DNA of 64,000 nt from Methyloversatilis universalis (GTDB taxonomy: Bacteria; Pseudomonadota; Gammaproteobacteria; Methylococcales; Methylococcaceae): the NCBI GenBank assembly GCA_020723665.1, contig DYIL01000017.1:1-64000 (forward strand), given 5' to 3'. How positions within the stretch are numbered: the first letter of the stretch is position 1; every line of letters begins with the position of its first letter. The translations under genes were made by a program, and so were the position numbers. Below are positions 1-64,000 of this stretch, piece after piece. The notes under the pieces are model-generated. The model saw only the letters and a program-made list of their open reading frames with translations. It searched no databases and was not told where the DNA came from.

Positions 1-366
1 AAACCTTTAGGAATTCTCCGCACACAACATACGAGGGCTTGTTCAGAGCTTCCTTAAGCTGTCGAGCCGACAGAGTTACCGGGATTTTCATCCTCGAATG
101 GAATAACAAGTCTCTCGCGTCGGGTATAGCCATCTCCTAGCCTCGCTACATCTCGCGCGACACCTCAACTCGGCCATTCGGCACCTGATCGTGGCGGATC
201 GCGCTGGGTATCTGTAAACTGACGCGCCAGGAGGGATGGCGCTCGTTTTGCGCCTTGAACAACAGGAAGCTGGCTGGTTAATAGACGCGATTAACCGGAT
301 GTTTCGACGAACATTTTTTGCGCGGCAGCTTGAGAACCAAGGCGCACAAAAACTAGAGGATTGATT
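1..366. other. Window start, no gene recognised
   Basis: I see no credible coding region here; the minus-strand ORF in the track reads across the start of the next real gene. Near position 41 lies TTCAGAGCTTCCTTAAG, which recurs as a boundary motif of repeats at about 20.59, 26.42 and 52.03 kb. This stretch may therefore contain the edge of a dispersed repeat. Confidence 0.4.
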
Positions 367-744
367 ATGAAAAAGGCCGGAATGATCGCTGCGGGATTGC
401 TCGCAGCGATATTTTGGGGCGATGTACTGCTGGATTTTTTTGTCACGGCGGTCGAACTTCTGCTCGAAGCCATCGAACTGGTGACCGAGCACGTTCTCGA
501 GGCTCTACTCGCTCTCACCCCGTATGAAGCCCAGGCGGTCACTGCATGGCTCGGGTTCGGCATCCTGATGGTCGCCCTCTTTTTCGCATTCAAGAGGCTG
601 AGCTTGGTATATCAGCGCGCCAAGTCGGTCTTTCCCGTTTGGTGGCAGGCGCAAAAAGAGCGCGTCCAGGTCAGTTGGCCCGGACTAGCCTGGCAGATTG
701 CGCTGACAGGAATGGTTCTGATGCTCCTGCTCCTTTACCTCTAG
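367..744 (+). CDS. Small membrane protein of unknown function
   Basis: A 125-residue protein. I place the start at ATG 367, seven bases after AGAGGA, rather than the TTG at 361. The N-terminal 25 residues form a hydrophobic segment, a second follows around residues 55-75 (GFGILMVALFFAF) and a third closes the protein (ALTGMVLMLLLLYL). Between them lies an amphipathic, acidic leucine-rich stretch (ELLLEAIELVTEHVLEALL). I recognise no family. It is followed by about 200 bases without a gene and then the convergent bipA, so it is probably expressed alone. It is likely an inner-membrane protein; the function is unknown. Confidence 0.7.
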   Translation: MKKAGMIAAGLLAAIFWGDVLLDFFVTAVELLLEAIELVTEHVLEALLALTPYEAQAVTAWLGFGILMVALFFAFKRLSLVYQRAKSVFPVWWQAQKERVQVSWPGLAWQIALTGMVLMLLLLYL

Positions 745-942
745 GGCGTTTTTATCCCGCCTTTCAGCGCTGCCAAGAAGATCACACGCAGGGACGACCG
801 ACCGGTCTTCCCTGCTACACTTCAAAATGCCCTAGTCGAAGAATCGAACATCGGACTCTCCGGGGCTTTTACTGTCCATAACGAGCACTAGACGAACTGC
901 CAAAGCAATCCGGCTGACCGCGAACGGTCCCTCGCCGCCGCG

Positions 943-2763
943 TCAGGCTCCTGCCGCACGGGTGGCTCTCTTGCGCTCGTGCTCCGAGAGCAGCTTTTTT
1001 CTGAGGCGGATGGATTTCGGCGTCACTTCCACCAGTTCGTCGTCGTCGATGAACTCCAGAGCCTGTTCCAGGCTCAGCTTGATGGGCGGAGTCAAAATGA
1101 TGTTCTCGTCGCTGCCCGCGGCCCGGATGTTGGTCAGCTGCTTGGCTTTGGTGGGGTTCACCACCAGATCGTTGTCGCGGGAATGTATGCCGATGATCAT
1201 GCCCTCGTAGACTTCCGTGCCATGTTCGATGAACAGCCGTCCGCGCTCCTGCAGGTTGAACAGCGCATAGCCCAGCGCCTTGCCCGCCACCATGGAGATC
1301 ATCACGCCGTTGATACGCTGGCCGATTTCGCCCTTCTTGACCGGGCCGTAATGGTCGAAGACGTGGTATAGAAGACCGGTGCCCGAGGTGGCGGTCATGA
1401 ACTCTGTCTGGAAACCGATCAGGCCGCGGGACGGAATCATGTATTCCAGCCGTACCCTGCCCTGCCCATCCGGCATCATGTTCAGAAGATCGCCCTTGCG
1501 CTCGCCGAGTTTCTCCATCACGGCGCCCTGGTTCGCTTCCTCCACCTCGATGGTGACGAATTCATAAGGCTCGCAGAGTTCGCCGTCGATTTCCTTGATG
1601 ATGACTTCGGGACGCGATACCCCGAGTTCGTAGCCCTCACGCCGCATGTTTTCGATCAGAATGGAGAGATGCAGCTCGCCGCGTCCCGAGACTTTGAATT
1701 TGTCCGGGTCCGATGTATCTTCCACGCGCAGGGCGACGTTGTGCAGCAGTTCGCGCTGCAACCGTTCACGAATTTGGCGCGACGTGACGAACTTGCCCTC
1801 CTTGCCCGCAAAGGGCGAGTTGTTGACCTGAAAGGTCATGCTGACCGTGGGCTCGTCCACGGTCAAGGGCGGAAGCGGCTCGACGCAGTCGACGGCGCAA
1901 ACGGTGTCGGAGATTTCCAGAGCATCGATGCCGGTGAAGGCGATGATGTCGCCGGCATTGGCCTCGGGTACCTCCACCCGCTCCAGCCCCTTGAACCCGA
2001 ATACCTGTAGGATACGTGCGTTGCGCTGCCCGCCGTCGCGGCTGACCACGGTCACCGGGGTATTGGTCCTGATCGTTCCGCGCTGAATGCGGCCGATCCC
2101 GATCACGCCGACATAGGAGTTGTAATCCAACTGACTGATCTGCATCCGGAAGCCACCCTCCGCGTCGACCACGGGCGGATGCACCTTGTCGATGATGGTT
2201 TGGAACAAGGGTTCCATGTTGCCTTCCCGGATATCCGGACTGTGACCCGCGTAGCCGTTCAGCGCCGAGGCGTAAACCACCGGGAAATCCAGCTGCTCCT
2301 CGGTCGCGCCGAGTCGGTCGAACAGATCGAAGGTCTGATCCAGTACCCAGTTGGGACGGGCGCCGGGCCGGTCGATCTTGTTGATAACAACGATGGGCTT
2401 CAAACCTAAAGCGAACGCCTTTTGCGTCACGAAACGGGTTTGCGGCATGGGACCGTCCACCGCATCGACCAGCAGCAGCACCGAATCCACCATGGACAAC
2501 ACACGCTCCACTTCGCCACCGAAGTCGGCGTGCCCGGGCGTGTCGACGATATTGATGTGATAGCCATTCCAATCGATGGCGGTATTCTTGGCCAGGATGG
2601 TAATCCCGCGTTCCTTTTCCAGGGCGTTCGAGTCCATCACCCGTTCTTCCACTTTTTCGTGGGCGGCGAACGTGCCGGACTGCTGGAGCAGTTTATCGAC
2701 CAGGGTGGTCTTGCCGTGGTCTACGTGAGCGATGATGGCGATATTGCGTAGTTTTTCGATCAT
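943..2763 (-). CDS. typA: Ribosome-associated translational GTPase BipA/TypA
   Basis: A 606-residue protein, the usual length for BipA. It begins with the G1 motif [10 protein letters not shown] (about residues 12-21), then [12 protein letters not shown] (G3) and NKIDRP (G4), followed by EF-G-like domains and the BipA-specific C-terminal domain. The family binds the 70S ribosome at the EF-G site and assists 50S assembly and stress or cold adaptation. I chose the start at MIEKLRNI (ATG 2763) because the family begins there; the track's extra 13 residues are not typical. Transcribed alone, leftward. Confidence 0.97.
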
Positions 2764-3599
2764 AAATCGGGAAAAGATGGATAAACGCGCGGGAAGAGCC
2801 AAATAAAACCAATTATTCTACCAGATTCGAGACTCCCTCAGTCTCGAGCGGATGCGCGGTTTTGTCCATGCTGGACGTGCGATCAGAGCGTTTTCATCGC
2901 TGATGTACGCTCAAACAGGAAGCTGCCTTCGGCAGCAAATCGGTTTGAAGCGGGTCTCGCCCCGCCGGCGAGTGACTTTTACAAACCACTTGTGGGCTGT
3001 GCCTCCTGCTGCGCCCACAAGTCCTGGGGTTTGCCCTTCGGGCCAGCCTTTGGCTTGTCCAAACTGACAACGTCCTTCCCTGGACGTTGCCCTTCGGGCG
3101 AACGTTGTTCGTCCCATTCCGCTTCCGGCGGAATGGTCGCTCCCGGCGAATTGGTCTTTTGCTTGCCCAAAAGACAAGTTTGTCAGGAACAAACTTGGAC
3201 GCGCGAAGCGCGCCCGAAGGGTTCGCACCAGGGAGGGTGCGAATCAGCGAAACCGAAGAAAAGGGCCCCCGGATGGCGCGCTGATCCTGCGCGGCGCCGG
3301 CTTACGCCGGGGGCGATCCTTCGCGTGCCCCTTGGGGCGATTCCGGCTCCGGCCGGCGATGCTCGGGCGCGCCATACGGGACAATTCAGCAACGCCGTAC
3401 ACCTGATTAGAAAATGCTCTATTAGTAACACCGCCATGTTGCAGAATGGAGAGCGATCCCCGGTTTGGAGGGATTTTCCGCAACCGCGGTCTGCCGGTCG
3501 CATGCACGGCAACGTCCGAGTCAGCGATTCGCCTACCGAATGATGGCTCTCTTTATCTCTGAGGGGCGTATCCTATGGAAAATCTGGCTCCCTGCCCGC
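2764..3599. other. Intergenic region dominated by a hairpin array
   Basis: No gene is supported between bipA and the rhodanese gene. Long ORFs on both strands (for example 2992-3543) are by-products of the palindromic, stop-poor sequence; neither strand resembles a known protein. The hairpin series is listed separately. Confidence 0.7.
2922..3338. repeat. Array of consecutive perfect hairpins
   Basis: More than a dozen short inverted repeats follow each other with little spacing. Examples are GCTGCC-TTC-GGCAGC (2922-2936), ACTTGTGGGC/GCCCACAAGT (2988-3022), GCCC-TTC-GGGC (3033 and again 3089), AACGTCC/GGACGTT (3069-3088), ATTCCGC/GCGGAAT (3116-3134), GTCTTTT/AAAAGAC (3154-3175), CAAGTTTGT/ACAAACTTG (3175-3197), TTCGCACC/GGTGCGAA (3222-3242) and GCCCC-TT-GGGGC (3327-3338). 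The stems differ in sequence, so this is not a simple tandem repeat. CGCTCCCGGCGAA at about 3139 is shared with the hairpin units near 20.46 and 26.57 kb. Confidence 0.85.
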
Positions 3600-3998
3600 T
3601 CAGCTCTGCTCCCAAGGAAGGCCGTGATAACGCCATCCGCCTACGCTGCTGCGGTGCTTGTGCTCGTCCAGAGGACCTTCGAAACCTTGTTCGATATTCG
3701 TCACATCCGAATAGCCCGCCCCCACAAGCGCCTTGGCAGCTTCTAGCGAGCGCTGTCCGCTGCGGCACAGCACGAGCAGCGGCGTATCGGCATTCGGAAC
3801 GGACTGGCGCACGCGCTCGACGAAATCCGGATCGGGTTTCCAGTCGGGAGCTCTTTTCCACGGAATATTGATCGCGCCGCACGGATGCCCCACGTAGGAA
3901 AACTCCAGGGGATCGCGGACATCCAGGAGCACGGCTTCAGTCTTTTTTTGGAGAACATCCCACGCCTCGGACGGCGCGAGACTTTTTACGGACGACAT
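3600..3998 (-). CDS. Single-domain rhodanese-like protein
   Basis: A 132-residue cytoplasmic protein consisting of one rhodanese domain. The catalytic loop LCRSGQRS contains the persulfide-forming cysteine, and the upstream VLLDVRDPLEFSYVGHP is the usual domain entry motif. Rhodaneses carry sulfane sulfur to acceptors such as cyanide, thiols or biosynthetic enzymes. The partner cannot be told from sequence. It lies just downstream of the methyltransferase gene and reads in the same direction, with a gap of about 50 bases, so co-transcription with trkA and the methyltransferase is plausible. There is no signal peptide. Confidence 0.88.
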   Translation of the reverse strand: MSSVKSLAPSEAWDVLQKKTEAVLLDVRDPLEFSYVGHPCGAINIPWKRAPDWKPDPDFVERVRQSVPNADTPLLVLCRSGQRSLEAAKALVGAGYSDVTNIEQGFEGPLDEHKHRSSVGGWRYHGLPWEQS

Positions 3999-4049
3999 CG
4001 GGTTCTCTCCTTATGGTTCAAACGGGCCGGACAGGCGTCTCGAAATCCA

Positions 4050-4637
4050 CTATGTCTTCTGGCCTACGAAAAAAGCCTGATTGCGGGAACCACGAACGGT
4101 ATCGCCGATTTGCCCCTCTTCTCGATAAAACACCAGTCTGAGGCTTGAGAACAGGCGCAGCAATTCGTTCGTATCGAGCAGGAAAGCCGGGTTTGTCGGC
4201 CCGACCCCCGCCACCTTTTCCCGCGTGTAAGTCTGGTAGAACAGTAAGCCGCCGGGTTTCAGCGCTTGGCTGACGGCAGGCGCCAGGGACCGCTCCAGAA
4301 AATGGCTGACGACGATGACGTCGCACGATTCCTCCGCCGGCGGGCATTCCACGACGTCCCGGATTTCAGTGCGAAGAGTCACGCCAAGTCGCTGGGCACG
4401 AGCGTTCAACCGGCGGATCGCTTCCGGCGAAATATCCCAGGCATGGGTATTCAGCCCTTGCCGCGCCAAGAACAGCGCGTTTCCCCCAAGCCCGCAGGCC
4501 AACTCCAAGGCAACCCCGGCAGCCGGGAGGAGATGTGCATTGTCCGCGAGGACCGGCGCCGGTTCCGGCATCGCATCGCCCGCTTCGCGGTAGATGCGGT
4601 CCCATTTACCACGAATCTCTGCCCCGCCTTGGTTCAT
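4050..4637 (-). CDS. Class I SAM-dependent methyltransferase
   Basis: A 195-residue protein. Motif I is ALELACGLGGNALFLA and the acidic end of strand 2 is THAWDISPEA, which defines the AdoMet fold. It resembles the TehB/thiopurine methyltransferase-like group, but the substrate is not determined. I chose ATG 4637, seven bases after GAGGG; a TTG at 4655 overlapping the trkA stop is an alternative that adds six residues. It follows trkA closely, so the two are probably co-transcribed. The C-terminal half contains YQTYTREK and ends RNQAFFVGQKT. Confidence 0.85.
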   Translation of the reverse strand: MNQGGAEIRGKWDRIYREAGDAMPEPAPVLADNAHLLPAAGVALELACGLGGNALFLARQGLNTHAWDISPEAIRRLNARAQRLGVTLRTEIRDVVECPPAEESCDVIVVSHFLERSLAPAVSQALKPGGLLFYQTYTREKVAGVGPTNPAFLLDTNELLRLFSSLRLVFYREEGQIGDTVRGSRNQAFFVGQKT

Positions 4638-4651
4638 ACAAGCGCCCTCGA

Positions 4652-6025
4652 TCAAAGCGGCGGTTCGGTAGCCTGAAAGATTTGCTCGACCGTGGGAATC
4701 AGTTTCTTATCGAGCAGGAACATGATGACATGATCGCCCTCCTCGATCACCGTGTCGTGGTGAACCTGAATCACCTCGTCGCCCCGGACCAGCGCGCCCA
4801 TAACCACACCCGGCGGAATATTGATCTTGTTGATCGGTATGCCGACCACCTTCGAGCTGCCCCGCTTCCCGTGAGCGACCGCTTCGATCGCTTCCGACGC
4901 GCCGTGCCGCAGCGAATGAACCTGAACGATGTCGCCGCGGCGAACGTAACGCAGCAAAGCGCCAATGGTCGCCTGCTGCGGGGATAGAACCAGATCCACG
5001 AGCGAAGAATCGACGAGATCCGCATAGGCGCTCTTGTTCACCAAGCTGATCACCCGGCGGGCGCCCAGGCGCTTGGCCAACATGGCCGACAAGATATTGG
5101 CTTCGTCGTCATTGGTAATGGCGCAGAAAATGTCGGTGTTCTCGATATTCTCGCTGAGCAGAAGCTCCTTGTCCGAGGCATCGCCCGCCAAGACCACGGT
5201 GTTGCTCAGATCGGCGGCGATCTTCTGGGCTCGCTTATAGTCCTTTTCGATCAGCTTGACCTGATAGCGTCCTTCCAGCGCCTGAGCCACGCGCTTGCCG
5301 ATGTGCCCGCCGCCGGCGAACATCAGTCGCTTGTAAGGTCGTTCGAGCTCCCTGAGTTCGCTCATGACCGCTTTGATCTCCTCGGACGAGGCGGCGAAAA
5401 ATACCTCGTCATCCGCCTGAATGATGGTCTTCCCGTTGGGAATGACCGGCTGACCGTTGCGAAAGATCGCCGTGATGCGCGCATGCACGTTGGGCATGTG
5501 CTGATGAAGCTCGCGAATTTCCCGGCCGACTAGAGGCCCGCCCTGATGAGCCTTGACCGACACCAGCCTGACCCGGCCCTCGGCAAAATCCAGCACCTGC
5601 GAAGCCCCCGGATACTTGAGCAGTCGTTCGATGAACTGGGTGATGATCTGCTCCGGGCTGATGACCACATCGATCGGAATGGTTTCCGGGGAAAAAATTC
5701 CCGGGTAGCTGAAATATTCGATGGCGCGGACCCGGGCGATTTTGCGCGGAATCTTGAACAGAAAGTCGGCCATCAGACAGGCCAGCATATTGGTTTCGTC
5801 ATCGCTCGTCACGGCAATGAGCATATCGGCCTTATCCGCCCCGGCACGCTCCAACACCGTGGGATGCGCCGCATTGCCTTGAACCGTGCCGATGTCGAAT
5901 CGGTCCTGTAAGTCCTTCAATATGGCGGGCTGCGTGTCGACCATGACGATATCGTTCGCCTCGCTGGCCAGACTGGCGAGCACGCTACTTCCGACCTGCC
6001 CGGCGCCTAGGATGATTATTTTCAT
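4652..6025 (-). CDS. trkA: Trk potassium uptake regulator TrkA
   Basis: A 457-residue protein with two tandem RCK_N/RCK_C modules, matching the length of Proteobacterial TrkA. The first Rossmann motif is IIILGAGQVGSSV at the N-terminus and the second is MFAGGGHIGKRVAQ at about residue 235. TrkA is a peripheral NAD(H)-binding subunit that gates the TrkH/TrkG potassium channel. No trkH lies in the window. It follows ntrX with a short gap of about 60 bases, an arrangement that in related gammaproteobacteria also includes rsmB and fmt. Confidence 0.96.
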   Translation of the reverse strand: MKIIILGAGQVGSSVLASLASEANDIVMVDTQPAILKDLQDRFDIGTVQGNAAHPTVLERAGADKADMLIAVTSDDETNMLACLMADFLFKIPRKIARVRAIEYFSYPGIFSPETIPIDVVISPEQIITQFIERLLKYPGASQVLDFAEGRVRLVSVKAHQGGPLVGREIRELHQHMPNVHARITAIFRNGQPVIPNGKTIIQADDEVFFAASSEEIKAVMSELRELERPYKRLMFAGGGHIGKRVAQALEGRYQVKLIEKDYKRAQKIAADLSNTVVLAGDASDKELLLSENIENTDIFCAITNDDEANILSAMLAKRLGARRVISLVNKSAYADLVDSSLVDLVLSPQQATIGALLRYVRRGDIVQVHSLRHGASEAIEAVAHGKRGSSKVVGIPINKINIPPGVVMGALVRGDEVIQVHHDTVIEEGDHVIMFLLDKKLIPTVEQIFQATEPPL

Positions 6026-6085
6026 TATTGAAAGCGGGAATTAGGGAGACAAAGACGAAAAACGGCAAATACGAGAATGGCAAAG

Positions 6086-7450
6086 CTATCGCTTTTCTCT
6101 GAATTTGATCCCCAGAGAATTGAGCTTCCGGTACAGGTGGGTGCGTTCGAGACCGATGGCATGTGAAAGACGGGCGACGCTGCCGCTGTATTTTTCCAGG
6201 TGATATTCGAGATACGCCTTTTCGAACCGTTCGCGCGCCTCTTTGAGCGGCAGGTCATAAAAATCGGGCTGACCGGCGACTGCGCCGGCATCTCCCAAGG
6301 ACTCGCCCAGCGCGGCTTTCACTTCGTCCAGATAGACCTCGTCCCCGCTCCCGAGGATCAACAGGCGTTGCACCAGGTTCTTGAGCTCGCGAATATTGCC
6401 ATGCCACGGATAATGCCGCAAAAAATTTTGAACCGGCACGGGGAACTTCCGGAAAGGCAGTTTCTCCCGGTTCACGAAATAATCCACATAAAACCGCAAC
6501 AGTTCAGGCACGTCCTCGCTGTGTTCGCGCAAGGGCGGAACCTTGAGCGTAACGACGTTCAAGAGATAATAGAGCTCGCGCCGAAAACGGCCGGCCCGAA
6601 CCTCTTCCTCCAGCGACTTCCGGGTCGATGCGACGATGCGCACGTCCACACTGATCAGTTCGCTCCCGCCCACCCGCGAAAAAGTACTCGACTCCAATGC
6701 GCTGAGGAGGCGCAATTGGGTTTCTTCTTCCATGTCCGCCACTTCGTCCAGGAAGAGCGTTCCGCCGTGTGCCTGTTCCAACAAGCCGTAGTGAATCCGG
6801 CCGTCTTGCACCCGGCCGAAGAATTCCTCCGCGGAGTACTGCGGCGCGATCGTACCAACGCCCACATCCACGAAAGGACCGTCCCGCCGCGGGCTGTTGG
6901 CGTGTAGATAACGCGCCAGGATTTCTTTTCCCGAGCCGGGTTCGCCTACGAACAGCACCCGCGCGTCATGCTGTGCCAAACGCTTGATTTGATCGCGCAA
7001 ACGCTCCATGGCGGCGCTCTTGCCGACCGGTTCGATGGGGACGTCGACGCGCCGCTTCAGCCCGATGTTTTCCCGCTTGAGTCTGGCGTTTTCCAGTGCC
7101 CGGTCTACGGTAACCAGCAGTTTGGCCATAGACAGCGGTTTTTCGAGAAAATCGTAAGCCCCGAGCCGCGTGGCTTCGACCGCCGTCTCGACCGTCGCGT
7201 GGCCGGACATCATGATGACGGGGCACAACTGGTCGTCCCGAAGCCACTCTTTCAGCAAGGTGATCCCGTCCTCGTCCGGCATCCAGATATCCAGCAATAT
7301 CAGGTCCGGCATGCGCTCCGCCCTGTGCTTGCGCGCTGCGCTCGCGTTTTCGGCTACGGCAACCTGATATCCCTCGTCTTCGAGAATTTCCTGAAGCAGT
7401 TGGCGGATGTCCGGCTCGTCGTCCACCACCAGAATGTTTGCTTTGACCAT
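6086..7450 (-). CDS. ntrX: NtrX-type response regulator
   Basis: A 454-residue protein. It has an N-terminal receiver domain (phosphoacceptor Asp54 in LLLDIWMP), a central AAA+ domain with Walker A GEPGSGKE and Walker B GGTLFLDEVAD, and a C-terminal Fis-type HTH (GLERTHLYRKLNSLGI). The sigma54-contact loop GAFTGA is absent: the corresponding place reads EEFFGRVQDGRIHYG. That is a known trait of NtrX-like regulators and suggests it does not activate sigma54 in the classical way. It lies three bases downstream of the ntrY-like kinase, which is presumably its partner. Confidence 0.93.
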   Translation of the reverse strand: MVKANILVVDDEPDIRQLLQEILEDEGYQVAVAENASAARKHRAERMPDLILLDIWMPDEDGITLLKEWLRDDQLCPVIMMSGHATVETAVEATRLGAYDFLEKPLSMAKLLVTVDRALENARLKRENIGLKRRVDVPIEPVGKSAAMERLRDQIKRLAQHDARVLFVGEPGSGKEILARYLHANSPRRDGPFVDVGVGTIAPQYSAEEFFGRVQDGRIHYGLLEQAHGGTLFLDEVADMEEETQLRLLSALESSTFSRVGGSELISVDVRIVASTRKSLEEEVRAGRFRRELYYLLNVVTLKVPPLREHSEDVPELLRFYVDYFVNREKLPFRKFPVPVQNFLRHYPWHGNIRELKNLVQRLLILGSGDEVYLDEVKAALGESLGDAGAVAGQPDFYDLPLKEARERFEKAYLEYHLEKYSGSVARLSHAIGLERTHLYRKLNSLGIKFREKR

Positions 7451-7453
7451 CGC

Positions 7454-9640
7454 TTAAACCTCCAACGCCAGACCGCGCACCGCAGTCGATTCGGTAGCTA
7501 TGGGCACTCGTATGAGGAAGCGTGCGCCTTCGCCGCGCCCCGAAACCAGCCGTATGCTTCCGCCATGCTCCTCGACAATCTTCTTCACAATCGCCAATCC
7601 CAATCCGGTGCCTTTGGATTTGGTCGTTACGTAAGGTTCGAAAATCCGGTCGGCCTGCTCGGGCGGAATACCGGGACCCGAGTCGTGCAACTCGATTTCC
7701 ACGTAATGGTGACGGTTTTCTTCGACCAACCGCGTAGTGATGTTCATTTTACCCAACACGCCGGGTGCCATGGCCTCCTGAGCGTTCTTGATCATATTGT
7801 GCAGAACCTGCCGAATTCTAACGGGATCCACGTAAATCGGAGGCACGGCTGGCGCCAAATCGAGTTCGAATTCTAAACCGGATTGGGGCGGGTAAAGCGC
7901 GACCACCTCCTCGATGAGTGTGTCGATATCGATACGCTGCAATTGAATAATGGACGGTTTGGCATATTCCGAGAAGGCATTGACCATGGTCTTCATAGCC
8001 TCGACCTGTTGCACGATCGTCCGGGTGGCGCGGTCCAGCACCTCGGCTTCGGCGGTTTCCAGGTTCTTCGACAGCTTGTGTTTGAGACGCTCGGCCGAAA
8101 GCTGAATCGGCGTCAGAGGATTCTTAATTTCGTGCGCCAGACGCTGGGCCACTTCGCTCCACGCGGCGTGACGCTGAGCCTGGATCAGCGCGGTCACGTC
8201 GTCGAACACCACGACGGCGCCTTGCGATTCGCCGTCCGGACCGAACAGTGGCGTTCCCCGGCACAACAGTTCCTGGCGACCTTTGGGTCCGGCAAAGGGA
8301 ATTTCTTCGCGCCAGACGCTGTTCTCCTTTTCCAGCCGGTTTCCGACGATCTCCAGCAAATCGGCCAGATGTGGCTGAGCTTCCGTCAGCTCGTCGATCG
8401 TCGCGCCGACGCTCTTGTCCAGCTCGGCGTGAAGAATGGCGTTTGCAGCCTGATTGGCGGTCAGAAGCCGCATCGATCCGTCGAAGCTCAACACACCGGA
8501 AGACAGATTAGCCAAAACGGTTTCCAAATAAGCGCGCTGGCGTTCGACCTCCTGCCGGGAATGTTGCGCCTCGTCCCTTGCCTGGGCGATCTTCTGCGTC
8601 ATCGCGTTGAACGACTCCACCAGAAAGCCGAGTTCGTCCTTGCGTCTCACCGGCAAGCGTTTCTCGTAATTGCCTTGAGCCACGGCCCTCGTGCCTTGGG
8701 CGAGATAACGGACCGGCGCGACGATGCGGCGAATGCTGAGAAAGGCCGACCACGTGGCCGCCAGGAGACTCAGGAGAAGCACCAGCGACAGGGTCAGCGA
8801 GAATGTCAGCTTCAAGGACCCGCGCAGAAACGTAAGCTCCTTGTAGTGAACATACGCGTCCTCCACGGTTCTCGCGAGATCGGCTATGCGCAAAGGCACC
8901 GGATAAATGCCTTGCAGGTATTGCGCGTCGTCCCCGGCAACGGCTACAACCGCCCTGATCTGCAGACCGTTGCCGACGTCGGATTCGAGCCCCACGTAGG
9001 ATTTGCCCTGCTTGACCTGCAGCAGAACGCCGGTTTCCGGGAAATCAGGAATGATTCTTCCGGTTTGGCTCCCGATAAAGGCGATGATGCGCCCTTGCTT
9101 GGAAAAAACCGTAAGCTCTCCTTCTTCCGCGTGGCTGCGCAACTCCGCCAAGCGAATCGGCACCAGCCCTTCCGGCGACCTCTCCAAGCCTTCGGCCATT
9201 TGCTCGGTCTGCTTCAAGACGGCGCGCATACGTTCGTCCAAAGCCGCCTGCCCCAATTGCAGAGCGTCCTCCATGGCCTGGTCGATGCGGACGTCGAACC
9301 AGCTGTCGATGCTCTGCTGGAGGAACTGCATGGAGTAATGGAACACGATGGTGGCCGGGGCCAGGCTCAGCAGCGTGAACAAAAACACCATGCGCAGCGT
9401 GAGATTGGAACCGGCCGCCTTGCGCTTCAACTGCTTCAGCAGCCAATAGACGTTGGCGCCCACCAACCCCAAGAGCAGCACCGATCCCAGCGAGTTGATC
9501 AACACCAGCCAGGAATACATTTTTCCGAGCTGGGAGGCGTCCTGGGTCGCCGTGCTCATGAGGTGAAGCGAAGCCAGGAGTGCCGAAAACAGCACCAGGA
9601 TCGTCAGGCTGAGCGGCGGTTTTAATCTGCGACGCGCCAT
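7454..9640 (-). CDS. ntrY: NtrY-type sensor histidine kinase
   Basis: A 728-residue membrane kinase. Domains in order: N-terminal transmembrane segments (LTILVLFSALLASL, LVLINSLGSVLLLGLVGANVYWLL), a large extracytoplasmic sensor, another membrane segment, HAMP, PAS (LSSGVLSFDGSMRLLTANQA), H-box LAHEIKNPLTPIQLSAERL, N-box NMIKNAQEAM and G-boxes DSGPGIPPEQ and GTGLGLAIVKK. This is the NtrY layout. I chose ATG 9640 over a TTG at 9667; the ATG overlaps the end of the DUF4390 gene by 19 bases. It is the cognate kinase for the adjacent ntrX and probably senses nitrogen or redox state; the signal is unknown. Confidence 0.93.
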   Translation of the reverse strand: MARRRLKPPLSLTILVLFSALLASLHLMSTATQDASQLGKMYSWLVLINSLGSVLLLGLVGANVYWLLKQLKRKAAGSNLTLRMVFLFTLLSLAPATIVFHYSMQFLQQSIDSWFDVRIDQAMEDALQLGQAALDERMRAVLKQTEQMAEGLERSPEGLVPIRLAELRSHAEEGELTVFSKQGRIIAFIGSQTGRIIPDFPETGVLLQVKQGKSYVGLESDVGNGLQIRAVVAVAGDDAQYLQGIYPVPLRIADLARTVEDAYVHYKELTFLRGSLKLTFSLTLSLVLLLSLLAATWSAFLSIRRIVAPVRYLAQGTRAVAQGNYEKRLPVRRKDELGFLVESFNAMTQKIAQARDEAQHSRQEVERQRAYLETVLANLSSGVLSFDGSMRLLTANQAANAILHAELDKSVGATIDELTEAQPHLADLLEIVGNRLEKENSVWREEIPFAGPKGRQELLCRGTPLFGPDGESQGAVVVFDDVTALIQAQRHAAWSEVAQRLAHEIKNPLTPIQLSAERLKHKLSKNLETAEAEVLDRATRTIVQQVEAMKTMVNAFSEYAKPSIIQLQRIDIDTLIEEVVALYPPQSGLEFELDLAPAVPPIYVDPVRIRQVLHNMIKNAQEAMAPGVLGKMNITTRLVEENRHHYVEIELHDSGPGIPPEQADRIFEPYVTTKSKGTGLGLAIVKKIVEEHGGSIRLVSGRGEGARFLIRVPIATESTAVRGLALEV

Positions 9641-10179
9641 CGGTACCAGGAACTCCCGAGATACCAACTTGGAGAAACATAGGCGATCGGACGCAAAGGA
9701 AGCGGCAAGGATTCTATATCGAGATCCACCGACAGGCTCGCGTCGTAGCGATTGCCCTCGACGATGCGATTGCTTGGCAGAGCGAACCAGCCCCGGACCG
9801 CCCCCATGGCTTCCAGCAAGGCGGTCAGGCTCGCGAAGCTCTCCGTGTTTCCACCCTCGTGGATGATCTGAAACGACCTGCCCAGGGGATGATACCGAAT
9901 CCGGAACCTACGGATTTCGCTTAGAATCGTCTCGTCCAGCCAGTAATGACGGTGGCGCTTGATCTTCAGCCGCATGACGAGAGTCAGGGGTACCCCGTGT
10001 CTGAGGGCTTCGAGGGCGGACTCGCTGAAACGGTAGTCGATGTCCGCATTCAAGGTGTAAATTTGCCCGGACGGGACGAACTCGGCGCGCACGACACGGA
10101 ACCCGTAATCCGCGCAAACGGCATCGAAGGCCAACAGTAGGCCGACAAGAAAGCTCCATTGACGCAAACGGCGGAGCAC
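9622..10179 (-). CDS. DUF4390 exported protein
   Basis: A 185-residue protein. The start is GTG 10179, which overlaps the TAG stop of rsmB by one base (TAGTG) and is followed by a clean signal peptide (RRLRQWSFLVGLLLAFDAVCA). The longer start in the track would overlap rsmB by 90 bases and bury the signal peptide. The mature part matches the DUF4390 family commonly found between rsmB and ntrY; the function is unknown. Translational coupling to rsmB is likely. Confidence 0.85.
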   Translation of the reverse strand: MLRRLRQWSFLVGLLLAFDAVCADYGFRVVRAEFVPSGQIYTLNADIDYRFSESALEALRHGVPLTLVMRLKIKRHRHYWLDETILSEIRRFRIRYHPLGRSFQIIHEGGNTESFASLTALLEAMGAVRGWFALPSNRIVEGNRYDASLSVDLDIESLPLPLRPIAYVSPSWYLGSSWYRWRVAD

Positions 10180-11474
10180 TAGCAGATTTTCGCTATGCGA
10201 GCGTAATAAAAACCGTCCATCCCCTGGTCGCCGGTCAGTATCTGCCGGCCATGGCTTACGGCCTCCCCCCACGTCGCCTCGATCGGCACGTCCAACGCAT
10301 CGGAGTGGGTCTTAAGGAATTTGGCGATTCTCACTTCGTTTTCCTGCCGTAAGACGGAACACGTCACGTAAAGCAGTATTCCGCCGGGCGCCAACAGCGG
10401 CCAGACGGCGTCCAAAATCCGCCGCTGCAAATCCTGCAACCCGACGAGGTCGTCGGGCGTGCGCAATACCTTGATATCCGGATGGCGGCGTATCACTCCG
10501 GTGGCGGAACAGGGCGCATCCAACAAAATCCGGTCGAAGGCACGACCGTCCCACCATGCATTCGGATCCGTCGCATCGGCGGTCAGCACTTCGGCGCTCA
10601 GGCCGGCGCGCGCGAGATTGTCGTAAATCCTAGCGACCCGCTCCGGAGAAACGTCGACCGCGACGACATCCTTCAAATCGGGACAGGCTTCGAGAATATG
10701 CATCAATTTGCCGCCGGGAGCCGCGCAAACGTCGAGCACACGCAAACCGGCCTCCAGCTCCAGCAACGGCGCGGCCAACTGAGCGGCACCGTCCTGCACG
10801 GATACCCAGCCTTTCGCGAAGCCCGGCAGATTCTCGACAGGCACCGGGTTTTCCACTACCACGGCCGTATCGCCTACCGGCGAAGCATAGGCCGAAATGC
10901 CTGCCCGCGCCAATTGATCCAGATAGGCCGCCCGCGAGATCGCCCGGCGGTTTACCCGCAAAACCATGGGCGGTGCGAGATTGTTTTGCCGCAGAATCTC
11001 TGCATAGCGATCCGGCCAGTCTCGCTGCAACGCTGAAGCCAACCATTCCGGATGAGCTTCCCAGATGGACTCCTTGTCCTCCAACCGGGCTTCCAGCGTC
11101 GCCTGCTCCCGCAGATAAGTACGCAAAATCCCATTGAGAAGCGGTTTCGCCCAAGCCTTGCGCCCCGCCGCCGATACCGTCTCGGTGACTGCCGCATAGG
11201 GTTTGACCCGCATGTACTTGAGCTGATAAAGGCCGAGTATAGCCAGCATCCGGATGTCGATATCCTTGACTCGCTTACGAGTCAACAGTCCGAGCAGATA
11301 ATCCAACCGCCAGTACCAGCGCATGACGCCATAGCACAGTGCTTGCACGAACGCACGGTCGTCTTCCCGGGGGATCTTGGGCAGCGCGGATTCGAGCGCA
11401 TGGTTAAGGGTTTTCCGTTCCCCGACCACCTGAACGAGCACATCGGCTGCGACTGCGCGCGAATTCGACTCCAT
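10179..11474 (-). CDS. rsmB: 16S rRNA m5C967 methyltransferase RsmB
   Basis: A 431-residue protein. The N-terminal NusB-like RNA-binding domain (about 1-140) is followed by the AdoMet domain with motif I DVCAAPGGKLMHI. Two cysteine motifs follow: APCSATGVIRRHPDIK, and TCSVLRQENE, which holds the catalytic cysteine. It methylates C967 of 16S rRNA. The ATG shares one base with the fmt stop (TGATG), so translation is probably coupled. The fmt-rsmB pair is the standard gammaproteobacterial order. Confidence 0.97.
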   Translation of the reverse strand: MESNSRAVAADVLVQVVGERKTLNHALESALPKIPREDDRAFVQALCYGVMRWYWRLDYLLGLLTRKRVKDIDIRMLAILGLYQLKYMRVKPYAAVTETVSAAGRKAWAKPLLNGILRTYLREQATLEARLEDKESIWEAHPEWLASALQRDWPDRYAEILRQNNLAPPMVLRVNRRAISRAAYLDQLARAGISAYASPVGDTAVVVENPVPVENLPGFAKGWVSVQDGAAQLAAPLLELEAGLRVLDVCAAPGGKLMHILEACPDLKDVVAVDVSPERVARIYDNLARAGLSAEVLTADATDPNAWWDGRAFDRILLDAPCSATGVIRRHPDIKVLRTPDDLVGLQDLQRRILDAVWPLLAPGGILLYVTCSVLRQENEVRIAKFLKTHSDALDVPIEATWGEAVSHGRQILTGDQGMDGFYYARIAKIC

Positions 11475-12397
11475 CAGCCCAGGCGTTCCGATTTGACCGG
11501 GTGAGCGTTCAAAAACGCCTGCGCCGGCATTCGCTTCCCACCCGGGAGCTGAACTTCCAGTAAGCGGAGCACTCCACAGCCCGTCGCCACATCCAGCGTC
11601 CGGTCGCGATCCAGGATCGTTCCGGGCTCCGCCGATGCCGGCTCATCCAGGCTTTCCGCCAGCCAAATTCGTAAGGTCCGCCCCCGGTAAAGAGTTTCGG
11701 CCACGGGCCAGGGATTGAACGCTCTGATCCGGCGTTCCAGGTCTATAGCCGCCATGGTCCAATCCAGACGCGCTTCATGCTTTTCGAGCTTCGCCGCGTA
11801 AGTGGCTTTTGTTTCGTCCTGAACCTCGGGCCGCACCGTCCCGGCCTCGATCGCTGGCAATACTTCCGCCAGCGCTTCCGCACCGAGCCGAGCCAAGCGA
11901 TCGTGCAGTTCTCCGGCCGTCTCCAAAGGCGCTATTCTGCAGATCTTCTTATGCAACATCGGACCCGCATCCAGCCGCGGCTCCACCTTCATGATGGTAA
12001 TGCCGGTCGTCTCGTCGCCCGCCAGGATGGCCCGCTGTATGGGTGCCGCGCCCCGCCACCGCGGCAGCAAGGACGCATGGACGTTGACGCAACCCAGCCG
12101 GGGAATCTCCAAAATCGGCTTGGGCAGGATGAGCCCGTAAGCCGCTACCACCATCAAATCCGCTTTGTGGGATCGTAGCCGCTCCTGGGCCGTGGGATCC
12201 TTTAACGTCATCGGCTGGAAAACGGGAACGCCGTACGACTGTGCCAACTCCTTGACCGGGCTCGGCTTGAGCTTCTGCCCTCGACCCGAGGGGCGATCGG
12301 GCTGGGTATAGACCGCACAGACTTCGTGCGGGCTCTCCAAAAGCATTCCAAGGGTAGGAACGGCGAATTCCGGCGTGCCGGCGAAAACGATCTTCAT
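11474..12397 (-). CDS. fmt: Methionyl-tRNA formyltransferase
   Basis: A 307-residue protein that formylates initiator Met-tRNA using 10-formyltetrahydrofolate. The signature NVHASLLPRWRGAAPIQRAI contains the catalytic Asn/His region and the SLLPRWRG loop. The N-terminus MKIVFAGTPEFAVPTL is typical, and a C-terminal OB-like domain is present. It is downstream of def (peptide deformylase), which removes the formyl group later, with a gap of about 120 bases, and overlaps rsmB by one base. Confidence 0.98.
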   Translation of the reverse strand: MKIVFAGTPEFAVPTLGMLLESPHEVCAVYTQPDRPSGRGQKLKPSPVKELAQSYGVPVFQPMTLKDPTAQERLRSHKADLMVVAAYGLILPKPILEIPRLGCVNVHASLLPRWRGAAPIQRAILAGDETTGITIMKVEPRLDAGPMLHKKICRIAPLETAGELHDRLARLGAEALAEVLPAIEAGTVRPEVQDETKATYAAKLEKHEARLDWTMAAIDLERRIRAFNPWPVAETLYRGRTLRIWLAESLDEPASAEPGTILDRDRTLDVATGCGVLRLLEVQLPGGKRMPAQAFLNAHPVKSERLG

Positions 12398-12517
12398 AAA
12401 TGGAAACGGTGAATGGCCACGACGAAAGAGCGCGACCGGTACCGTCGCGCGGCCCGCAGGCAGGACCCACTCCTCCTGGAGCGCATCCTTCTCCCTACAA
12501 AATCGGGAGACTCGGAA

Positions 12518-13054
12518 TCAGACAGCCGCCCGTGCTTTCTGCGGCTGTTGAGAACCTCTCTGCCGCTGATCCTTTTTCAGTTTCTTACGGATCAGCTGGC
12601 GTTTTAACGGCGAGAGATAATCGACGAACAACTTTCCATCCAAATGATCAATCTCATGCTGGATACACACGGCGAGAAGCCCGTCGGCTTCAAGCTCGAA
12701 AGAGTCGCCGTTGCGGTCCAATGCACGAACCTTGACCGTTTCGGCGCGGGTTACCTTTTCAAAAACACCGGGGACCGACAGGCAGCCCTCGTCCATTTCC
12801 TCGCTTCCTAACTTCTCCACGATCTCGGGATTGATCAGGCAGACCGGGGTGTTCTTCTCCTCGGATACATCGATGACCACGACTCGCTTTTGGACATTGA
12901 CCTGCGTCGCGGCAAGACCCACGCCGGGGGCGGCATACATCGTTTCGAACATATCGTCCACCAGGCGCTTGATCGACTCGTCAACCACTGCTACGGGAGC
13001 CGCCTTTTTGCGGAGCCGGTCATCGGGAAATTCGAGAATGGTTAAGATGGCCAT
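12518..13054 (-). CDS. def: Peptide deformylase
   Basis: A 178-residue metalloenzyme that removes the N-formyl group from nascent proteins. All three motifs are visible: [10 protein letters not shown] (motif 1), EGCLSVPG (motif 2, metal-binding Cys) and QHEIDHLDG (motif 3, HEXXH). The C-terminal tail is rich in Lys, Arg and Gln ([23 protein letters not shown]). It is first in the leftward def-fmt-rsmB series and divergent from the lysM gene. Confidence 0.98.
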
Positions 13055-13255
13055 AAAAATAATCGTGGACGCTGAATACCTAAGTCTAAGTCAATGGAAT
13101 TCTAACGAAATTCAACTAGACTTTGAACGCCGATCGGTAAGACTCGGTTCCTTTTTGAAAGTTGCACACGCCCTATGGCAACCCCGGGCTTGCAGCGGGC
13201 CCGGCGCTTCCCCGCGCGGGGACGGCAGCGTCGCGTGCGACGGGCAGGAGACAAG

Positions 13256-14281
13256 ATGACGTTTCGAATCTTTATCGCTATTGGTTTATCGTTCGTCGTC
13301 GGTACGGCGGCGGCCGATCACATTCAGCTCAATCCGGATCATCCGGACCGTTACACCGTGGTCCCGGGGGACACGCTCTGGGACATTTCCGGGAGATTCC
13401 TGAGCAAGCCATGGCAATGGCCGGAAATTTGGCACGACAACCCTCAAATCCAGAACCCGCATCTGATTTATCCCGGCGACGTGATTGCCTTGCGTTACGT
13501 AAACGGCGAGCCGCGCCTTGAGGTCGAGACGCCATCCGACGTTCGCCTGAGCCCGGAAGTCCGGGTCAGTCCTATCGACCGAGCCATACCGGTCATCCCG
13601 ATGGACGCGATTCGCCAATTCCTGTCGCGGCCCCGAGTCGTCAGTGACCGCGAATTGAGAGAAGCGCCGTACATCGTGGACTTCGTCGACGAACATATCG
13701 TCGGCGGAAACGGCGACCGGATTTACGTGCGCGCCATCGAGGAACGAACAACCCAGGCATTCACCGTGTTTCGACCGGGCGCCCCCTACAGGGAGCCCGT
13801 CACCGGAGACGTTCTCGGCTACGAAGCGATTTACGTGGCCGACAGCCAACTGGAACGCGCCGGCGATCCAGCGACGCTGCTGTTGACCCGCGGCGAGCGC
13901 GAAGCGATCATCGGCGACCGGCTCCTGCCGGTCGAGCAAGAAAAAATCCAGCTCCATTTTGAGCCGCATGCGCCCGATCGCCCCATCGAGGCTCAGATCA
14001 TCGGCGTCCTCGACGGCGTCTCGCAGATCGGACAATACCAGGTCGTCGTGATCGACAAGGGCATCGCCGACGGCATCGAGACTGGCCATGTTCTCGACGT
14101 CTACCAGCGCGGACGCCCAATACGGGACATCGTCAGCCAAAGACCCGGTGAAACCGTGGTGTCGCCTCCGGAACACGCCGGCACGCTGATGATTTTCCGG
14201 GCGTTTGAGCGCGTCAGCTATGCGTTGGTCATGAAAGCAACGCGCGCGATTCACATCTTGGACCTCGCTGCGAACCCTTGA
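13256..14281 (+). CDS. Exported LysM-domain protein
   Basis: A 341-residue protein. I place the start at ATG 13256, six bases after CAGGAG; this puts a signal peptide at the N-terminus (FRIFIAIGLSFVVGTAAA). A single LysM domain follows immediately (YTVVPGDTLWDISGRFL...NPHLIYPGDVIAL, about residues 35-85). The rest (about 250 residues) matches the conserved region of the LysM protein usually found next to dprA in gammaproteobacteria. It is likely a periplasmic peptidoglycan-associated protein of unknown role. Its stop overlaps the TTG start of dprA. Confidence 0.9.
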   Translation: MTFRIFIAIGLSFVVGTAAADHIQLNPDHPDRYTVVPGDTLWDISGRFLSKPWQWPEIWHDNPQIQNPHLIYPGDVIALRYVNGEPRLEVETPSDVRLSPEVRVSPIDRAIPVIPMDAIRQFLSRPRVVSDRELREAPYIVDFVDEHIVGGNGDRIYVRAIEERTTQAFTVFRPGAPYREPVTGDVLGYEAIYVADSQLERAGDPATLLLTRGEREAIIGDRLLPVEQEKIQLHFEPHAPDRPIEAQIIGVLDGVSQIGQYQVVVIDKGIADGIETGHVLDVYQRGRPIRDIVSQRPGETVVSPPEHAGTLMIFRAFERVSYALVMKATRAIHILDLAANP

Positions 14282-15390
14282 CACCGGGCTCCCTGCCAAA
14301 CTGCGAAGACCTGCGTTACTGGCTGGCACTGCACAGAGCGCCTCTCATCGGCAGCAGGCGATTCTGCGCCATTCTCGCCCACTTCCACACCCCGAGAGTG
14401 CTCTTCGAAACCAAGGCGGCCGATTTAGCCGCCTTGGGTCTCAAGGAACCAACGATCGCCTATCTCTGCCAGCCGGATTGGCAAGCCGTGGAAGCCGATC
14501 TTCAATGGCTGAGCGCCTCTGGCCACGACTGCCTGACCTTGCACGATCCGCGATACCCGACACTGCTCCGCGAAATCCCCGATCCGCCGCCGCTGGTTTT
14601 CATCAAGGGAAACCTCTCCGCTCTGTCGACTCGCCAGATCGCAATCGTCGGAAGCCGAAATCCATCGCCGTCGGGCCGGCGAATCGCGAGAGAACTCGCC
14701 AGAGGTCTGGTCTCTGCGGGCTTCGCCGTCACCAGCGGGCTGGCACTCGGAATCGATGCCGCCGGACATGCCGGCGCGCTCGAAGCGGGCGGCATTACCA
14801 TAGCGGTCGCAGCTACTGGCCTGGATCGCGTCTATCCGCGCCGACACCAGGACCTGGCGCGGGAAATCGTCGTGCGGAACGGCGCTCTCCTATCCGAGTT
14901 CCCTCCAGGCACAGACCCCAAAGCAGACCATTTCCCTCGCCGCAATCGCATCATCAGCGGCCTCTCCTTAGGCACCCTGGTTGTCGAAGCGGCGTCTCGG
15001 TCGGGGTCCTTGATCACGGCCCGCTTCGCCGCCGAGCAAGGGCGCGAAGTGTTTGCCGTCCCGGGTTCGATTTACAGCCCGCTCTCTCGGGGATGCAACG
15101 AGTTGATAAAAAACGGAGCAAAGCTGATCCAAACGGTCGAAGATATCGTCGAGGAATTCGAGATGCAATTATCCGTCCAAGCCTACGAACCTTCGGTTCA
15201 AACCGATTCGGAAACCGATCAGCCCTATATGGAACTCTTGAAATATATTGCGTATGACCCAACCTCTGTGGATACTCTAGTGGCAGCCACAGGAAAAACG
15301 CCGGAAGTCATCGCCTCGATGCTTTTGATGTTGGAACTGCAAGGCCACGTTGCCTCTACCGCCGGAGGATACTACTTCCGGACCCAGTAA
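14278..15390 (+). CDS. dprA: DNA-processing protein DprA
   Basis: A 370-residue protein that binds incoming single-stranded DNA and loads RecA during natural transformation. The Rossmann-like core shows VGSRNPSPSGRR and GFAVTSGLALGIDAAGHAGAL, then GTLVVEAASRSGSLITARFAAEQGREVFAVPG. A C-terminal winged-helix region ends the protein. The start is TTG 14278, overlapping the lysM stop as TTGA; no better ATG precedes the conserved N-terminus (CEDLRYWLALHRAPLIG). Confidence 0.95.
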   Translation: MTPGSLPNCEDLRYWLALHRAPLIGSRRFCAILAHFHTPRVLFETKAADLAALGLKEPTIAYLCQPDWQAVEADLQWLSASGHDCLTLHDPRYPTLLREIPDPPPLVFIKGNLSALSTRQIAIVGSRNPSPSGRRIARELARGLVSAGFAVTSGLALGIDAAGHAGALEAGGITIAVAATGLDRVYPRRHQDLAREIVVRNGALLSEFPPGTDPKADHFPRRNRIISGLSLGTLVVEAASRSGSLITARFAAEQGREVFAVPGSIYSPLSRGCNELIKNGAKLIQTVEDIVEEFEMQLSVQAYEPSVQTDSETDQPYMELLKYIAYDPTSVDTLVAATGKTPEVIASMLLMLELQGHVASTAGGYYFRTQ

Positions 15391-15432
15391 AACGTCCTAG
15401 CCGCTGCCCCATCCCTTAGTTGAGACCGCTCA

Positions 15433-15897
15433 ATGAAAGAAAATGTATTCGATGTTTTGATCTATCTGTTCGAGAACTATATGGACGATGTCGAACTGAC
15501 GCCCGATCCCGACATGATTCGTACCGAACTCTTGGAAGCCGGATTTCCGCAGACCGAAATCAATAAAGCTTTCGATTGGCTGGAATCCTTGACCGAACAA
15601 ACTGCGATCAAGTCTGCTTCCTCGCCGGCGTTTCGCATCTTTTTCTCTCAGGAGATGGCTAAGCTCGATACCGAATGCCGCGGCCTCTTGCTGTTTTTGG
15701 AGCAAAACGGAATTCTCACGCCGGCAAGCCGGGAACTGGTCATAGACCGTGTTATGGCGTTCAACGAAGAGACAATCTCCCTGGAAAACCTCAAGTGGGT
15801 TGTGCTCATGGTACTGTTCAGCCAACCCAACGAGGAAATCGCTTTCGCGCGCATGGAAAATCTCGTTTACGAAAGCCTGCCCAATTATCTGCATTGA
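15433..15897 (+). CDS. smg: Smg family protein (DUF494)
   Basis: A 154-residue, acidic, helical protein matching the Smg/DUF494 family, which nearly always lies between dprA and topA in gammaproteobacteria. The N-terminus MKENVFDVLIYLFENYMDD is characteristic. The biochemical role is unknown. The dprA-smg-topA order here is canonical, and the gaps are about 40 and 90 bases, so one transcript is plausible. Confidence 0.93.
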   Translation: MKENVFDVLIYLFENYMDDVELTPDPDMIRTELLEAGFPQTEINKAFDWLESLTEQTAIKSASSPAFRIFFSQEMAKLDTECRGLLLFLEQNGILTPASRELVIDRVMAFNEETISLENLKWVVLMVLFSQPNEEIAFARMENLVYESLPNYLH

Positions 15898-15987
15898 TAC
15901 GCTACCCGTTTCTCCGGTTCTTCAGCGCAGAAGCAAACGGGGGAATCATTTATCTCAAACGCAAGTAGTTCTGACGTTTAATCTGCG

Positions 15988-18288
15988 ATGAGTCAAAACC
16001 TGGTCATTGTTGAATCACCAGCAAAAGCTAAGACCATTGAAAAATATCTCGGCCGAGATTTTCAGGTCTACGCGTCCTATGGCCATGTCCGTGACCTTGT
16101 GCCCAAAGAAGGGGCGGTCGATCCCGATCACGATTTCGCGATGAAGTACGAACTCATCGAAAAGAACGAGAGGCACGTACAAAACATTGCCAAAGCCGCC
16201 CAGAAGGCTGACGCCCTATTCCTCGCAACCGACCCCGACCGCGAAGGCGAGGCCATTTCCTGGCATATTTACGAAATCCTCAAAGACCGCAAGGTGCTCG
16301 GCAACAAACCGGTGCATCGCGTGGTATTCCATGAAATCACCAAGCGCGCCATTACCGAGGCGATTCAAAATCCCAAAGCGCTCTCCACCGACCTGATCAA
16401 CGCGCAACAGGCGCGACGCGCCCTCGATTACCTGGTCGGTTTCAAGCTCTCGCCTTTACTGTGGAAAAAGATTCGGCGCGGCCTGTCGGCCGGACGAGTG
16501 CAAAGCCCCGCGCTCCGGATGATCGTCGAGCGCGAGGTCGAAATCGAGAACTTCAAGACCCAGGAATATTGGACACTCGACGCCGAAGCCAGCGCCGAAG
16601 GTCAGAACTTCCGCGCCCGGCTCATCAGCTTGAAAGGCGCCAAGCTGGAACAATTCAGCATCGTTACCGAGGAGCAGGCGACCCATGCCCGAAAAGAGTT
16701 GCTTGCGGCAGCGAACGGCAAGCTTCGGGTGGAAAAGATCGAAGAAAAGGAGCGCAAAAGGAACCCTGCGGCACCTTTCATCACATCCACTCTTCAGCAG
16801 GAGGCGGCCCGCAAGCTGGGATTCACTACCAAGCGCACCATGGCGATCGCTCAGCAGCTTTATGAAGGCATAGATCTGGGCGGCGAGAGCACGGGGCTCA
16901 TCACCTACATGCGTACCGATTCGGTCAACCTTGCCAGCGAAGCGGTACAAGACATTCGCGAACTGATCGCGTCCCGATTCGGCAAGGAAAATCTGCCTAA
17001 GCAGCCGCCCACATACAAGACAAAGAGCAAGAACGCTCAGGAAGCCCACGAGGCGATTCGGCCAACCTCGGCTTTTCGGCTGCCGGAACAGGTCAAGCCC
17101 TACCTCAGTGCCGATCAATACAAGCTTTACAACCTGATCTGGAAACGAACCGTCGCCTGCCAGATGATCCATGCCACCATCAAGACCGTCTCGGTCGATC
17201 TGTCCTGCGGTACGACAGGCGTCTTTAGGGCGACCGGTTCGACGGTCGTGAACCCGGGCTTCATGAGCGTCTACCTCGAGGGTAAGGACGATGTTCCGAG
17301 CGAAGACGACGAAAGTTTTCTGCCCAGGCTAAAAGAAGGCGAGTCGGTCGATTTGCGCGATATCGTCACCGATCAGCATTTCACCGAACCGCCGCCGCGC
17401 TACACTGAAGCGAGCCTGGTCAAGGCGTTGGAGGAATACGGCATCGGCCGACCGTCGACCTACGCGGCGATTATCTCGACTCTCCAGCAGCGTCATTACG
17501 TCGTGCTGGAAAACAAGCGTTTTCACCCGACGGACGTGGGGCGCATTGTCAATAAATTTCTGACCGAGCACTTCACCAGGTACGTCGATTACAACTTCAC
17601 CGCCAATTTGGAAGACGACTTGGATGCCGTCTCGCGCGGCGAAAGAAATTGGATTCCTCTGATGCGGGAGTTCTGGTATCCGTTCAAGTCACTGATCGAC
17701 GCCAAGGATGAAAGCCTAAGACGTGCGGACATCACGCACGAATTGCTCGACGAAACATGCCCCGAATGCGGCGGACGGCTTTCCATACGCCTGGGGCGTA
17801 ACGGGCGCTTCGTAGGCTGCACCAATTACCCAGAGTGCAAATACACCCGCAACATCAACGGAGAGGCCGCGCCCGCCGCGCCGGAAGTCGTAGAAGGAAA
17901 GGTCTGCCCCGAATGCTCATCGCCTCTGGTCATCAAGACTGGTCGGTTCGGGAAGTTCATCGGCTGCAGCAATTATCCCAAGTGCAAGCATATCGAACCG
18001 CTCGAAAAACCCGAAGACACCGGGGTACGTTGTCCGGAATGCAAGAAGGGCCAGTTGATCAAGCGCAAATCGCGCTTCGGAAAATTGTTCTTCTCCTGCA
18101 ATACCTACCCGAGTTGCAGCTACGCGATCTGGAACCCGCCCATCGCCGAACCTTGCCCCAATTGCGGCTGGCCCATCCTGACGCTGAAAGTCACCAAGCG
18201 ACGTGGCACCGAGAAAGTCTGCCCCCGCAAGGAATGCGGTTATGTGGCACCCTATGAAGGCGAGCCGCTGGCGGAGTCCACAACCTAG
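15988..18288 (+). CDS. topA: DNA topoisomerase I (type IA)
   Basis: A 766-residue enzyme that relaxes negative supercoils. The N-terminal TOPRIM domain starts VIVESPAKAKTIEKYLG and contains ATDPDREGEAISWH. The catalytic tyrosine lies in LITYMRTDSVNLA. The C-terminus holds a chain of zinc-ribbon repeats: CPECGGRLSIRLGRNGRFVGC, CPECSSPLVIKTGRFGKFIGC, CPECKKGQLIKRKSRFGKLFFSC and a fourth, CPNCGWPI...CPRKEC. Length is slightly shorter than the E. coli enzyme because of the C-terminus. Confidence 0.98.
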   Translation: MSQNLVIVESPAKAKTIEKYLGRDFQVYASYGHVRDLVPKEGAVDPDHDFAMKYELIEKNERHVQNIAKAAQKADALFLATDPDREGEAISWHIYEILKDRKVLGNKPVHRVVFHEITKRAITEAIQNPKALSTDLINAQQARRALDYLVGFKLSPLLWKKIRRGLSAGRVQSPALRMIVEREVEIENFKTQEYWTLDAEASAEGQNFRARLISLKGAKLEQFSIVTEEQATHARKELLAAANGKLRVEKIEEKERKRNPAAPFITSTLQQEAARKLGFTTKRTMAIAQQLYEGIDLGGESTGLITYMRTDSVNLASEAVQDIRELIASRFGKENLPKQPPTYKTKSKNAQEAHEAIRPTSAFRLPEQVKPYLSADQYKLYNLIWKRTVACQMIHATIKTVSVDLSCGTTGVFRATGSTVVNPGFMSVYLEGKDDVPSEDDESFLPRLKEGESVDLRDIVTDQHFTEPPPRYTEASLVKALEEYGIGRPSTYAAIISTLQQRHYVVLENKRFHPTDVGRIVNKFLTEHFTRYVDYNFTANLEDDLDAVSRGERNWIPLMREFWYPFKSLIDAKDESLRRADITHELLDETCPECGGRLSIRLGRNGRFVGCTNYPECKYTRNINGEAAPAAPEVVEGKVCPECSSPLVIKTGRFGKFIGCSNYPKCKHIEPLEKPEDTGVRCPECKKGQLIKRKSRFGKLFFSCNTYPSCSYAIWNPPIAEPCPNCGWPILTLKVTKRRGTEKVCPRKECGYVAPYEGEPLAESTT

Positions 18289-18316
18289 CCCACATTGCCC
18301 GCGAGCCCGGAAAGCA

Positions 18317-18871
18317 ATGTTATCGCGATTTCGTCTGAGGCTCGCGGCGACCCATCTTCGCCGCGGCGGTATCATCGCTTATCCGACCGAAGGTGTGTAC
18401 GGGCTCGGGTGTAATCCGCTAGACCGAGCGGCCGTATTGCGCCTGCTCGCATTGAAAGAACGCCCCTCGACGAAAGGACTGATCCTCATTGCTGCCGAAT
18501 TCGACCAGATCGAACCTTATCTCGACATCCCAAACGACATCATGCGGGGCAGAATCTTGGCAACATGGCCAGGACCCGTCACCTGGATCGTTCCCGCGGC
18601 CGGCTGGGTGCCGGAATGGCTTAGAGGCGAACACGCAACCCTGGCTGTCCGCGTCACGGCACACCGGGATGCCGAAGCCCTGTGCCGCGCTTTCGGCGGG
18701 CCCATCGTATCGACCAGCGCCAACAAAAGCGGACGCCAGCCCGCCCGCACCCCGATCGCAGTTCGGAAGCATTTTTCGCCCCCCCAGGTGTTGGTCTTTC
18801 CCGGACGCCTCGGTGGATTGTGCGGTCCGACCGCCATCTATGATGCGTCCACCGGCGTTCGGATACGCTAA
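18317..18871 (+). CDS. tsaC: Threonylcarbamoyl-AMP synthase TsaC (YrdC/Sua5 family)
   Basis: A 184-residue protein, the size of single-domain TsaC. It makes threonylcarbamoyl-AMP from threonine, bicarbonate and ATP for the t6A37 modification of tRNAs reading ANN codons. The motif GGIIAYPTEGVYGLGCNP and the later SALAVRVTAH-like (TLAVRVTAH) and IVSTSANKSGRQPA segments are diagnostic. The start is ATG 18317; the longer track start overlaps topA. It is close behind topA and probably part of the same transcript. Confidence 0.94.
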   Translation: MLSRFRLRLAATHLRRGGIIAYPTEGVYGLGCNPLDRAAVLRLLALKERPSTKGLILIAAEFDQIEPYLDIPNDIMRGRILATWPGPVTWIVPAAGWVPEWLRGEHATLAVRVTAHRDAEALCRAFGGPIVSTSANKSGRQPARTPIAVRKHFSPPQVLVFPGRLGGLCGPTAIYDASTGVRIR

Positions 18872-18971
18872 ACGACGGATCCAGACGTTTTAGCTTGACA
18901 CACCGTGTTCTCATCCATAGCATTCCAGCGTTTTGCAGGACACCGCCGCAGCGAGAGCGATTTCATAATTG

Positions 18972-19994
18972 ATGACAATATCGACTTCGTCACAGATCAC
19001 GCCGACAGCTTCACAAGACCCGAAAACAGCCTTCGCGAGTATCCGCTGTTTGGTAGAAGAAGAAACTGCGGCCGTGGACCGGCTCATTCTTCGCGAGCTC
19101 AGCTCCGATGTATTGCTCATCAATCAGATCGGTCGATACATCGTAAACAGCGGCGGCAAGCGCCTCAGGCCGATGTTATTGCTGCTGGTCGCCAAAGCCC
19201 TCCAATATCGAGGACAGCAACACATTACCCTCGCGGCAGTCATCGAGTTCATTCACACAGCGACCCTACTCCACGATGACGTAGTCGACGAATCGACCCT
19301 ACGCCGAGGACGAAATACCGTCAACGCGCTTTGGGGAAATTCGGCTAGCGTCCTGGTGGGAGATTATCTGTACTCGCGCTCGTTCGAACTGATGGTGAGC
19401 GTACAGAACCTCCACATCATGGAGATTCTTTCCCGCACGACCACGGCCATTGCCGAAGGCGAAGTGCTGCAACTTCTCAATTGCAACAATCCCGCGACCA
19501 CCGAACACAAATATCTCGAGGTCATCTCCCGTAAGACCGCGATTTTGTTCAGCGCGGCGGCGCAACTCGCAGCCGTACTGAGCGGCGCTCCCGAATCGAT
19601 CGAACTGGCACTGAAAGACTACGGCCTCCACCTAGGTATCGCGTTTCAATTGATCGACGACGCCTTGGACTACATGGCCAATCCCGCTGAACTCGGCAAA
19701 AATCTCGGCGACGATTTGGCCGAAGGCAAGCCGACACTGCCTTTGATCTATGCCATAGAACATGGCAACGCGACGCAGGCCGCCGCACTGCGTGACGCCA
19801 TCGAGAACGGCAATCGCGACGCATTCCGCGAAGTTTACGAAATCGTTGAATCTACCGACGCAATCGCGTACACTGCACGGCGCGCTAGGGGAGAAGCAGA
19901 CAAAGCGGTTGAACTGCTCGATGTTCTTCCCGCATCGGAATACAAGGACGCCCTCATTCGACTCGCTCGCTTATCGGTCGAACGAAGCTATTAA
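18972..19994 (+). CDS. ispB: Octaprenyl diphosphate synthase IspB
   Basis: A 340-residue trans-polyprenyl synthase. It carries the first aspartate-rich motif LLHDDVVDESTLRRG and the second FQLIDDALDYM, plus GGKRLRPML near the N-terminus. It makes the ubiquinone side chain (usually C40 in gammaproteobacteria; the exact chain length cannot be read from the sequence). The start is ATG 18972, one codon inside the track ORF's TTG. tRNA-Pro follows after only 11 bases. Confidence 0.95.
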   Translation: MTISTSSQITPTASQDPKTAFASIRCLVEEETAAVDRLILRELSSDVLLINQIGRYIVNSGGKRLRPMLLLLVAKALQYRGQQHITLAAVIEFIHTATLLHDDVVDESTLRRGRNTVNALWGNSASVLVGDYLYSRSFELMVSVQNLHIMEILSRTTTAIAEGEVLQLLNCNNPATTEHKYLEVISRKTAILFSAAAQLAAVLSGAPESIELALKDYGLHLGIAFQLIDDALDYMANPAELGKNLGDDLAEGKPTLPLIYAIEHGNATQAAALRDAIENGNRDAFREVYEIVESTDAIAYTARRARGEADKAVELLDVLPASEYKDALIRLARLSVERSY

Positions 19995-20005
19995 AATTCA
20001 CTATT

Positions 20006-20082
<77 letters not shown>

Positions 20083-20290
20083 ATTGAATCAATATCTTAT
20101 CCCGCTTCTTCACGCGCCGTTTTGGGCAACGTGAAACCGCATCCCTATCGAGTACCGCCGCACAGCCCGCCGTTGGCTCATTGTGACGTAGCGAATGCGG
20201 TGTGGAGAGCGGACTTTAAGGGTCGGCTTTTGTGCTGGGCAATGGGCGGCGGTGCTATCCTCGGACGTTCACCGACACCGTCAGGGGTCT

Positions 20291-20371
20291 CGAAAAACCG
20301 CCTTCCCGGCGGTTTTTCTCTTCGCCAAGCCCAAACGCGGTTTGGGCTTGGCTTACGTTTTCAACCCCTTA
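20291..20371 (+). repeat. Left part of a repeat intact at 54.5 kb
   Basis: The sequence from TCGAAAAACCGCCTTCC through GCCCAAACGCGGTTTGGGCT to TTTTCAACCCCTTA matches 54536-54622 closely. In the other copy it runs straight on into CGTGGCCGAAAACGACGG. Here that continuation appears only after 267 extra bases, at 20642 onward. It contains two stable hairpins. Confidence 0.8.
20293..20317. terminator. Perfect terminator-like hairpin
   Basis: AAAAACCGCC-TTCCC-GGCGGTTTTT: a 10-bp perfect stem with an A-tract on one side and a T-tract on the other, so it could stop transcription from either side. It lies about 210 bases after tRNA-Pro. A less perfect copy occurs at about 54.54 kb as part of a longer shared sequence. 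Confidence 0.7.
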
Positions 20372-20638
20372 TTCCAATTCGCAATCAAAGAAACAATATC
20401 GTAGGCCGGGATAAGCCTGTCCTGAGCTTGTCGAAGGGCCGTACTTCGCACGTTAGCGTTCGCTCCCGGCGAACGGGTGCACGCGTAAGCGCCGCTTGCG
20501 GCTCCCAACGGGGAAAGTGCGGCGTGATCGGGTTGGGTAAAGATCTTTTGGATCCAACAGTCGCACTGTTCGCCTTTCCCACTGGAAACTTAATCAGAGT
20601 TTCCTTAAAGATATTTTCCGATTGTTCAATAAACGGAA
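20372..20638. mobile_element. MITE-like hairpin element interrupting another repeat
   Basis: A 267-base insert starting TTCCAATTCGCAATCAAAG and ending ATAAACGGAA, flanked on both sides by TTA. The copy at 54.62 kb reads CCCCTTACGTGG without the insert and acts as a paralogous empty site. It carries no gene. Its interior holds several hairpins (CGTTCGC/GCGAACG, ACAGT-CGC-ACTGT, AGCGCCGC/GCGGCT) and is repeated in inverted orientation at 26.42-26.63 kb. It also contains the common GTCCTGAGCTTGTCGAAGGG motif. Confidence 0.7.
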
Positions 20639-20641
20639 TTA

Positions 20642-20712
20642 CGTGGCAGAAAACGACGGGGCATCCCTGCCCCTTAGAAGGCCTCGAAGTTTTTCCAGGT
20701 GCTCGTTTAACA
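20642..20712 (+). repeat. Right part of the interrupted repeat
   Basis: CGTGGCAGAAAACGACGGGG...CCTCGAAGTTTTTCC continues the repeat that stops at 20371 and matches 54622-54685. It includes the hairpin GGGGCATCCCTGCCCC. Confidence 0.75.
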
Positions 20713-20952
20713 ACTCGCCGTTCAATCGCTACGCCGTTTTTGGCTCAGGCGGAAAAAGCCCGCTTAGTGCAGGCTCTTTACTATCATGAGGCAATCAGTT
20801 AGGAACGTGCTGAGAGAGCTACAAGCCAACCCGCGCGATCACGGAAAAACCGTCTCCGATTATCCTAAATCCGGCAGTTGGATACACCCTGAAAAGCGCC
20901 AGGCCTTCATCCCAGCCCTTCTCCCCAAAAGGAGAGTATCGCGAAAGTAGGC

Positions 20953-21046
20953 TGGGATGACGAAGAAATCCCAGCAGCCGGCTGAAAATGCAGGGTTTCG
21001 TCCCTCAACCCGGCCTACATTTTTGGCTTTTACGACACCCTCCTTC
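20953..21046. repeat. Dispersed intergenic repeat, copy 1
   Basis: GCTGGGATGACGAAGAAATCCCAGC and GGGTTTCGTCCCTCAACCC...GCCTAC match 59025-59106 in the same order. It is preceded and followed by CTCTCCC/GGGAGAG-type hairpins. No coding potential is seen. Confidence 0.75.
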
Positions 21047-21151
21047 GGGAGAAGGGAGTTTAGCCCCTCGCCCTCTGGGAGAGGGGTGAGGAAATTCGGC
21101 GGCTGATGGGGCATCCCGGTCATTTCCGAAATTCAACTTAGGTTTTTAGAA

Positions 21152-22339
21152 TTATTGCAATTGAGCCACGCTCTCGAAATACCGCCGCTTGATCGCCTGG
21201 GCGAGCTGATGTACGGCCATGGCGTAGTGAGTGCTGTGGTTGTAGCGGGTGATCACGTAGAAGTTTTGGTGACCCAGCCAGTATTCGTCGCCGGAGTCAG
21301 TGCTGAGACGGAGCAAGCGCACCGTGGCGTCGCGGCTCAGCGAGCCGGCGGCGGGTTGAATGCCGTAGCTGGTCAATACGGCGAGCGAGTAGCGGGTGTC
21401 GAATCCCGATTCGAGATTTCTGGCCGCGGCGTTGCCCCGGGCGGCGGTCACCACCGGTTCGCCCGGCTGCCATCCGTGAGCCGCGAAATAATTGGCAACG
21501 CTGCCGATGGCATCCACAGGGTTCCACAAGTCGCGACGGCCGTCGCCGTCGAAATCCACCGCCCATTGCAAGAAACTGCTGGGCATGAATTGACCTAAGC
21601 CCATCGCACCGGCATAAGAGCCTACCGGATAGGACGGGTCTATGCCCTCGTCCCGCGCCATGAGTAGGAACTTCTCCAATTCGGTCTTGAAATAGTCGCC
21701 CCTGCGCGGATAGTCGAACGACAAGGTGGTCAGAGCATCGATCACCCGATGATTGCCGACGTTGGCGCCGTAAACCGTCTCCACTCCCAAAATCCCGACG
21801 ATGTATTCGGGCGGCACGCCGTACAGCGTACTCGCTCGCTCCAAAACCGAAGCGTAACGGCGCCAGAAGCCGACTCCGCCGGCGATGTGCTTCTCGGTGA
21901 GAAATTTGGAACGGTAGCGCGTCCATGCGCCGGGACGCGGAGGGACGGCGGCGCCGGACTCTTTGCTCAGATAGTCCAGCGTCCATTGCTTGCGCTTGGC
22001 CTGGGAAAACACGCGGCTCAGATACTCGCTGGAAAATCCGTGCCGGCTGGCCATGTGTTCGATGAACTGCCGAAGCGCCGGGTAACCGGCATAATCCCCG
22101 GTGACCGACGAGTGCACGCCGTATGCATCGCGACTCAACGAGGACTTGGCGGCTGGCGACTGGGAACGAACGGTCTTGCGAGGCGTAAGCGCGGCGGCAC
22201 TTCGCGCCGCCCGCGCAGGCGGAGCAGCAGTGGTCTTGCCGATCTTCTTCGACGGTTTTGCCGGTGCACGAGTCGCGCAACCCGCCACTAAGACCGCCGT
22301 CAATACCAATAGAACCATGGGCTTCAACTTCATGTTCAT
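21152..22339 (-). CDS. mltB: Membrane-bound lytic murein transglycosylase B
   Basis: A 395-residue lipoprotein. The N-terminus LLVLTAVLVAGCATR is a type II signal with lipobox VAGC, followed by a basic Ala/Lys/Pro-rich linker. The catalytic domain shows GILGVETVYGANVGNHRV (catalytic Glu in GVET) and GAMGLGQFMPSSFLQWAVDFDGDGRRD, typical of the MltB/SltB family (GH103). It cleaves peptidoglycan with 1,6-anhydro product formation at the inner face of the outer membrane. I chose ATG 22339; the next Met, two codons later, is equally possible. Confidence 0.94.
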   Translation of the reverse strand: MNMKLKPMVLLVLTAVLVAGCATRAPAKPSKKIGKTTAAPPARAARSAAALTPRKTVRSQSPAAKSSLSRDAYGVHSSVTGDYAGYPALRQFIEHMASRHGFSSEYLSRVFSQAKRKQWTLDYLSKESGAAVPPRPGAWTRYRSKFLTEKHIAGGVGFWRRYASVLERASTLYGVPPEYIVGILGVETVYGANVGNHRVIDALTTLSFDYPRRGDYFKTELEKFLLMARDEGIDPSYPVGSYAGAMGLGQFMPSSFLQWAVDFDGDGRRDLWNPVDAIGSVANYFAAHGWQPGEPVVTAARGNAAARNLESGFDTRYSLAVLTSYGIQPAAGSLSRDATVRLLRLSTDSGDEYWLGHQNFYVITRYNHSTHYAMAVHQLAQAIKRRYFESVAQLQ

Positions 22340-22475
22340 GGGCGTCTCGAAACGGGAAAGCACGGGTCGGGGGGAGGCCTAATATCTCACGTAAGACTAC
22401 GTACTTGTCAACGCCCGACTTGTCTCGCCCGCAGAATGGACGGCCGGTCGAAGACCGTTCGGAACAGCCGTCTTT

Positions 22476-22615
22476 TTCATTTCGAACAAAAAGAAAATTT
22501 CTTTAATGGTAGGCCGGGATAAGCTTGTCCTGAGCAACGTCGAAGGGCCTGTCCTGAGCGAAGTCGAAGGGCTTATTCCGGCCTACAAGGTTTTCCTTTT
22601 GATTGAGTAATGGAA
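22476..22615. mobile_element. MITE-like element, degenerate copy
   Basis: Inverted relative to the copies at 30965 and 35908. The shared core is AACAAAAAGAAA...TTTCTTTAATGGTAGGCCGGGATAAGC, then two GTCCTGAGC...GTCGAAGGGC units, and CTTATTCCGGCCTACAAGGTTTTCC...GATTGAGTAATGGAA. The left tip is shortened (TTCATTTCGAAC instead of TTCCATTTTTCGAAC), which suggests an old copy. Confidence 0.7.
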
Positions 22616-22694
22616 TTGAGCAAGAAGCATGATCTCGACACAGGAACGGCCGGATCCGACCGCCTTATGGCTGCCGGCCGCCGCGCCAAATGGC

Positions 22695-22730
22695 AAAAAA
22701 ATGGCTACCGTCCGGGCTCGGGCGGTAGCC
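22695..22730 (-). terminator. Rho-independent terminator of sodB
   Basis: Read on the minus strand: GGCTACCG, a 12-base loop, CGGTAGCC, then a run of seven T residues after an A. It lies about 55 bases past the sodB stop and is the right orientation to end that transcript. Confidence 0.85.
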
Positions 22731-22784
22731 ACCGTAGCAACGACACTGGTTCGAATTCAGTGCCTCATGCGTCGGCGATCCTGT

Positions 22785-23363
22785 TCAGGCGAAATTCTTC
22801 GCAACGAAATCCCAATTGACCAGATTCCAGAATGACTCGACGTATTTCGGACGAGCGTTGCGATAGTCGATGTAGTAGGCATGCTCCCAAACATCGCAGG
22901 TAAGCAGCGGCGTTTGACCGCTCGTCAACGGATTACCCGCGTTACTGGTGTTGACGATCGCCAGACTGCCGTCCGCGTTTTTCACCAGCCAGGCCCAGCC
23001 CGAACCGAAGGTGCCGACGGCGCATTTGGTGAATTCTTCTTTGAATTTCTCGAACGAGCCGAATGCTTTATTGATCGCCTCGCCCAAGACGCCGGCCGGT
23101 GCGCCGCCGCCATTGGGTTTCATGCAGTTCCAATAGAACGTGTGATTCCAGACCTGAGCCGCGTTATTGAAAATACCGCCCGACGATTTTCTGATGATAT
23201 CCTCGAGAGACATGTTCTCGAATTCGGTCCCGCCGATCAGGTTGTTGAGGTTGGTGACATACGCCTGATGATGCTTACCGTAATGGTATTCGAGCGTTTC
23301 CGCGGAGATATGCGGCTCCAATGCATTCTTGGCGTAAGGTAACGGGGGAAGTTCATGAGTCAT
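22785..23363 (-). CDS. sodB: Superoxide dismutase (Fe type)
   Basis: A 192-residue cytoplasmic enzyme, the same length as FeSOD of E. coli. Metal ligands are visible in HHQAYV (His), [10 protein letters not shown] (His) and [13 protein letters not shown] (Asp, His). FGSGWAWLV is the conserved core. FeSOD is favoured over MnSOD by overall similarity and by [13 protein letters not shown]. The start [15 protein letters not shown] at 23363 follows an AGGAGA site; the 52 extra residues in the track are upstream noise. It has its own terminator and is probably monocistronic. Confidence 0.95.
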
Positions 23364-23518
23364 CAGATTCTCCTTTTGTCTATCGATGAAACCAGCACAC
23401 CCATATGACGGGCGATATTCCAAGAAAAATAGTAGGGAATATAGTGTAACATCCGAAAGGCGGCTCAAAAAAGTGTGTGCAGCATCGAACAGTCCATTCG
23501 CCCGTTTTTCCTTAGACA

Positions 23519-23548
23519 AAAAAAGAGCTTCATATGAAGCTCTTTTTT
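23519..23548. terminator. Perfect palindromic bidirectional terminator
   Basis: AAAAAAGAGCTTCAT/ATGAAGCTCTTTTTT is a perfect palindrome centred between 23533 and 23534, with A and T tracts on its sides. It sits about 80 bases beyond the stop of the minus-strand NTF2-like gene and about 150 bases before sodB, so it most likely separates these two units. Confidence 0.85.
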
Positions 23549-23630
23549 CAAAGCGCCTGGATTACAGGTCGATTTCGGACCATCGCTGTTTTCACCTCCT
23601 GACAGGTGGCTTGGCCATTTCCGTCCGGCA

Positions 23631-24092
23631 TCAAATCCTGTGGTTTCCGGTCCACTGCTGGACTTGCGCTTTCCAGCTTCCGTCCGCCTGACGTTTCAGC
23701 ACACTGTAAAGCACCCCGTCATAGCGATATTTCATCACTTGCGGAGGACTTTGCAGCGTCTTGATGTCGGACAGCTTGGTGGTAGCAACGATGGTATCAT
23801 CCTTCTCACTGCGCACGTCGACGACGTCCATGGCATACACGCCTTTCTGGATCAGCATTTGCCAGAACGCGCGGATTTCGCCGACGCTCTTGGATACCGA
23901 ACCGTTGGGCTGCACCAGAATTGCGTTGTCCGTGTACAGCGACAGAATCTCGTCGACTTTGCCCCGAGCGAAAGCAGCATTCCACTTCGCAATGCTGGAC
24001 TCCGCGATTTGTCTAACGTCTTCGGCTGCCGGGGACACTCCAGTCCCCACGGCGGCAAGTAAAACGACTATCAATCCTAATCTACGTTTCAT
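23631..24092 (-). CDS. Exported NTF2-like (SnoaL/DUF4440-type) protein
   Basis: A 153-residue protein with a signal peptide (MKRRLGLIVVLLAAVGTGVSPAAA-like cleavage region). The body is a cone-shaped NTF2-like fold of the SgcJ/DUF4440 type: SSIAKWNAAFARGKVDEILSLYTDNAILVQPNG, closing with DGSWKAQVQQW. Family members are enzymes or calcium/calmodulin association-domain relatives, so no substrate can be named. A strong AGGAGG precedes ATG 24092. It is divergent from the LysR-type gene across 126 bases, which suggests regulation by it. Confidence 0.82.
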   Translation of the reverse strand: MKRRLGLIVVLLAAVGTGVSPAAEDVRQIAESSIAKWNAAFARGKVDEILSLYTDNAILVQPNGSVSKSVGEIRAFWQMLIQKGVYAMDVVDVRSEKDDTIVATTKLSDIKTLQSPPQVMKYRYDGVLYSVLKRQADGSWKAQVQQWTGNHRI

Positions 24093-24218
24093 ATGACCGC
24101 CCTCCTGAGGCTAAAACTTTGCCCACGGCTACAGACTATAGAGAAAGGAAATTGGTTTACAATACTCAATAACTTTTACGAATTGTTTCCATAATTAAAA
24201 CTATCGATTCGGATCATC

Positions 24219-25142
24219 ATGGATAAATTGACTAGCATGTTGGTATTCACCAAGGTCGCGAAAGCCGGCAGTTTCGCTTCGGCCGCCAAGGAACTCGGGC
24301 TATCCAGAGCCATGGCGACCAAGCATGTCATGCAGCTGGAAAACGGTCTCGGCATCAGGCTGCTGAATCGGACCACCCGGAACCTGAGCCTTACCGAGGT
24401 CGGCATGGTTTATTTGGAACGATGTCTGCAGATTCTCGACGAAATGGAAGAAATGGAAATCGCCGTCACCCGGCTGCAGACGGAACCGCGCGGAACCCTC
24501 AAGGTCAATGCGACGCCATTTTTCGGCGCGTACCATTTGGCGCCGGCGATAGCGGCTTACATGGAATCGTTTCCCGAGGTGAACGTCGAACTGGTGCTGC
24601 AGGCGGGCTATATCGATTTGATCGAGGAAGGATTCGACCTCGCGATTCATCTCGACGAAATGCGCGATTCCAGTCTGATCGCCCGCAAGCTGGGCAGTTC
24701 TCAGCGTGTCGTTTGCGGCTCGCCTCGATACTTCGAAAAGCACGGAATACCCAAGACGCCGGACGATCTCCGAAAGCACAACTGCCTAACCAGTTCCAGC
24801 TTGCCGCCGCGTGATCAATGGCAGTTCAGCATACCCGGAGGCGAAACCACCGTGGTCAAAGTCACCGGCAACATGGAAGCGAACGTCGCCGATGCCCTAC
24901 GCATGGCCGCCATCAACGGGCTGGGTCTGGTATTGCTACCGACCTACATGGTCGGCCAAGATATCCGAAAGGGCAGACTGACTCCGGTGCTCACCGATTA
25001 CGTTCCGGCGCCCTTGGAAATCCACGCGGTTTACCCGCATCGCAAGCACCTGTCGGCCAAAGTGAGGACCTTCGTCGATTTCCTGAGCGAGCGCTTTCAT
25101 CCGAAACCCTACTGGGAGGACTGGGCGGATGCTCAGGAATAG
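24219..25142 (+). CDS. LysR-family transcriptional regulator
   Basis: A 307-residue protein. The N-terminal winged HTH is MDKLTSMLVFTKVAKAGSFASAAKELGLSRAMATKHVMQLENGLGIRLLNRTTR, followed by the LysR substrate-binding domain (PRGTLKVNATPFFGAYHLAP...). It belongs to the subgroup close to aminoacrylate/quinone-type regulators, but the inducer cannot be named. It is divergent from the NTF2-like gene, the usual LysR arrangement, so that gene is its likeliest target. Confidence 0.92.
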   Translation: MDKLTSMLVFTKVAKAGSFASAAKELGLSRAMATKHVMQLENGLGIRLLNRTTRNLSLTEVGMVYLERCLQILDEMEEMEIAVTRLQTEPRGTLKVNATPFFGAYHLAPAIAAYMESFPEVNVELVLQAGYIDLIEEGFDLAIHLDEMRDSSLIARKLGSSQRVVCGSPRYFEKHGIPKTPDDLRKHNCLTSSSLPPRDQWQFSIPGGETTVVKVTGNMEANVADALRMAAINGLGLVLLPTYMVGQDIRKGRLTPVLTDYVPAPLEIHAVYPHRKHLSAKVRTFVDFLSERFHPKPYWEDWADAQE

Positions 25143-25208
25143 CCGATACGTTCTCCCCGATCTTCGACGAAAAACGGGCACTACCTTCTTCCACGGTAAC
25201 GATCGGCT

Positions 25209-25682
25209 ATGGCTCTTGAAATCGAACGCAAGTTCTTGGTCGTCGACGACAGTTGGCGCGGCTCCGTCAGAGACTCCGCCTACTATCGCCAGGGGTATCT
25301 CAACAACGAAATCCATTGCTCGATTCGGGTGAGAGTCTGCGGCGATCGGGCTTGGCTGAACATCAAGAGCGCCACCATAGGCGCCGAACGGCAGGAGTTC
25401 GAATACGAGATACCGGTAGACGACGCTCATGCGATGCTGAGCACCCTAAGCTGCAAACCCCTGATCGAAAAGACCCGGTATTTCGTCGAAGTGGGGTCGC
25501 ACACGTGGGAGATCGACGTTTTCGAGGGCGATAATGCCGGGCTGGTCGTCGCGGAAATCGAACTGGAAAATCCCGGCGAAACATTCGAGAAACCCGACTG
25601 GTTGGGCGAAGAAGTGACGCACGACCCGCGTTACTACAACACGAGTTTGTCGAAGACTCCCTATAATAGCTGGCACGATTGA
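25209..25682 (+). CDS. CYTH-domain protein (inorganic triphosphatase/adenylate cyclase class IV type)
   Basis: A 157-residue single CYTH domain. The signature EIERKFLV is at the N-terminus, followed by alternating charged strands (RVRVCGDRAWLNIKS, EFEYEIP, WEIDVFEG, VAEIELE) that line the triphosphate tunnel. Bacterial members of this size are mostly inorganic triphosphatases; cyclase or thiamine-triphosphatase activity is possible. It lies 66 bases after the LysR gene, and its stop overlaps the alternative TTG start of the next gene, so the two are probably co-transcribed. Confidence 0.9.
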   Translation: MALEIERKFLVVDDSWRGSVRDSAYYRQGYLNNEIHCSIRVRVCGDRAWLNIKSATIGAERQEFEYEIPVDDAHAMLSTLSCKPLIEKTRYFVEVGSHTWEIDVFEGDNAGLVVAEIELENPGETFEKPDWLGEEVTHDPRYYNTSLSKTPYNSWHD

Positions 25683-25762
25683 ACGCAACCTCGGAGCGCT
25701 TGGGTCGGACGTTGTTCCGCTTTCGACGGAAACTTGATTTCCTGACCGCTGGAGCCGGCATC

Positions 25763-26320
25763 ATGATGACCGTTTTTTTCACCCTGCTGCTACTCGCCGT
25801 CTCGGTCACAGCGGCGACGTTCGTCGGGAAAAGGCTGCCCAAAACTCATGTGGCCGCCAGTCGGATACGTCTCGGCGCTCCGCCGAGAACGGTTTGGGAC
25901 ATCATCAACGATTTCGACTCTTACGCGACATGGCGGCCGGGCCTGAGCCGTACCGAGCGCGGACCGGACATCGACGGCCTACCCAGTTGGTACGAAATCT
26001 GTTCCGAGCATAGCCGCGTGCATTTCCGCGTCGTCGAGCGCAAACCGCCCTCGCGTCTCATCACCAAGATCGTCGGCGACGACCTTCCCTTGAGCGGTAC
26101 TTGGATTTACGACATCCAAGAAGATGGCGACGGTACCGTATTGACCATCACCGAACGGGAAAACATCCATAATCCGCTGCTTCGATTCTTCGACCGTTTC
26201 ATCATCTGCTACTACGGTGTCATGGATGTCTATCTGATCGCCCTGGCGATAAAACTGGGCGACTCGGCCAGACCGCAACATCTCAGCCTCAAAATCGACG
26301 ATTCAAACATGCCCGCCTGA
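25763..26320 (+). CDS. Membrane-anchored SRPBCC-family protein
   Basis: A 185-residue protein. The start ATG 25763 follows GGAG by about nine bases and gives an N-terminal membrane anchor (MMTVFFTLLLLAVSVTAATFV). The rest is a START/Bet v 1-like (SRPBCC) fold: VAASRIRLGAPPRTVWDIINDFDSYATWRPGLSR...LPLSGTWIYDIQEDGDGTVLTITERENIHNPLLRFF. Such proteins bind hydrophobic ligands in a cavity. A TTG at 25679 overlapping the CYTH stop would add 28 residues. The ligand is unknown. Confidence 0.82.
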   Translation: MMTVFFTLLLLAVSVTAATFVGKRLPKTHVAASRIRLGAPPRTVWDIINDFDSYATWRPGLSRTERGPDIDGLPSWYEICSEHSRVHFRVVERKPPSRLITKIVGDDLPLSGTWIYDIQEDGDGTVLTITERENIHNPLLRFFDRFIICYYGVMDVYLIALAIKLGDSARPQHLSLKIDDSNMPA

Positions 26321-27117
26321 GCCGGTAAAAAGCCGTCGAACGACGAGCACCGCGAGCGGGACCTCGGTCACACCGGCTACCGCTTTGGCGATTAAAGAAC
26401 GGTTTTCGACAAATCCCATTAGGGAAGCTCTGATTAAGTTTCCAGTGGGAAAAGCGAACAGTGCGACTGTTGGATCCAAAAGGCCCTCACCCAACCCCAT
26501 CACGCCGCACTTTCCCCGTTGGGAGCCGCAAGCGGCGCTTACCCGTGCACCCGTTCGCCGGGAGCGAACGCTAACGTGCGAAGCACGGCCCTTCGACTTC
26601 GCTCAGGACAGGTTTGTCCCAGCGGGAGATGGCTTATTCAGAACTTTCTTAGCGAGAAACGCCCGCCGCCTCCGACCGAACCCCTGGATGGGGCTCAGGA
26701 CGAGCATCATCGTTCGCGATTTATGTGGGCTTCCCAGTCTCGGTCCTCTAGCGCCCGGCCGCAAGTGGAAAAACGGAAAACCGCACGGAGCCGAGTTCCG
26801 ATTGAACGAGCGGACCTATACGTCGCCGTTTGCCTGAAAAATAATCGAAATACCCTAGTTGACAGGACTTGAAAGGCAAGCCTAAAGTATTGACTCGATA
26901 CCAAAAGCCGTGGTTAGGGGCTTCCGATTGACCCAGCCGCGTGCCGAGAAGTATCGATACGGTTCCCGGCTTTCGGGTTCCAAGCTGGGCTTCTTCGTAT
27001 TCGAAACGCAGAATCCGCAATGACCTTTATACCCATTATTGGCATACGCGGCAACTCTGCTCCTTACAATCCCTGGCCATTGAAGGCCAGCTTTATGACC
27101 GGAATAGGGTGAACAAT
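26321..27117. other. Intergenic region with hairpin repeat
   Basis: About 0.8 kb. The first third is the inverted copy of the 20.4-kb hairpin unit. The rest has no convincing gene. TTGACA (26859) and TAAAGT (26883) with an 18-base spacer make a possible promoter for the small gene at 27118, with a leader of more than 200 bases. Confidence 0.6.
26421..26650. repeat. Hairpin-rich repeat unit, inverted copy
   Basis: Opens GGGAAGCTCTGATTAAG and closes CTTATTCAGAACTTTCTT, imperfect inverted ends. The interior matches the reverse complement of about 20400-20605 almost throughout, including TTCCAGTGGGAAA, ACAGTGCGACTGTTGGATCC, CACGCCGCACTTTCCCCGTTGGGAGCCGCAAGCGGCGCTTAC and GTTCGCCGGGAGCGAACGC. It is non-coding despite an open frame on the plus strand. 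Confidence 0.85.
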
Positions 27118-27300
27118 ATGAATAATGTCGAGAACCAGATAGAAAAGAAAGATTACTTCTGGATTTACGTCGCTCTTGCAACAGTCGCGCTGGTCGGCGT
27201 CATTGCCATGGTCAAGCTGAGCGAAAACGAAAAATACGACCCGATTCGCCAGCAGCTGGCCGAAGAGGCGGCTCAAATGAATATTCGGGTTTTGAATTAA
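27118..27300 (+). CDS. Small single-pass membrane protein
   Basis: A 60-residue protein with a charged N-terminus (MNNVENQIEKKD), one transmembrane helix (YFWIYVALATVALVGVIAMV) and a charged tail (KLSENEKYDPIRQQLAEEAAQMN). The track shows it as the end of a longer frame, but the upstream part has no protein character. The ribosome site is weak (AGGGTG). Family and function are not recognised. It precedes another small exported protein by 43 bases. Confidence 0.6.
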   Translation: MNNVENQIEKKDYFWIYVALATVALVGVIAMVKLSENEKYDPIRQQLAEEAAQMNIRVLN

Positions 27301-27343
27301 TCACCGCCTCGTATAACGAGCCCACAATTAGGAGGTCATCTTT

Positions 27344-27715
27344 ATGAGAACAGGTGCACTACATTCCCAATTGCTTTGTCTGGTCGCCGCTTTCTGTTTC
27401 TGCAGCACGGCGTTTGCAGCCGAATATATCGAGCGCAAGCTTATGGGAAATACCATACCTCCGCAAAAATGCGCCGCAAAAGACGAAGCCACTCGAAAAG
27501 CCACCGATTCGTACACCATCGACAAGTTCCAGAAACGGTTCTGTGAAACCCAAGGCTACGGCTGGTATTTAGGCGAGGCAAACGAGCAAGGGAAGTTGGT
27601 TTGCGAGGAGTGCAGCGACGGAAGCGGTAAGTACAAATGCCACGTCGAGGATATCGTAGTAACCTGCAAGCGACTCAAGCCAGGTTCAGTAGGCTTGATT
27701 CCCGGAAAAGGTTAA
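27344..27715 (+). CDS. Small cysteine-containing exported protein
   Basis: A 123-residue protein preceded by a strong AGGAGG. A signal peptide (LLCLVAAFCFCSTAFA) is cleaved before AEYIERKL. The mature part has six cysteines (PQKCAAK, RFCETQ, VCEEC, YKCHVE, VTCKRL), which could form three disulfides in the periplasm. I do not recognise the family. Gene order with the preceding small membrane protein suggests a two-gene unit. Confidence 0.7.
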   Translation: MRTGALHSQLLCLVAAFCFCSTAFAAEYIERKLMGNTIPPQKCAAKDEATRKATDSYTIDKFQKRFCETQGYGWYLGEANEQGKLVCEECSDGSGKYKCHVEDIVVTCKRLKPGSVGLIPGKG

Positions 27716-28221
27716 CAGCCGTTTACGCCCTCCCGCTGAACGCGGTGTTCGAATCCAGAGCGCTATGCGCTTCAGCGGTTTTCGGCGCATCCCGCAAAAA
27801 TATCCGAAATGTGCGCTTTTGCCGGTCCGATCGATAGCGGCGAACACGGTCGAGTGTTCGAACAAGCGCTTGACTTGAATGGAATTCCCAAGCCTGCTCT
27901 GCGGATTTGCGACCGCCTTCTTTACCGTACACACGAGAGGTGCCAAATCTCACTCGTCAGGTGCCGAGTCGGCGCCGATCTTCCTGTGCCGACCGCGGCT
28001 CGAATCGTCGGCAGCGTCTTCGTTTTTTTCCGCCAATACACACTCTAACGATACTTAGGGTCTATTTCGTTAGCTCGTCCGCCTGCGCTTGTCGAAAAGG
28101 CCTCGGGAGCTACTGGGATGGACTCTTAAGGCATCCCGCGCGGAGTTTAATGCGCAATTGTGATTTTCCGTTAGAATTACGCGCCCACGGCTTCACCAAG
28201 TCTCCTTACGTACTGCTGCCC
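27716..28221. other. Intergenic region, nothing recognised
   Basis: About 500 bases before the symporter gene. Reading frames here lack protein character and no repeat or hairpin stands out. It presumably holds the promoter of the symporter gene. Confidence 0.5.
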
Positions 28222-29622
28222 ATGAATATCGTGCTGCTCGGCATCGTCGCTTACATCCTGGTCCAACTGCTGATCGGCATGCTGGTGTCCAGGCATATCG
28301 CGAGCGAGGACGACTATCTTTTGGCCGGCCGCAGGTTGGGGCTCAAGCTAGGCACTTTTACGGTTTTCGCCACTTGGTTCGGGGCGGAAACCTGCATCGG
28401 CGCGGCCGGGTCCATTTACCGATCGGGACTTTCCGGCGGATCGGCCGACCCGTTCGGTTATGCGGCCTGCCTTCTTCTGATGGGGCTTTTCTTCGCGGTG
28501 CCGCTATGGCGGCGAAAACTCACAACCTTAGCGGACCTGTTCCGAATCCGCTATTCCCCGGTTATCGAGCGGATGGCGGTGCTCATGCTCGCCCCGACCT
28601 CCGTCATGTGGGCCGCGGCGCAGATTCGCGCGTTCGGCCAAGTGATCTCCGCTTCTTCTGAGTTCGACGTGGAGATCGCCATCACGATAGCGGCGACGGT
28701 GGTCATCGTTTATACCGTTTACGGCGGTTTGTTCGCCGACGTCATCACCGACTTGATCCAAGGCATAGCGCTCATCGGCGGCCTTGCCGTTCTTTTCTAC
28801 GCCGTAACCGAGGCCAACGGCGGCTTGGCAGAAAGTTTCGGTGCGATCGAACCATCCCGACTCAGACTATTCGGCGGCGGCGAGAAGCCAACGCTGGAGG
28901 TGATCGAAACCTGGGCGATACCGATCACCGGCTCCTTGTTCGCGCAGGAACTGTGCGCGCGCATCCTGGCGAGCCGGTCCCATCACATCGCCAGGGCGAG
29001 TTGCCTCGCCGGGGGCGGGCTATATCTTCTGGCCGGCGCGATTCCGGTCTTTATCGGGTTGATCGGCGTTCACCTGCTCCCGGGGCTTGAAAATCCGGAG
29101 CAGATTCTGCCCAGGCTCGCTAAGGAGCACCTATCGACCTTCGCCTACGTACTGTTCGCCGGCGCCTTGATCTCCGCCATTCTATCGACGGTGGACAGCG
29201 CGCTCCTCGCCGCCTCGGCGCTGGTCTCCCACAATCTCGTGATACCTATGGCGGGGAACGTGTCCGAATCCGGGAAGGTTCGCCTCGCCCGTGCCGGCGT
29301 GTTGATCTTCGGCCTCGTGGCCTACGTGTTGGCGCTCCATGCCGAGGGCGTGTATACGCTTGTGGAAGAGGCTTCTGCCTTCGGCGGTGCACCGATTTTC
29401 GTGGTCGTCCTGCTCGGCCTGTTCACTCGCATCGGCCACGCCAAGAGCGCCGCCGCGGCTCTGGTCGTCGGCATGTGTGCGTGGCTGGTCGGCAGTTATG
29501 TACTTGAGCTGACCACGCCCTACCTGACATCCCTGGCAGCCAGCCTGATGGCTTACTTTTTCGTGGCGGCTTGGGAGCATCGCACCTTGAATACGGCCGC
29601 CGAAGCCTCCATCCGATTTTGA
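28222..29622 (+). CDS. Sodium:solute symporter family transporter
   Basis: A 466-residue inner-membrane protein with about 13 hydrophobic segments. It begins MNIVLLGIVAYILVQLLIGMLVSR and has SEDDYLLAGRRLG and TWFGAETCIGAAG in the region typical of the SSF family, plus a sodium-site-like stretch ISAILSTVDSALLAASALV. The substrate is not identifiable. The longer frame upstream has no membrane segments, so I start at ATG 28222; a start at about 28150 would add 24 residues. The CPBP protease gene follows after four bases, so they are co-transcribed. Confidence 0.88.
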   Translation: MNIVLLGIVAYILVQLLIGMLVSRHIASEDDYLLAGRRLGLKLGTFTVFATWFGAETCIGAAGSIYRSGLSGGSADPFGYAACLLLMGLFFAVPLWRRKLTTLADLFRIRYSPVIERMAVLMLAPTSVMWAAAQIRAFGQVISASSEFDVEIAITIAATVVIVYTVYGGLFADVITDLIQGIALIGGLAVLFYAVTEANGGLAESFGAIEPSRLRLFGGGEKPTLEVIETWAIPITGSLFAQELCARILASRSHHIARASCLAGGGLYLLAGAIPVFIGLIGVHLLPGLENPEQILPRLAKEHLSTFAYVLFAGALISAILSTVDSALLAASALVSHNLVIPMAGNVSESGKVRLARAGVLIFGLVAYVLALHAEGVYTLVEEASAFGGAPIFVVVLLGLFTRIGHAKSAAAALVVGMCAWLVGSYVLELTTPYLTSLAASLMAYFFVAAWEHRTLNTAAEASIRF

Positions 29623-29626
29623 CGCA

Positions 29627-30232
29627 ATGCTAGACCAACGCCCCTCTACCCGGTACAACCGATTCCTGAAGATCGCCACCTGGTTCGAAGGAACCCTGAT
29701 CCTGGTCGCTTACGGCATAGGCTGGGTGGTTTCCATCAATCCTCTGGCACATCTCAACCTCACCGCCACCGGCTTGCTCTGGGGAATTGCCGGAACCTTG
29801 CCGCTTTATCTGTTGTTCGCCCTGTCTTATAACCTGCCGTGGAGCAGCATGCGTGCCGTAAGAAATTTTCTGGTGGAAAAACTAGGGCCATTCTTGAGCC
29901 GCTACCGCTGGCACGAACTACTGTACCTCGGCTTTTTGGCAGGAATTTCTGAAGAAATCCTGTTCCGCGGCTTGCTTCAATCTTGGTTCGAACAAAATTG
30001 GGGATGGATAGGCGGCATCGTATTCAGCAACTTGGTGTTCGCCTTGGTCCATTGGGTCACGCCGCTTTACGCGCTGCTCGCCGGACTCACCGGCGTTTAT
30101 CTCGGCATCGCATTCGATTTCGGCGGCGAACGCAATCTTGTCGTCCCGATTCTCATCCATGCCATCTACGACTTTCTGGCTTTCATCGCCGTGGCGCAAA
30201 CCTATCGCCGCGAAAAGAGCCGATCCTTCTAA
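29627..30232 (+). CDS. CPBP-family intramembrane metalloprotease
   Basis: A 201-residue membrane protein. The three CPBP/Abi motifs are present: SEEILFRGLLQ (EExxxR), FALVHW (FxxxH) and the final HAIYDFLAF. The family contains type II CAAX prenyl endopeptidase relatives and bacteriocin self-immunity proteins; the substrate here is unknown. It is separated by only four bases from the symporter gene. Confidence 0.9.
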   Translation: MLDQRPSTRYNRFLKIATWFEGTLILVAYGIGWVVSINPLAHLNLTATGLLWGIAGTLPLYLLFALSYNLPWSSMRAVRNFLVEKLGPFLSRYRWHELLYLGFLAGISEEILFRGLLQSWFEQNWGWIGGIVFSNLVFALVHWVTPLYALLAGLTGVYLGIAFDFGGERNLVVPILIHAIYDFLAFIAVAQTYRREKSRSF

Positions 30233-30320
30233 TCCGCCGGTTACGCGGACCCATGTGTCGGCCAGGGCTGGCGACCAACAACGACCGAGAATTCCCGCGC
30301 CACCGTGTCGTGGAAATGCG

Positions 30321-30964
30321 CTAGTCCAGGCTATCGTGTATCGGCGCCTCGCGGTACTCGAGGGGCGCTCCCGAACGCTCGGACGAAACGGCCAGAATCT
30401 CGGCGACGATGGATAGCGCCACCTGTTCCGGCGTCTCCGCGCCGATGTCCAGGCCGACCGCAGCGTAAAGGCGGCCCAACTGCGCTTCACCGCGGCTCAA
30501 GCCCCCTTGTGCCAGCTCATCGAGCATCTTGTGCGTGCGCTTGCGCGGGCCGAGTACGCCGATGTAAGGCACCGGCGAGCGCAACAAATGGGCGAGAATC
30601 GACCGATCCTGATGGTAATGATGATCCATCACGACCGCCGCCCGGACACCTGCCGGCGATACCTCGTGCGGCGCGGCTTCGGCCCGATACAGGCGCATAT
30701 CGTCCGCCATCGGAAAGCGCTCCCGTGCGGCATGCGCGGGACGACCGTCCACCACCGTGACCTGCCAGCCCAGGCGTTTGGCCAGATCCGCCAGAGGCAC
30801 CGCATCGTGCCCGGCGCCGAAAATGATCAAAGACAGCGGCGGCCGGATCGCCTCGATGAATACCTCGAGTTCGCCTGAATCGCTGCGGTAAGTTTTCAGC
30901 TCCGATCGCCCGTCGACCATTGCGATTCGAGCATCGTCGACGATGCGCTCGGCATACGGGCTTA
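30321..30964 (-). pseudogene. XdhC-family maturation factor, N-terminally truncated
   Basis: The frame encodes the C-terminal Rossmann domain of XdhC/CoxI-type proteins: SLIIFGAGHDAVPLADLAKRLGWQVTVVDGRP, VVMDHHYHQDRSILAHLLRS and YIGVLGPRKRTHKMLDELA. Such proteins insert the sulfurated molybdenum cofactor into Mo hydroxylases. The N-terminal XdhC domain is missing: the gene runs directly into a MITE-like repeat at 30965, and the first codons of the track ORF are repeat sequence. It is therefore a remnant unless the fragment is expressed from inside the repeat. Confidence 0.8.
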
Positions 30965-31083
30965 TTCCATTTCTCAATCAAAAGGAAAACGTCGTAGGCC
31001 GGAATAAGCCCTTCGACATCGCTCGGGACAAGCTTATCCCGGCCTACCATTAAAGAAATTTTCTTTTTGTCCGAAAAATGGAA
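30965..31083. mobile_element. MITE-like element at a gene-fragment junction
   Basis: A 119-base element with imperfect terminal repeats: TTCCATTTCTCAATCAAAAGGAAAA on the left and, reversed, TTCCATTTTTCGGACAAAAAGAAAA on the right. The centre carries GTAGGCCGG...CCGGCCTAC. The flanks are TTA and TAA, not the matched TTA/TTA of other copies. It separates the XdhC fragment from the IorB fragment. Confidence 0.8.
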
Positions 31084-31488
31084 TAACCTGCCTTTCGTGT
31101 CGAGTCCGGCGGTCAACCGGTCGTAGAAGGCCGGCCGATAATGGCCGCCTTTGATGTCGTCCTCGCGGGTCCAGACTACCTTGACCGGCTTCTTCACAGC
31201 CTTTGCGACGTGCACCGCTTCGCCGACGAAATCCGATTGCGGGTTCACCCGCCGTCCGAAACCGCCGCCGAGAAAAGTCGTGTGAAGCTCGACCTGTTCG
31301 GGCCTCAACCCCGCGATGGCCGTTGCCCGGTTACGACCGAACGTCTGGAACTGAGTGCCGGTCCGGAGCTCGCAACGGTTCTCGCGGAGGTCCCCCGTGC
31401 AGTTCAAGGGCTCCATGGGCGCGTGGGCCAGATAAGACACCTCGTAATTCGTCGACTTGCCGGAAGCCGCCATAGATATCGATACCAT
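31084..31488 (-). pseudogene. Fragment of a molybdopterin-binding oxidoreductase large subunit (IorB type)
   Basis: The frame matches the middle of isoquinoline 1-oxidoreductase/aldehyde dehydrogenase-type Mo subunits: EVSYLAHAPMEPLNCT, HTTFLGGGFGRR, AVKKPVKVVWTREDD and GHYRPAFYDRLTAGLD. The intact proteins are about 700 or more residues; only about 135 remain. In-frame TAA lies just upstream, and the downstream side is cut at the MITE-like element. The gene is clearly non-functional. Confidence 0.85.
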
Positions 31489-31762
31489 GGAAGATTATGC
31501 GCGGCTGACGGATTCGCCGGACAGCCAATAGCTACAGGTACCCGCCGTTCCGCAAGCCGTTCAGGGTTAACCCTGCGCCCTCGCCAAGGAATGGAGTCTT
31601 CCAGGTTTCCGTCGATCCATCGGTTTGCCTGTCAAGAACTTCCGGCCTGATACCTCTTTCTAATTCGTTATCGACCCCCTCCAAGGGTACGGCGCCCTAT
31701 CCGGAATCGTTACCCGGAGCTTAGTTTTTCAATTCCATACTTCAACAGTAAGGAAGTGCACC

Positions 31763-32080
31763 ATGAAAAAGGAACGATTGATAACTCCTTCCTTGGCCTT
31801 TTTGTTGTTATCCGGTTCTGTTGCTCTGGCCCTTGAAGAACGCAGTAAGGAAGAGGCGCAGCAGGAAGAACTGTTCAGCGAACCGGTTCAGGAGTTGACC
31901 CCGGACGGGCGAACCGTTCAAGTCTTTTCGCACATCTATGGCGCAGACCTCATGAGCGAAAAGGAGCGCTGCGAATATCTGCTCAAGCTGGATAACACGA
32001 AAGACAAGGCGGAACGGGATAAAATCCGTGCCGAGCATCGCGCTTACATCGACGAACGGAAGAAAAGGCTGGGCGGTTAA
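31763..32080 (+). CDS. Small exported hydrophilic protein
   Basis: A 105-residue protein with a signal peptide (LITPSLAFLLLSGSVALA) followed by a very charged, helical body (EERSKEEAQQEELFSEP... KDKAERDKIRAEHRAYIDERKKRLGG). One cysteine is present (ERCEYLL). A GGAAG site precedes ATG 31763. I do not recognise the family; a periplasmic location is likely. Confidence 0.65.
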   Translation: MKKERLITPSLAFLLLSGSVALALEERSKEEAQQEELFSEPVQELTPDGRTVQVFSHIYGADLMSEKERCEYLLKLDNTKDKAERDKIRAEHRAYIDERKKRLGG

Positions 32081-32142
32081 GATTCCTGAAGCCGAAAGGT
32101 TTGCCCAAGATTCACTAGACCAAGTTAGGTTTCCGCACGCGC

Positions 32143-32649
32143 TCAGCACATCTCGGGCTTGTAACGGATATCCACGATCACGCACCGTAGAGGCCCGACG
32201 GGCGTATTGACGATCACTTCGTCGTCGATGGCTTTCTTGAGCAGGGCTCGGGCCATCGGCGAATCGACGCTGATCCAGCCCTTTTGGGGATCGAATTCGT
32301 CGGGACCGACGATGCGGTAAGTGGATTCTTCGCCATCGGCGTTTTCGAGGGTCACCCAGGCACCGAAAAAAACGCGCTCCCGGTCCGAGGGCAATTGGGC
32401 GACGACTTTGAGCTCCGGCAGGCGCTTCTGCAAATAACGGATGCGCCGATCGATCTCCCTCAGTTCTTTTTTTCGGTAGATATATTCAGCATTCTCCGAC
32501 CGGTCGCCTTCGGCGGCAGCGGCCGAAAGATGCTTGGTTACATCGGCGCGCCGCTCCCAAAGCCCTTTGAGCTCGGCTCTGAGCTTCTCCGCGCCTTCCG
32601 CGGTGACGTAAGGTGAGGATTTAGAGGATGGAGGCCGCCAGCGTGCCAT
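32143..32649 (-). CDS. greB: Transcript cleavage factor GreB
   Basis: A 168-residue protein. The N-terminal coiled coil ([19 protein letters not shown]...[19 protein letters not shown]) carries the acidic tip [11 protein letters not shown], whose Asp/Glu reach into the RNA polymerase channel and stimulate cleavage of backtracked RNA. The C-terminal FKBP-like domain ends with [27 protein letters not shown] and KELREIDRR fit GreB rather than GreA. The start [10 protein letters not shown] at 32649 is preferred to the track's earlier Met. The next gene reads in the same direction with about 40 bases between. Confidence 0.93.
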
Positions 32650-32690
32650 GTCGATGTAGGATGACTTTCTTGTTTTGGCGGAGAAGTATA

Positions 32691-33794
32691 TCAAGGCTGC
32701 TCGTGGATCAACTGCCGAATGAATTTTTCCTGGGCCTCGACGCTTTCCGCCAACCGAAACTGTACCAGCGCCCGCTCAAGGTTCTGCCGCGGGTGCTCGA
32801 CCTTGAAATAACGGTCGCCTTCGAGATGGTCGGTCAAAAAGCGCAGCCCTAGCTCCAGGGGCAGCAGCCGGATCGCGTCATACAAATAGTAGCGCTCGAT
32901 GTCCGTCAAAAAAGTCCCGGCTTCGGCGAAATAGGCGCGGAGTATGGCGCGACAGATATCGAGATCGAATCTCACGTTCGCGGCACGTTCCGCCGCTTCG
33001 CCGGATCGGTTGCAGCAGGAGCGGAGGCAATCCCCGAGATCGTAATGAACCAGTCCCGGCTTCACCGTGTCGAGATCGATCAGGCTGGCGGCACGTCCGC
33101 TCTTCTCATCGAACAACACATTGTTGAGCTTCGGATCGCCGTGGATGACCCTGAGCGGCAGATTCGCCTTCTCCAGCACGGCGAAAACCGGGCGGCGGGC
33201 ATTCACGAAATCCACGGCGAAGCGAAGGTCCGCGCATTCCGAAGCCGGCAAGCGATGGGCGACGACATGATCGAAACGGGCAAGGTACCGGGGTGCGATG
33301 TGAAACCCCGGCAAGGTGTCGTGTAACGAAGCGGGATCGAGATCGCTGGTCAAGGCATGGAACCGGCCCAGAGCATAACCGACTTCTTCCGCCTGGGCGG
33401 CATCCTGCAAAACGCTGTGGCTCCGAGTATTCGGAATAAAGCTGAGCGCGCGCCAAAAATCGCCCTGATCATCGAGCCAAAAGCCCGCGCCGGCGCGGGT
33501 GGGCCGAACTTCGGGAAATCTCAGATCGCGAGCTTTATCGGTGCCGGTTTGCCGCTTCCTGACATGGCTCAACAGAATCCGCAGGTTCTCCATGATCGGC
33601 CCAGGTTCGGGAAAAACCCGGCCGTTGATGCGCTGGAGAACGAATCGCGCTGCACCCGGCGGTTCGGCGGTAACCAGAAAGGTATCGTTGATCAACCCTT
33701 CGCCCAGAGGCTCGACGCTGAGATGGTCGTTTTCGGAAACAAACTCGCGGGCGATGCGGTCTGCGATTTCACTCGAGTCCAAGGTCGCTCGCAT
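32691..33794 (-). CDS. Phosphotransferase (aminoglycoside/sugar-kinase-like)
   Basis: A 367-residue protein with a protein-kinase-like fold of the APH/choline-kinase group. Visible motifs are [11 protein letters not shown] (glycine loop), [13 protein letters not shown] (Brenner motif, catalytic Asp) and [19 protein letters not shown] (metal-binding Asp). It resembles N-acetylhexosamine 1-kinase-like and cell-wall sugar-kinase-like proteins more than true antibiotic phosphotransferases. The substrate is not determined. Confidence 0.82.
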
Positions 33795-33817
33795 GTCTCC
33801 CTATTCCGCCTAAACAA

Positions 33818-34414
33818 TCAGGGCACGGGCTTACCCGAAACCAGTCCCAGGCGTTCGCGGGTCTTCTCCTTCTGTTTCTCGCTCTTGCGGAGCAGCAGGT
33901 AAACCGCGCCGGTGCCGCCGTGCCATTTTTGGGCGCTGTGAAAAGCCATGATCTCGGGAAACATCGGCAGCCAGCGCGCCAGATAGCTCTTCAGCAAAGG
34001 CTTCCCGTCCTTATTGCCGCGTCCCTTGCCGTGACTGATGAGGGCCGAGCGCACATCGTGGCGCACGCAGTCGCGGATGAAGCGATACACTTCATGGCGC
34101 GCCTGCTCTAGCCTCATGCCGTGCAAGTCCAACATGGCCTCGATCTCGTAGCCCCCCTGGCAAAGCCTGCGAAAAACGCCATTTTGAATGCCGTCGCGCT
34201 TGAAACTGATGGTGGCTTCGGGGTGGACGAATTCGACGAACGCGGTCGGAAGCTGGTTTTCGTCGAAATCGGTGCCGCGCTGGGCCGATTCGCGCCGGTA
34301 AAGCTGGCCGGGCGTAGGCGCCTCGCGATGGGTCAGAACGGCGCGGCCGGATTGATCGATGGGCCGGACATCGGCCATTTCTTGCTGAAATAATTTTAGG
34401 TCGTCGTCGGTCAT
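33818..34414 (-). CDS. Smr-domain protein (SmrA/SmrB type)
   Basis: A 198-residue protein. The C-terminal Smr domain has DLHGMRLEQARHEVYRFI, SHGKGRGNKDGKPLLKSYLARWL and GTGAVYLLLR; the HGK and GTG pieces are conserved in the nuclease. Proteins of this architecture include the ribosome-collision nuclease SmrB and the related SmrA/YdaL; I cannot assign which. I chose ATG 34414 (MTDDDLKLFQQEM) because GAGGT sits seven bases upstream. It follows directly behind the phosphotransferase gene's upstream end. Confidence 0.88.
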   Translation of the reverse strand: MTDDDLKLFQQEMADVRPIDQSGRAVLTHREAPTPGQLYRRESAQRGTDFDENQLPTAFVEFVHPEATISFKRDGIQNGVFRRLCQGGYEIEAMLDLHGMRLEQARHEVYRFIRDCVRHDVRSALISHGKGRGNKDGKPLLKSYLARWLPMFPEIMAFHSAQKWHGGTGAVYLLLRKSEKQKEKTRERLGLVSGKPVP

Positions 34415-34651
34415 ATTTTTTACCTCGATCTGATGTCGAGTTCGTGCGACGGTTTGGCGATCGCTCATCATGATGGACGTTCGTTTCGATCCGAATTCGG
34501 CTGATCTGCCGTAAGGAATCCATCGGCGGGCCGAGGCCGACGCCAGGCTTACGATCAGAGCATAACAAACTTTGCCGATAGAGACGGAAAATTTCCCGAT
34601 GCCGCCACTGAAGCCGAGACCGGATGATGTCGATCGAAAGCGCGCCGATCT

Positions 34652-35881
34652 ATGAACCTCGGTCGCCGAAAGTTTCTCTCACGCTTCGCCATGGCCGGTC
34701 TCGGCCTGCTCGCCGCCCGCGAACCGTTTCGACCGGCCCACGGGAAAGAGGTTTTCCCAATGAAACAGACTCCCCATAGAATCAAGCTCTTTTTGTGCGG
34801 CGACGTCATGACCGGAAGAGGCATAGACCAGGTTTTGCCGCAGCCCAGCGATCCCCAGATCTACGAGTCCTATGTCCGAAACGCCAAGATTTACGTCAAA
34901 CTGGCGGAACGGCTCAACGGTCCCATCCCGCAGCCCGCCGATTATGCCTATCCCTGGGGCGAAGCCCTCGCCGAACTCGATCGCGCCCGGCCCGATGTCC
35001 GCGTGATCAACCTTGAAACCGCAGTCACCGCCAGCGACGATTACTGGCGGGGCAAAGGCATCAATTACCGGATGCATCCTGCCAACATCCCCTGCATCAC
35101 GGCCGCCCGTATCGATTGTTGCGTACTGGCCAACAACCATGTGCTCGACTGGGGATATCAAGGACTGGCCGATACCCTGGAAACCTTGAAGCAAGCCTCG
35201 TTGAAACCGGCGGGTGCCGGCCGAAACAGCCACGAGGCCGAAACACCGGCGGTTATGGACCTGGCCGGCAAAGGGCGAGTCCTGGTTTTCGGCTTCGGCT
35301 GCGATTCCAGCGGAATCCCGCTCGAATGGGCGGCATCAAGCGACAAACCCGGCGTGAATCGCCTGCCCGATCTTTCGTCTGAAACGGTGCAGCGCCTTGC
35401 CGATCGGATAAACCGCATCAAACAGGACCGGGACATCGTCGTAGCGTCCATACACTGGGGCAGCAACTGGGGCTACGCGATTCCCGACGAACAGCGGCGC
35501 TTCGCACATCGCTTGGTCGACGAAGCCGGGGTCGATGTCGTTCACGGCCATTCGTCCCATCATCCCAGAGCGGTGGAGGTTTACCGAGAAAAACTCATCC
35601 TCTACGGCTGCGGCGATTTCATCAACGATTACGAAGGCATAGAAGGCTATGAATCGTTCCGGGGCGATCTGGCAATCATGTATTTCCCGACCGTGAACCC
35701 CCCCGACGGAATGCTATCGAACCTGGAAATGGTCCCGCTGCAGATGCAGCGGTTCCGCTTGAATTGGCCCTCCGCGGAAGACTTTCGATGGATTCGGGAC
35801 CGGCTCGACCGGGAAGCCGACAAGTTCGGCGGAGCCGTCGAAGCGCTCGATGAGCGGCGTTTGGTCCTGCACTGGCGGTAA
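34652..35881 (+). CDS. CapA-family protein (poly-gamma-glutamate/capsule biosynthesis type)
   Basis: A 409-residue protein. The N-terminus RRKFLSRFAMAGLGLLA looks like a twin-arginine signal. The body is the CapA/PgsA metallophosphatase-like fold: LFLCGDVMTGRGID, VINLETAVT, CCVLANNHVLDWG, VASIHWGSNWGY and HGHSSHHPRAVEVY provide the metal ligands. The family is linked to capsular polyglutamate in Bacillus, but most proteobacterial members have unknown substrates, and no capB/C partner is here. A MITE-like element begins 26 bases after its stop. Confidence 0.88.
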   Translation: MNLGRRKFLSRFAMAGLGLLAAREPFRPAHGKEVFPMKQTPHRIKLFLCGDVMTGRGIDQVLPQPSDPQIYESYVRNAKIYVKLAERLNGPIPQPADYAYPWGEALAELDRARPDVRVINLETAVTASDDYWRGKGINYRMHPANIPCITAARIDCCVLANNHVLDWGYQGLADTLETLKQASLKPAGAGRNSHEAETPAVMDLAGKGRVLVFGFGCDSSGIPLEWAASSDKPGVNRLPDLSSETVQRLADRINRIKQDRDIVVASIHWGSNWGYAIPDEQRRFAHRLVDEAGVDVVHGHSSHHPRAVEVYREKLILYGCGDFINDYEGIEGYESFRGDLAIMYFPTVNPPDGMLSNLEMVPLQMQRFRLNWPSAEDFRWIRDRLDREADKFGGAVEALDERRLVLHWR

Positions 35882-35907
35882 TCGAACGATTTGCCTCAGA
35901 CCGCTTA

Positions 35908-36049
35908 TTCCATTTCTCAATCAAAAGGAAAACCTTGTAGGCCGGAATAAGCCTTTCGACTTCGCTCAGGACAGGCCCTTCGACGTTGCTCAGGACAGGC
36001 TTATCTCGGCCTACCATTAAAGAAATTTCTTTTTGTTCGAAAAATGGAA
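35908..36049. mobile_element. MITE-like element with TTA duplication
   Basis: A 142-base element, best copy of the family. Terminal repeats are TTCCATTTCTCAATCAAAAGGAAAA and, reversed, TTCCATTTTTCGAACAAAAAGAAAT. It is flanked on both sides by TTA. The interior has GTAGGCCGG/CCGGCCTAC-type arms (right arm CGGCCTAC) and two GCTCAGGACAGG units. No coding capacity; mobility would need a transposase in trans. Confidence 0.82.
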
Positions 36050-36188
36050 TTAGCCCCATTTGTCGGCAAAGAATCGCCGGCCTAATCATTCAACCGATGG
36101 GTCCTCGGTAGGTCGGAAACCCTTTTCCGACACAACCGCCGGCAAGAGGATTGCCGGCCTACGAGCTTATCGCGACCCTCGGTTCAAG

Positions 36189-36227
36189 TACGTAGGATGG
36201 GCAAAGGCCGACAGGCCGTGCCCATCA
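36189..36227. repeat. Short inverted intergenic repeat
   Basis: GTAGGATGGGCAAAGGCCGACAGGCCGTGCCCATC: GATGGGCA pairs with TGCCCATC and AAGGCC with GGCC inside. It resembles the small palindromic units common between genes in proteobacteria. Confidence 0.6.
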
Positions 36228-36287
36228 TCTCCGGCCTTTGGTTGGCACACGATTGTTGACCTACGACCGGAATTGTTCCCGACCCGC

Positions 36288-37346
36288 TCAGGTTCTCACC
36301 CCGCCTCCGCGCGGGAAAAACACCACGATCGAAACGCGCCGGTTCCTCGCCCTGCCCTCGGGCGTATCGTTAGTTTCCCGCGGTTGGGTGTCGGCCAGCC
36401 CGACGGCGCGCAAGCGCTCGGGCGAAACGCCGTGGGCGATCAAATAGCGGGTGACCGTGCTGGCCCTGGCCGTCGACAGCTCCCAGTTGGACTGGAATTT
36501 CGCCGTCGCGATGGGACGGTCGTCGGTATGCCCCTCGACCGCGATCGTCCCGCCTTGAGTGCCGAGTACCTTGGCCAGACGATCCAGCACGCTCGCCCCT
36601 TCCGGCTTCAACTCGGCGCTCGCCAGGTCGAACAGGATCGCGTCATTGATTTCCAGGCGGACTTCCCCGCCAGCCGTCGAAATCTCGACGGTGTTTTCGA
36701 GGTTCGCGCCCGCGAACGCTTTATCGAACGATGTCACGACATTGCCGGCTTCGGCTATCCAAGCGCTCTCGGGAACCGCCGGGACGGGCTGGCCGGATCG
36801 CTCGGCCGTATTCGACGTCTCCTCGGCCTCTTGTCTTTCGGAGGGCGGAGCGATTGCGCGACCTTCGTCTTCTTCGGACTCGCCGCGGGATGTCGCGGCC
36901 AAAGCCAGCGCAGACGCCGGATAAGCGGGCTGAATCTTGATCTCGGATGCGGCGACGGGGCGGCTATCCACGGCTTTACGGACCGGCTGAGGTACCGAAG
37001 CCGGATCCGACGAAACCGCCTTCGACGCGTTGACAACCTCAGAAGAAACCGTAAGGGTTGCCTCGGCACTCCCAGGATAAGCGTTCGCGAACGGAGCCGC
37101 AGTCTCGGCCGATTGGACGGCGTTCTCCGCACGGACGGCCTGCTTCGCCGTCAGCGCTTTTTGATAGGCGAACAGCACGACGAAAAACGAAAAAAGCAGG
37201 GTCATCACGTCGAGATAGCTCAGCAACCACCCGCTCGTCGTCTCGGATGGACGTTCGGCAGCCGCCGCTCGCCAGGGATCGATCGCGGCGTTTTGTTGGG
37301 GATCGGGACGTCGGCGGTAGGCCGCCACTGCTTGATTCGATGGCAT
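36288..37346 (-). CDS. MotB/OmpA-family stator-like protein
   Basis: A 352-residue protein. The N-terminal transmembrane segment WLLSYLDVMTLLFSFFVVLFAY keeps the aspartate used for proton transfer in MotB. A long Ala/Glu/Ser-rich linker (about residues 70-210) precedes the C-terminal OmpA-like peptidoglycan-binding domain (VEGHTDDRP, NWELSTARASTVTRYLI, RARNRRVSIVV). With the MotA-like gene beside it this is a complete proton-driven stator pair. No flagellar genes lie in the window, so it may drive something other than flagellar rotation. Confidence 0.88.
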   Translation of the reverse strand: MPSNQAVAAYRRRPDPQQNAAIDPWRAAAAERPSETTSGWLLSYLDVMTLLFSFFVVLFAYQKALTAKQAVRAENAVQSAETAAPFANAYPGSAEATLTVSSEVVNASKAVSSDPASVPQPVRKAVDSRPVAASEIKIQPAYPASALALAATSRGESEEDEGRAIAPPSERQEAEETSNTAERSGQPVPAVPESAWIAEAGNVVTSFDKAFAGANLENTVEISTAGGEVRLEINDAILFDLASAELKPEGASVLDRLAKVLGTQGGTIAVEGHTDDRPIATAKFQSNWELSTARASTVTRYLIAHGVSPERLRAVGLADTQPRETNDTPEGRARNRRVSIVVFFPRGGGVRT

Positions 37347-37361
37347 CGCAAGAACCCGCCG

Positions 37362-38201
37362 CTATGATTTGGCCACGCTGAGCGGGAGCGAATCGACCGG
37401 CTCGTTCGCTTCCGGGTGGTCGAAGAACGCTTGCCAATACTCCCGGAACATCCCCGCGTGACACCGGTCATGCAGCATGAGCACCGACTCCATCTGCACG
37501 TAGGCCCAAGCCAGGTTCTCGTTGGCCCGCCGCTCCAGGCGCGTGGCCAGCGGCTTCAATACCAGGTTGGCCAGCACCAGCCCGTAAACCGTGGTCAGCA
37601 TGGCGAACCCCATGGCCTCGCCGATCTGCTCCATGCGATTGTCGTCCAGACCGTACATCATCCCGATCAGGCCGAGCAGCGTTCCTAGCATACCGAAGGC
37701 GGGCGCGAACGCGCTCATGGTGCGGACGATCTGGATTTCGGCCTGGTCGCGCTCCCGTTGCGCGCCGATTTTCCACTGGAGCATGCGGGTCAGGTCGGCG
37801 TGCGGCGTACGGTTGATCACCAGCTCCGCTCCCGTCCGAAGCAGCGGTTCCCGTAACCGCCGCGCCGCCTGCTCGGCCGCGCGGACGCTGCCGCGGCGAT
37901 GGGCTTCCACGACGTGCAGGAACACCTCCAGATCCTCGTTCTGGAGCGAAGGCTTGTTTCCGAGCTTGCTCCTGAGTTGGCGCAAAAGCTCGGTTACGCT
38001 GCGAAACGAATGCGCGAGCGCAGTGGCGGCGAAAGTGCCGACGAACACCAGAAAAAGACCCGAGAGATCGAAATACCGACCCGAGGGATCGGCCCACAGA
38101 AGAAGACCGAATAGGCCGAACAGACCCAGCCCGATCAAAGGTTTGACGATAACGGCTTTCATGACGCTTCCGACCGAATTGGATTGAATGGAAGCGTTCA
38201 T
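37362..38201 (-). CDS. MotA/TolQ/ExbB-family proton channel protein
   Basis: A 279-residue membrane protein with four hydrophobic segments, including MKAVIVKPLIGLGLFGLFGLLLW, FDLSGLFLVFVGTFAATAL and the conserved pair PAFGMLGTLLGLIGMMYGL and AMGFAMLTTVYGLVLANLVLKPLA. It matches MotA/PomA-like stators. It ends 15 bases before the MotB-like gene and is transcribed with it. I chose ATG 38201; an internal Met (MKAVIV) at 38162 is an alternative. Confidence 0.88.
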   Translation of the reverse strand: MNASIQSNSVGSVMKAVIVKPLIGLGLFGLFGLLLWADPSGRYFDLSGLFLVFVGTFAATALAHSFRSVTELLRQLRSKLGNKPSLQNEDLEVFLHVVEAHRRGSVRAAEQAARRLREPLLRTGAELVINRTPHADLTRMLQWKIGAQRERDQAEIQIVRTMSAFAPAFGMLGTLLGLIGMMYGLDDNRMEQIGEAMGFAMLTTVYGLVLANLVLKPLATRLERRANENLAWAYVQMESVLMLHDRCHAGMFREYWQAFFDHPEANEPVDSLPLSVAKS

Positions 38202-38845
38202 GCAGATTCCGTTCCCATCTTGCGTCCTCTTTTAAATCAATGACGTGATGGCTTTTCATGCCGTTTCGCCGGTTTTTTGACGCTCCACGGAGGCAAGGAA
38301 TTGCCGGAACCGGCAAAGCGTGCCAAAGCCACCCGGACAGCATTCGCGAGAAGCTCCCCCGCGAAAGCCATACGCTCAGTCGAGCGGAACGCGACTTGAG
38401 CCTTTTATTCGACTATTCCTTTTTCCTGCAAGCCTGCAGCGCTCGGGGCGGCAGGTCGGAATAAAGCGGCATCCAGCCGGTTCCGTTCACGCCCCAGAAC
38501 GCCGGGCGCCAGAAGCACATATCGTCGTTGTTGACATCTCCGTGTCGCACCGGATCGGATTCTTCGCTCGGTACGGCCGCGGCCGAGTTGAAAGCGCGAT
38601 AAGGCGTCCTGACCTGGGCCGCGTGGCCGAACATCCGGCGACCGGCCTTGTGACCGTCGGCCGGTAACCGAAAGCCTTGTCCACAGGGGTTTTCGGCACC
38701 TCATACATCTCGTCTATGCACATTGGCCATAGCCTCCACGCCGGCGGAAAGCCGAGATCGGTACAATCGTTCCCGTCCGCCGTCGGCATGTTACGCCCGC
38801 TTGAACAATCGTTTTCACAGGGAGTCGAATCCGTAGAGGTGCCCC
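38202..38845. other. Intergenic region with doubtful small gene
   Basis: About 640 bases. A short minus-strand frame at its centre has some protein character and is listed separately. Apart from that no feature is clear. Confidence 0.4.
38413..38789 (-). pseudogene. Possible frameshifted small gene
   Basis: Two overlapping minus-strand frames share this stretch. The upstream one reads LWPMCIDEMYEVPKTPVDK and the downstream one reads DVNNDDMCFWRPAFWGVNGTGWMPLYSDLPP. Each looks protein-like only over its own half, which would fit one gene broken by a frameshift around 38600-38640. No ribosome site is visible before 38789. I recognise no family and hold this weakly. Confidence 0.3.
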
Positions 38846-39097
38846 ATGATGGTGGAAGTCGATAAAAGAACCGCTCAAATCATCCCGTTTCCCGATACGA
38901 AACGGTGGCCGGCGATCGCTCGGGCTTATATCGACTACCTGATCCTGGGCGATCCGCGCGCGGCGTTTTTCTATCTGGAATATCAGTTGGCCGTATTGAA
39001 CCTGCGGGAACTTCCGACGGCGCTGAAGAACGAAATCGAACGCGAGTACAAAAGACGCGGCTTCCGCGGCCCGGTATATTTCGGCAAACCGTGGTGA
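38846..39097 (+). CDS. Small conserved-looking cytoplasmic protein
   Basis: An 83-residue protein preceded by AGAGGTG. It contains RWPAIARAYIDYLILGDPRAAFFYLEYQLAVLNLRELP, probably a helical bundle, and ends RRGFRGPVYFGKPW. No membrane or export signal. The family is not recognised. It is convergent with the NYN-domain gene, seven bases away. Confidence 0.65.
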   Translation: MMVEVDKRTAQIIPFPDTKRWPAIARAYIDYLILGDPRAAFFYLEYQLAVLNLRELPTALKNEIEREYKRRGFRGPVYFGKPW

Positions 39098-39103
39098 GCC
39101 AGG

Positions 39104-39931
39104 CTAGTCTTCTCGGGCTAGTCCCTTGATGATGTAACCGCCCGATTTTTCGTCGTATTCCAGCTTCAACAACTTACGCTCCTGAGCCTCTTCCAGCAGT
39201 TTCCCGAAAGTGCGGAAGCCGTGATAGCTTTCGTTGAATCCGGGTTTTCGCCGTTTCAGCGCCTGCTTGACCATGGATCCCCACACCTTTTCTTCCTCCC
39301 CGCGCTCTTCCAGAAGATCCTCCACCGTTTCGAGCACCCAATCCAGCGCTTGCTGTTTCTTGTCCTCCTCGGCTTTCTTCTCGGCTTCCGCTTCCGGCTG
39401 ACGCGCGGCGGTCTTGGCCGCCGCGCGCTTGGCCTTGGGCCTCGGTTTGGCGGCCTCGCGCACCAAATCGTCGTAAAAGATGAATTCGTCGCAATTGGCG
39501 ATCAGTAAATCGGAGGTGGATTTTTTCACGCCGACGCCGATCACAACCTTGTTGTTCTCCCGCAGCTTGCTGACCAGAGGCGAAAAATCGGAGTCGCCGC
39601 TGATGATCACGAAAGTGTCGACGTGTGACTTGGTGTAGCACAGGTCGAGTGCATCGACGACCATACGGATGTCGGCGGAATTCTTGCCCGATTGGCGAAC
39701 GTGAGGGATTTCGATCAGCTCGAAGGCCGCTTCGTGCATGCCGCCTTTGAATTCTTTGTAGCGGTCCCAATCGCAATAGGCCTTCTTGACCACGATATTG
39801 CCCTTGAGGAGCAGTCGTTCCAATACTTTCTGGACGTCGAAAGCGGCGTATTTGGCGTCGCGCACGCCGAGGGCGATGTTCTCGAAATCGCAGAACAAGG
39901 CCATGATTTGAGTCTTAGGTGTGTGAGTCAT
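39104..39931 (-). CDS. NYN-domain (LabA/PIN-like) protein with C-terminal OST-HTH/LOTUS-like domain
   Basis: A 275-residue protein. The N-terminal NYN domain shows MALFCDFENIALG, SGKNSADIRMVVDALDL and FVIISGDSDFSPLVSKLRE; the conserved aspartates form a PIN-like nuclease site. A Lys/Ala/Glu-rich linker (about 165-200) leads to a C-terminal winged-helix region (VWGSMVKQALKRRKPGFNESYHGFRTFGKLLEEAQERKLLKLEYDEKSGGYII) of the OST-HTH/LOTUS type, which can bind RNA. Its start overlaps the end of truC by 17 bases, so the two are coupled. RNA target unknown. Confidence 0.88.
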   Translation of the reverse strand: MTHTPKTQIMALFCDFENIALGVRDAKYAAFDVQKVLERLLLKGNIVVKKAYCDWDRYKEFKGGMHEAAFELIEIPHVRQSGKNSADIRMVVDALDLCYTKSHVDTFVIISGDSDFSPLVSKLRENNKVVIGVGVKKSTSDLLIANCDEFIFYDDLVREAAKPRPKAKRAAAKTAARQPEAEAEKKAEEDKKQQALDWVLETVEDLLEERGEEEKVWGSMVKQALKRRKPGFNESYHGFRTFGKLLEEAQERKLLKLEYDEKSGGYIIKGLARED

Positions 39932-40688
39932 AGATTGTTTTGTCGGAATGACCGGGATCGAGGACCTCGTCTAAGAGGTCGCCCCAGCCGAGATTGTCCA
40001 CGATGTGCCGAAAAGAATCATCCAAAGGCGCCTCCAAACGGAGCCTCTCGCCCGTATCGGGATGAGCGAACGCCAGACCGGTCGCGCTGAGCAGCAAGCG
40101 ACGGCAGCCGAAATGGGTCCTGAAAAATGCGTTGTGGCGCCCGTCGCCGTAGCTGGTATCGCCCACGACCGGATGAAAAATATGCTTCATGTGGCGCCTG
40201 ATTTGGTGTTTTCGCCCGGTTTTGGGCGAAACCCGCAACAGCGAGTAGCGGGCGGTCGGGTAGCGGCCCACTGCGAACGGCAGTTCGGCAATCCCCAGCC
40301 GGCGGTAGTGCGTTACGGCGGGCTGAGCCGGTTTGTCCCGCAGCGCCTTGTCGTCGGTCATCCGGTCGAACGGCTCTTCCAGCGCGTAATCGACGGTGCC
40401 GGCTTCGTCCGTATAGCCGCGAACCACCGCGAGATACGTTTTTTCGACGGCACCCTCGGCGAATAATTCCGCCATCCGCCGGGCGGTGTACTGATCGAGC
40501 GCGAACACCAGGATACCCGATGTCGGCTTGTCTAGGCGATGCACGGGATACACCCGACGACCCAGCCGATCCCGAACGATTTGCAGGGCATACCGGGTTT
40601 CGTGGCGGTCGATCGCGCTGCGGTGGACGAGCAGGCCGGCGGGCTTGTTCACCGCCACCAGCGTGTCGTCCCGATAGAGGATATCCAT
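39915..40688 (-). CDS. truC: tRNA pseudouridine65 synthase TruC
   Basis: A 257-residue RluA-family synthase. The catalytic motif HRLDKPTSGILVFA holds the aspartate, and the N-terminus LYRDDTLVAVNKPAGLLVHRS is typical. The size, the absence of an S4 domain and the C-terminal KHQIRRHMKHIFHPVVGDTSYGDGRHN support TruC, which modifies U65 in some tRNAs. Assignment within the family is by overall resemblance. It is upstream of the NYN gene and downstream of the mutarotase gene in one direction. Confidence 0.9.
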   Translation of the reverse strand: MDILYRDDTLVAVNKPAGLLVHRSAIDRHETRYALQIVRDRLGRRVYPVHRLDKPTSGILVFALDQYTARRMAELFAEGAVEKTYLAVVRGYTDEAGTVDYALEEPFDRMTDDKALRDKPAQPAVTHYRRLGIAELPFAVGRYPTARYSLLRVSPKTGRKHQIRRHMKHIFHPVVGDTSYGDGRHNAFFRTHFGCRRLLLSATGLAFAHPDTGERLRLEAPLDDSFRHIVDNLGWGDLLDEVLDPGHSDKTIYDSHT

Positions 40689-40752
40689 GCCTTGATTGCC
40701 GCCCAGAGACCGCGGCGCACGAAACGCGCGATGCCCCGTCGCGCCCCGATGC

Positions 40753-41667
40753 TCAATGCCACGGCTCCACCGTGTAACGCACGCAAAGGCGGTGGGTCGC
40801 GCCCGGCGCGATCGTCACCACGTTATCCGCGACATTGCCGCTTTCCACGCAAACCATATTGAGGTAACCATCCCGATCGAAATCGCCCAATGCCTTGGCT
40901 TTCTCCGCCCACGGATTCCACACCACCGTGGAACGGCTACCCCGCTTGGCGATCCGGATACGGCGATTCAAGCCGGGATCGGCGATCACGCAGTCATCGA
41001 TCGATTCGAGATAGACCCGATCGGTTTCCCCGGTGAAAACGACGGCTCCCGACTGCCGTTTGCGCTTGCCCCCGTCCGTCTTGTCGATATAGGAGCAGCC
41101 GTCTAGGCCGTGAATCGCGATTCGGCGGACGTCGCTCACATAAAAATAGGTATGCAGGGCCTCCCCGATGGTGACGGATTCGGGTCCGTCGTTATGCGTC
41201 ACCAATTCCATCTCCAGAGCCGTGCCGATGGTCAGGTAAAGCTCGAGCGGCGTCGAATGGGACCACAGCGCGTAGCTCTCGTCGCTCCGTATCAGGCGGA
41301 AACCGAGACGGTTCGAACCGTTTTCCAGCGCCTGTACGCCGATCGCCTCCCACAGGCCGGTGCGTGCAAAACCGTGCGCGGGGAGAGAGGGCTCGCCCGG
41401 ATGGGGTCCGAACCAGGGCCAACATACCGGCACGCCGCCGCGGATCGATTCGCCGGGCCCGAACCTCGCATTCGGCGATAGCCAAACGACCGATTCCTCG
41501 CCATGCGGCGCCCAACTTATGAGGTGGCCCCCTTGCAAAGCGACGCTCGCCATGGCGAGGCCGTTGCTGACGTCGATAATCCCCTGCCCATTAGGACCCT
41601 CCTTAAAGACGACTTCGCCGGTAATGCCGAAGCGCCGGTTCAAACAGGACATATCGTTCGGATCCAT
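40753..41667 (-). CDS. D-hexose-6-phosphate mutarotase (YeaD type)
   Basis: A 304-residue aldose-1-epimerase-like protein that equilibrates hexose-6-phosphate anomers. Recognisable pieces are GGHLISWAPHGEESVVWLSPNARFGPGESIRGGVPVCWPWFGPH, GFARTGLWE, TYFYVSDVRRIAIHGLDG and VVWNPWAEKAKALGDF. I chose ATG 41667, with AGGAGG four bases upstream, although a start within MDPNDMSCLNRRF is also possible. The longer track start adds about 28 atypical residues. Confidence 0.9.
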   Translation of the reverse strand: MDPNDMSCLNRRFGITGEVVFKEGPNGQGIIDVSNGLAMASVALQGGHLISWAPHGEESVVWLSPNARFGPGESIRGGVPVCWPWFGPHPGEPSLPAHGFARTGLWEAIGVQALENGSNRLGFRLIRSDESYALWSHSTPLELYLTIGTALEMELVTHNDGPESVTIGEALHTYFYVSDVRRIAIHGLDGCSYIDKTDGGKRKRQSGAVVFTGETDRVYLESIDDCVIADPGLNRRIRIAKRGSRSTVVWNPWAEKAKALGDFDRDGYLNMVCVESGNVADNVVTIAPGATHRLCVRYTVEPWH

Positions 41668-42020
41668 ATATCCTCCTGTCGGGGTTAGGAAATCGAGAAA
41701 AGGCTTATTCATTGGGCAAATCTCATCAAACGCAAATCGGATCGAGGACACGGCATTCCGGGGGGTTTCGGGACCGATCGGCAGTTCGTTCCGATGACCG
41801 CCCGCTCACCGGAGCGACGTTATTGCAAAAGTGCATCATCAATGCAACCGATGTCAGTTTTTTGCGGAAAAGATGTAGACGAAGATGATGGGCACGGCCC
41901 ACCGGGCTTTGCCTGTCCTGCAATGCTGCCGATGGCGGTTCGGCAATCCCTTGCCGCCAAAATGGTGTGGTTTGCGACTAAAATGGGCCTTCCGAATCCA
42001 TCAGCCCCACCGCCGAATTC
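41668..42020. other. Intergenic region, nothing recognised
   Basis: About 350 bases between the divergent mutarotase and ycgN genes; presumably both promoters lie here. The ORF starting at 41885 is an out-of-frame reading that runs into ycgN. Confidence 0.5.
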
Positions 42021-42452
42021 ATGAAAACCCCCTTTTGGCGCGAAAAATCACTGGCCGAGATGTCAAAGCAGGAATGGGAGTCCCTGTGCGACGGGTGCGG
42101 GAAATGCTGTCTGCACAAAATCGAGGACGAGGATACCGGCGAATTGTTCTTCACCAGCGTGGCATGCCGACTGCTCGACATCGAAGCTTGCCGCTGTACG
42201 CACTACCCGCGGCGCACGACACTGGTTCCGGAATGCTTGGACCTGCGTGCCGGTTTCACGCAATACCACTGGCTTCCGTCCACCTGCGCCTACCGTGTGC
42301 TGGCCGAAGGCAAAGACCTGCCCCCCTGGCATCATCTGGTCTCTGGCGACCCCGAAGCCGTGCACGACGCCGGGGTTTCCGTACGCCGCTACGCGATAGC
42401 GGAAACCGAGGTGGAATACGTGGAAGATCACGTGATCGAATGGATGGATTGA
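42021..42452 (+). CDS. ycgN: YcgN-family cysteine-cluster protein (UPF0260)
   Basis: A 143-residue protein with the UPF0260 cysteine pattern: [11 protein letters not shown] near the N-terminus, then [28 protein letters not shown] and [11 protein letters not shown]. The conserved cysteines probably bind a metal or Fe-S centre. The biochemical role is unknown. Length matches E. coli YcgN. It is followed immediately by a decayed moeA-like gene. Confidence 0.9.
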
Positions 42453-42485
42453 GCGGGAAACGCAGCCCTGTCGCATCGCCGCTCA

Positions 42486-43065
42486 CGAATGCCTTTACCC
42501 GCTACGCATCCGTCGACGAAGTGCTGCACTGGCTGGACTGACGGGCTTCGGTCCCGGAGCTGCAGTGGATCACGGCGTCCGAAGCCTATAGGCGCGTTCT
42601 CAGCGAAACCATGCGATCGTCGACGTGTTGCCGTTCCACCGAGCCGCGGCGGACGGCTATACCGTGCGCGGGTTCGAAACCGCCGGGGCGGGCGCTTACA
42701 TCCCGGTCTCGCCGAAGCTGCACGACTCGGCGCTCGCTTTACAGCCCGGCACGGCGGTCGGAATCTCCGCTGGGCTGCCGGACGGCGCGGATATGATCGT
42801 TCCCCTTTCGCTGATCGAGGAAACCGGCGATGTCGTGACCATGTTGAAAGCGATGGTGAGACGGGACGGGGGCAAGGTCGAAGCGCACCGGCACATGGCC
42901 GACGATGCGGCCGAGGAAGCGCTGCGCCCGCATGAAACCGACGCGGTCTTGATCGCGGGAAGCAGGGCGAAGGCTGGAACGACGGCGCCGCCGAGGCTTC
43001 GGCAACGACCGGGGACTCGCACGGCACGGCATCGCCTTGGAACCGGGGCGCTCGTCTTTGATTGA
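42486..43065 (+). pseudogene. Decayed moeA-like molybdopterin gene, N-terminal part only
   Basis: The reading frame starts as NAFTRYASVDEVLHWLD, hits TGA at 42539, continues in frame as RASVPELQWITASEAYRRVLSET, then shifts frame near 42620 into PFHRAAADGYTVRGFETAGAGAYIPV, GTAVGISAGLPDGADMIVPLS and ends soon after AVLIAGS. These match the N-terminal domains of MoeA-like molybdopterin molybdenumtransferases (DGY.VR and GAPLPDGAD-type motifs), in order. Intact family members are about 400 or more residues; the C-terminal half is missing. The gene is broken by a stop, a frameshift and a truncation. Confidence 0.75.
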
Positions 43066-43407
43066 GAAGTGGAGTAAGAGCTCATCCCAATAGGCTTAAG
43101 AAACCCTTCGACAGGCTCAGGGCGAACGGCCCACTGGAATTAGGCTAAGCGAAGCGTATCCGGCAAACGAGCCCGGCGCTCGTCGCGGGAAACGGCTATC
43201 GTCTTGTTCCGGCCGCTTATGATTGTTTTTGACTCGATCCTTCGAGAAAGGATTGCAGGATGCGGCGAACGAAGTGAACCGCATCAATCGCGAACAACGC
43301 AGTTCTACCGCCTCCTACCGCCCTGAACCGGACGTGAGAGCGGAAGCCGGAGCTTTCTTTCGGGGCGGGGCTCCCGAGCTAAAGCTCGGGAGCCGGCAGA
43401 AACTCCT
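43066..43407. other. Repeat-bearing intergenic region
   Basis: No supported gene; the ORF at 43223 has no protein character. At 43079 GAGCTCATCCCAATAGGCTTAAG resembles one end of the mini-element at 51965-52071 and is followed by the common CCTTCGACAGGCTCAGGGCGAACGG motif. A hairpin lies at 43369-43394. Confidence 0.6.
43369..43394. repeat. Strong hairpin after the DUF3617 gene
   Basis: GGCTCCCGAGCT-AA-AGCTCGGGAGCC, 12-bp perfect arms. It lies 14 bases beyond the minus-strand DUF3617 stop, so it could shape the 3' end of that transcript, but it has no T-tract. Confidence 0.7.
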
Positions 43408-44043
43408 CTATTCACACATGCGTTTCATCTGAGCAAGCGATTGCGCCATCTGCTGTTCACAGGTTTGGCGGGCCGCTCCCGTCGCGCCGGCGCATGCAAT
43501 CTTCGGATCCATCTGAGACATCTGCGCCTTTATCGCCTCACAGGCTTCGCTGTCCTTACCGAAACGGATGGTCGGCTGTCCGCCGTTTCCCAGGCAAGGC
43601 CCTTCGTAGGTATAACGTGATGTCATGGTGAAAGAACCTTCGGGGCTCTTTCCGTCGGCTTCGATCAAGAACGAACGCGGCCCCTCGCGGGTTATGGTGC
43701 TGCGATAGACGCCGCTTTCGCACGTAGCCTCGTAAACGGCGCGATTATCCTTGTTTTCGAGGATCTTGCCGCGGCATGTTATCGACCCCTCCTGCTGCTC
43801 ACTCTTCTTGGCCATGTCCATGATGCTGTCCATGCACATCGACATGCTCTTGGGCATGGCGCTCATTGCCTCTCCGCCGCCTTCGCCGCGGTCGAACTTG
43901 ATAATCTCCACGCGCCATTGGCCTTTCTGGGCCGGCGCATCGCGAAATACTTTGGGCACTTCTTCCGCCGAGGCAGCGGATGCGCCGCCCGCAATCACCA
44001 GAATCCCGACCACGCCGAACTTGCCGATCTTGTTCACAGACAT
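43408..44043 (-). CDS. Exported DUF3617-family protein
   Basis: A 211-residue protein starting at ATG 44043 with a signal peptide (GKFGVVGILVIAGGASAASA). The mature part resembles DUF3617: GQWRVEIIKFD, SMCMDS, SITCRGKILENKDNRAVYEATCESGVYRSTITREGPRSFLIEADG. Cysteines are paired as in the family. The C-terminal 60 residues (DSEACEAIKAQMSQ...EQQMAQSLAQMKRMC) are a less typical Met- and Gln-rich extension. Periplasmic; function unknown. Confidence 0.78.
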   Translation of the reverse strand: MSVNKIGKFGVVGILVIAGGASAASAEEVPKVFRDAPAQKGQWRVEIIKFDRGEGGGEAMSAMPKSMSMCMDSIMDMAKKSEQQEGSITCRGKILENKDNRAVYEATCESGVYRSTITREGPRSFLIEADGKSPEGSFTMTSRYTYEGPCLGNGGQPTIRFGKDSEACEAIKAQMSQMDPKIACAGATGAARQTCEQQMAQSLAQMKRMCE

Positions 44044-44594
44044 CTCCAATTAGGGGTAATACTCAGGACACCGGCAGGCAACGGTGCCCGTTCCGGCGCC
44101 ATGGAAGCTTAGCCGAGTTCTCGCCCGACTGCCGTGATCCGCTGGTCGCTTTTGTTGGAAAACCGACATTCTTCCTGTTCGAAACCTGACATTCCTTTCG
44201 CCACCATAGCTATCCGACGCTCGCCGGCCGAACTTCTTGCATCGATATTTATTAACATATATAAGGCAGCACAAACCGAACGATTAAGCCCAAGCGAAAA
44301 CGCGTTTCCGCCGAACATTCAACAGCCTAAGCGCTAGGCTTCCGGCAGTTGCGGGACGCGGGCCGTTGCCGACCAATTCCCTCTCATCGAGCTGTTCGCT
44401 CCGTTATTGGCCTTGTTTTTGCCGTCTCAGATTTATAACGTTATATACATAACGATTCAACGTTCAAAGGGTTTTTCGGTGCGCAATGACGTGGACCGGA
44501 AGAGGCACCAATCAAAGAACCAGCCATCGCGATTGGAAACGGCTTGCAACGAGGTGTCGCAGCTCAACGGCCAAACAAATTGGGGAAACTGCTC
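44044..44594. other. Upstream region of the molybdate locus
   Basis: About 550 bases between the divergent DUF3617 and porin genes. Small ORFs here look random. The main feature is the palindrome at 44439-44454. Confidence 0.55.
44439..44454. promoter_or_regulatory. Possible ModE operator upstream of the porin gene
   Basis: CGTTATATACATAACG is an inverted repeat (CGTTAT-ATAC-ATAACG) in an AT-rich patch (TTATAACGTTATATACATAACGATT). Known ModE sites are palindromes built from CG-T-TATA/TATA-A-CG type half-sites with a central spacer; here the halves are adjacent, so the spacing differs. It lies about 140 bases before the first gene of a locus that ends with modE. The assignment is an inference. 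Confidence 0.5.
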
Positions 44595-46130
44595 ATGAGA
44601 AAAAAAGCGCTCGCCGTCGCTTGTCACGGCTTACTACTCGCCGCGCCTCACGGTGTTCTAGCGGTTACCATGGAGGAAAGGATAGAGGCGATGGAACGGC
44701 GCCTCATGGACATGGAAAGCCGCCTGGAACAATCGGAGAAGGAAAACGCAGAGCTCCGCAGACAAATCGCCGCAAAAACGCAGGAAACGAATCCGAAGAG
44801 CCTTCCAGTGGCCGTATCTGGCGGCGCGGTGAAGGCGCTGAACGACAAAGTCGCGACGCTCGAAAAGAAAATCGAACAGGATCGCAAGGCGACGGCGGAA
44901 GCGGCGAAGAATGCGCCCAAGGTCGAGATCGGCAACAAGGGCCTGGTCGTCAAATCCGCCGACGAGAACCATCGCCTGAGCCTCCGCGCCTATGCCCAGG
45001 CCGACGGCAATTTTTTCATGGACGATTCATCGGGCGATGCGATCCCGGATAAGTTTTCCATCCGCCGCGCCCGTCTGACCATCGACGGCACCTTCTTCAA
45101 ATGGGCGGATTTCCGCTTCTCGCCGGATTTCGGCCAAGGCAATGTGCGCCTGTTCGACGCTTTCGCCGACTTGCACTATTTTCCGTACGCCAGCCTGATG
45201 GCGGGCAAGTTCAGACCGCCGATCAACGGCCTGGAACGCCAGCAAGGCGCGCCCAATATCGCGTTCGTCGAGCGCGCCCTGACCCAGAACCTGACGCCGG
45301 CGCGCGATATCGGCGTGATGTTGCACGGCCAGATCCCCTACCCTGGCTATGAAACGCAGTACACGATCTTGCCGGTGTTCAAGGAGTTCTTCGGCTACGA
45401 ACTCGGTGTCTTCAACGGCGCCCGCGACGGGGGTAACGTAGACAGCGAGAAGGACGACAACAAGGAATTCGCCGGCCGTCTCATTTCGCATCCTTTCCTG
45501 CACAGCGGCATCGAGGCTTTGGAAGGCCTGGGCATTAACATTGCCGGCAGCTGGGGGCAGCCCAGGGGGCATAGCTTGAACAAGCTGACCTCGGCTGGAC
45601 AGCAGGCCTTTCTGACGTATAACCCGAACGTCACCGCGTTCGGAGACGCCTACCGCATCACGCCCGGGGCTTATTGGTACTGGGGGCCGTTCGGGCTGCT
45701 GACCGAGTACGTCATTTCATCCCAGCGCCTCGCCGATGGCACGAGAATCCGAACCGCGCGCCAGGACAACACCGCCTGGCAGGTACAGGCCTCGTATGTG
45801 CTGACCGGCGAAAGGAACTCGTTCTTCGGGATCAAACCGGCCCGAAACTTCGATCCCTTCGCCGGAACCTTCGGCGCTTTCCAGATCGCCGCCCGCTGGG
45901 GCGAGCTGGACGTGGACGACGACACCTTCAAGTACAACGGCGCCTTCGCCAACCCGTCCACCTCGGCCAGCAAGGCCACCGAGTGGGCGCTGGGCCTCAA
46001 CTGGTATCTCAACCCCGATATCAAGTTGATGGCCGATTACGCCCAGACCTATTTCGACGGCGGCGCGGCGCGAGGCCGGGACCGTCCGACCGAAAAACTG
46101 TTCCTGACCCGATTTCAGTATCAGTTCTGA
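44595..46130 (+). CDS. OprO/OprP-type outer-membrane porin
   Basis: A 511-residue protein. The start ATG 44595 follows GGGGAA and gives a signal peptide (MRKKALAVACHGLLLAAPHGVLA). Next comes a coiled coil (MEERIEAMERRLMDMESRLEQSEKENAELRRQI, about 24-60), then the phosphate-selective-porin-like beta barrel (NHRLSLRAYAQADGNFFMDD, FSIRRARLTIDGTFFKWADFRFSPDFGQG, ASLMAGKFRPPINGLERQQGAPN), ending in the aromatic terminus LTRFQYQF. This family takes up anions such as phosphate. Standing directly before modA, it is a candidate molybdate/oxyanion entry channel. Confidence 0.87.
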   Translation: MRKKALAVACHGLLLAAPHGVLAVTMEERIEAMERRLMDMESRLEQSEKENAELRRQIAAKTQETNPKSLPVAVSGGAVKALNDKVATLEKKIEQDRKATAEAAKNAPKVEIGNKGLVVKSADENHRLSLRAYAQADGNFFMDDSSGDAIPDKFSIRRARLTIDGTFFKWADFRFSPDFGQGNVRLFDAFADLHYFPYASLMAGKFRPPINGLERQQGAPNIAFVERALTQNLTPARDIGVMLHGQIPYPGYETQYTILPVFKEFFGYELGVFNGARDGGNVDSEKDDNKEFAGRLISHPFLHSGIEALEGLGINIAGSWGQPRGHSLNKLTSAGQQAFLTYNPNVTAFGDAYRITPGAYWYWGPFGLLTEYVISSQRLADGTRIRTARQDNTAWQVQASYVLTGERNSFFGIKPARNFDPFAGTFGAFQIAARWGELDVDDDTFKYNGAFANPSTSASKATEWALGLNWYLNPDIKLMADYAQTYFDGGAARGRDRPTEKLFLTRFQYQF

Positions 46131-46195
46131 TACAAGAGCCGAAAACCCGGATTTCTCGAAAAACTCGATCCGTTCTAACTGTGGGGAACTCAGTC

Positions 46196-46978
46196 ATGCG
46201 TCGCTTCTTATTGATCTTTTTGCTCCATCTGATAACCATGGGCCACACCGCTCAGGGCGCCGAGACAGGCAAGCTCACCATCGCCGCCGCGGCGGATCTC
46301 AAGTATGCGATGGACGAAATCGTGACATCCTTCAAAGACCGCCACCCGGAAGCGACGGTGGATCTCGTCACCGGTTCGTCCGGCAAGTTTTTCGAACAAA
46401 TCGTGCACGAAGCGCCTTTCGACGTCTTCTTTTCGGCCGACATCAAGTTTCCGGAAAAGCTTAAAGAGCAGGGGCTGACGGCTTCCGAGGTCAGGATGTA
46501 CGCCCGCGGCCGCATCGTGCTGTGGAGTGCACGGACCGACGCCAGCAAGATGACACTAAAGAACTTGGACAGTCCCCAAATCACCAGGATCGCCATCGCC
46601 AATCCCAAGCATGCCCCCTACGGCATGCGCGCGGAGGAGGCACTGAAGAAAGCCGGTCTGTGGTCGAAAGTGGAAAAGAAATTGGTGTTCGGCGAGAACG
46701 TGGCGCAGACCGCCCAGTTCGCCGAGACCGGCGCCGCCGATGTCGGCATCATCGCCCTGTCGCTGGCCGTGAGTCCCGCGCTGAAGGAGAAAGGCGGGTA
46801 TTCGCTGGTTCCGGAGAATCTGCATTCCCCTCTGGATCAGGCCTACGTCGTCGTCAAGCGGGCCGAGAACAATCCATTGGCCGAGACGTTCGCCGAATTC
46901 GTCGCCGCCGAACCGGCGCGGGCGATCTTCCGTCGCTACGGCTTTGTTCTGCCGGGCGAAGCGGCGCCCGCGCCTTGA
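46196..46978 (+). CDS. modA: Molybdate ABC transporter substrate-binding protein ModA (copy 1)
   Basis: A 260-residue periplasmic protein with a signal peptide (RRFLLIFLLHLITMGHTAQG). The ModA fold is clear: LTIAAAADLKYAMDEIVTSF, VTGSSGKFFEQI, PFDVFFSADIKFPEKL, IAIANPKHAPYGMRAEEAL and ADVGIIALSLAV. It binds molybdate or tungstate. GTGGGGA precedes the ATG. It is 65 bases after the porin gene. The second ModA (47294) is clearly a different paralogue rather than a recent duplicate. Confidence 0.93.
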   Translation: MRRFLLIFLLHLITMGHTAQGAETGKLTIAAAADLKYAMDEIVTSFKDRHPEATVDLVTGSSGKFFEQIVHEAPFDVFFSADIKFPEKLKEQGLTASEVRMYARGRIVLWSARTDASKMTLKNLDSPQITRIAIANPKHAPYGMRAEEALKKAGLWSKVEKKLVFGENVAQTAQFAETGAADVGIIALSLAVSPALKEKGGYSLVPENLHSPLDQAYVVVKRAENNPLAETFAEFVAAEPARAIFRRYGFVLPGEAAPAP

Positions 46979-47193
46979 ACCGGCACGCCGATCCGAATCT
47001 CACTGCGCCCGCGACGACGCGGCGCGAGGTATCCGCCTTCGGCGCCCTGGGCGGCCTGATCGGACTGGGAGGCGCGGAATTCCGCTTGCCGCTCCTGATC
47101 GGGACGTTTCGATTCCCGGCCCTGGAAGCGGTCATCGTCAACAAGTTCGTCAGTCTGGCGTTGTCGGTGATCAAGATGTGGCGCGCTGGATGA
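46975..47193 (+). pseudogene. TauE/SafE-family permease, N-terminal fragment
   Basis: The frame opens at TTG 46975, overlapping the modA stop, and encodes only 72 residues, including EVSAFGALGGLIGLGGAEFRLPLLIGTFRFPALEAVIVNKFVSLALSV. This matches the first transmembrane pair of TauE/SafE anion permeases (normally about 250 residues or more). It stops at 47193 and the rest of the gene is gone. A neighbouring frame continues briefly with membrane-like MIALFLPTVAMFG, perhaps another remnant. Confidence 0.72.
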
Positions 47194-47293
47194 TCGCCCT
47201 GTTCTTGCCTACCGTCGCGATGTTCGGCGGACACGGCGCTACCGAATCGGCTATCGGTGAACGCATTTTTGTTTGACGATATTCAAAGGTCCT

Positions 47294-48058
47294 ATGATGA
47301 AACACCCGTTCTTCGTACTTTCCATTTGCCTTTTGGCCACAGCGCCGCCGCTCGCGGCGCGGGACGCTCTGACGGTGGCCGCCGCGGCGGGCATTCAGGC
47401 CAACTTTCCGGAACTGAAACAGGCTTTCGAGCAGGAATCCGGCATCGAGATCGAGCCGGTGTTCACGTCCTCGGGCAAGATCGCCGCCCAGGTCGAACAG
47501 GGCGCGCCCTTCGATGTCTTCGTTTCGGCGGACACGAGTTTTCCCGAGCAGCTGTACAAATCCGGTTTGGCCGTCACGCCGCCCAGGGTCTACGTCTACG
47601 GGGCGCTGGTGGCGTGGACCCTGGGCGACGTCGCCTTCGACAAGGGCTTGACCGCGGCGCTCAAGGCGCCGGGCGTCCGCAAAATCGCTCTCGCCCATCC
47701 GAAGACCGCGCCTTATGGCCGGGCGGCCATGGAGGCTCTGCGCCACTACCGGTTGCTGCCCGCTCTCCAAGGGAAGATCGTTTACGGCGAGACCGTTCCC
47801 CAGGTCAACCGGTTCGTGCTGTCACAGGCGGCCGAGATCGGCTTGACCGCGAAGTCCGCGGTGTTGACGGCGGCACTGAAGGACCGGGGACACTGGCTGG
47901 AAATTCCCGAGGAAGCCTATCGCCCCATCGCCCAGGCCGCCGTCATTCTGAAGCACGGGGAGGAACATCGGCCCGCGGCGGCGAAACGCTTTTTCGACTT
48001 CCTGTTTTCTCGGACCGCACGGGACATCTTCGCCCGGCAAGGGTATCGGCTGCCGTGA
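47294..48058 (+). CDS. modA: Molybdate ABC transporter substrate-binding protein ModA (copy 2)
   Basis: A 254-residue protein with a signal peptide (FFVLSICLLATAPPLAA). The ModA motifs are present: LTVAAAAGIQANFPELKQAF, FTSSGKIAAQVEQGAPFDVFVSADTSFPEQL, IALAHPKTAPYGRAAMEAL and AEIGLTAKSAV. It differs from copy 1 throughout. The first of two adjacent ATG codons is at 47294. Its stop overlaps the GTG start of the di-Mop gene, so this copy is the one linked tightly to modBC. Confidence 0.93.
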   Translation: MMKHPFFVLSICLLATAPPLAARDALTVAAAAGIQANFPELKQAFEQESGIEIEPVFTSSGKIAAQVEQGAPFDVFVSADTSFPEQLYKSGLAVTPPRVYVYGALVAWTLGDVAFDKGLTAALKAPGVRKIALAHPKTAPYGRAAMEALRHYRLLPALQGKIVYGETVPQVNRFVLSQAAEIGLTAKSAVLTAALKDRGHWLEIPEEAYRPIAQAAVILKHGEEHRPAAAKRFFDFLFSRTARDIFARQGYRLP

Positions 48059-48468
48059 ACCGACTGCCTGGAATCATCGTTGCCGTCGCCAGCGAAGGGG
48101 ATATTTCGCTGGTCGATGTCGCCGTGGGAGAAAACACGCTGACCGCGATGCTGGTGGAAACGGCGGAATCCGCGCCCTATCTCGAAGCGGGCAACGCCGT
48201 ATCGGTCCTGTTCAAGGAAACGGAAGTTTCGCTCGGCAAAGACTTGAGGGGGCGCCTCAGCCTGCGCAACCGGCTACAGGGCGAAGTCGCCGACATCCGC
48301 AAGGGCAAGCTATTGGCCGAGGTGACGCTCGCTTGCGGAGGCCACCGCCTGGTGTCCGTTATTACCCGCCGGGCCGCCGAGCGCCTGGAATTGGCCGTGG
48401 GCGATCGCGTCGAGGCCTTGATCAAGGCCAACGAGATCATGCTGGGGGAACGCGCCGATGGCCTATGA
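48055..48468 (+). CDS. Molybdenum-pterin/molybdate-binding protein with two Mop (TOBE) domains
   Basis: A 137-residue protein. The GTG start overlaps the modA stop (GTGA). Two Mop-like domains follow each other: LPGIIVAVASEGDISLVDVAVGENTLTAMLVE and RNRLQGEVADIRKGKLLAEVTLACGGHRLVSVITRRAAERLELAVGDRVEALIKANEIML. Free-standing Mop proteins bind molybdate in the cytoplasm and buffer it. The first domain is more diverged. It overlaps modB by 11 bases. Confidence 0.85.
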   Translation: MNRLPGIIVAVASEGDISLVDVAVGENTLTAMLVETAESAPYLEAGNAVSVLFKETEVSLGKDLRGRLSLRNRLQGEVADIRKGKLLAEVTLACGGHRLVSVITRRAAERLELAVGDRVEALIKANEIMLGERADGL

Positions 48469-49129
48469 TTGGCAACCCCTGATCCTCACCCTGAAGCTTG
48501 CCACGGTCACGACGGCGATATTGTTCCTCATCGCGGTGCCCCTGGCTTACTGGCTCGCTTTCGGCCGCTTTCGCCTGAAGGCGGCGGTGGAAGCCCTGGT
48601 CGCCATGCCCTTGGTCTTGCCGCCCTCGGTGCTCGGCTTTTATCTGCTCCTGGCTTTCAGCCCCAAAAACGCCTTCGGCCGTTTTCTGGACGAGACCTTC
48701 GGGCTGCGGCTCGTGTTCAGTTTCGAAGGACTGGTCGTCGCGTCCGTAGTGTTCAGCCTGCCGTTCATGGTCCATCCGGTGCAGTCGGGTTTTCAGAACC
48801 TGCCGCGCAGCCTCACCGAGGCGGCCTACACGCTCGGCTTGTCGCGCTGGAAAACCCTGACGCGGATTCTGCTGCCCAACATCAAGCCCTCCCTGCTTGC
48901 CGGAGCCGTGATCAGTTTCGCCCATACCATCGGCGAGTTCGGCGTGGTGCTGATGATCGGCGGCAGCATTCCGGGCGTGACCCGAGTGGCTTCCATCGCC
49001 ATTTACGATGAGGTGGAATCGCTCAACTACGATGCGGCGAATTTTTATGCGTTCGTCTTGTTCGCCCTGAGCTTCTCCATCCTGCTTGCGGTATTTTTCA
49101 TCAACAAACGCGCATTGGGACCCCATTGA
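48458..49129 (+). CDS. modB: Molybdate ABC transporter permease ModB
   Basis: A 223-residue inner-membrane protein with about five to six transmembrane segments (TTAILFLIAVPLAYWLAF, LVLPPSVLGFYLLLAF, LLAGAVISFAHTIGEFGVVLMIGGSIPG). The ABC-coupling EAA loop is EAAYTLGLSRWKTLTRILLPN. Its length matches ModB. Its stop overlaps the modC start (TGATG). Confidence 0.96.
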   Translation: MAYDWQPLILTLKLATVTTAILFLIAVPLAYWLAFGRFRLKAAVEALVAMPLVLPPSVLGFYLLLAFSPKNAFGRFLDETFGLRLVFSFEGLVVASVVFSLPFMVHPVQSGFQNLPRSLTEAAYTLGLSRWKTLTRILLPNIKPSLLAGAVISFAHTIGEFGVVLMIGGSIPGVTRVASIAIYDEVESLNYDAANFYAFVLFALSFSILLAVFFINKRALGPH

Positions 49130-50037
49130 TGCTGGAACTATCGCTGCGAAAAAACCTGCACACCGCGGAAGGGAACGTGACCCTGGACATCGAGCTCGAA
49201 GCCGAGACCGGACAGTTTCTCACCTTGTTCGGGCGGTCGGGCGTCGGAAAAACCACTTGTCTTCGCTGCATCGCCGGGCTGACCGAGCCCGATCACGGCA
49301 GAATCGCCGTAGGCGGCGAGATCTGGTTCGACCGGACCAAGGGCATCGACATTCCGCCCCAGAAGCGCCGAGTCGGTTTCGTATTCCAGGACTATGCCCT
49401 TTTTCCGAATCTGAGCGTGCGCGAGAATCTGCGCATCGCGCTGGGGGATCCCAAGGACGAACGCTATCTGGACGAACTCCTGGAGCTGATGGACATACGG
49501 GAACTGGAGCGGCGCCTCCCGACCACCTTGTCCGGGGGACAACAACAGCGGGTGGCGCTGGCCCGCGCCTTGGCCCGGAGACCCCGGCTCTTGCTGCTGG
49601 ACGAGCCGCTTTCCGCCCTGGACGGTGAAACCCGCCAACGCCTTCAAAACGAAATTCTGCGGATACAGCGGCATTTCAGGATGACCACCCTGATGGTCAG
49701 CCACGACCTCGGCGAAGTTTACAGGCTGTCCGATCGGGTCATCGTCATCGAGGGCGGCCGAACGGTCGCCCGCGGACGCCCCGCCGAGGTTTTCGGCAAT
49801 CGCCGGATCAGCGGGAAATTTCGGTTCACCGGCGAAGTGCTCGCGATCGAGCCCAACGACGTCGTGTTCACGCTCTCGATCCTGATCGGCAACCGGGTGG
49901 TGCAAGTGATCGCCACGGCACAGGAAATGCGGGACATCCAAGTCGGTGACGCGGTCATGCTGGTTTCCAAAGCCTTCAATCCGCTCGTGATGAAAGTGGA
50001 TCGGAATCCCGGCCGCCTCTCCCCATCCCGTTCATGA
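49129..50037 (+). CDS. modC: Molybdate ABC transporter ATPase ModC
   Basis: A 302-residue ATPase. Walker A is GRSGVGKTTC (about 35-44), the signature LSGGQQQRVALARAL and Walker B LLLLDEPLSALD. A short C-terminal TOBE-like domain (AIEPNDVVFTLSILIGNRVVQVIATAQE) can bind molybdate for regulation. It starts at ATG 49129 and its stop overlaps the modE start (ATGA), so modA2-mop-modB-modC-modE are linked by overlapping codons. Confidence 0.95.
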   Translation: MLELSLRKNLHTAEGNVTLDIELEAETGQFLTLFGRSGVGKTTCLRCIAGLTEPDHGRIAVGGEIWFDRTKGIDIPPQKRRVGFVFQDYALFPNLSVRENLRIALGDPKDERYLDELLELMDIRELERRLPTTLSGGQQQRVALARALARRPRLLLLDEPLSALDGETRQRLQNEILRIQRHFRMTTLMVSHDLGEVYRLSDRVIVIEGGRTVARGRPAEVFGNRRISGKFRFTGEVLAIEPNDVVFTLSILIGNRVVQVIATAQEMRDIQVGDAVMLVSKAFNPLVMKVDRNPGRLSPSRS

Positions 50038-50864
50038 AGAGCCAACAATCGATGACGAATCCGAATCACAAGATCGATCCGCCCGCCTTGGTCGAGGGTG
50101 AACTCCGCCTGATAGGCGGCCTCAACGAACGTCTCTTTCGATTGCTCGCCGCCATCGAAAAGACCGGTTCCATCAACCGGGCAGCTAAAGATGTGGGCCT
50201 AAGTTACAAAGGCGCCTGGGAAATGGTGGAGCGGGCCAACAACCTGTCGCCGGAGCTGCTGGTGTCCACCGCCATCGGCGGCCGCCACGGAGGGGGCACC
50301 AAGCTCACCACCGTTGGCCGGGAGTTATTGGCGCTTTTTACCGGATTACAGGAAGAACACCGCCGCTTCCTGGAATCCAAAAACCGGCAACTGGCGGACA
50401 ACCCGACCCTCGTTTTTTTATTCAGGAGATTGAACGTGAAAGCAAGCGCGCGCAACCAGCTGTTCGGCAAAGTGACCGACATCCGTACCGGTGGCGTCTA
50501 CGTGGAAGTCACTATTGGCCTCAAGGGCGGAGACGCGATCGTGTCGTCGATCACCGTCGAATCCGCGCGATCGCTCGGCATCAAGAACGGCGATGACGCG
50601 ATGGCGCTGATCAAGGCCCCGCTGGTCATGATCGTCAAGGATTTCGGCGGATACCGCCTGTCGGCGCGCAATCAGTTGAAAGGGACGGTCAAGCGCATTC
50701 AAAAAGGCGCGGTGAATTCCGAAGTGGTGATCGAACTGGCGGGCGGCGATTCGATCGCCGCCACCATCACCAACGAAAGCGTGGACTCGATGGGGCTGCG
50801 CGAGGGCGATACGGCCCATGCCGTGTTCAAGGCCGGGTCGGTCATACTGGGGGTTGCGGGCTGA
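50034..50864 (+). CDS. modE: Molybdate-responsive regulator ModE
   Basis: A 276-residue protein. The N-terminal winged HTH is GGLNERLFRLLAAIEKTGSINRAAKDVGLSYKGAWEMVERANNL; two C-terminal Mop domains follow (SARNQLFGKVTDIRTGGVYVEV and SARNQLKGTVKRIQKGAVNSEVVIEL), which bind molybdate. This is full-length ModE. It is last in the locus, so it probably autoregulates by binding near the start of the operon. Both SARNQL motifs are intact. Confidence 0.96.
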   Translation: MKSQQSMTNPNHKIDPPALVEGELRLIGGLNERLFRLLAAIEKTGSINRAAKDVGLSYKGAWEMVERANNLSPELLVSTAIGGRHGGGTKLTTVGRELLALFTGLQEEHRRFLESKNRQLADNPTLVFLFRRLNVKASARNQLFGKVTDIRTGGVYVEVTIGLKGGDAIVSSITVESARSLGIKNGDDAMALIKAPLVMIVKDFGGYRLSARNQLKGTVKRIQKGAVNSEVVIELAGGDSIAATITNESVDSMGLREGDTAHAVFKAGSVILGVAG

Positions 50865-50940
50865 GCCCGCGCAGGCCGGATTAGCTTGCTCTAGGCTAAG
50901 CCGAGACGAACGGCTCGATCCGGCCTAGTTCTTTTGCTAC

Positions 50941-50970
50941 GGGTTCCCAAGCTTTCGGACTCGGGAACCC
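50941..50970. repeat. Inverted repeat after modE
   Basis: GGGTTCCC and GGGAACCC, 14 bases apart. It is about 75 bases after modE and may help end its transcript. It belongs to the same GTTCCC/GGGAAC palindrome class as the repeat at 51025. Confidence 0.6.
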
Positions 50971-51024
50971 GGTCTTGCAAGTTCTTGCTTGCTGTCGTTC
51001 GGGAAGCGGGGGTTTCCAGGGTAG

Positions 51025-51049
51025 CGTTCCCAATCGGAGATTGGGAACG
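51025..51049. repeat. Perfect GTTCCCAATC palindrome
   Basis: CGTTCCCAATC-GGA-GATTGGGAACG, 11-bp perfect arms. It lies just before the arsR promoter. Such GTTCCCA...TGGGAAC palindromes are common intergenic repeats in proteobacteria. Confidence 0.75.
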
Positions 51050-51063
51050 AGAAAAAACTCCGC

Positions 51064-51098
51064 TTGCAATTATCTTATATTTCTATAATATTTGAATC
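51064..51098 (+). promoter_or_regulatory. Putative arsR promoter and ArsR operator
   Basis: TTGCAA (51064) and TATAAT (51084) resemble -35 and -10 boxes, though the 14-base spacer is short. The palindrome ATATT-TCTAT-AATAT (51077-51091) overlaps the -10, as expected of an ArsR operator. The ATG at 51099 is only nine bases past the -10, so the message may have little or no leader. Confidence 0.55.
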
Positions 51099-51440
51099 AT
51101 GGAAATTAAGTCTGTCGTCACCGCCCTCGCAGCGCTCGCCCAGGAGTCCCGCCTGGCGATTTTCCGCTTGCTGGTTCAGGCGGGGCCGGAAGGCTTGTCC
51201 GCCGGAAAAATCAGCGAGGCCCTCGGCATTCCGCCCTCGTCGCTGTCCTTCCACATGAAGGAACTCGCCCACGCCGATCTCGTTTCGTCCCGGCAGGAAA
51301 GCCGCTACGTCATTTATTCGGCCAATTTCCGGACCATGAACGAGCTGCTCGGCTTTCTGACCGAAAACTGCTGCGGCGGCAAGCCCTGCAAGCCGACCGC
51401 CACATCCGATTGCGCCGGCATCGAGGAAACCCAGGCATGA
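51099..51440 (+). CDS. arsR: ArsR-family arsenite-responsive repressor
   Basis: A 113-residue winged-helix repressor. The recognition helix region is LSAGKISEALGIPPSSLSFHMKELAHADLVSSRQESRYVIY. The classical ELCVC motif in the DNA-binding helix is absent. Instead the C-terminus has NCCGGKPCKP, resembling the Cys-Cys-x4-Cys As(III) site of Acidithiobacillus-type ArsR. Its stop overlaps the arsC start (ATGA). It probably represses the whole arsR-arsC-arsI-acr3 set. Confidence 0.92.
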   Translation: MEIKSVVTALAALAQESRLAIFRLLVQAGPEGLSAGKISEALGIPPSSLSFHMKELAHADLVSSRQESRYVIYSANFRTMNELLGFLTENCCGGKPCKPTATSDCAGIEETQA

Positions 51441-51931
51441 CCGACAAAACCTTTACCGTACTTTTCCTGTGCACCGGCAATTCGGCGCGCAGCATCATGG
51501 CGGAAGCCTTAATGAACCAAATTGGCCAGGGCCGCTTCCGCGCCTTCAGCGCGGGCAGTCACCCGGCGGGAACGGTCAACCCGTTTGCCTTGGAAAGGCT
51601 GGCAAAAGAAGGAATTCCCGCCACTGGCGCACGGAGCAAGCACTGGAACGAATTCGCGCAAGCCGACGCGCCGGATTTGGATTTCGTCATCACCGTTTGC
51701 GATGCCGCGGCGGGCGAAGTTTGCCCGGTCTGGCCCGGACAGCCGATCACGGCCCACTGGGGCGTGCCCGATCCTGCGGCGGTCGTCGGTTCCGATGACG
51801 AAAAGCGCCTAGCTTTCGCGAAAGCCTTCGCCGTTCTTCATCGGCGCGTCACCTTGTTCGCGAGCATCAATCCCGCGAGCTTGGAACGGCTCGCGCTGGA
51901 GCAAAAAGTTCGCGAGATTGGCCGCGTTTAG
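51437..51931 (+). CDS. arsC: Arsenate reductase ArsC (low-MW phosphatase type)
   Basis: A 164-residue protein. The P-loop is LFLCTGNSARSIMAEAL, with the nucleophilic Cys and Arg of the LMW-PTPase fold; further cysteines are in VITVCDAAAGEVCPVWPG, as in the thioredoxin-coupled ArsC type. It reduces arsenate to arsenite for export by Acr3. The start overlaps the arsR stop. Confidence 0.94.
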   Translation: MTDKTFTVLFLCTGNSARSIMAEALMNQIGQGRFRAFSAGSHPAGTVNPFALERLAKEGIPATGARSKHWNEFAQADAPDLDFVITVCDAAAGEVCPVWPGQPITAHWGVPDPAAVVGSDDEKRLAFAKAFAVLHRRVTLFASINPASLERLALEQKVREIGRV

Positions 51932-51964
51932 GTGCCTCTGGGAAACAAATGGCCCGATTTACTA

Positions 51965-52071
51965 AGAGCCTATCCCAATAGGCCGTTCGCCCTGAACCCT
52001 TCGACAAGCTCAGGACAGGCCTGTCGAAGGAGTTAATCAGAGCTTCCTTAAAGCCTATTGGGATAGGCTCT
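51965..52071. mobile_element. 107-bp mini-element with perfect 19-bp inverted ends
   Basis: AGAGCCTATCCCAATAGGC at the left and GCCTATTGGGATAGGCTCT at the right are exact reverse complements. Inside are the common CTTCGACAAGCTCAGGACAGG motif and TTAATCAGAGCTTCCTTAAAG, the latter shared with other repeats in the window. No coding capacity. It sits between arsC and arsI. A one-ended relative lies at about 43080. Confidence 0.8.
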
Positions 52072-52138
52072 GAATACCGGCCACGCGGCCTAAACAGCCC
52101 ACGGTTACCTACGAGCCGTCCGTTCAGGAGTATTCGCC

Positions 52139-52528
52139 ATGAAACGATGCCATGTCCACATCGCCGTCGATGATCTCGAGGAGAACATCCGCTTTTACGG
52201 CGCCTTGTTCCAGACCGAACCCAGCGTCCTGAAAAATGACTACGCCAAGTGGATGCTGGACGATCCCCGTATCGACCTCGCCATATCCGCCCGCGGCAAC
52301 CGGCTCGGCCTCGATCACCTGGGGCTCCAGGTCGAATCCGGCGAGGAACTGGAAGAGGTCAACCGCGGCCTGAGCGAAGCGGCCCTACCGGTCGAGGCGC
52401 AAAAACAAGCCGCCTGCTGCTACGCCCAGTCCGACAAATACTGGACCGTCGATCCCCAAGGCATCGCCTGGGAGGCCTTTCACTCGCTGAGCAGCATACC
52501 GACCTTCGGCAAAGACACGGCCATATAG
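52139..52528 (+). CDS. arsI: ArsI/CadI-family dioxygenase-like protein
   Basis: A 129-residue vicinal-oxygen-chelate protein. The N-terminus MKRCHVHIAVDDLEENIRFYGALF and the later LDHLGLQVES and WEAFHSL supply likely metal ligands (His, His, Glu). The vicinal cysteines in QAACCYAQSDKYWTVDP match the trivalent-organoarsenical site of ArsI C-As lyase. This enzyme removes the methyl group from MAs(III). The CadI alternative cannot be ruled out, but the ars context favours ArsI. Confidence 0.85.
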   Translation: MKRCHVHIAVDDLEENIRFYGALFQTEPSVLKNDYAKWMLDDPRIDLAISARGNRLGLDHLGLQVESGEELEEVNRGLSEAALPVEAQKQAACCYAQSDKYWTVDPQGIAWEAFHSLSSIPTFGKDTAI

Positions 52529-52567
52529 ATCAAATCCGCCTCGAGCTGCTGCAGCCCTTCAAAAAAG

Positions 52568-53066
52568 AATCCGTCCGCGAACCCGCGTCCGCTCAATGTT
52601 CTCATACTCTGCACCGGCAATTCCTGCCGCAGCATCCTGAGCGAAGCCCTGATCAACAGGCTGGGCGCGGGACGTTTTCGTGCTTTCAGCGCCGGCAGCC
52701 ATCCGACCGGCCGGGTCAACCCGAACCCCCTGGCGGCGCTCGCGCCATGGACTGCCGACCGAAGGCTATGCCAGCAAATCCTGGGATGGGCTCGAAAATA
52801 CGCCGATCGACATCCTGATCACGGTCTGCGATTCGGCCGCCGGGGAAGCCTGCCCGGTTTACCTGGGATCGGCCGTTCGCGGGCACTGGGGCTTGCCGGA
52901 CCCGGCCCATGTCGCCGGCAGTCCAGAGACCGTCGAAGCCGCTTTCGAAGCGACCTACACGGCGCTCGAAAAGCGCGTCAGACGACTACTGGCGCTGCCG
53001 GTGGAAACGATGTCCCGGTCGGAACTGGCCGAGGCACTCGACTGCATCGGAACGGAAACTCTTTGA
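52568..53066 (+). pseudogene. Second arsC-like gene, frameshifted and without a normal start
   Basis: One frame reads [43 protein letters not shown] and after a frame change near 52740 the sequence goes on as [42 protein letters not shown]...[15 protein letters not shown]. Joined, they form an ArsC-like protein of about 165 residues. The first part is in frame with arsI and separated from it only by the TAG; no ATG, GTG or TTG starts it. It looks like a pseudogene, though a sequencing error would explain the shift. Confidence 0.8.
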
Positions 53067-53088
53067 CCCGCTTGCGAAAGCTACCGCC

Positions 53089-54258
53089 ATGGACAAACAG
53101 AAATTCCGAAATACAACCCGAAGCGTCCGTCCCTCTGATCGCGGGCCGGGCGAAAAAGCCAAAGGCATGAGCCTGTTCGACCGTTATCTGACGGTCTGGG
53201 TGTTCCTCTGCATCGTCGCCGGCATAGGGCTGGGACATCTTTTCCCCGCAGCCTTCCAGACCGCCGGACGGCTGAAAATGGCGAAGATCAATTTGCCGGT
53301 GGCGGTGCTGATCTGGCTGATGATCATTCCCATGCTGGTCAAGGTGGACCTCAAGGCGCTGAAAGGCGTGGCGAAGCACTGGCGCGGGGTGGGCGTGACC
53401 TTGTTCGTCAACTGGGGTGTAAAACCGTTTTCCATGGCGCTCCTCGGCTGGCTTTTCATCGGTCAGTTGTTTCGGCCCTGGCTGCCGGCGGATCAGATCG
53501 ATGCCTACATCGCCGGGCTGATCCTCCTGGCCGCGGCGCCGTGCACCGCCATGGTGTTCGTCTGGAGCCATCTGTCGCGCGGCGAGCCCCATTTCACCCT
53601 GTCCCAGGTGGCGCTCAACGACGTCATCATGATCTTCGCCTTCGCGCCCATCGTCGGCTCGCTGCTGGGACTGTCGGCGATCACCGTGCCGTGGGACACG
53701 CTGCTCCTGTCGGTGCTGCTGTACATCGTCGTACCCCTGATCCTGGCCAACCTCTTGCGTATGGCGGTTCTGCGCCACGGGGACGGATACGCCGGCATTG
53801 ACCGCTTGCTGAAAACGCTGCACCCCGTGTCGCTGACCGCGCTATTGGCCACCCTGGTGTTGCTGTTCGGTTTCCAGGGCGAGCAGATCCTGACTCAGCC
53901 GATGGTGATACTGCTTCTGGCCGTGCCCATCCTGATCCAGGTGTTTTTCAACTCGGGGTTGGCTTATCTTCTGAACCGCGCCGTGCGTTCGCCCCATTGC
54001 GTGGCGGGTCCTTCGGCACTGATCGGCGCCAGCAACTTCTTCGAGCTGGCCGTGGCCACCGCCGTCGCCCTGTTCGGCTTCGAATCCGGCGCGGCCTTGG
54101 CGACGGTCGCGGGCGTCCTGATCGAAGTGCCGGTGATGCTGCTCGCCGTCGGCGCGGTCAACCGCAGCCGCGCCTGGTACGAACGCGCGGGCGTGCCGGG
54201 CTACGAAGAATGCTGTCCGGCGCATCTGAACGCCGGGCACCGATGGCCTCGCGACTAA
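53089..54258 (+). CDS. acr3: Arsenite efflux permease Acr3
   Basis: A 389-residue inner-membrane transporter with ten hydrophobic segments. Family motifs are [46 protein letters not shown] (conserved Cys in the fourth segment), [13 protein letters not shown] and [18 protein letters not shown]. It exports arsenite using the proton gradient. The N-terminus has a basic, soluble extension of about 28 residues ([19 protein letters not shown]) before the usual [11 protein letters not shown] start, so the true start may be Met 27. Confidence 0.94.
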
Positions 54259-54783
54259 CGGATGAATCGACTGGAGATCGTGTCATGCAAGGCCGTAATC
54301 GAAGACCTTGGGCACGATTGCGCCGCCGTTTTTTGCGAAACCTTTTGGGACTTCCGAGTCACCGAAAGGAGAAAAAAAAGGGACGAGTGATCGCCTCCGG
54401 CGCCCCACCCCTCTGGTCCGGACCCAACAAGGGGTGCGGATACCGCTCGCAGACGACTCGACGCTCGGTGGCGATGCCTTGCGTGAGACCTGCGACCGCC
54501 GCTATCGCGTCGACCTTCGGTCTCGCACCCGGCGCTTTCGAAAAACCGCCTTCCGGGCGGTATTTCTCTTCGCCGAGCCCAAACGCGGTTTGGGCTCGGC
54601 TCGCGTTTTCAACCCCTTACGTGGCCGAAAACGACGGGGCATCCCTGCCCCTTGGAGCGCCTCGAAGTTTTTCGACGTCCTCTAGAGTCAAACATGTGCG
54701 CGAGATCGTAACTCGGCAACCGCCGGGACGCCGGTGACGTAGGCCGGCATGGGAAAAACAATCAGCAAAAAGGACAGGAAACC
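54259..54783. other. Intergenic region with structured repeat
   Basis: About 525 bases without a supported gene. The ORFs at 53997 and 54308 are out-of-frame readings. The second half holds the repeat shared with 20.3 kb. Confidence 0.6.
54536..54685 (+). repeat. Uninterrupted copy of the structured repeat
   Basis: TCGAAAAACCGCCTTCCGGGCGG...GCCGAGCCCAAACGCGGTTTGGGCTCGGC...TTTTCAACCCCTTACGTGGCCGAAAACGACGGGGCATCCCTGCCCC...CCTCGAAGTTTTT. The same order occurs at 20291-20371 plus 20642-20712. In both copies the GCC(G/A)AGCCCAAAC stem keeps pairing even where bases differ (GAGCCC/GGGCTC against AAGCCC/GGGCTT), a compensatory change. Confidence 0.75.
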
Positions 54784-55338
54784 ATGAAAATCTATTCCAT
54801 CGGCCATGGCAACAGAAGCTCCGACGAACTGATCGACATGCTCAGGAAGCAAGGTATTGGATGTTTGGTCGATATCCGCAGCAGCCCCGGCTCGGCGCGC
54901 TTCAAGCAATTCAACCGGCCCGCACTGGAACGGGCGCTCGCCCGCGCCGGCATTCTCTATCGATGGGAAGGCGGCAGTTTAGGCGGGCGGCGGACGGCGG
55001 CGCCCGATGATGCAAAGCACGGGACCTTGGATCCGGGATTCAGGTCGTATGCCGCCTATATGGAAACGCCCGATTTCCGTGAAGGCGTCGAACAAATTCT
55101 TAAACAAGCGCGGATTTGCAGAACGGCGTTCATGTGCGCCGAGAAAGAACCGTCGCGCTGCCACCGCTTTCTGGTTTCCGATTACCTGACGGTGCGGGGT
55201 CACGTCGTCGAGCATCTGATCGGACCGAATGAAAGCCGCCGGCATGACCTGCAGACCGCTGCGCGAATCGTCGGTTCACGACTGATCTATGACCGGAATC
55301 TACAAAACCTCGAACTGTTCGCGTCGGATGCGCCTTGA
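54784..55338 (+). CDS. DUF488-family protein
   Basis: A 184-residue protein. The conserved N-terminus is MKIYSIGHGNRSSDELIDML...VDIRSSPGSARFKQFN, and the C-terminal region contains FMCAEKEPSRCHRFLVSDYL with the family's cysteine. The biochemical role is unknown; some relatives lie in sulfur or stress contexts. AGGACAGG lies before the ATG. The stop is near a convergent 59-residue gene. Confidence 0.9.
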   Translation: MKIYSIGHGNRSSDELIDMLRKQGIGCLVDIRSSPGSARFKQFNRPALERALARAGILYRWEGGSLGGRRTAAPDDAKHGTLDPGFRSYAAYMETPDFREGVEQILKQARICRTAFMCAEKEPSRCHRFLVSDYLTVRGHVVEHLIGPNESRRHDLQTAARIVGSRLIYDRNLQNLELFASDAP

Positions 55339-55366
55339 GCCTTCCCGGCCGCGGCCGGAGAGGTGG

Positions 55367-55546
55367 CTACTTGCCGCGCCGCGTCTGCTGCCGCAGATAT
55401 TCGAAATAGCGCCGAAAGAACGAAGTCGCCGCGTACAGCAGTACCGCATAGAGCATCCACTCTTGCAGCGAAACACCGGTCGGATCGTCGTCAAAAACGA
55501 CGATGCCGACCGTGGCTACCAAACAAATTGCAAAATAATGATACAT
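55367..55546 (-). CDS. 59-residue two-segment membrane protein (absent from the ORF track)
   Basis: Translation on the minus strand gives MYHYFAICLVATVGIVVFDDDPTG, then VSLQEWMLYAVLLYAATSFFRRY and FEYLRQQTRRGK. GAGGAG lies seven bases upstream of the ATG, an excellent ribosome site. Two hydrophobic segments with a short acidic loop and a basic tail suggest a small inner-membrane hairpin protein. At 59 residues it fell below the track's length cut-off. I do not recognise the family. Confidence 0.72.
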   Translation of the reverse strand: MYHYFAICLVATVGIVVFDDDPTGVSLQEWMLYAVLLYAATSFFRRYFEYLRQQTRRGK

Positions 55547-55808
55547 TGAACGCTCCTCACCGAACGAATGAAACGCAATCGATTCTTAGGTATCCGGAAT
55601 TCTAACGGCGGAATGATCCAAAAGCCCGACTTTTGCCTGCCCTTCACTCGATCCGGTCACGCAGCCGAGCGATTACCGTTTGGACAGCCGCGCCGGCCCA
55701 CGCCCGCATTGTTTGGACAGCTTGGCCGCCGGGTCATTCACATACCGGATGACACTGGAAACTGCCGGCGATACCCGACCGACTCGAACACCGATAGACA
55801 TCCGATTC

Positions 55809-56711
55809 ATGGAAATGCGCTGCTCTGACACCGCCCGTCCCCCGGTCTTGCTGATTCACGGCGGTGCGGGGTCCTTGGAGTCCGATCCCGAACTCCGGGA
55901 GAAACGCCGGCTTTTCGTCGAAGATTTGGTAGCGTCGGCGTGGCCCGAGCTTCACCGCGGAAAAACCGCGGTCGATACCGTGACGGAGATCGTCAAACGA
56001 TTGGAAGAATCCGGCCTGTTCAATGCCGGCTATGGCTCGGCGTTACAGAGCGACGGACTTGCGCGGCTTTCGGCCTCTCTGATGGACGGCGAGCGTCTCA
56101 AATTCTCGGGCGTCATGCTTGCGACTCACCTGATCCATCCCATCGAACTCGCCCGCGTACTCCAGAATCGTAGCGAAACCGTACTCGGCCCCTTGGGAGC
56201 CCAGCTCCTGGCCCGGGAACTGGGCATGGCGCCGCAAAACCCGGCCCTTCCGGAGCGGGCGCGGCGCTGGGCCGATCACCTGGGACGACCGAGCGGGACG
56301 ATGAACGGCGCGGGTACCGTGGGCGCCGTAGTGCTGGACAATCACGGCCGTCTCGCTGCCGCCACGTCCACCGGCGGCGGCCGGTTCAATTTTCCCGAAC
56401 GGGTCTCGGACTCGGCGACCGTCGCCGGCAATTATGCCTCCGCCTATGCGGCCGTCAGTTGCACCGGCATCGGCGAACAAATCGTCGACGACGGCGTCGC
56501 GGTTCGCCTGGAAACGCGCGTTAGGGACGGCCGCAGCATCGTGGAAGCCTCCGAGGCAACCTACCGCGAAGCCGTCGACCGGAACCGCGAGTACGGCTGG
56601 ATCGCCGTGGACCACAAAGGCGCGTGGAGCATGTGCTGGACCACCGAGACCATGCTCTGCGCCGCGATCAGCGCGGACCGTCAGAGCCCCGTGCTCGGGG
56701 AAGATCCATGA
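55809..56711 (+). CDS. Isoaspartyl peptidase/L-asparaginase (Ntn hydrolase)
   Basis: A 300-residue plant-type asparaginase precursor. The N-terminal part has LLIHGGAGS and GLFNAGYGSALQSDG; NGAGTVGAVVLDNHGRLAAATSTGG contains the autocleavage site before the nucleophilic Thr of GTVGAV. It hydrolyses isoaspartyl dipeptides and asparagine. I chose ATG 55809 close to the conserved start; an ATG at 55749 would add 20 residues. Its stop overlaps the next gene's ATG (ATGA). Confidence 0.9.
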   Translation: MEMRCSDTARPPVLLIHGGAGSLESDPELREKRRLFVEDLVASAWPELHRGKTAVDTVTEIVKRLEESGLFNAGYGSALQSDGLARLSASLMDGERLKFSGVMLATHLIHPIELARVLQNRSETVLGPLGAQLLARELGMAPQNPALPERARRWADHLGRPSGTMNGAGTVGAVVLDNHGRLAAATSTGGGRFNFPERVSDSATVAGNYASAYAAVSCTGIGEQIVDDGVAVRLETRVRDGRSIVEASEATYREAVDRNREYGWIAVDHKGAWSMCWTTETMLCAAISADRQSPVLGEDP

Positions 56712-57628
56712 TCTCGCCTTTTCGCCTGTTGCGTCGGCAGCGTCGCCGCAAGCTTCTCGAGCGCCGGATGATACCCGAGCCGACCTGGCTTTCGGCGCTT
56801 GCCGGCCTCCCGATTTTCGGGTTCTTGAACAGGGACGAACGGGAGCGTCTGCGTCGATTGGCTACGCTGTTCATACACGAAAAAATCTTCGAGCCGGCCG
56901 GCGGGATGGTGTTGGACGACCGGATGTGCGCGCGAATTGCCGTGTTGGCGAGTCTTCCGATTCTTAATCTCGACTTCGACTCCTACGGCGGATGGCGCAC
57001 GGTGGTGGTTTATCCCGGCGGATTCAAACGTCCCCGATCGGAATTCGACGACATCGGCATAATGCATGAGTGGGAAGATACCTTAACCGGTGAATCCTGG
57101 GAGCGCGGACCGGTCATATTGTCGTGGGCGGACGTGCAGGGTTCCGGGCATTGTGAAGGCTATAACGTCGTCATCCACGAAATGGCTCATAAGCTGGACA
57201 TGCTCAATGGCGCGGCCGACGGTTTTCCCAACCTGCACCGCGAGATGAGCCGGCGGGCTTGGACCGAGGTTTTCACGGCCGCGTTCGAAGATTTCAGCGC
57301 TCGCGTGGATCGGGAGGAGGATACCCCCATAGATCCTTATGCCGCCGAGGAGCCCGGCGAATTTTTCGCGGTGCTCAGCGAATACTTTTTCGAAATGCCG
57401 GACTTGGTGCGCATGGAATATCCGGCGGTCTACGGTCTTCTCGCGCAATTCTACCGACAGGACCCGGCGGCGAGATTGGGTTCATCGTCGGCGACCGGCC
57501 CGCTTCATGCCGGGAACGGACGGTCGCCTCAAGAAAGCCCACAAGCCGGTCATCGCCCACTTCGCGAAGCGCTGGCCGACACCGCATCAGGAGACGACCA
57601 TGGACGTGTTGAAAACGATCAGCGATAA
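56708..57628 (+). CDS. mtfA: MtfA-family metallopeptidase
   Basis: A 306-residue protein of the MtfA/DUF980 group. The zinc site is VVIHEMAHKLDMLNG (HEXXH), with GEFFAVLSEYFFE providing the third ligand region. In E. coli MtfA binds the Mlc repressor and so links to PTS glucose regulation; that partner is not visible here. The last 45 residues (after QFYRQDPAAR) have no typical content and overlap the cupin gene's start, so the end may be an extension produced by a frame change. Confidence 0.88.
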   Translation: MISPFRLLRRQRRRKLLERRMIPEPTWLSALAGLPIFGFLNRDERERLRRLATLFIHEKIFEPAGGMVLDDRMCARIAVLASLPILNLDFDSYGGWRTVVVYPGGFKRPRSEFDDIGIMHEWEDTLTGESWERGPVILSWADVQGSGHCEGYNVVIHEMAHKLDMLNGAADGFPNLHREMSRRAWTEVFTAAFEDFSARVDREEDTPIDPYAAEEPGEFFAVLSEYFFEMPDLVRMEYPAVYGLLAQFYRQDPAARLGSSSATGPLHAGNGRSPQESPQAGHRPLREALADTASGDDHGRVENDQR

Positions 57629-58115
57629 ACAACTCATCCGCTTGATGGGAGAGGCCGCGGCTTCGCCCAGGCTGCGGAAAAACCTGAACATTCACTCCGA
57701 TCTCGATGACCCGATACAGCGCCTGTTCAACGCCATGGAGCCGGGAACTTACATCCGGCCTCATCGCCATGCGCGCCCGGACGGATGGGAGCTGATGCTG
57801 GCGGTACGCGGCGCATTCTCGATCATCACCTTCGACGAGCAAGGAACCGTTCTGGAGCGCATCGATCTGAGCGCCACGGGAGGCGACATCGCGGCGGAAA
57901 TTCCGCCGTACACTTGGCATGCCGTGGTCGTCCTGGCACCCGAAACGGTCATGTTCGAGGTCAAACCCGGGCCCTTCAGTCCCGTCGGGGACAAAGACTT
58001 TGCCGCTTGGGCTCCGGAGGAAGGCGATCCGGATGCGGATCGGGTCGTGGCCTGGTACGAAGTCGCAAAGCCTGGGGATCGGCTACGGCTTAGGGAGTCG
58101 GCGAAAGCGCAATGA
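57600..58115 (+). CDS. WbuC-like cupin-fold protein
   Basis: A 171-residue protein starting at ATG 57600 with AGGAG upstream, inside the end of mtfA. The cupin core is GTYIRPHRHARPDGWELMLAVRGAFSIITFD with the metal-binding His pair, and AEIPPYTWHAVVVL. It matches the WbuC-type cupins found in and out of polysaccharide clusters. No polysaccharide genes are nearby, so the role is unknown. Confidence 0.85.
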   Translation: MDVLKTISDKQLIRLMGEAAASPRLRKNLNIHSDLDDPIQRLFNAMEPGTYIRPHRHARPDGWELMLAVRGAFSIITFDEQGTVLERIDLSATGGDIAAEIPPYTWHAVVVLAPETVMFEVKPGPFSPVGDKDFAAWAPEEGDPDADRVVAWYEVAKPGDRLRLRESAKAQ

Positions 58116-58251
58116 CGAGACGGAAGGGCTTTCTGGGTTCATGACCGATGAATACGAGCCGCCCCGGACATCTCTGCCTCGCCTAAACTCTGTACCCATG
58201 ACTTGGAGGAACGCCGCAAGATGTTTTTCCCTTTTCGATATGGAGGATGCC

Positions 58252-58758
58252 GTGAAGTCCCGTTCGATCTATCCCGCTGTGATCCTCGCGTCGATCATGT
58301 CTGCCGCCACCGTGCAGGCGCAGAATCCGGAGGCGTCGGGCTCAGGGGATCAACATCATCCCGAAGCTCATTCCAGTCATGACCAATTCGCCGCCGGTGA
58401 GCCCGGCAAGCCCGAGAACGTCACGCACACCATCGAAATCAAAACGCTCGACAGCATGAAGTACGAGCCTTCGTCGCTTACGGTCGGCCGCGGAGAAACC
58501 GTGCGCCTGATCGTGACCAATATCGGACGGTGGATACACGAGGCGACCATTGGCACGGTCGCAGAACAACAGGCTCACGAAGCCGAGATGAAAACCGATC
58601 CGCACAAGGTCCATGACAGCCCGAATTCTGTAACCGTAGATCCCGGCGAAACGAAGGAATTGATCTGGCATTTCGATCAGCCCGGCCAATTCGAGATCGG
58701 CTGCCATATTCCCGGCCATTACGAGTCAGGAATGGTCGCCGAAGTTACCATTCGCTAA
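58252..58758 (+). CDS. Exported cupredoxin-like copper protein
   Basis: A 168-residue protein. GTG 58252, five bases after GGAGG, gives a clean signal peptide (YPAVILASIMSAATVQA). A His-rich linker (DQHHPEAHSSHDQ) follows. The cupredoxin fold has SMKYEPSSLTVGRGETVRLIVTNIGRWIHEATIG and the type 1 copper loop GCHIPGHYESGM (Cys, His, Met) with the earlier WIHEA histidine. It is likely a periplasmic electron carrier or copper-handling protein. Confidence 0.85.
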   Translation: MKSRSIYPAVILASIMSAATVQAQNPEASGSGDQHHPEAHSSHDQFAAGEPGKPENVTHTIEIKTLDSMKYEPSSLTVGRGETVRLIVTNIGRWIHEATIGTVAEQQAHEAEMKTDPHKVHDSPNSVTVDPGETKELIWHFDQPGQFEIGCHIPGHYESGMVAEVTIR

Positions 58759-58931
58759 GCTTGATGAACGCCATGGGATGCTCCGATCCGGTGTAAAACG
58801 GGCCTGCCTCCGTTTCCTCACGAAAGTGGATGGAGCGGTTCCCTGATCGCGTCCAATGCCATTTGCGGTGGACTTTCACACTTCGACAATCGGCCATTCA
58901 CGGTGGCACGAACGACATGAACCCCAAAAAG

Positions 58932-59004
58932 CAGTTGGCCCGTTCGAAAATCCCGTTCGCCCTGATGTATGGAAGCGCGAACGGGATTCTGCACGGGCCA
59001 ACTG
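58932..59004. repeat. Nested inverted repeat
   Basis: Outer arms CAGTTGGCCCGT/ACGGGCCAACTG and inner arms ATCCCGTTCGC/GCGAACGGGAT form a long two-stage hairpin of 73 bases, with five to six unpaired bases between the stages on each side. It is directly followed by the dispersed repeat at 59025. Confidence 0.8.
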
Positions 59005-59024
59005 CCGTTTTAAAAAACGTAGGC

Positions 59025-59106
59025 TGGGATGACGAAGGAATCCCAGCAACCGGCTGCAACTGCTGGGTTTCGTCCCTCAACCCAGCCTATGTTTTCGGCG
59101 TTCACG
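59025..59106. repeat. Dispersed intergenic repeat, copy 2
   Basis: GCTGGGATGACGAAGGAATCCCAGC...TGCTGGGTTTCGTCCCTCAACCCAGCCTA matches 20953-21046 almost throughout. GCTGGGTT and AACCCAGC pair around TCGTCCCTC. Confidence 0.8.
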
Positions 59107-59136
59107 CCACCCGTCTATGGGAAGCTTGGCTGCCGA

Positions 59137-59919
59137 TCAGCCCGATTTTTCGGCGACCAGCATGTAGTTGACGCTCATATCCTGGCTCAGCCGGAATTGC
59201 CGGGTGAAAGGATTGACCTTGACGCCGGTGCGGTCGAAAACACGCATGCCGCTTTCTAGAAGCAGGTCTTCCAATTCCTCCGGCGTCGGGAACTTGCGCC
59301 AATGGTGGGTTCCTTTGGGAAGCCAGCGCAGCAGGTATTCGGCGCCCACGATCGCAGCGAGGAAAGAGATAACGGTGCGGTTAATCGTACCGATCACGGT
59401 GAGACCTCCGGGCCGCACCAATCGGCCGCAGGCGCTCATGAAGAGCGGCAAATCCGCCACATGCTCAACGACTTCGAGATTCAGGACGGCATCGTACGAC
59501 TCGCCCCGCTCGGCCAAGTCTTCCGCGGTCGCGCAGATGTAGCGGATCGTGAGGCCGCTCGCTTCGGCGTGCTGGCGTGCGATGCGGATATTCTTCTCCA
59601 CCATGTCGACGCCTTGCACTTCGGCGCCGAGCCGCGCCATCGGCTCGCTCACCAAGCCTCCGCCGCAGCCGATATCTAAGAGGCGCACCCCCTGGAGAGG
59701 CATGTCCTGATTCGGGCTGCAGCCGAAGTGAGCGATCAAATGGTCGGAAATGTAACCAGTCCGCAGCCTGTTCAGGCGGTGCAAGGGCCAGAATGGGCCG
59801 TCCGGGTCCCACCAGGTATGGGCCAGCCGGTCGAAATACGCCGCCTCGGCGGGATCGATGGTGCTTTTCGTACTCAAGGCTCGGTTTTCGGGAAGACGGA
59901 ATAGCGAGGCACAGGCCAT
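59137..59919 (-). CDS. ubiG: Ubiquinone O-methyltransferase UbiG
   Basis: A 260-residue enzyme that performs two O-methylations in ubiquinone synthesis, using AdoMet. Motif I is LLDIGCGGGLVSEPMA; other features are TWWDPDGPFWPLHRLNRLR near the N-terminus and GTHHWRKFPTPEEL. It is divergent from purE. With ispB at 19 kb it is the second ubiquinone gene in the window. Confidence 0.95.
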   Translation of the reverse strand: MACASLFRLPENRALSTKSTIDPAEAAYFDRLAHTWWDPDGPFWPLHRLNRLRTGYISDHLIAHFGCSPNQDMPLQGVRLLDIGCGGGLVSEPMARLGAEVQGVDMVEKNIRIARQHAEASGLTIRYICATAEDLAERGESYDAVLNLEVVEHVADLPLFMSACGRLVRPGGLTVIGTINRTVISFLAAIVGAEYLLRWLPKGTHHWRKFPTPEELEDLLLESGMRVFDRTGVKVNPFTRQFRLSQDMSVNYMLVAEKSG

Positions 59920-59983
59920 CGTCTTAGCGTGCCGCGAGGAATCGGGATAAAATCGTTTCTTTATTTGAAAAACCGGATATTCG

Positions 59984-60472
59984 ATGGTTCACGTCGGCAT
60001 CGTCATGGGCAGCAACAGCGACTGGGAGATCATGCAGCATGCCGCCCGCCTGTTGAAAGAATTCAATGTCCCGTTCGAAACAAAGGTGGTCTCCGCTCAC
60101 CGCACACCGGATCTCTTGTTTCAATATGCCGAAACCGCAGCCGACCGCGGCCTCAAATGCATCATCGCCGGCGCCGGCGGCGCGGCGCATCTGCCCGGCA
60201 TGACGGCGGCGAAAACTCATTTGCCCGTGCTGGGCGTTCCGGTACCCACGAAATACCTGAAAGGCCAAGATTCCCTGTACTCCATCGTACAGATGCCCAA
60301 AGGCGTGCCGGTCGCGACCTTCGCCATCGGCGAAGCGGGCGCGGTCAATGCCGGCTTGTTTGCGGTCGCGCTGCTCGCCGTTCACGATTCGGACTTGGCC
60401 GCCAAACTTCAGGCGTATCGTCTCCGGCAAACGGAAACCGTGCTGGCGTTGACGCTGCCGGAAATCGAGTGA
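59984..60472 (+). CDS. purE: N5-carboxyaminoimidazole ribonucleotide mutase PurE
   Basis: A 162-residue enzyme of purine synthesis that moves the carboxyl group of N5-CAIR to C4. The motifs [26 protein letters not shown] and [26 protein letters not shown] are diagnostic of class I PurE. purK follows about 110 bases later in the same direction. Confidence 0.97.
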
Positions 60473-60584
60473 GACCGTCTTAGAGCCGTTGGTTTTCAGA
60501 AACAAGGCATCCCGACCCAGCTAGAATAAAAAACGGTTGCCGGATATCGCCCGTCCCTGTAATTCCACATCAACCCTAAAGACA

Positions 60585-61715
60585 ATGAAACACATTCTAC
60601 CGAATGCCATGCTCGGCATCCTGGGGGGTGGCCAATTGGGCCGCATGTTCACCATGGCGGCACGGGCCATGGGCTATCGCGTTACCGTCTTGGATCCAGA
60701 CCCCGACAGCCCGGCCGGGGGATTGGCCGACGTGCACATCCGGGCGGCTTACGACGACCGGGCGGCTCTCGACCGGCTGGCGGACACCTGCGCTGCGGTC
60801 ACCACGGAATTCGAGAACGTTCCGGCCGAAAGCCTCAGCTACCTGGCCCAGCGGATAAGGATAAGCCCCTCGGCCGCATGCGTCTCGATCGCTCAGGACC
60901 GAATCGCGGAGAAGCGTTACATTTCCGGCGCAGGACTTCAGGTGGCTCCGTTCCTTGCGATCGAGAGCGGTGCCGACCTGGATCAGGATCTCGACGGCCA
61001 TTTGCCCGGAATTCTGAAATTGGCGCGGCTGGGCTACGACGGCAAGGGCCAGGTCCGGGTCAAAACGCCGGAAGAAGCGCGAGCCGCCTTCGCCGAACTG
61101 GGCGGAAAGGCTTGCGTACTGGAGCGGCAGCTGAATCTTAGGACCGAGATTTCGGTCATCATCGCCCGCTCTTCGCCTAGCGAAGTCGTATGTTTCCCGG
61201 TGGTGGAAAACCAGCATGAATCAGGGATTCTCGATATCAGCATCGTGCCGGCCAGGGTAGCGCCGGCCGTCGCGGCGCGCGCCCAGGACATGGCGCTTAA
61301 GTTAGCTCAAGCCATGGACTACATTGGCGTCTTGGCGGTGGAATTCTTCGTGCTCGAAAGCGACGATCTGGTCATCAACGAAATCGCCCCGCGCCCCCAC
61401 AACAGCGGCCACTATACGCTGGACGCCTGCGCGACCAGCCAGTTCGAGCAGCAGGTGCGAGCGCTGTGCGGATTGCCGCCCGCCGATACCCGCTTGCTGA
61501 GTCCGGTGGTAATGGTCAATCTCTTGGGCGATATCTGGCGCGACGACGAACCGGCTTGGGACAAGCTCTTGAGCCAGCCCAACGTCAAGCTCCATCTCTA
61601 CGGCAAAAAGACCGCCCGCATCGGCCGCAAGATGGGACATTTCAACGTGCTGGCGGAAGATGTGGAAAGCGCGCTGTCGCAAGCGCTGGAATTGAAACAG
61701 ATGCTTCACGCTTGA
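60585..61715 (+). CDS. purK: N5-carboxyaminoimidazole ribonucleotide synthase PurK
   Basis: A 376-residue ATP-grasp enzyme that makes N5-CAIR from AIR, bicarbonate and ATP. The N-terminus LGILGGGQLGRMFTMAARAMGYRVTVLDPD and the central GILKLARLGYDGKGQ and VINEIAPRPHNSGHYTLDAC are typical. I chose ATG 60585 (MKHILPNAMLGILG); the track start adds 16 residues without homology-like content. Confidence 0.95.
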   Translation: MKHILPNAMLGILGGGQLGRMFTMAARAMGYRVTVLDPDPDSPAGGLADVHIRAAYDDRAALDRLADTCAAVTTEFENVPAESLSYLAQRIRISPSAACVSIAQDRIAEKRYISGAGLQVAPFLAIESGADLDQDLDGHLPGILKLARLGYDGKGQVRVKTPEEARAAFAELGGKACVLERQLNLRTEISVIIARSSPSEVVCFPVVENQHESGILDISIVPARVAPAVAARAQDMALKLAQAMDYIGVLAVEFFVLESDDLVINEIAPRPHNSGHYTLDACATSQFEQQVRALCGLPPADTRLLSPVVMVNLLGDIWRDDEPAWDKLLSQPNVKLHLYGKKTARIGRKMGHFNVLAEDVESALSQALELKQMLHA

Positions 61716-61750
61716 CCGAAGAAGCGGCGTCCTAGGCAAACCGACGGATC

Positions 61751-63907
61751 ATGCCGAAAGACCCCCTTCAGGTCTTGCGCAGCGTTTTCGGCTACGAGCG
61801 GTTTCGCGGCCAGCAGCGCGCCGTCATCGATCATCTGACGGCCGGAGGCGATGCGTTGGTGTTGATGCCCACCGGCGGCGGCAAGTCCCTTTGCTATCAG
61901 ATTCCGGCCCTGGTCCGTCCCGGCACGGGTATCGTCGTCTCGCCCCTGATCGCCCTGATGCAGGATCAGGTCGAGACCCTGCTGCAACTGGGCGTTCGAG
62001 CCGCCTTTCTGAATTCCACCCTGGCCTACGACACACAGCGCCAGGTCGAACAGGAACTTCTGGACGGGCAACTGGACCTGCTCTACGTCGCGCCGGAACG
62101 TCTTTTGACCGAACGCATGCAGGCGCTCATCGGGCGAGCCGAGGTCAGCCTTTTCGCCATAGACGAAGCGCACTGCGTATCGCAATGGGGACACGATTTT
62201 CGGGAAGATTATTGGCAGCTTTCCATGCTGCACGAGCGTTTTCCCGACATTCCCCGGATCGCCTTGACCGCAACCGCCGACGAGAGGACCCGGCACGAAA
62301 TCATCGAGCGCCTCGGGTTGCAGAATGCGAAGGTCTTCTGCAGCGGCTTCGACCGGCCCAACATCCGCTACCGGATATCGCCCAAACAGGACGCGAGACG
62401 GCAGTTGGTTCAGTTTCTCCGAAACGAACACCCCGAAGACGCCGGCATCGTTTATTGCCTGTCGCGAAAAAAGGTGGAATCGGTCGCGGACTGGCTCTGC
62501 TCGCAAGGGTTTTCCGCCCTGCCCTACCATGCCGGATTGTCCGCCGAGGAGCGCCAACGAAACCAGCGCCGGTTCCTGATGGAGGAAGGCCTTATCGTCG
62601 TCGCGACCATTGCCTTCGGCATGGGCATCGACAAACCCAACGTCCGTTTCGTCGCCCACCTCGACCTGCCCAAGAGCGTGGAAGCTTATTATCAGGAGAC
62701 CGGACGGGCGGGCCGCGACGGCTTGTCTGCCGATGCCTGGATGGTTTACGGCCTGCAGGATGTCATTACCCTGCGGCAGATCGTGGAAGCCTCCGAAGCC
62801 GATGAATTGCACAAAAAGGTCGAGCGCCACAAACTGGATTCGATGCTCGGCTTCTGCGAACTGACCACCTGCCGCAGACAGGCCTTGCTCCGCTACTTCG
62901 GCGAAATCTCCGAAAAGCCCTGCGGCAACTGCGACAATTGCCTCAACCCGCCGGACACCTGGGACGGTACCGACGCCGCCCGCAAGGCGCTGTCCTGCGT
63001 TTACCGCACCGGCCAGCGCTTCGGCGCTCACCATGTGATCGACGTGCTGCGCGGCAAGTCCAACGAGAAAATACAGCGCCTGGGACACGACAGGCTCAGC
63101 ACCTTCGGCATCGGTCAAGACATGGACGAGAAGCAGTGGCTCTCGGTATTCCGCCAGATCATCGCCCAAGGCTATTTGACGGTCGATTGGGAGGCTCACA
63201 GCGCACTACGCCTGACCGAAGCCTGTCGGCCGGTGCTGCGCGGCGAGGTCGCCATCCGTCTCAGGCGGGACAGTTACACGGAAGTTTCCACCGGCCGCCG
63301 CCAGACCGTCGCGCGCTTTACCAACCCGGACGACGAGCGCCTCTGGCAGGCCTTGCGCGCCTTGCGTCGCACGCTCGCCGAACAGCAGGACGTACCCGCG
63401 TATGTCATCTTTCAAGACGCCGTCCTGATGGAAATGGTCCAATCGAGACCGACCAACCGAACCGAACTGAGCCGTCTGCCGGGGATAGGCGAGCGCAAGC
63501 TCGAGCTTTACGGCGACGATTTTCTGGCGGCCATTCTGGAACACGGGAACAGCGACGTTTCGGCCTCGACCGCCAGTACGACGGCGGACGAAAGCCTGGC
63601 GTTGTTCCGGCTCGGCATGAACGCCGAACAGATCGCTTATCAGCGCGGACTGACGATTTCCACCGTTTACGGCCATCTGGCCAAGGCGATCGGAGCCGGA
63701 GCCGCGGAACTCGGCGAAGTGGCGGGCCTCAGCGATTCGGAGATAGCAGAAATCAAAGCGGTTTGGCGGACCCTGCCGGAAGACCAGCGGCGCGCGCTCA
63801 AGCCGCTGTACCAGGCATTGGGCGGCAAATACAGTTACGAAGTGCTTCGTTGCGTGCGTGCATATTACGACAAGCGGCGTAACTCGCCCGACTTCAAAGT
63901 AGAGTGA
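61751..63907 (+). CDS. recQ: ATP-dependent DNA helicase RecQ with extra C-terminal domain
   Basis: A 718-residue helicase, about 110 residues longer than E. coli RecQ. Walker A MPTGGGKS lies at residues 39-46, DEAH at 138-141 in [15 protein letters not shown], and the second RecA domain has [12 protein letters not shown]. The zinc-binding cysteines are in [16 protein letters not shown]...CGNCDNC, followed by the RQC winged helix and an HRDC domain (about 520-595). The extra tail (about 600-718) contains a helix-turn-helix, [29 protein letters not shown]. Confidence 0.95.
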
Positions 63908-64000
63908 GCACCCTTCGGTGGGTACGGGTGCGCGTCTGAACCCGCTGGCGCACATCCGCTCTTTCGAGACGCACCTACCCCACCCTCCCACGGCCCCTTC
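63908..64000. other. Window end, no gene recognised
   Basis: Only 93 bases. GCACCCTTCGGTGGGTACGGGTGC makes a modest hairpin just after recQ and may mark its 3' end, without a T-tract. Confidence 0.4.

Follow-up and report, generated by a model that had tools for sequence, protein, structure and literature searches.

IS630/Tc1-mariner-type MITEs, of which RUP of pneumococcus and the Correia elements are examples, are short elements that have no transposase gene, share their terminal inverted repeats (TIRs) with a resident IS630-family insertion sequence (IS), target TA and reach dozens of copies. GTAG REPs, the partners of RAYT enzymes, are short palindromes in inverted pairs that are probably moved as a single strand. 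Rickettsia palindromic elements (RPEs) are described as palindromes inserted in frame in unrelated genes (PMC10969869, PMC3733652), and CGTC-REPs form dimers and intragenic copies and have no dedicated transposase (Di Nocera 2013, PMC3733652). Among RNAs, the CsrB/RsmZ family presents series of hairpins with ANGGAN loops; the high-affinity CsrA/RsmE site is ANGGAX (PMC4005645). Here we analyse a row of hairpins in a 64,000-nt window (the whole stretch of DNA studied) from a gammaproteobacterial methanotroph whose nearest bipA relatives are Methylococcaceae. In our judgement positions 2884–3421 are probably a two-layer composite mobile element, in which an IS630-type MITE carries a facing pair of 73-nt modules.

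The first-pass annotation had reported more than a dozen perfect hairpins between 2922 and 3338, occupying nearly every base. Compared with 300 dinucleotide shuffles, this interval holds 14 perfect Watson–Crick hairpins with stems of at least 5 bp and loops of 3–16 nt (shuffle mean 5.1, maximum 10), 8 with stems of at least 6 (mean 1.8, maximum 6) and 6 with stems of at least 8 (mean 0.2, maximum 2), so that the count stands at the shortest stem length but only about half of the hairpins reach 8 bp. The bases used by hairpins exceeded those in all 300 shuffles, both strands folded better than every shuffle (z of −5.6 on the plus and −5.7 on the minus strand), and the stems do differ from one another while still pairing. 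The interval itself contains the hairpins but was drawn too narrowly, because the repeated unit runs from 2884 to 3421 (Table 1). A unique RNA locus at 2922–3338 is ruled out: the region is one copy of a dispersed element, with many palindromes nested inside it. Among the options first offered, a composite of palindromic mobile units gained the support, in the form of an IS630-type MITE with empty sites that carries palindromic insertion units; the hairpin row may also be read as a protein-binding array.

Table 1. Features of the element, its neighbours and related copies in the window (R1, covariance model of the module; its E-values are rough; strand left empty where none is assigned).
Feature	Position	Strand	Details and basis
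Whole element (MITE copy), left terminal repeat to right TA	2884–3421	+	Borders from alignment of >20 copies in G000–G003; the leading T of the usual TA is C in this copy (left end, CA)
Left TIR AGAGCGTTTTCATCGCTGATGTACG	2885–2909	+	Common to ends of IS630-family IS in G002
End hairpin GCTGCC-ttc-GGCAGC	2922–2936		Kept in nearly all copies; some changed on both arms
Partial second left module	2982–3055	−	C-type hairpin enclosing another one (2988–3022), CCCGAAGGG hairpin 3034–3044, B hairpin 3045–3055, A hairpin missing; copy alignment and comparison with complete modules
Left module (A-B-D-C)	3064–3136	−	A 3114–3136, B 3099–3111, D 3090–3098, C 3068–3089; R1 match 84.9 bits
Central hairpin GTCTTTTG-cttgcc-CAAAAGAC	3154–3175		Copies L176, L179 versus L031, L050
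Right module (A-B-D-C)	3175–3247	+	A 3175–3197 (loop CAGGA), B 3201–3213, D 3212–3220, C 3222–3243 (loop AGGGAG); R1 match 92.8 bits, E 2.6e-19
Right-end domain, built on the long stem CCCGGATGGCGCGC / GCGCGCCATACGGG and enclosing hairpins	3268–3380		Inverted repeat I5, 93%; conserved in most copies
Right TIR, TAGAGCATTTTCTAATCAGGTGTACG when read on −, ending in target TA	3396–3421	−	
bipA (typA) coding sequence, start codon inferred	943–2763	−	ORF and relatives; element upstream
Rhodanese-like gene, far side of element	3600–3998	−	ORF
Distant module relative in inverted repeat pair	20406–20477	−	R1 27.5 bits, E 9e-5
Distant module relative, other arm of pair	26550–26622	+	R1 24.3 bits, E 5e-4

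The element lies between the co-directional bipA and rhodanese-like genes. In two congeners this gap holds a glycosyltransferase-like gene, and in a third a remnant of one (names assigned by eye); the element is absent from the bipA locus in all three. In the host's own genome the glycosyltransferase-like gene has been lost exactly at the element's place (2763–3600), and since the copy occupies the place of the lost gene, a neighbouring stretch was deleted either when the element inserted or later.

The outer layer is a non-autonomous IS630-type MITE. The element has 61 blast matches in its own genome, is also present in many copies in three congeners and leaves small matches elsewhere in the order. 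Copies that we read were approximately 196–672 bp long and common in their ends, which are imperfect TIRs starting TAGAGCRTTTTC that are also found on a complete IS630-family (DDE_3) insertion sequence; the 12-mer TAGAGCGTTTTC occurs at both ends of 1,032-bp DDE_3 transposase elements in congener G002 and at one end in G000. For ten copies, the two flanks were joined and sought in the congeners; the sites of L011, L012 and L044 are empty in G002, where flank meets flank at precisely one TA. Shared TIRs, the TA target and multiple copies without a transposase gene thus all match the known IS630-type MITEs, from which the element differs in its range of lengths (0.2–0.67 kb), because its load of hairpin modules, which are mobile in their own right, varies from copy to copy. 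In G003 and G000, other MITE subfamilies (L174, L175 and L177) share these IS630-type ends but have a different cargo, made up of tandem units around CCGGGAGCGCCGG and CGTTTGCGATTGGAAGG hairpins. A module-bearing MITE at L171 (G003:C1:5431000-5434200) adjoins a region with an IS630-type transposase and ends marked by TIRs, the two possibly forming a composite unit.

As its cargo the MITE carries two copies, head to head, of a separate 73-nt module. Each module has four hairpins: A (9-bp stem, loop CNGGA) is followed by the linker GAC, and then come B, the CCCGAAGGG hairpin and C (loop ANGGAN). Module-free MITE copies (L176 and L179) read GGCGAGTTACTTTTCTTTGCGTGCCCAAAGAAAAGTAACCAAAAGAAAGGGCACCCGG at their core, and in L031 and L050 this core is interrupted twice, each time directly after GA when read in the direction of the module. 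By the same comparison, the central hairpin of the window copy is the rest of the MITE core hairpin GTTACTTTTCTTTG..CAAAGAAAAGTAAC of module-free copies. In other genera the two bases 5′ of the module are likewise G (28/36) and A (32/36), and the module enters between 5′-GA and A, leaving no clear duplication of the target. That MITE copies exist with and without modules shows that the module inserts, and to judge from these sequences moves, independently of the MITE. Neighbouring module matches at 73–75-nt spacing reveal tandem units as well. The link that the first-pass annotation drew to repeats near 20.46 and 26.57 kb is real but weak, R1 recognizing a distant relative at each place (Table 1). 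These relatives lie in a 213-bp inverted repeat pair, 91% identical, at 20405–20616 and 26411–26623 of the window. Shorter related palindrome pieces, of the GTAGGCCGGGATAA type, are scattered near 20.4, 22.5, 31.0, 36.0 and 52.0 kb.

Across module copies the loops CNGGA, GAA and ANGGAN are conserved, while the stems change freely and yet remain paired. In an alignment of 43 instances, 93% of cells are paired, compared with at most 45% when partners are slid, and 243 cells are changed on both sides, compared with 80 in shuffles. Changes on both sides affect 17 of the 24 stem pairs. Because the A hairpins of this alignment (A1) were picked for pairing, their share of the covariation figures is inflated and the independent evidence comes from helices 2 to 4; helix 4 (hairpin C) reaches 94.5% pairing, and 7/8 of its pairs are changed on both sides. 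The earlier suggestion that pairing itself is what is kept is therefore well borne out (covariation score 0.583, versus 0.182 shuffled).

The module is older than the MITE and is spread across a bacterial phylum. Searches with R1 gave 93 matches in the host's own genome and located the module in 29/41 genomes of the order sample, in 109/274 Gammaproteobacteria of the class sample and in 43/200 genomes of the phylum sample (E≤1e-6), some of them outside Gammaproteobacteria; the copy number ranges from 0 to >90 among related genomes. Among the 28 best loci outside the order, ten have the module behind a tRNA gene, within ~140 nt (in L269, at 82–150 of the locus), and in most tRNA cases the stretch from the T-loop to the 3′ end of the tRNA recurs unchanged past the module, which is preceded by the T-arm in inverted copy. 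In relatives, as opposed to the window copy, modules also lie in frame in eight genes, encoding RlmL, a ketoacyl synthase, YqeY, HsdR, a NarG-type oxidoreductase, a P-type ATPase, MetG and HsdM, in both orientations; Pfam domains flank the module on either side or span it. Both the tRNA and the in-frame cases were drawn from top-scoring loci and do not give a share of all copies.

Two observations from these loci stand apart. In L228 (G008:C1 ~1328619), a methionyl-tRNA synthetase-like ORF appears to contain a DUF559 domain adjoining an in-frame module, the two lying between the anticodon-binding and tRNA-binding domains. L243 and L256 contain tandem repeats of the tRNA-Ser 3′ end, a terminator and a module, a layout that we take to resemble the rtT repeats of the E. 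coli tyrT operon.

Judged by these analogies, the closest known kinds appear to be RPEs, which the module resembles in behaviour, and CGTC-REPs. Like RPEs, the module is palindromic, enters unrelated conserved genes in frame, occurs between genes as well and has no known transposase; unlike them, it has a four-hairpin architecture, GGA loops, tandem and head-to-head arrays, a strong tie to tRNA 3′ ends and a distribution throughout Gammaproteobacteria and in other classes. With CGTC-REPs (PMC3733652) it shares dimers, intragenic copies, the lack of a dedicated transposase, a stem and loop of the right size (9 bp and 5 nt in hairpin A, for 8–9 bp and 4–5 nt in that family) and an adjacent CGTC/TGTC on the other strand, hairpin A being followed by GAC in most of the 43 rows, with G (30) or A (10) as the next base. 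It departs from them in that the first stem pair is C-G in 42/43 rows where CGTC-REPs have A-T at the first and second positions, in that there is no CCA tail, the flank of hairpin A being GA, which is target sequence, and in that hairpin A is the first part of a 73-nt unit that B, D and C complete. Like GTAG REPs, the modules are short palindromes in inverted pairs that probably move as a single strand, but their consensus has no GTAG tag. We found no enzyme for the module; the one RAYT-like gene near a module in the host's own genome (L202) was rejected as the cognate enzyme, being a chance neighbour flanked by GTAG-type REPs rather than by the module. The module is absent from Rfam and, in the open-access literature on hairpins or MITEs in methanotrophs, tRNA-gene palindromes and rtT RNA, undescribed. 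We tentatively propose, at just short of an even chance, that the 73-nt A-B-D-C module represents a family of palindromic mobile units, hitherto undescribed and spread across the phylum, that has the precise ends 5′-GA/C...CA/A (borders at the slashes), is moved by some enzyme as a folded single strand, prefers the tRNA T-loop, is tolerated in frame within core genes and rides on other transposons, the present IS630-type MITE among them.

Conserved pairing can also point to an RNA, and two RNA-level readings were weighed against the composite element. Were the fold maintained as RNA, its stems should accept GU pairs and reject AC mismatches. In stems not chosen for pairing, GT and AC mismatches numbered 14:10 in hairpin C and 16:15 in hairpin A (30 versus 25), a small count that includes related sequences, compared with 6:0 in the tRNA stems of the same loci (p=0.07 for the difference from module stems). 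An early ratio of 23:5 for helix C in A1 was discarded as inflated by shared ancestry once sampling was wider and unselected. Since both mismatches are about equally frequent, pairing looks kept at the DNA level, which this evidence favours without deciding. We accordingly regard as very unlikely the reading of the element as a structured cis- or trans-acting RNA (a terminator, mRNA stabilizer or small RNA) that is kept for its fold, with mobility secondary. Its strong fold and covariation, the co-directional genes on either side and five terminator-like sites in the region, where 1.1 are expected, would suit such an RNA, but both strands fold equally well, modules stand in genes and behind tRNAs in both orientations, and related genomes differ so widely in copy number; the RNA option of the first-pass annotation thus found no support. 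The alternative that CsrA is sequestered, in the manner of CsrB/RsmZ, by RNA copied from the element or from module-bearing 3′ ends of genes, with the mobile element spreading CsrA-binding arrays, we hold to be decidedly unlikely. It reasons that ANGGAN or CNGGA in each loop would let transcripts bind CsrA, and the stem-borne C loop indeed reads A-N-GGA-X, where N and X vary, which is the very site that CsrA/RsmE bind with high affinity (PMC4005645). GGA occurs in 71/108 long hairpins of element loci versus 14/153 in control loci, the host's own genome has one csrA, and RsmY gave weak sub-threshold matches. Yet modules are as frequent in genomes lacking csrA (13/39) as in those bearing it (96/235; a hand count in which several csrA-less genomes are incomplete), including G163 and its congener G277, which have modules and no csrA. 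A single element also carries GGA on the plus strand in some hairpins and on the minus strand in others, GT is not in excess over AC, and coding-region insertions take both orientations. Rfam yielded nothing convincing at the locus at gathering or permissive scores, and no promoter for the element was found. With the loops suggestive but the csrA-less genomes and symmetric mismatches weakening it, the idea of a CsrA sponge was set aside: binding of CsrA by transcribed copies may, on the loop sequences, be real, but it does not explain the module family.

The DNA-level view meets an objection of its own, in that the conservation of loops on one strand (ANGGAN being the CsrA consensus) is unexplained by a purely DNA-level account. 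It also admits a reading, which we find unlikely, that pairing is kept purely by a mutation mechanism and not by selection: template switching would correct imperfect palindromes, and the modules would be dead repeats copied by IS630 and recombination. The symmetric mismatches, mostly Watson–Crick stems and many nested palindromes are as such a process predicts. Against it stand the precise insertion borders. So does the strong conservation, across the phylum, of the loops, the GAC linker and the order of the hairpins, since correction alone would not preserve them.

Under the preferred reading of a two-layer composite, a trans-acting enzyme would move, or would once have moved, the module in the form of a folded single strand, in the way proposed for REP-type repeats, and would recognize it by its hairpins. 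The arms of the module would stay complementary at the DNA level through selection for a mobilizable hairpin or through hairpin-templated correction from arm to arm. In Methylocaldum-like bacteria, an IS630-type MITE may then have acquired modules and multiplied them. If the element is such a composite, the hairpin row would be a palimpsest of selfish DNA, and whatever it did to bipA or the rhodanese gene would be incidental.

For palindromic repeats of the RPE and CGTC types no transposase is known, and their mode of movement is an open question (PMC3733652). Hundreds of copies, empty and occupied pairs within the MITE, the GA/A border, the tRNA T-loop target and in-frame copies in housekeeping genes make the question of movement testable for the module. 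The locus cautions that large covariation need not mean an RNA gene, and it presents a case in which one mobile element amplifies another.
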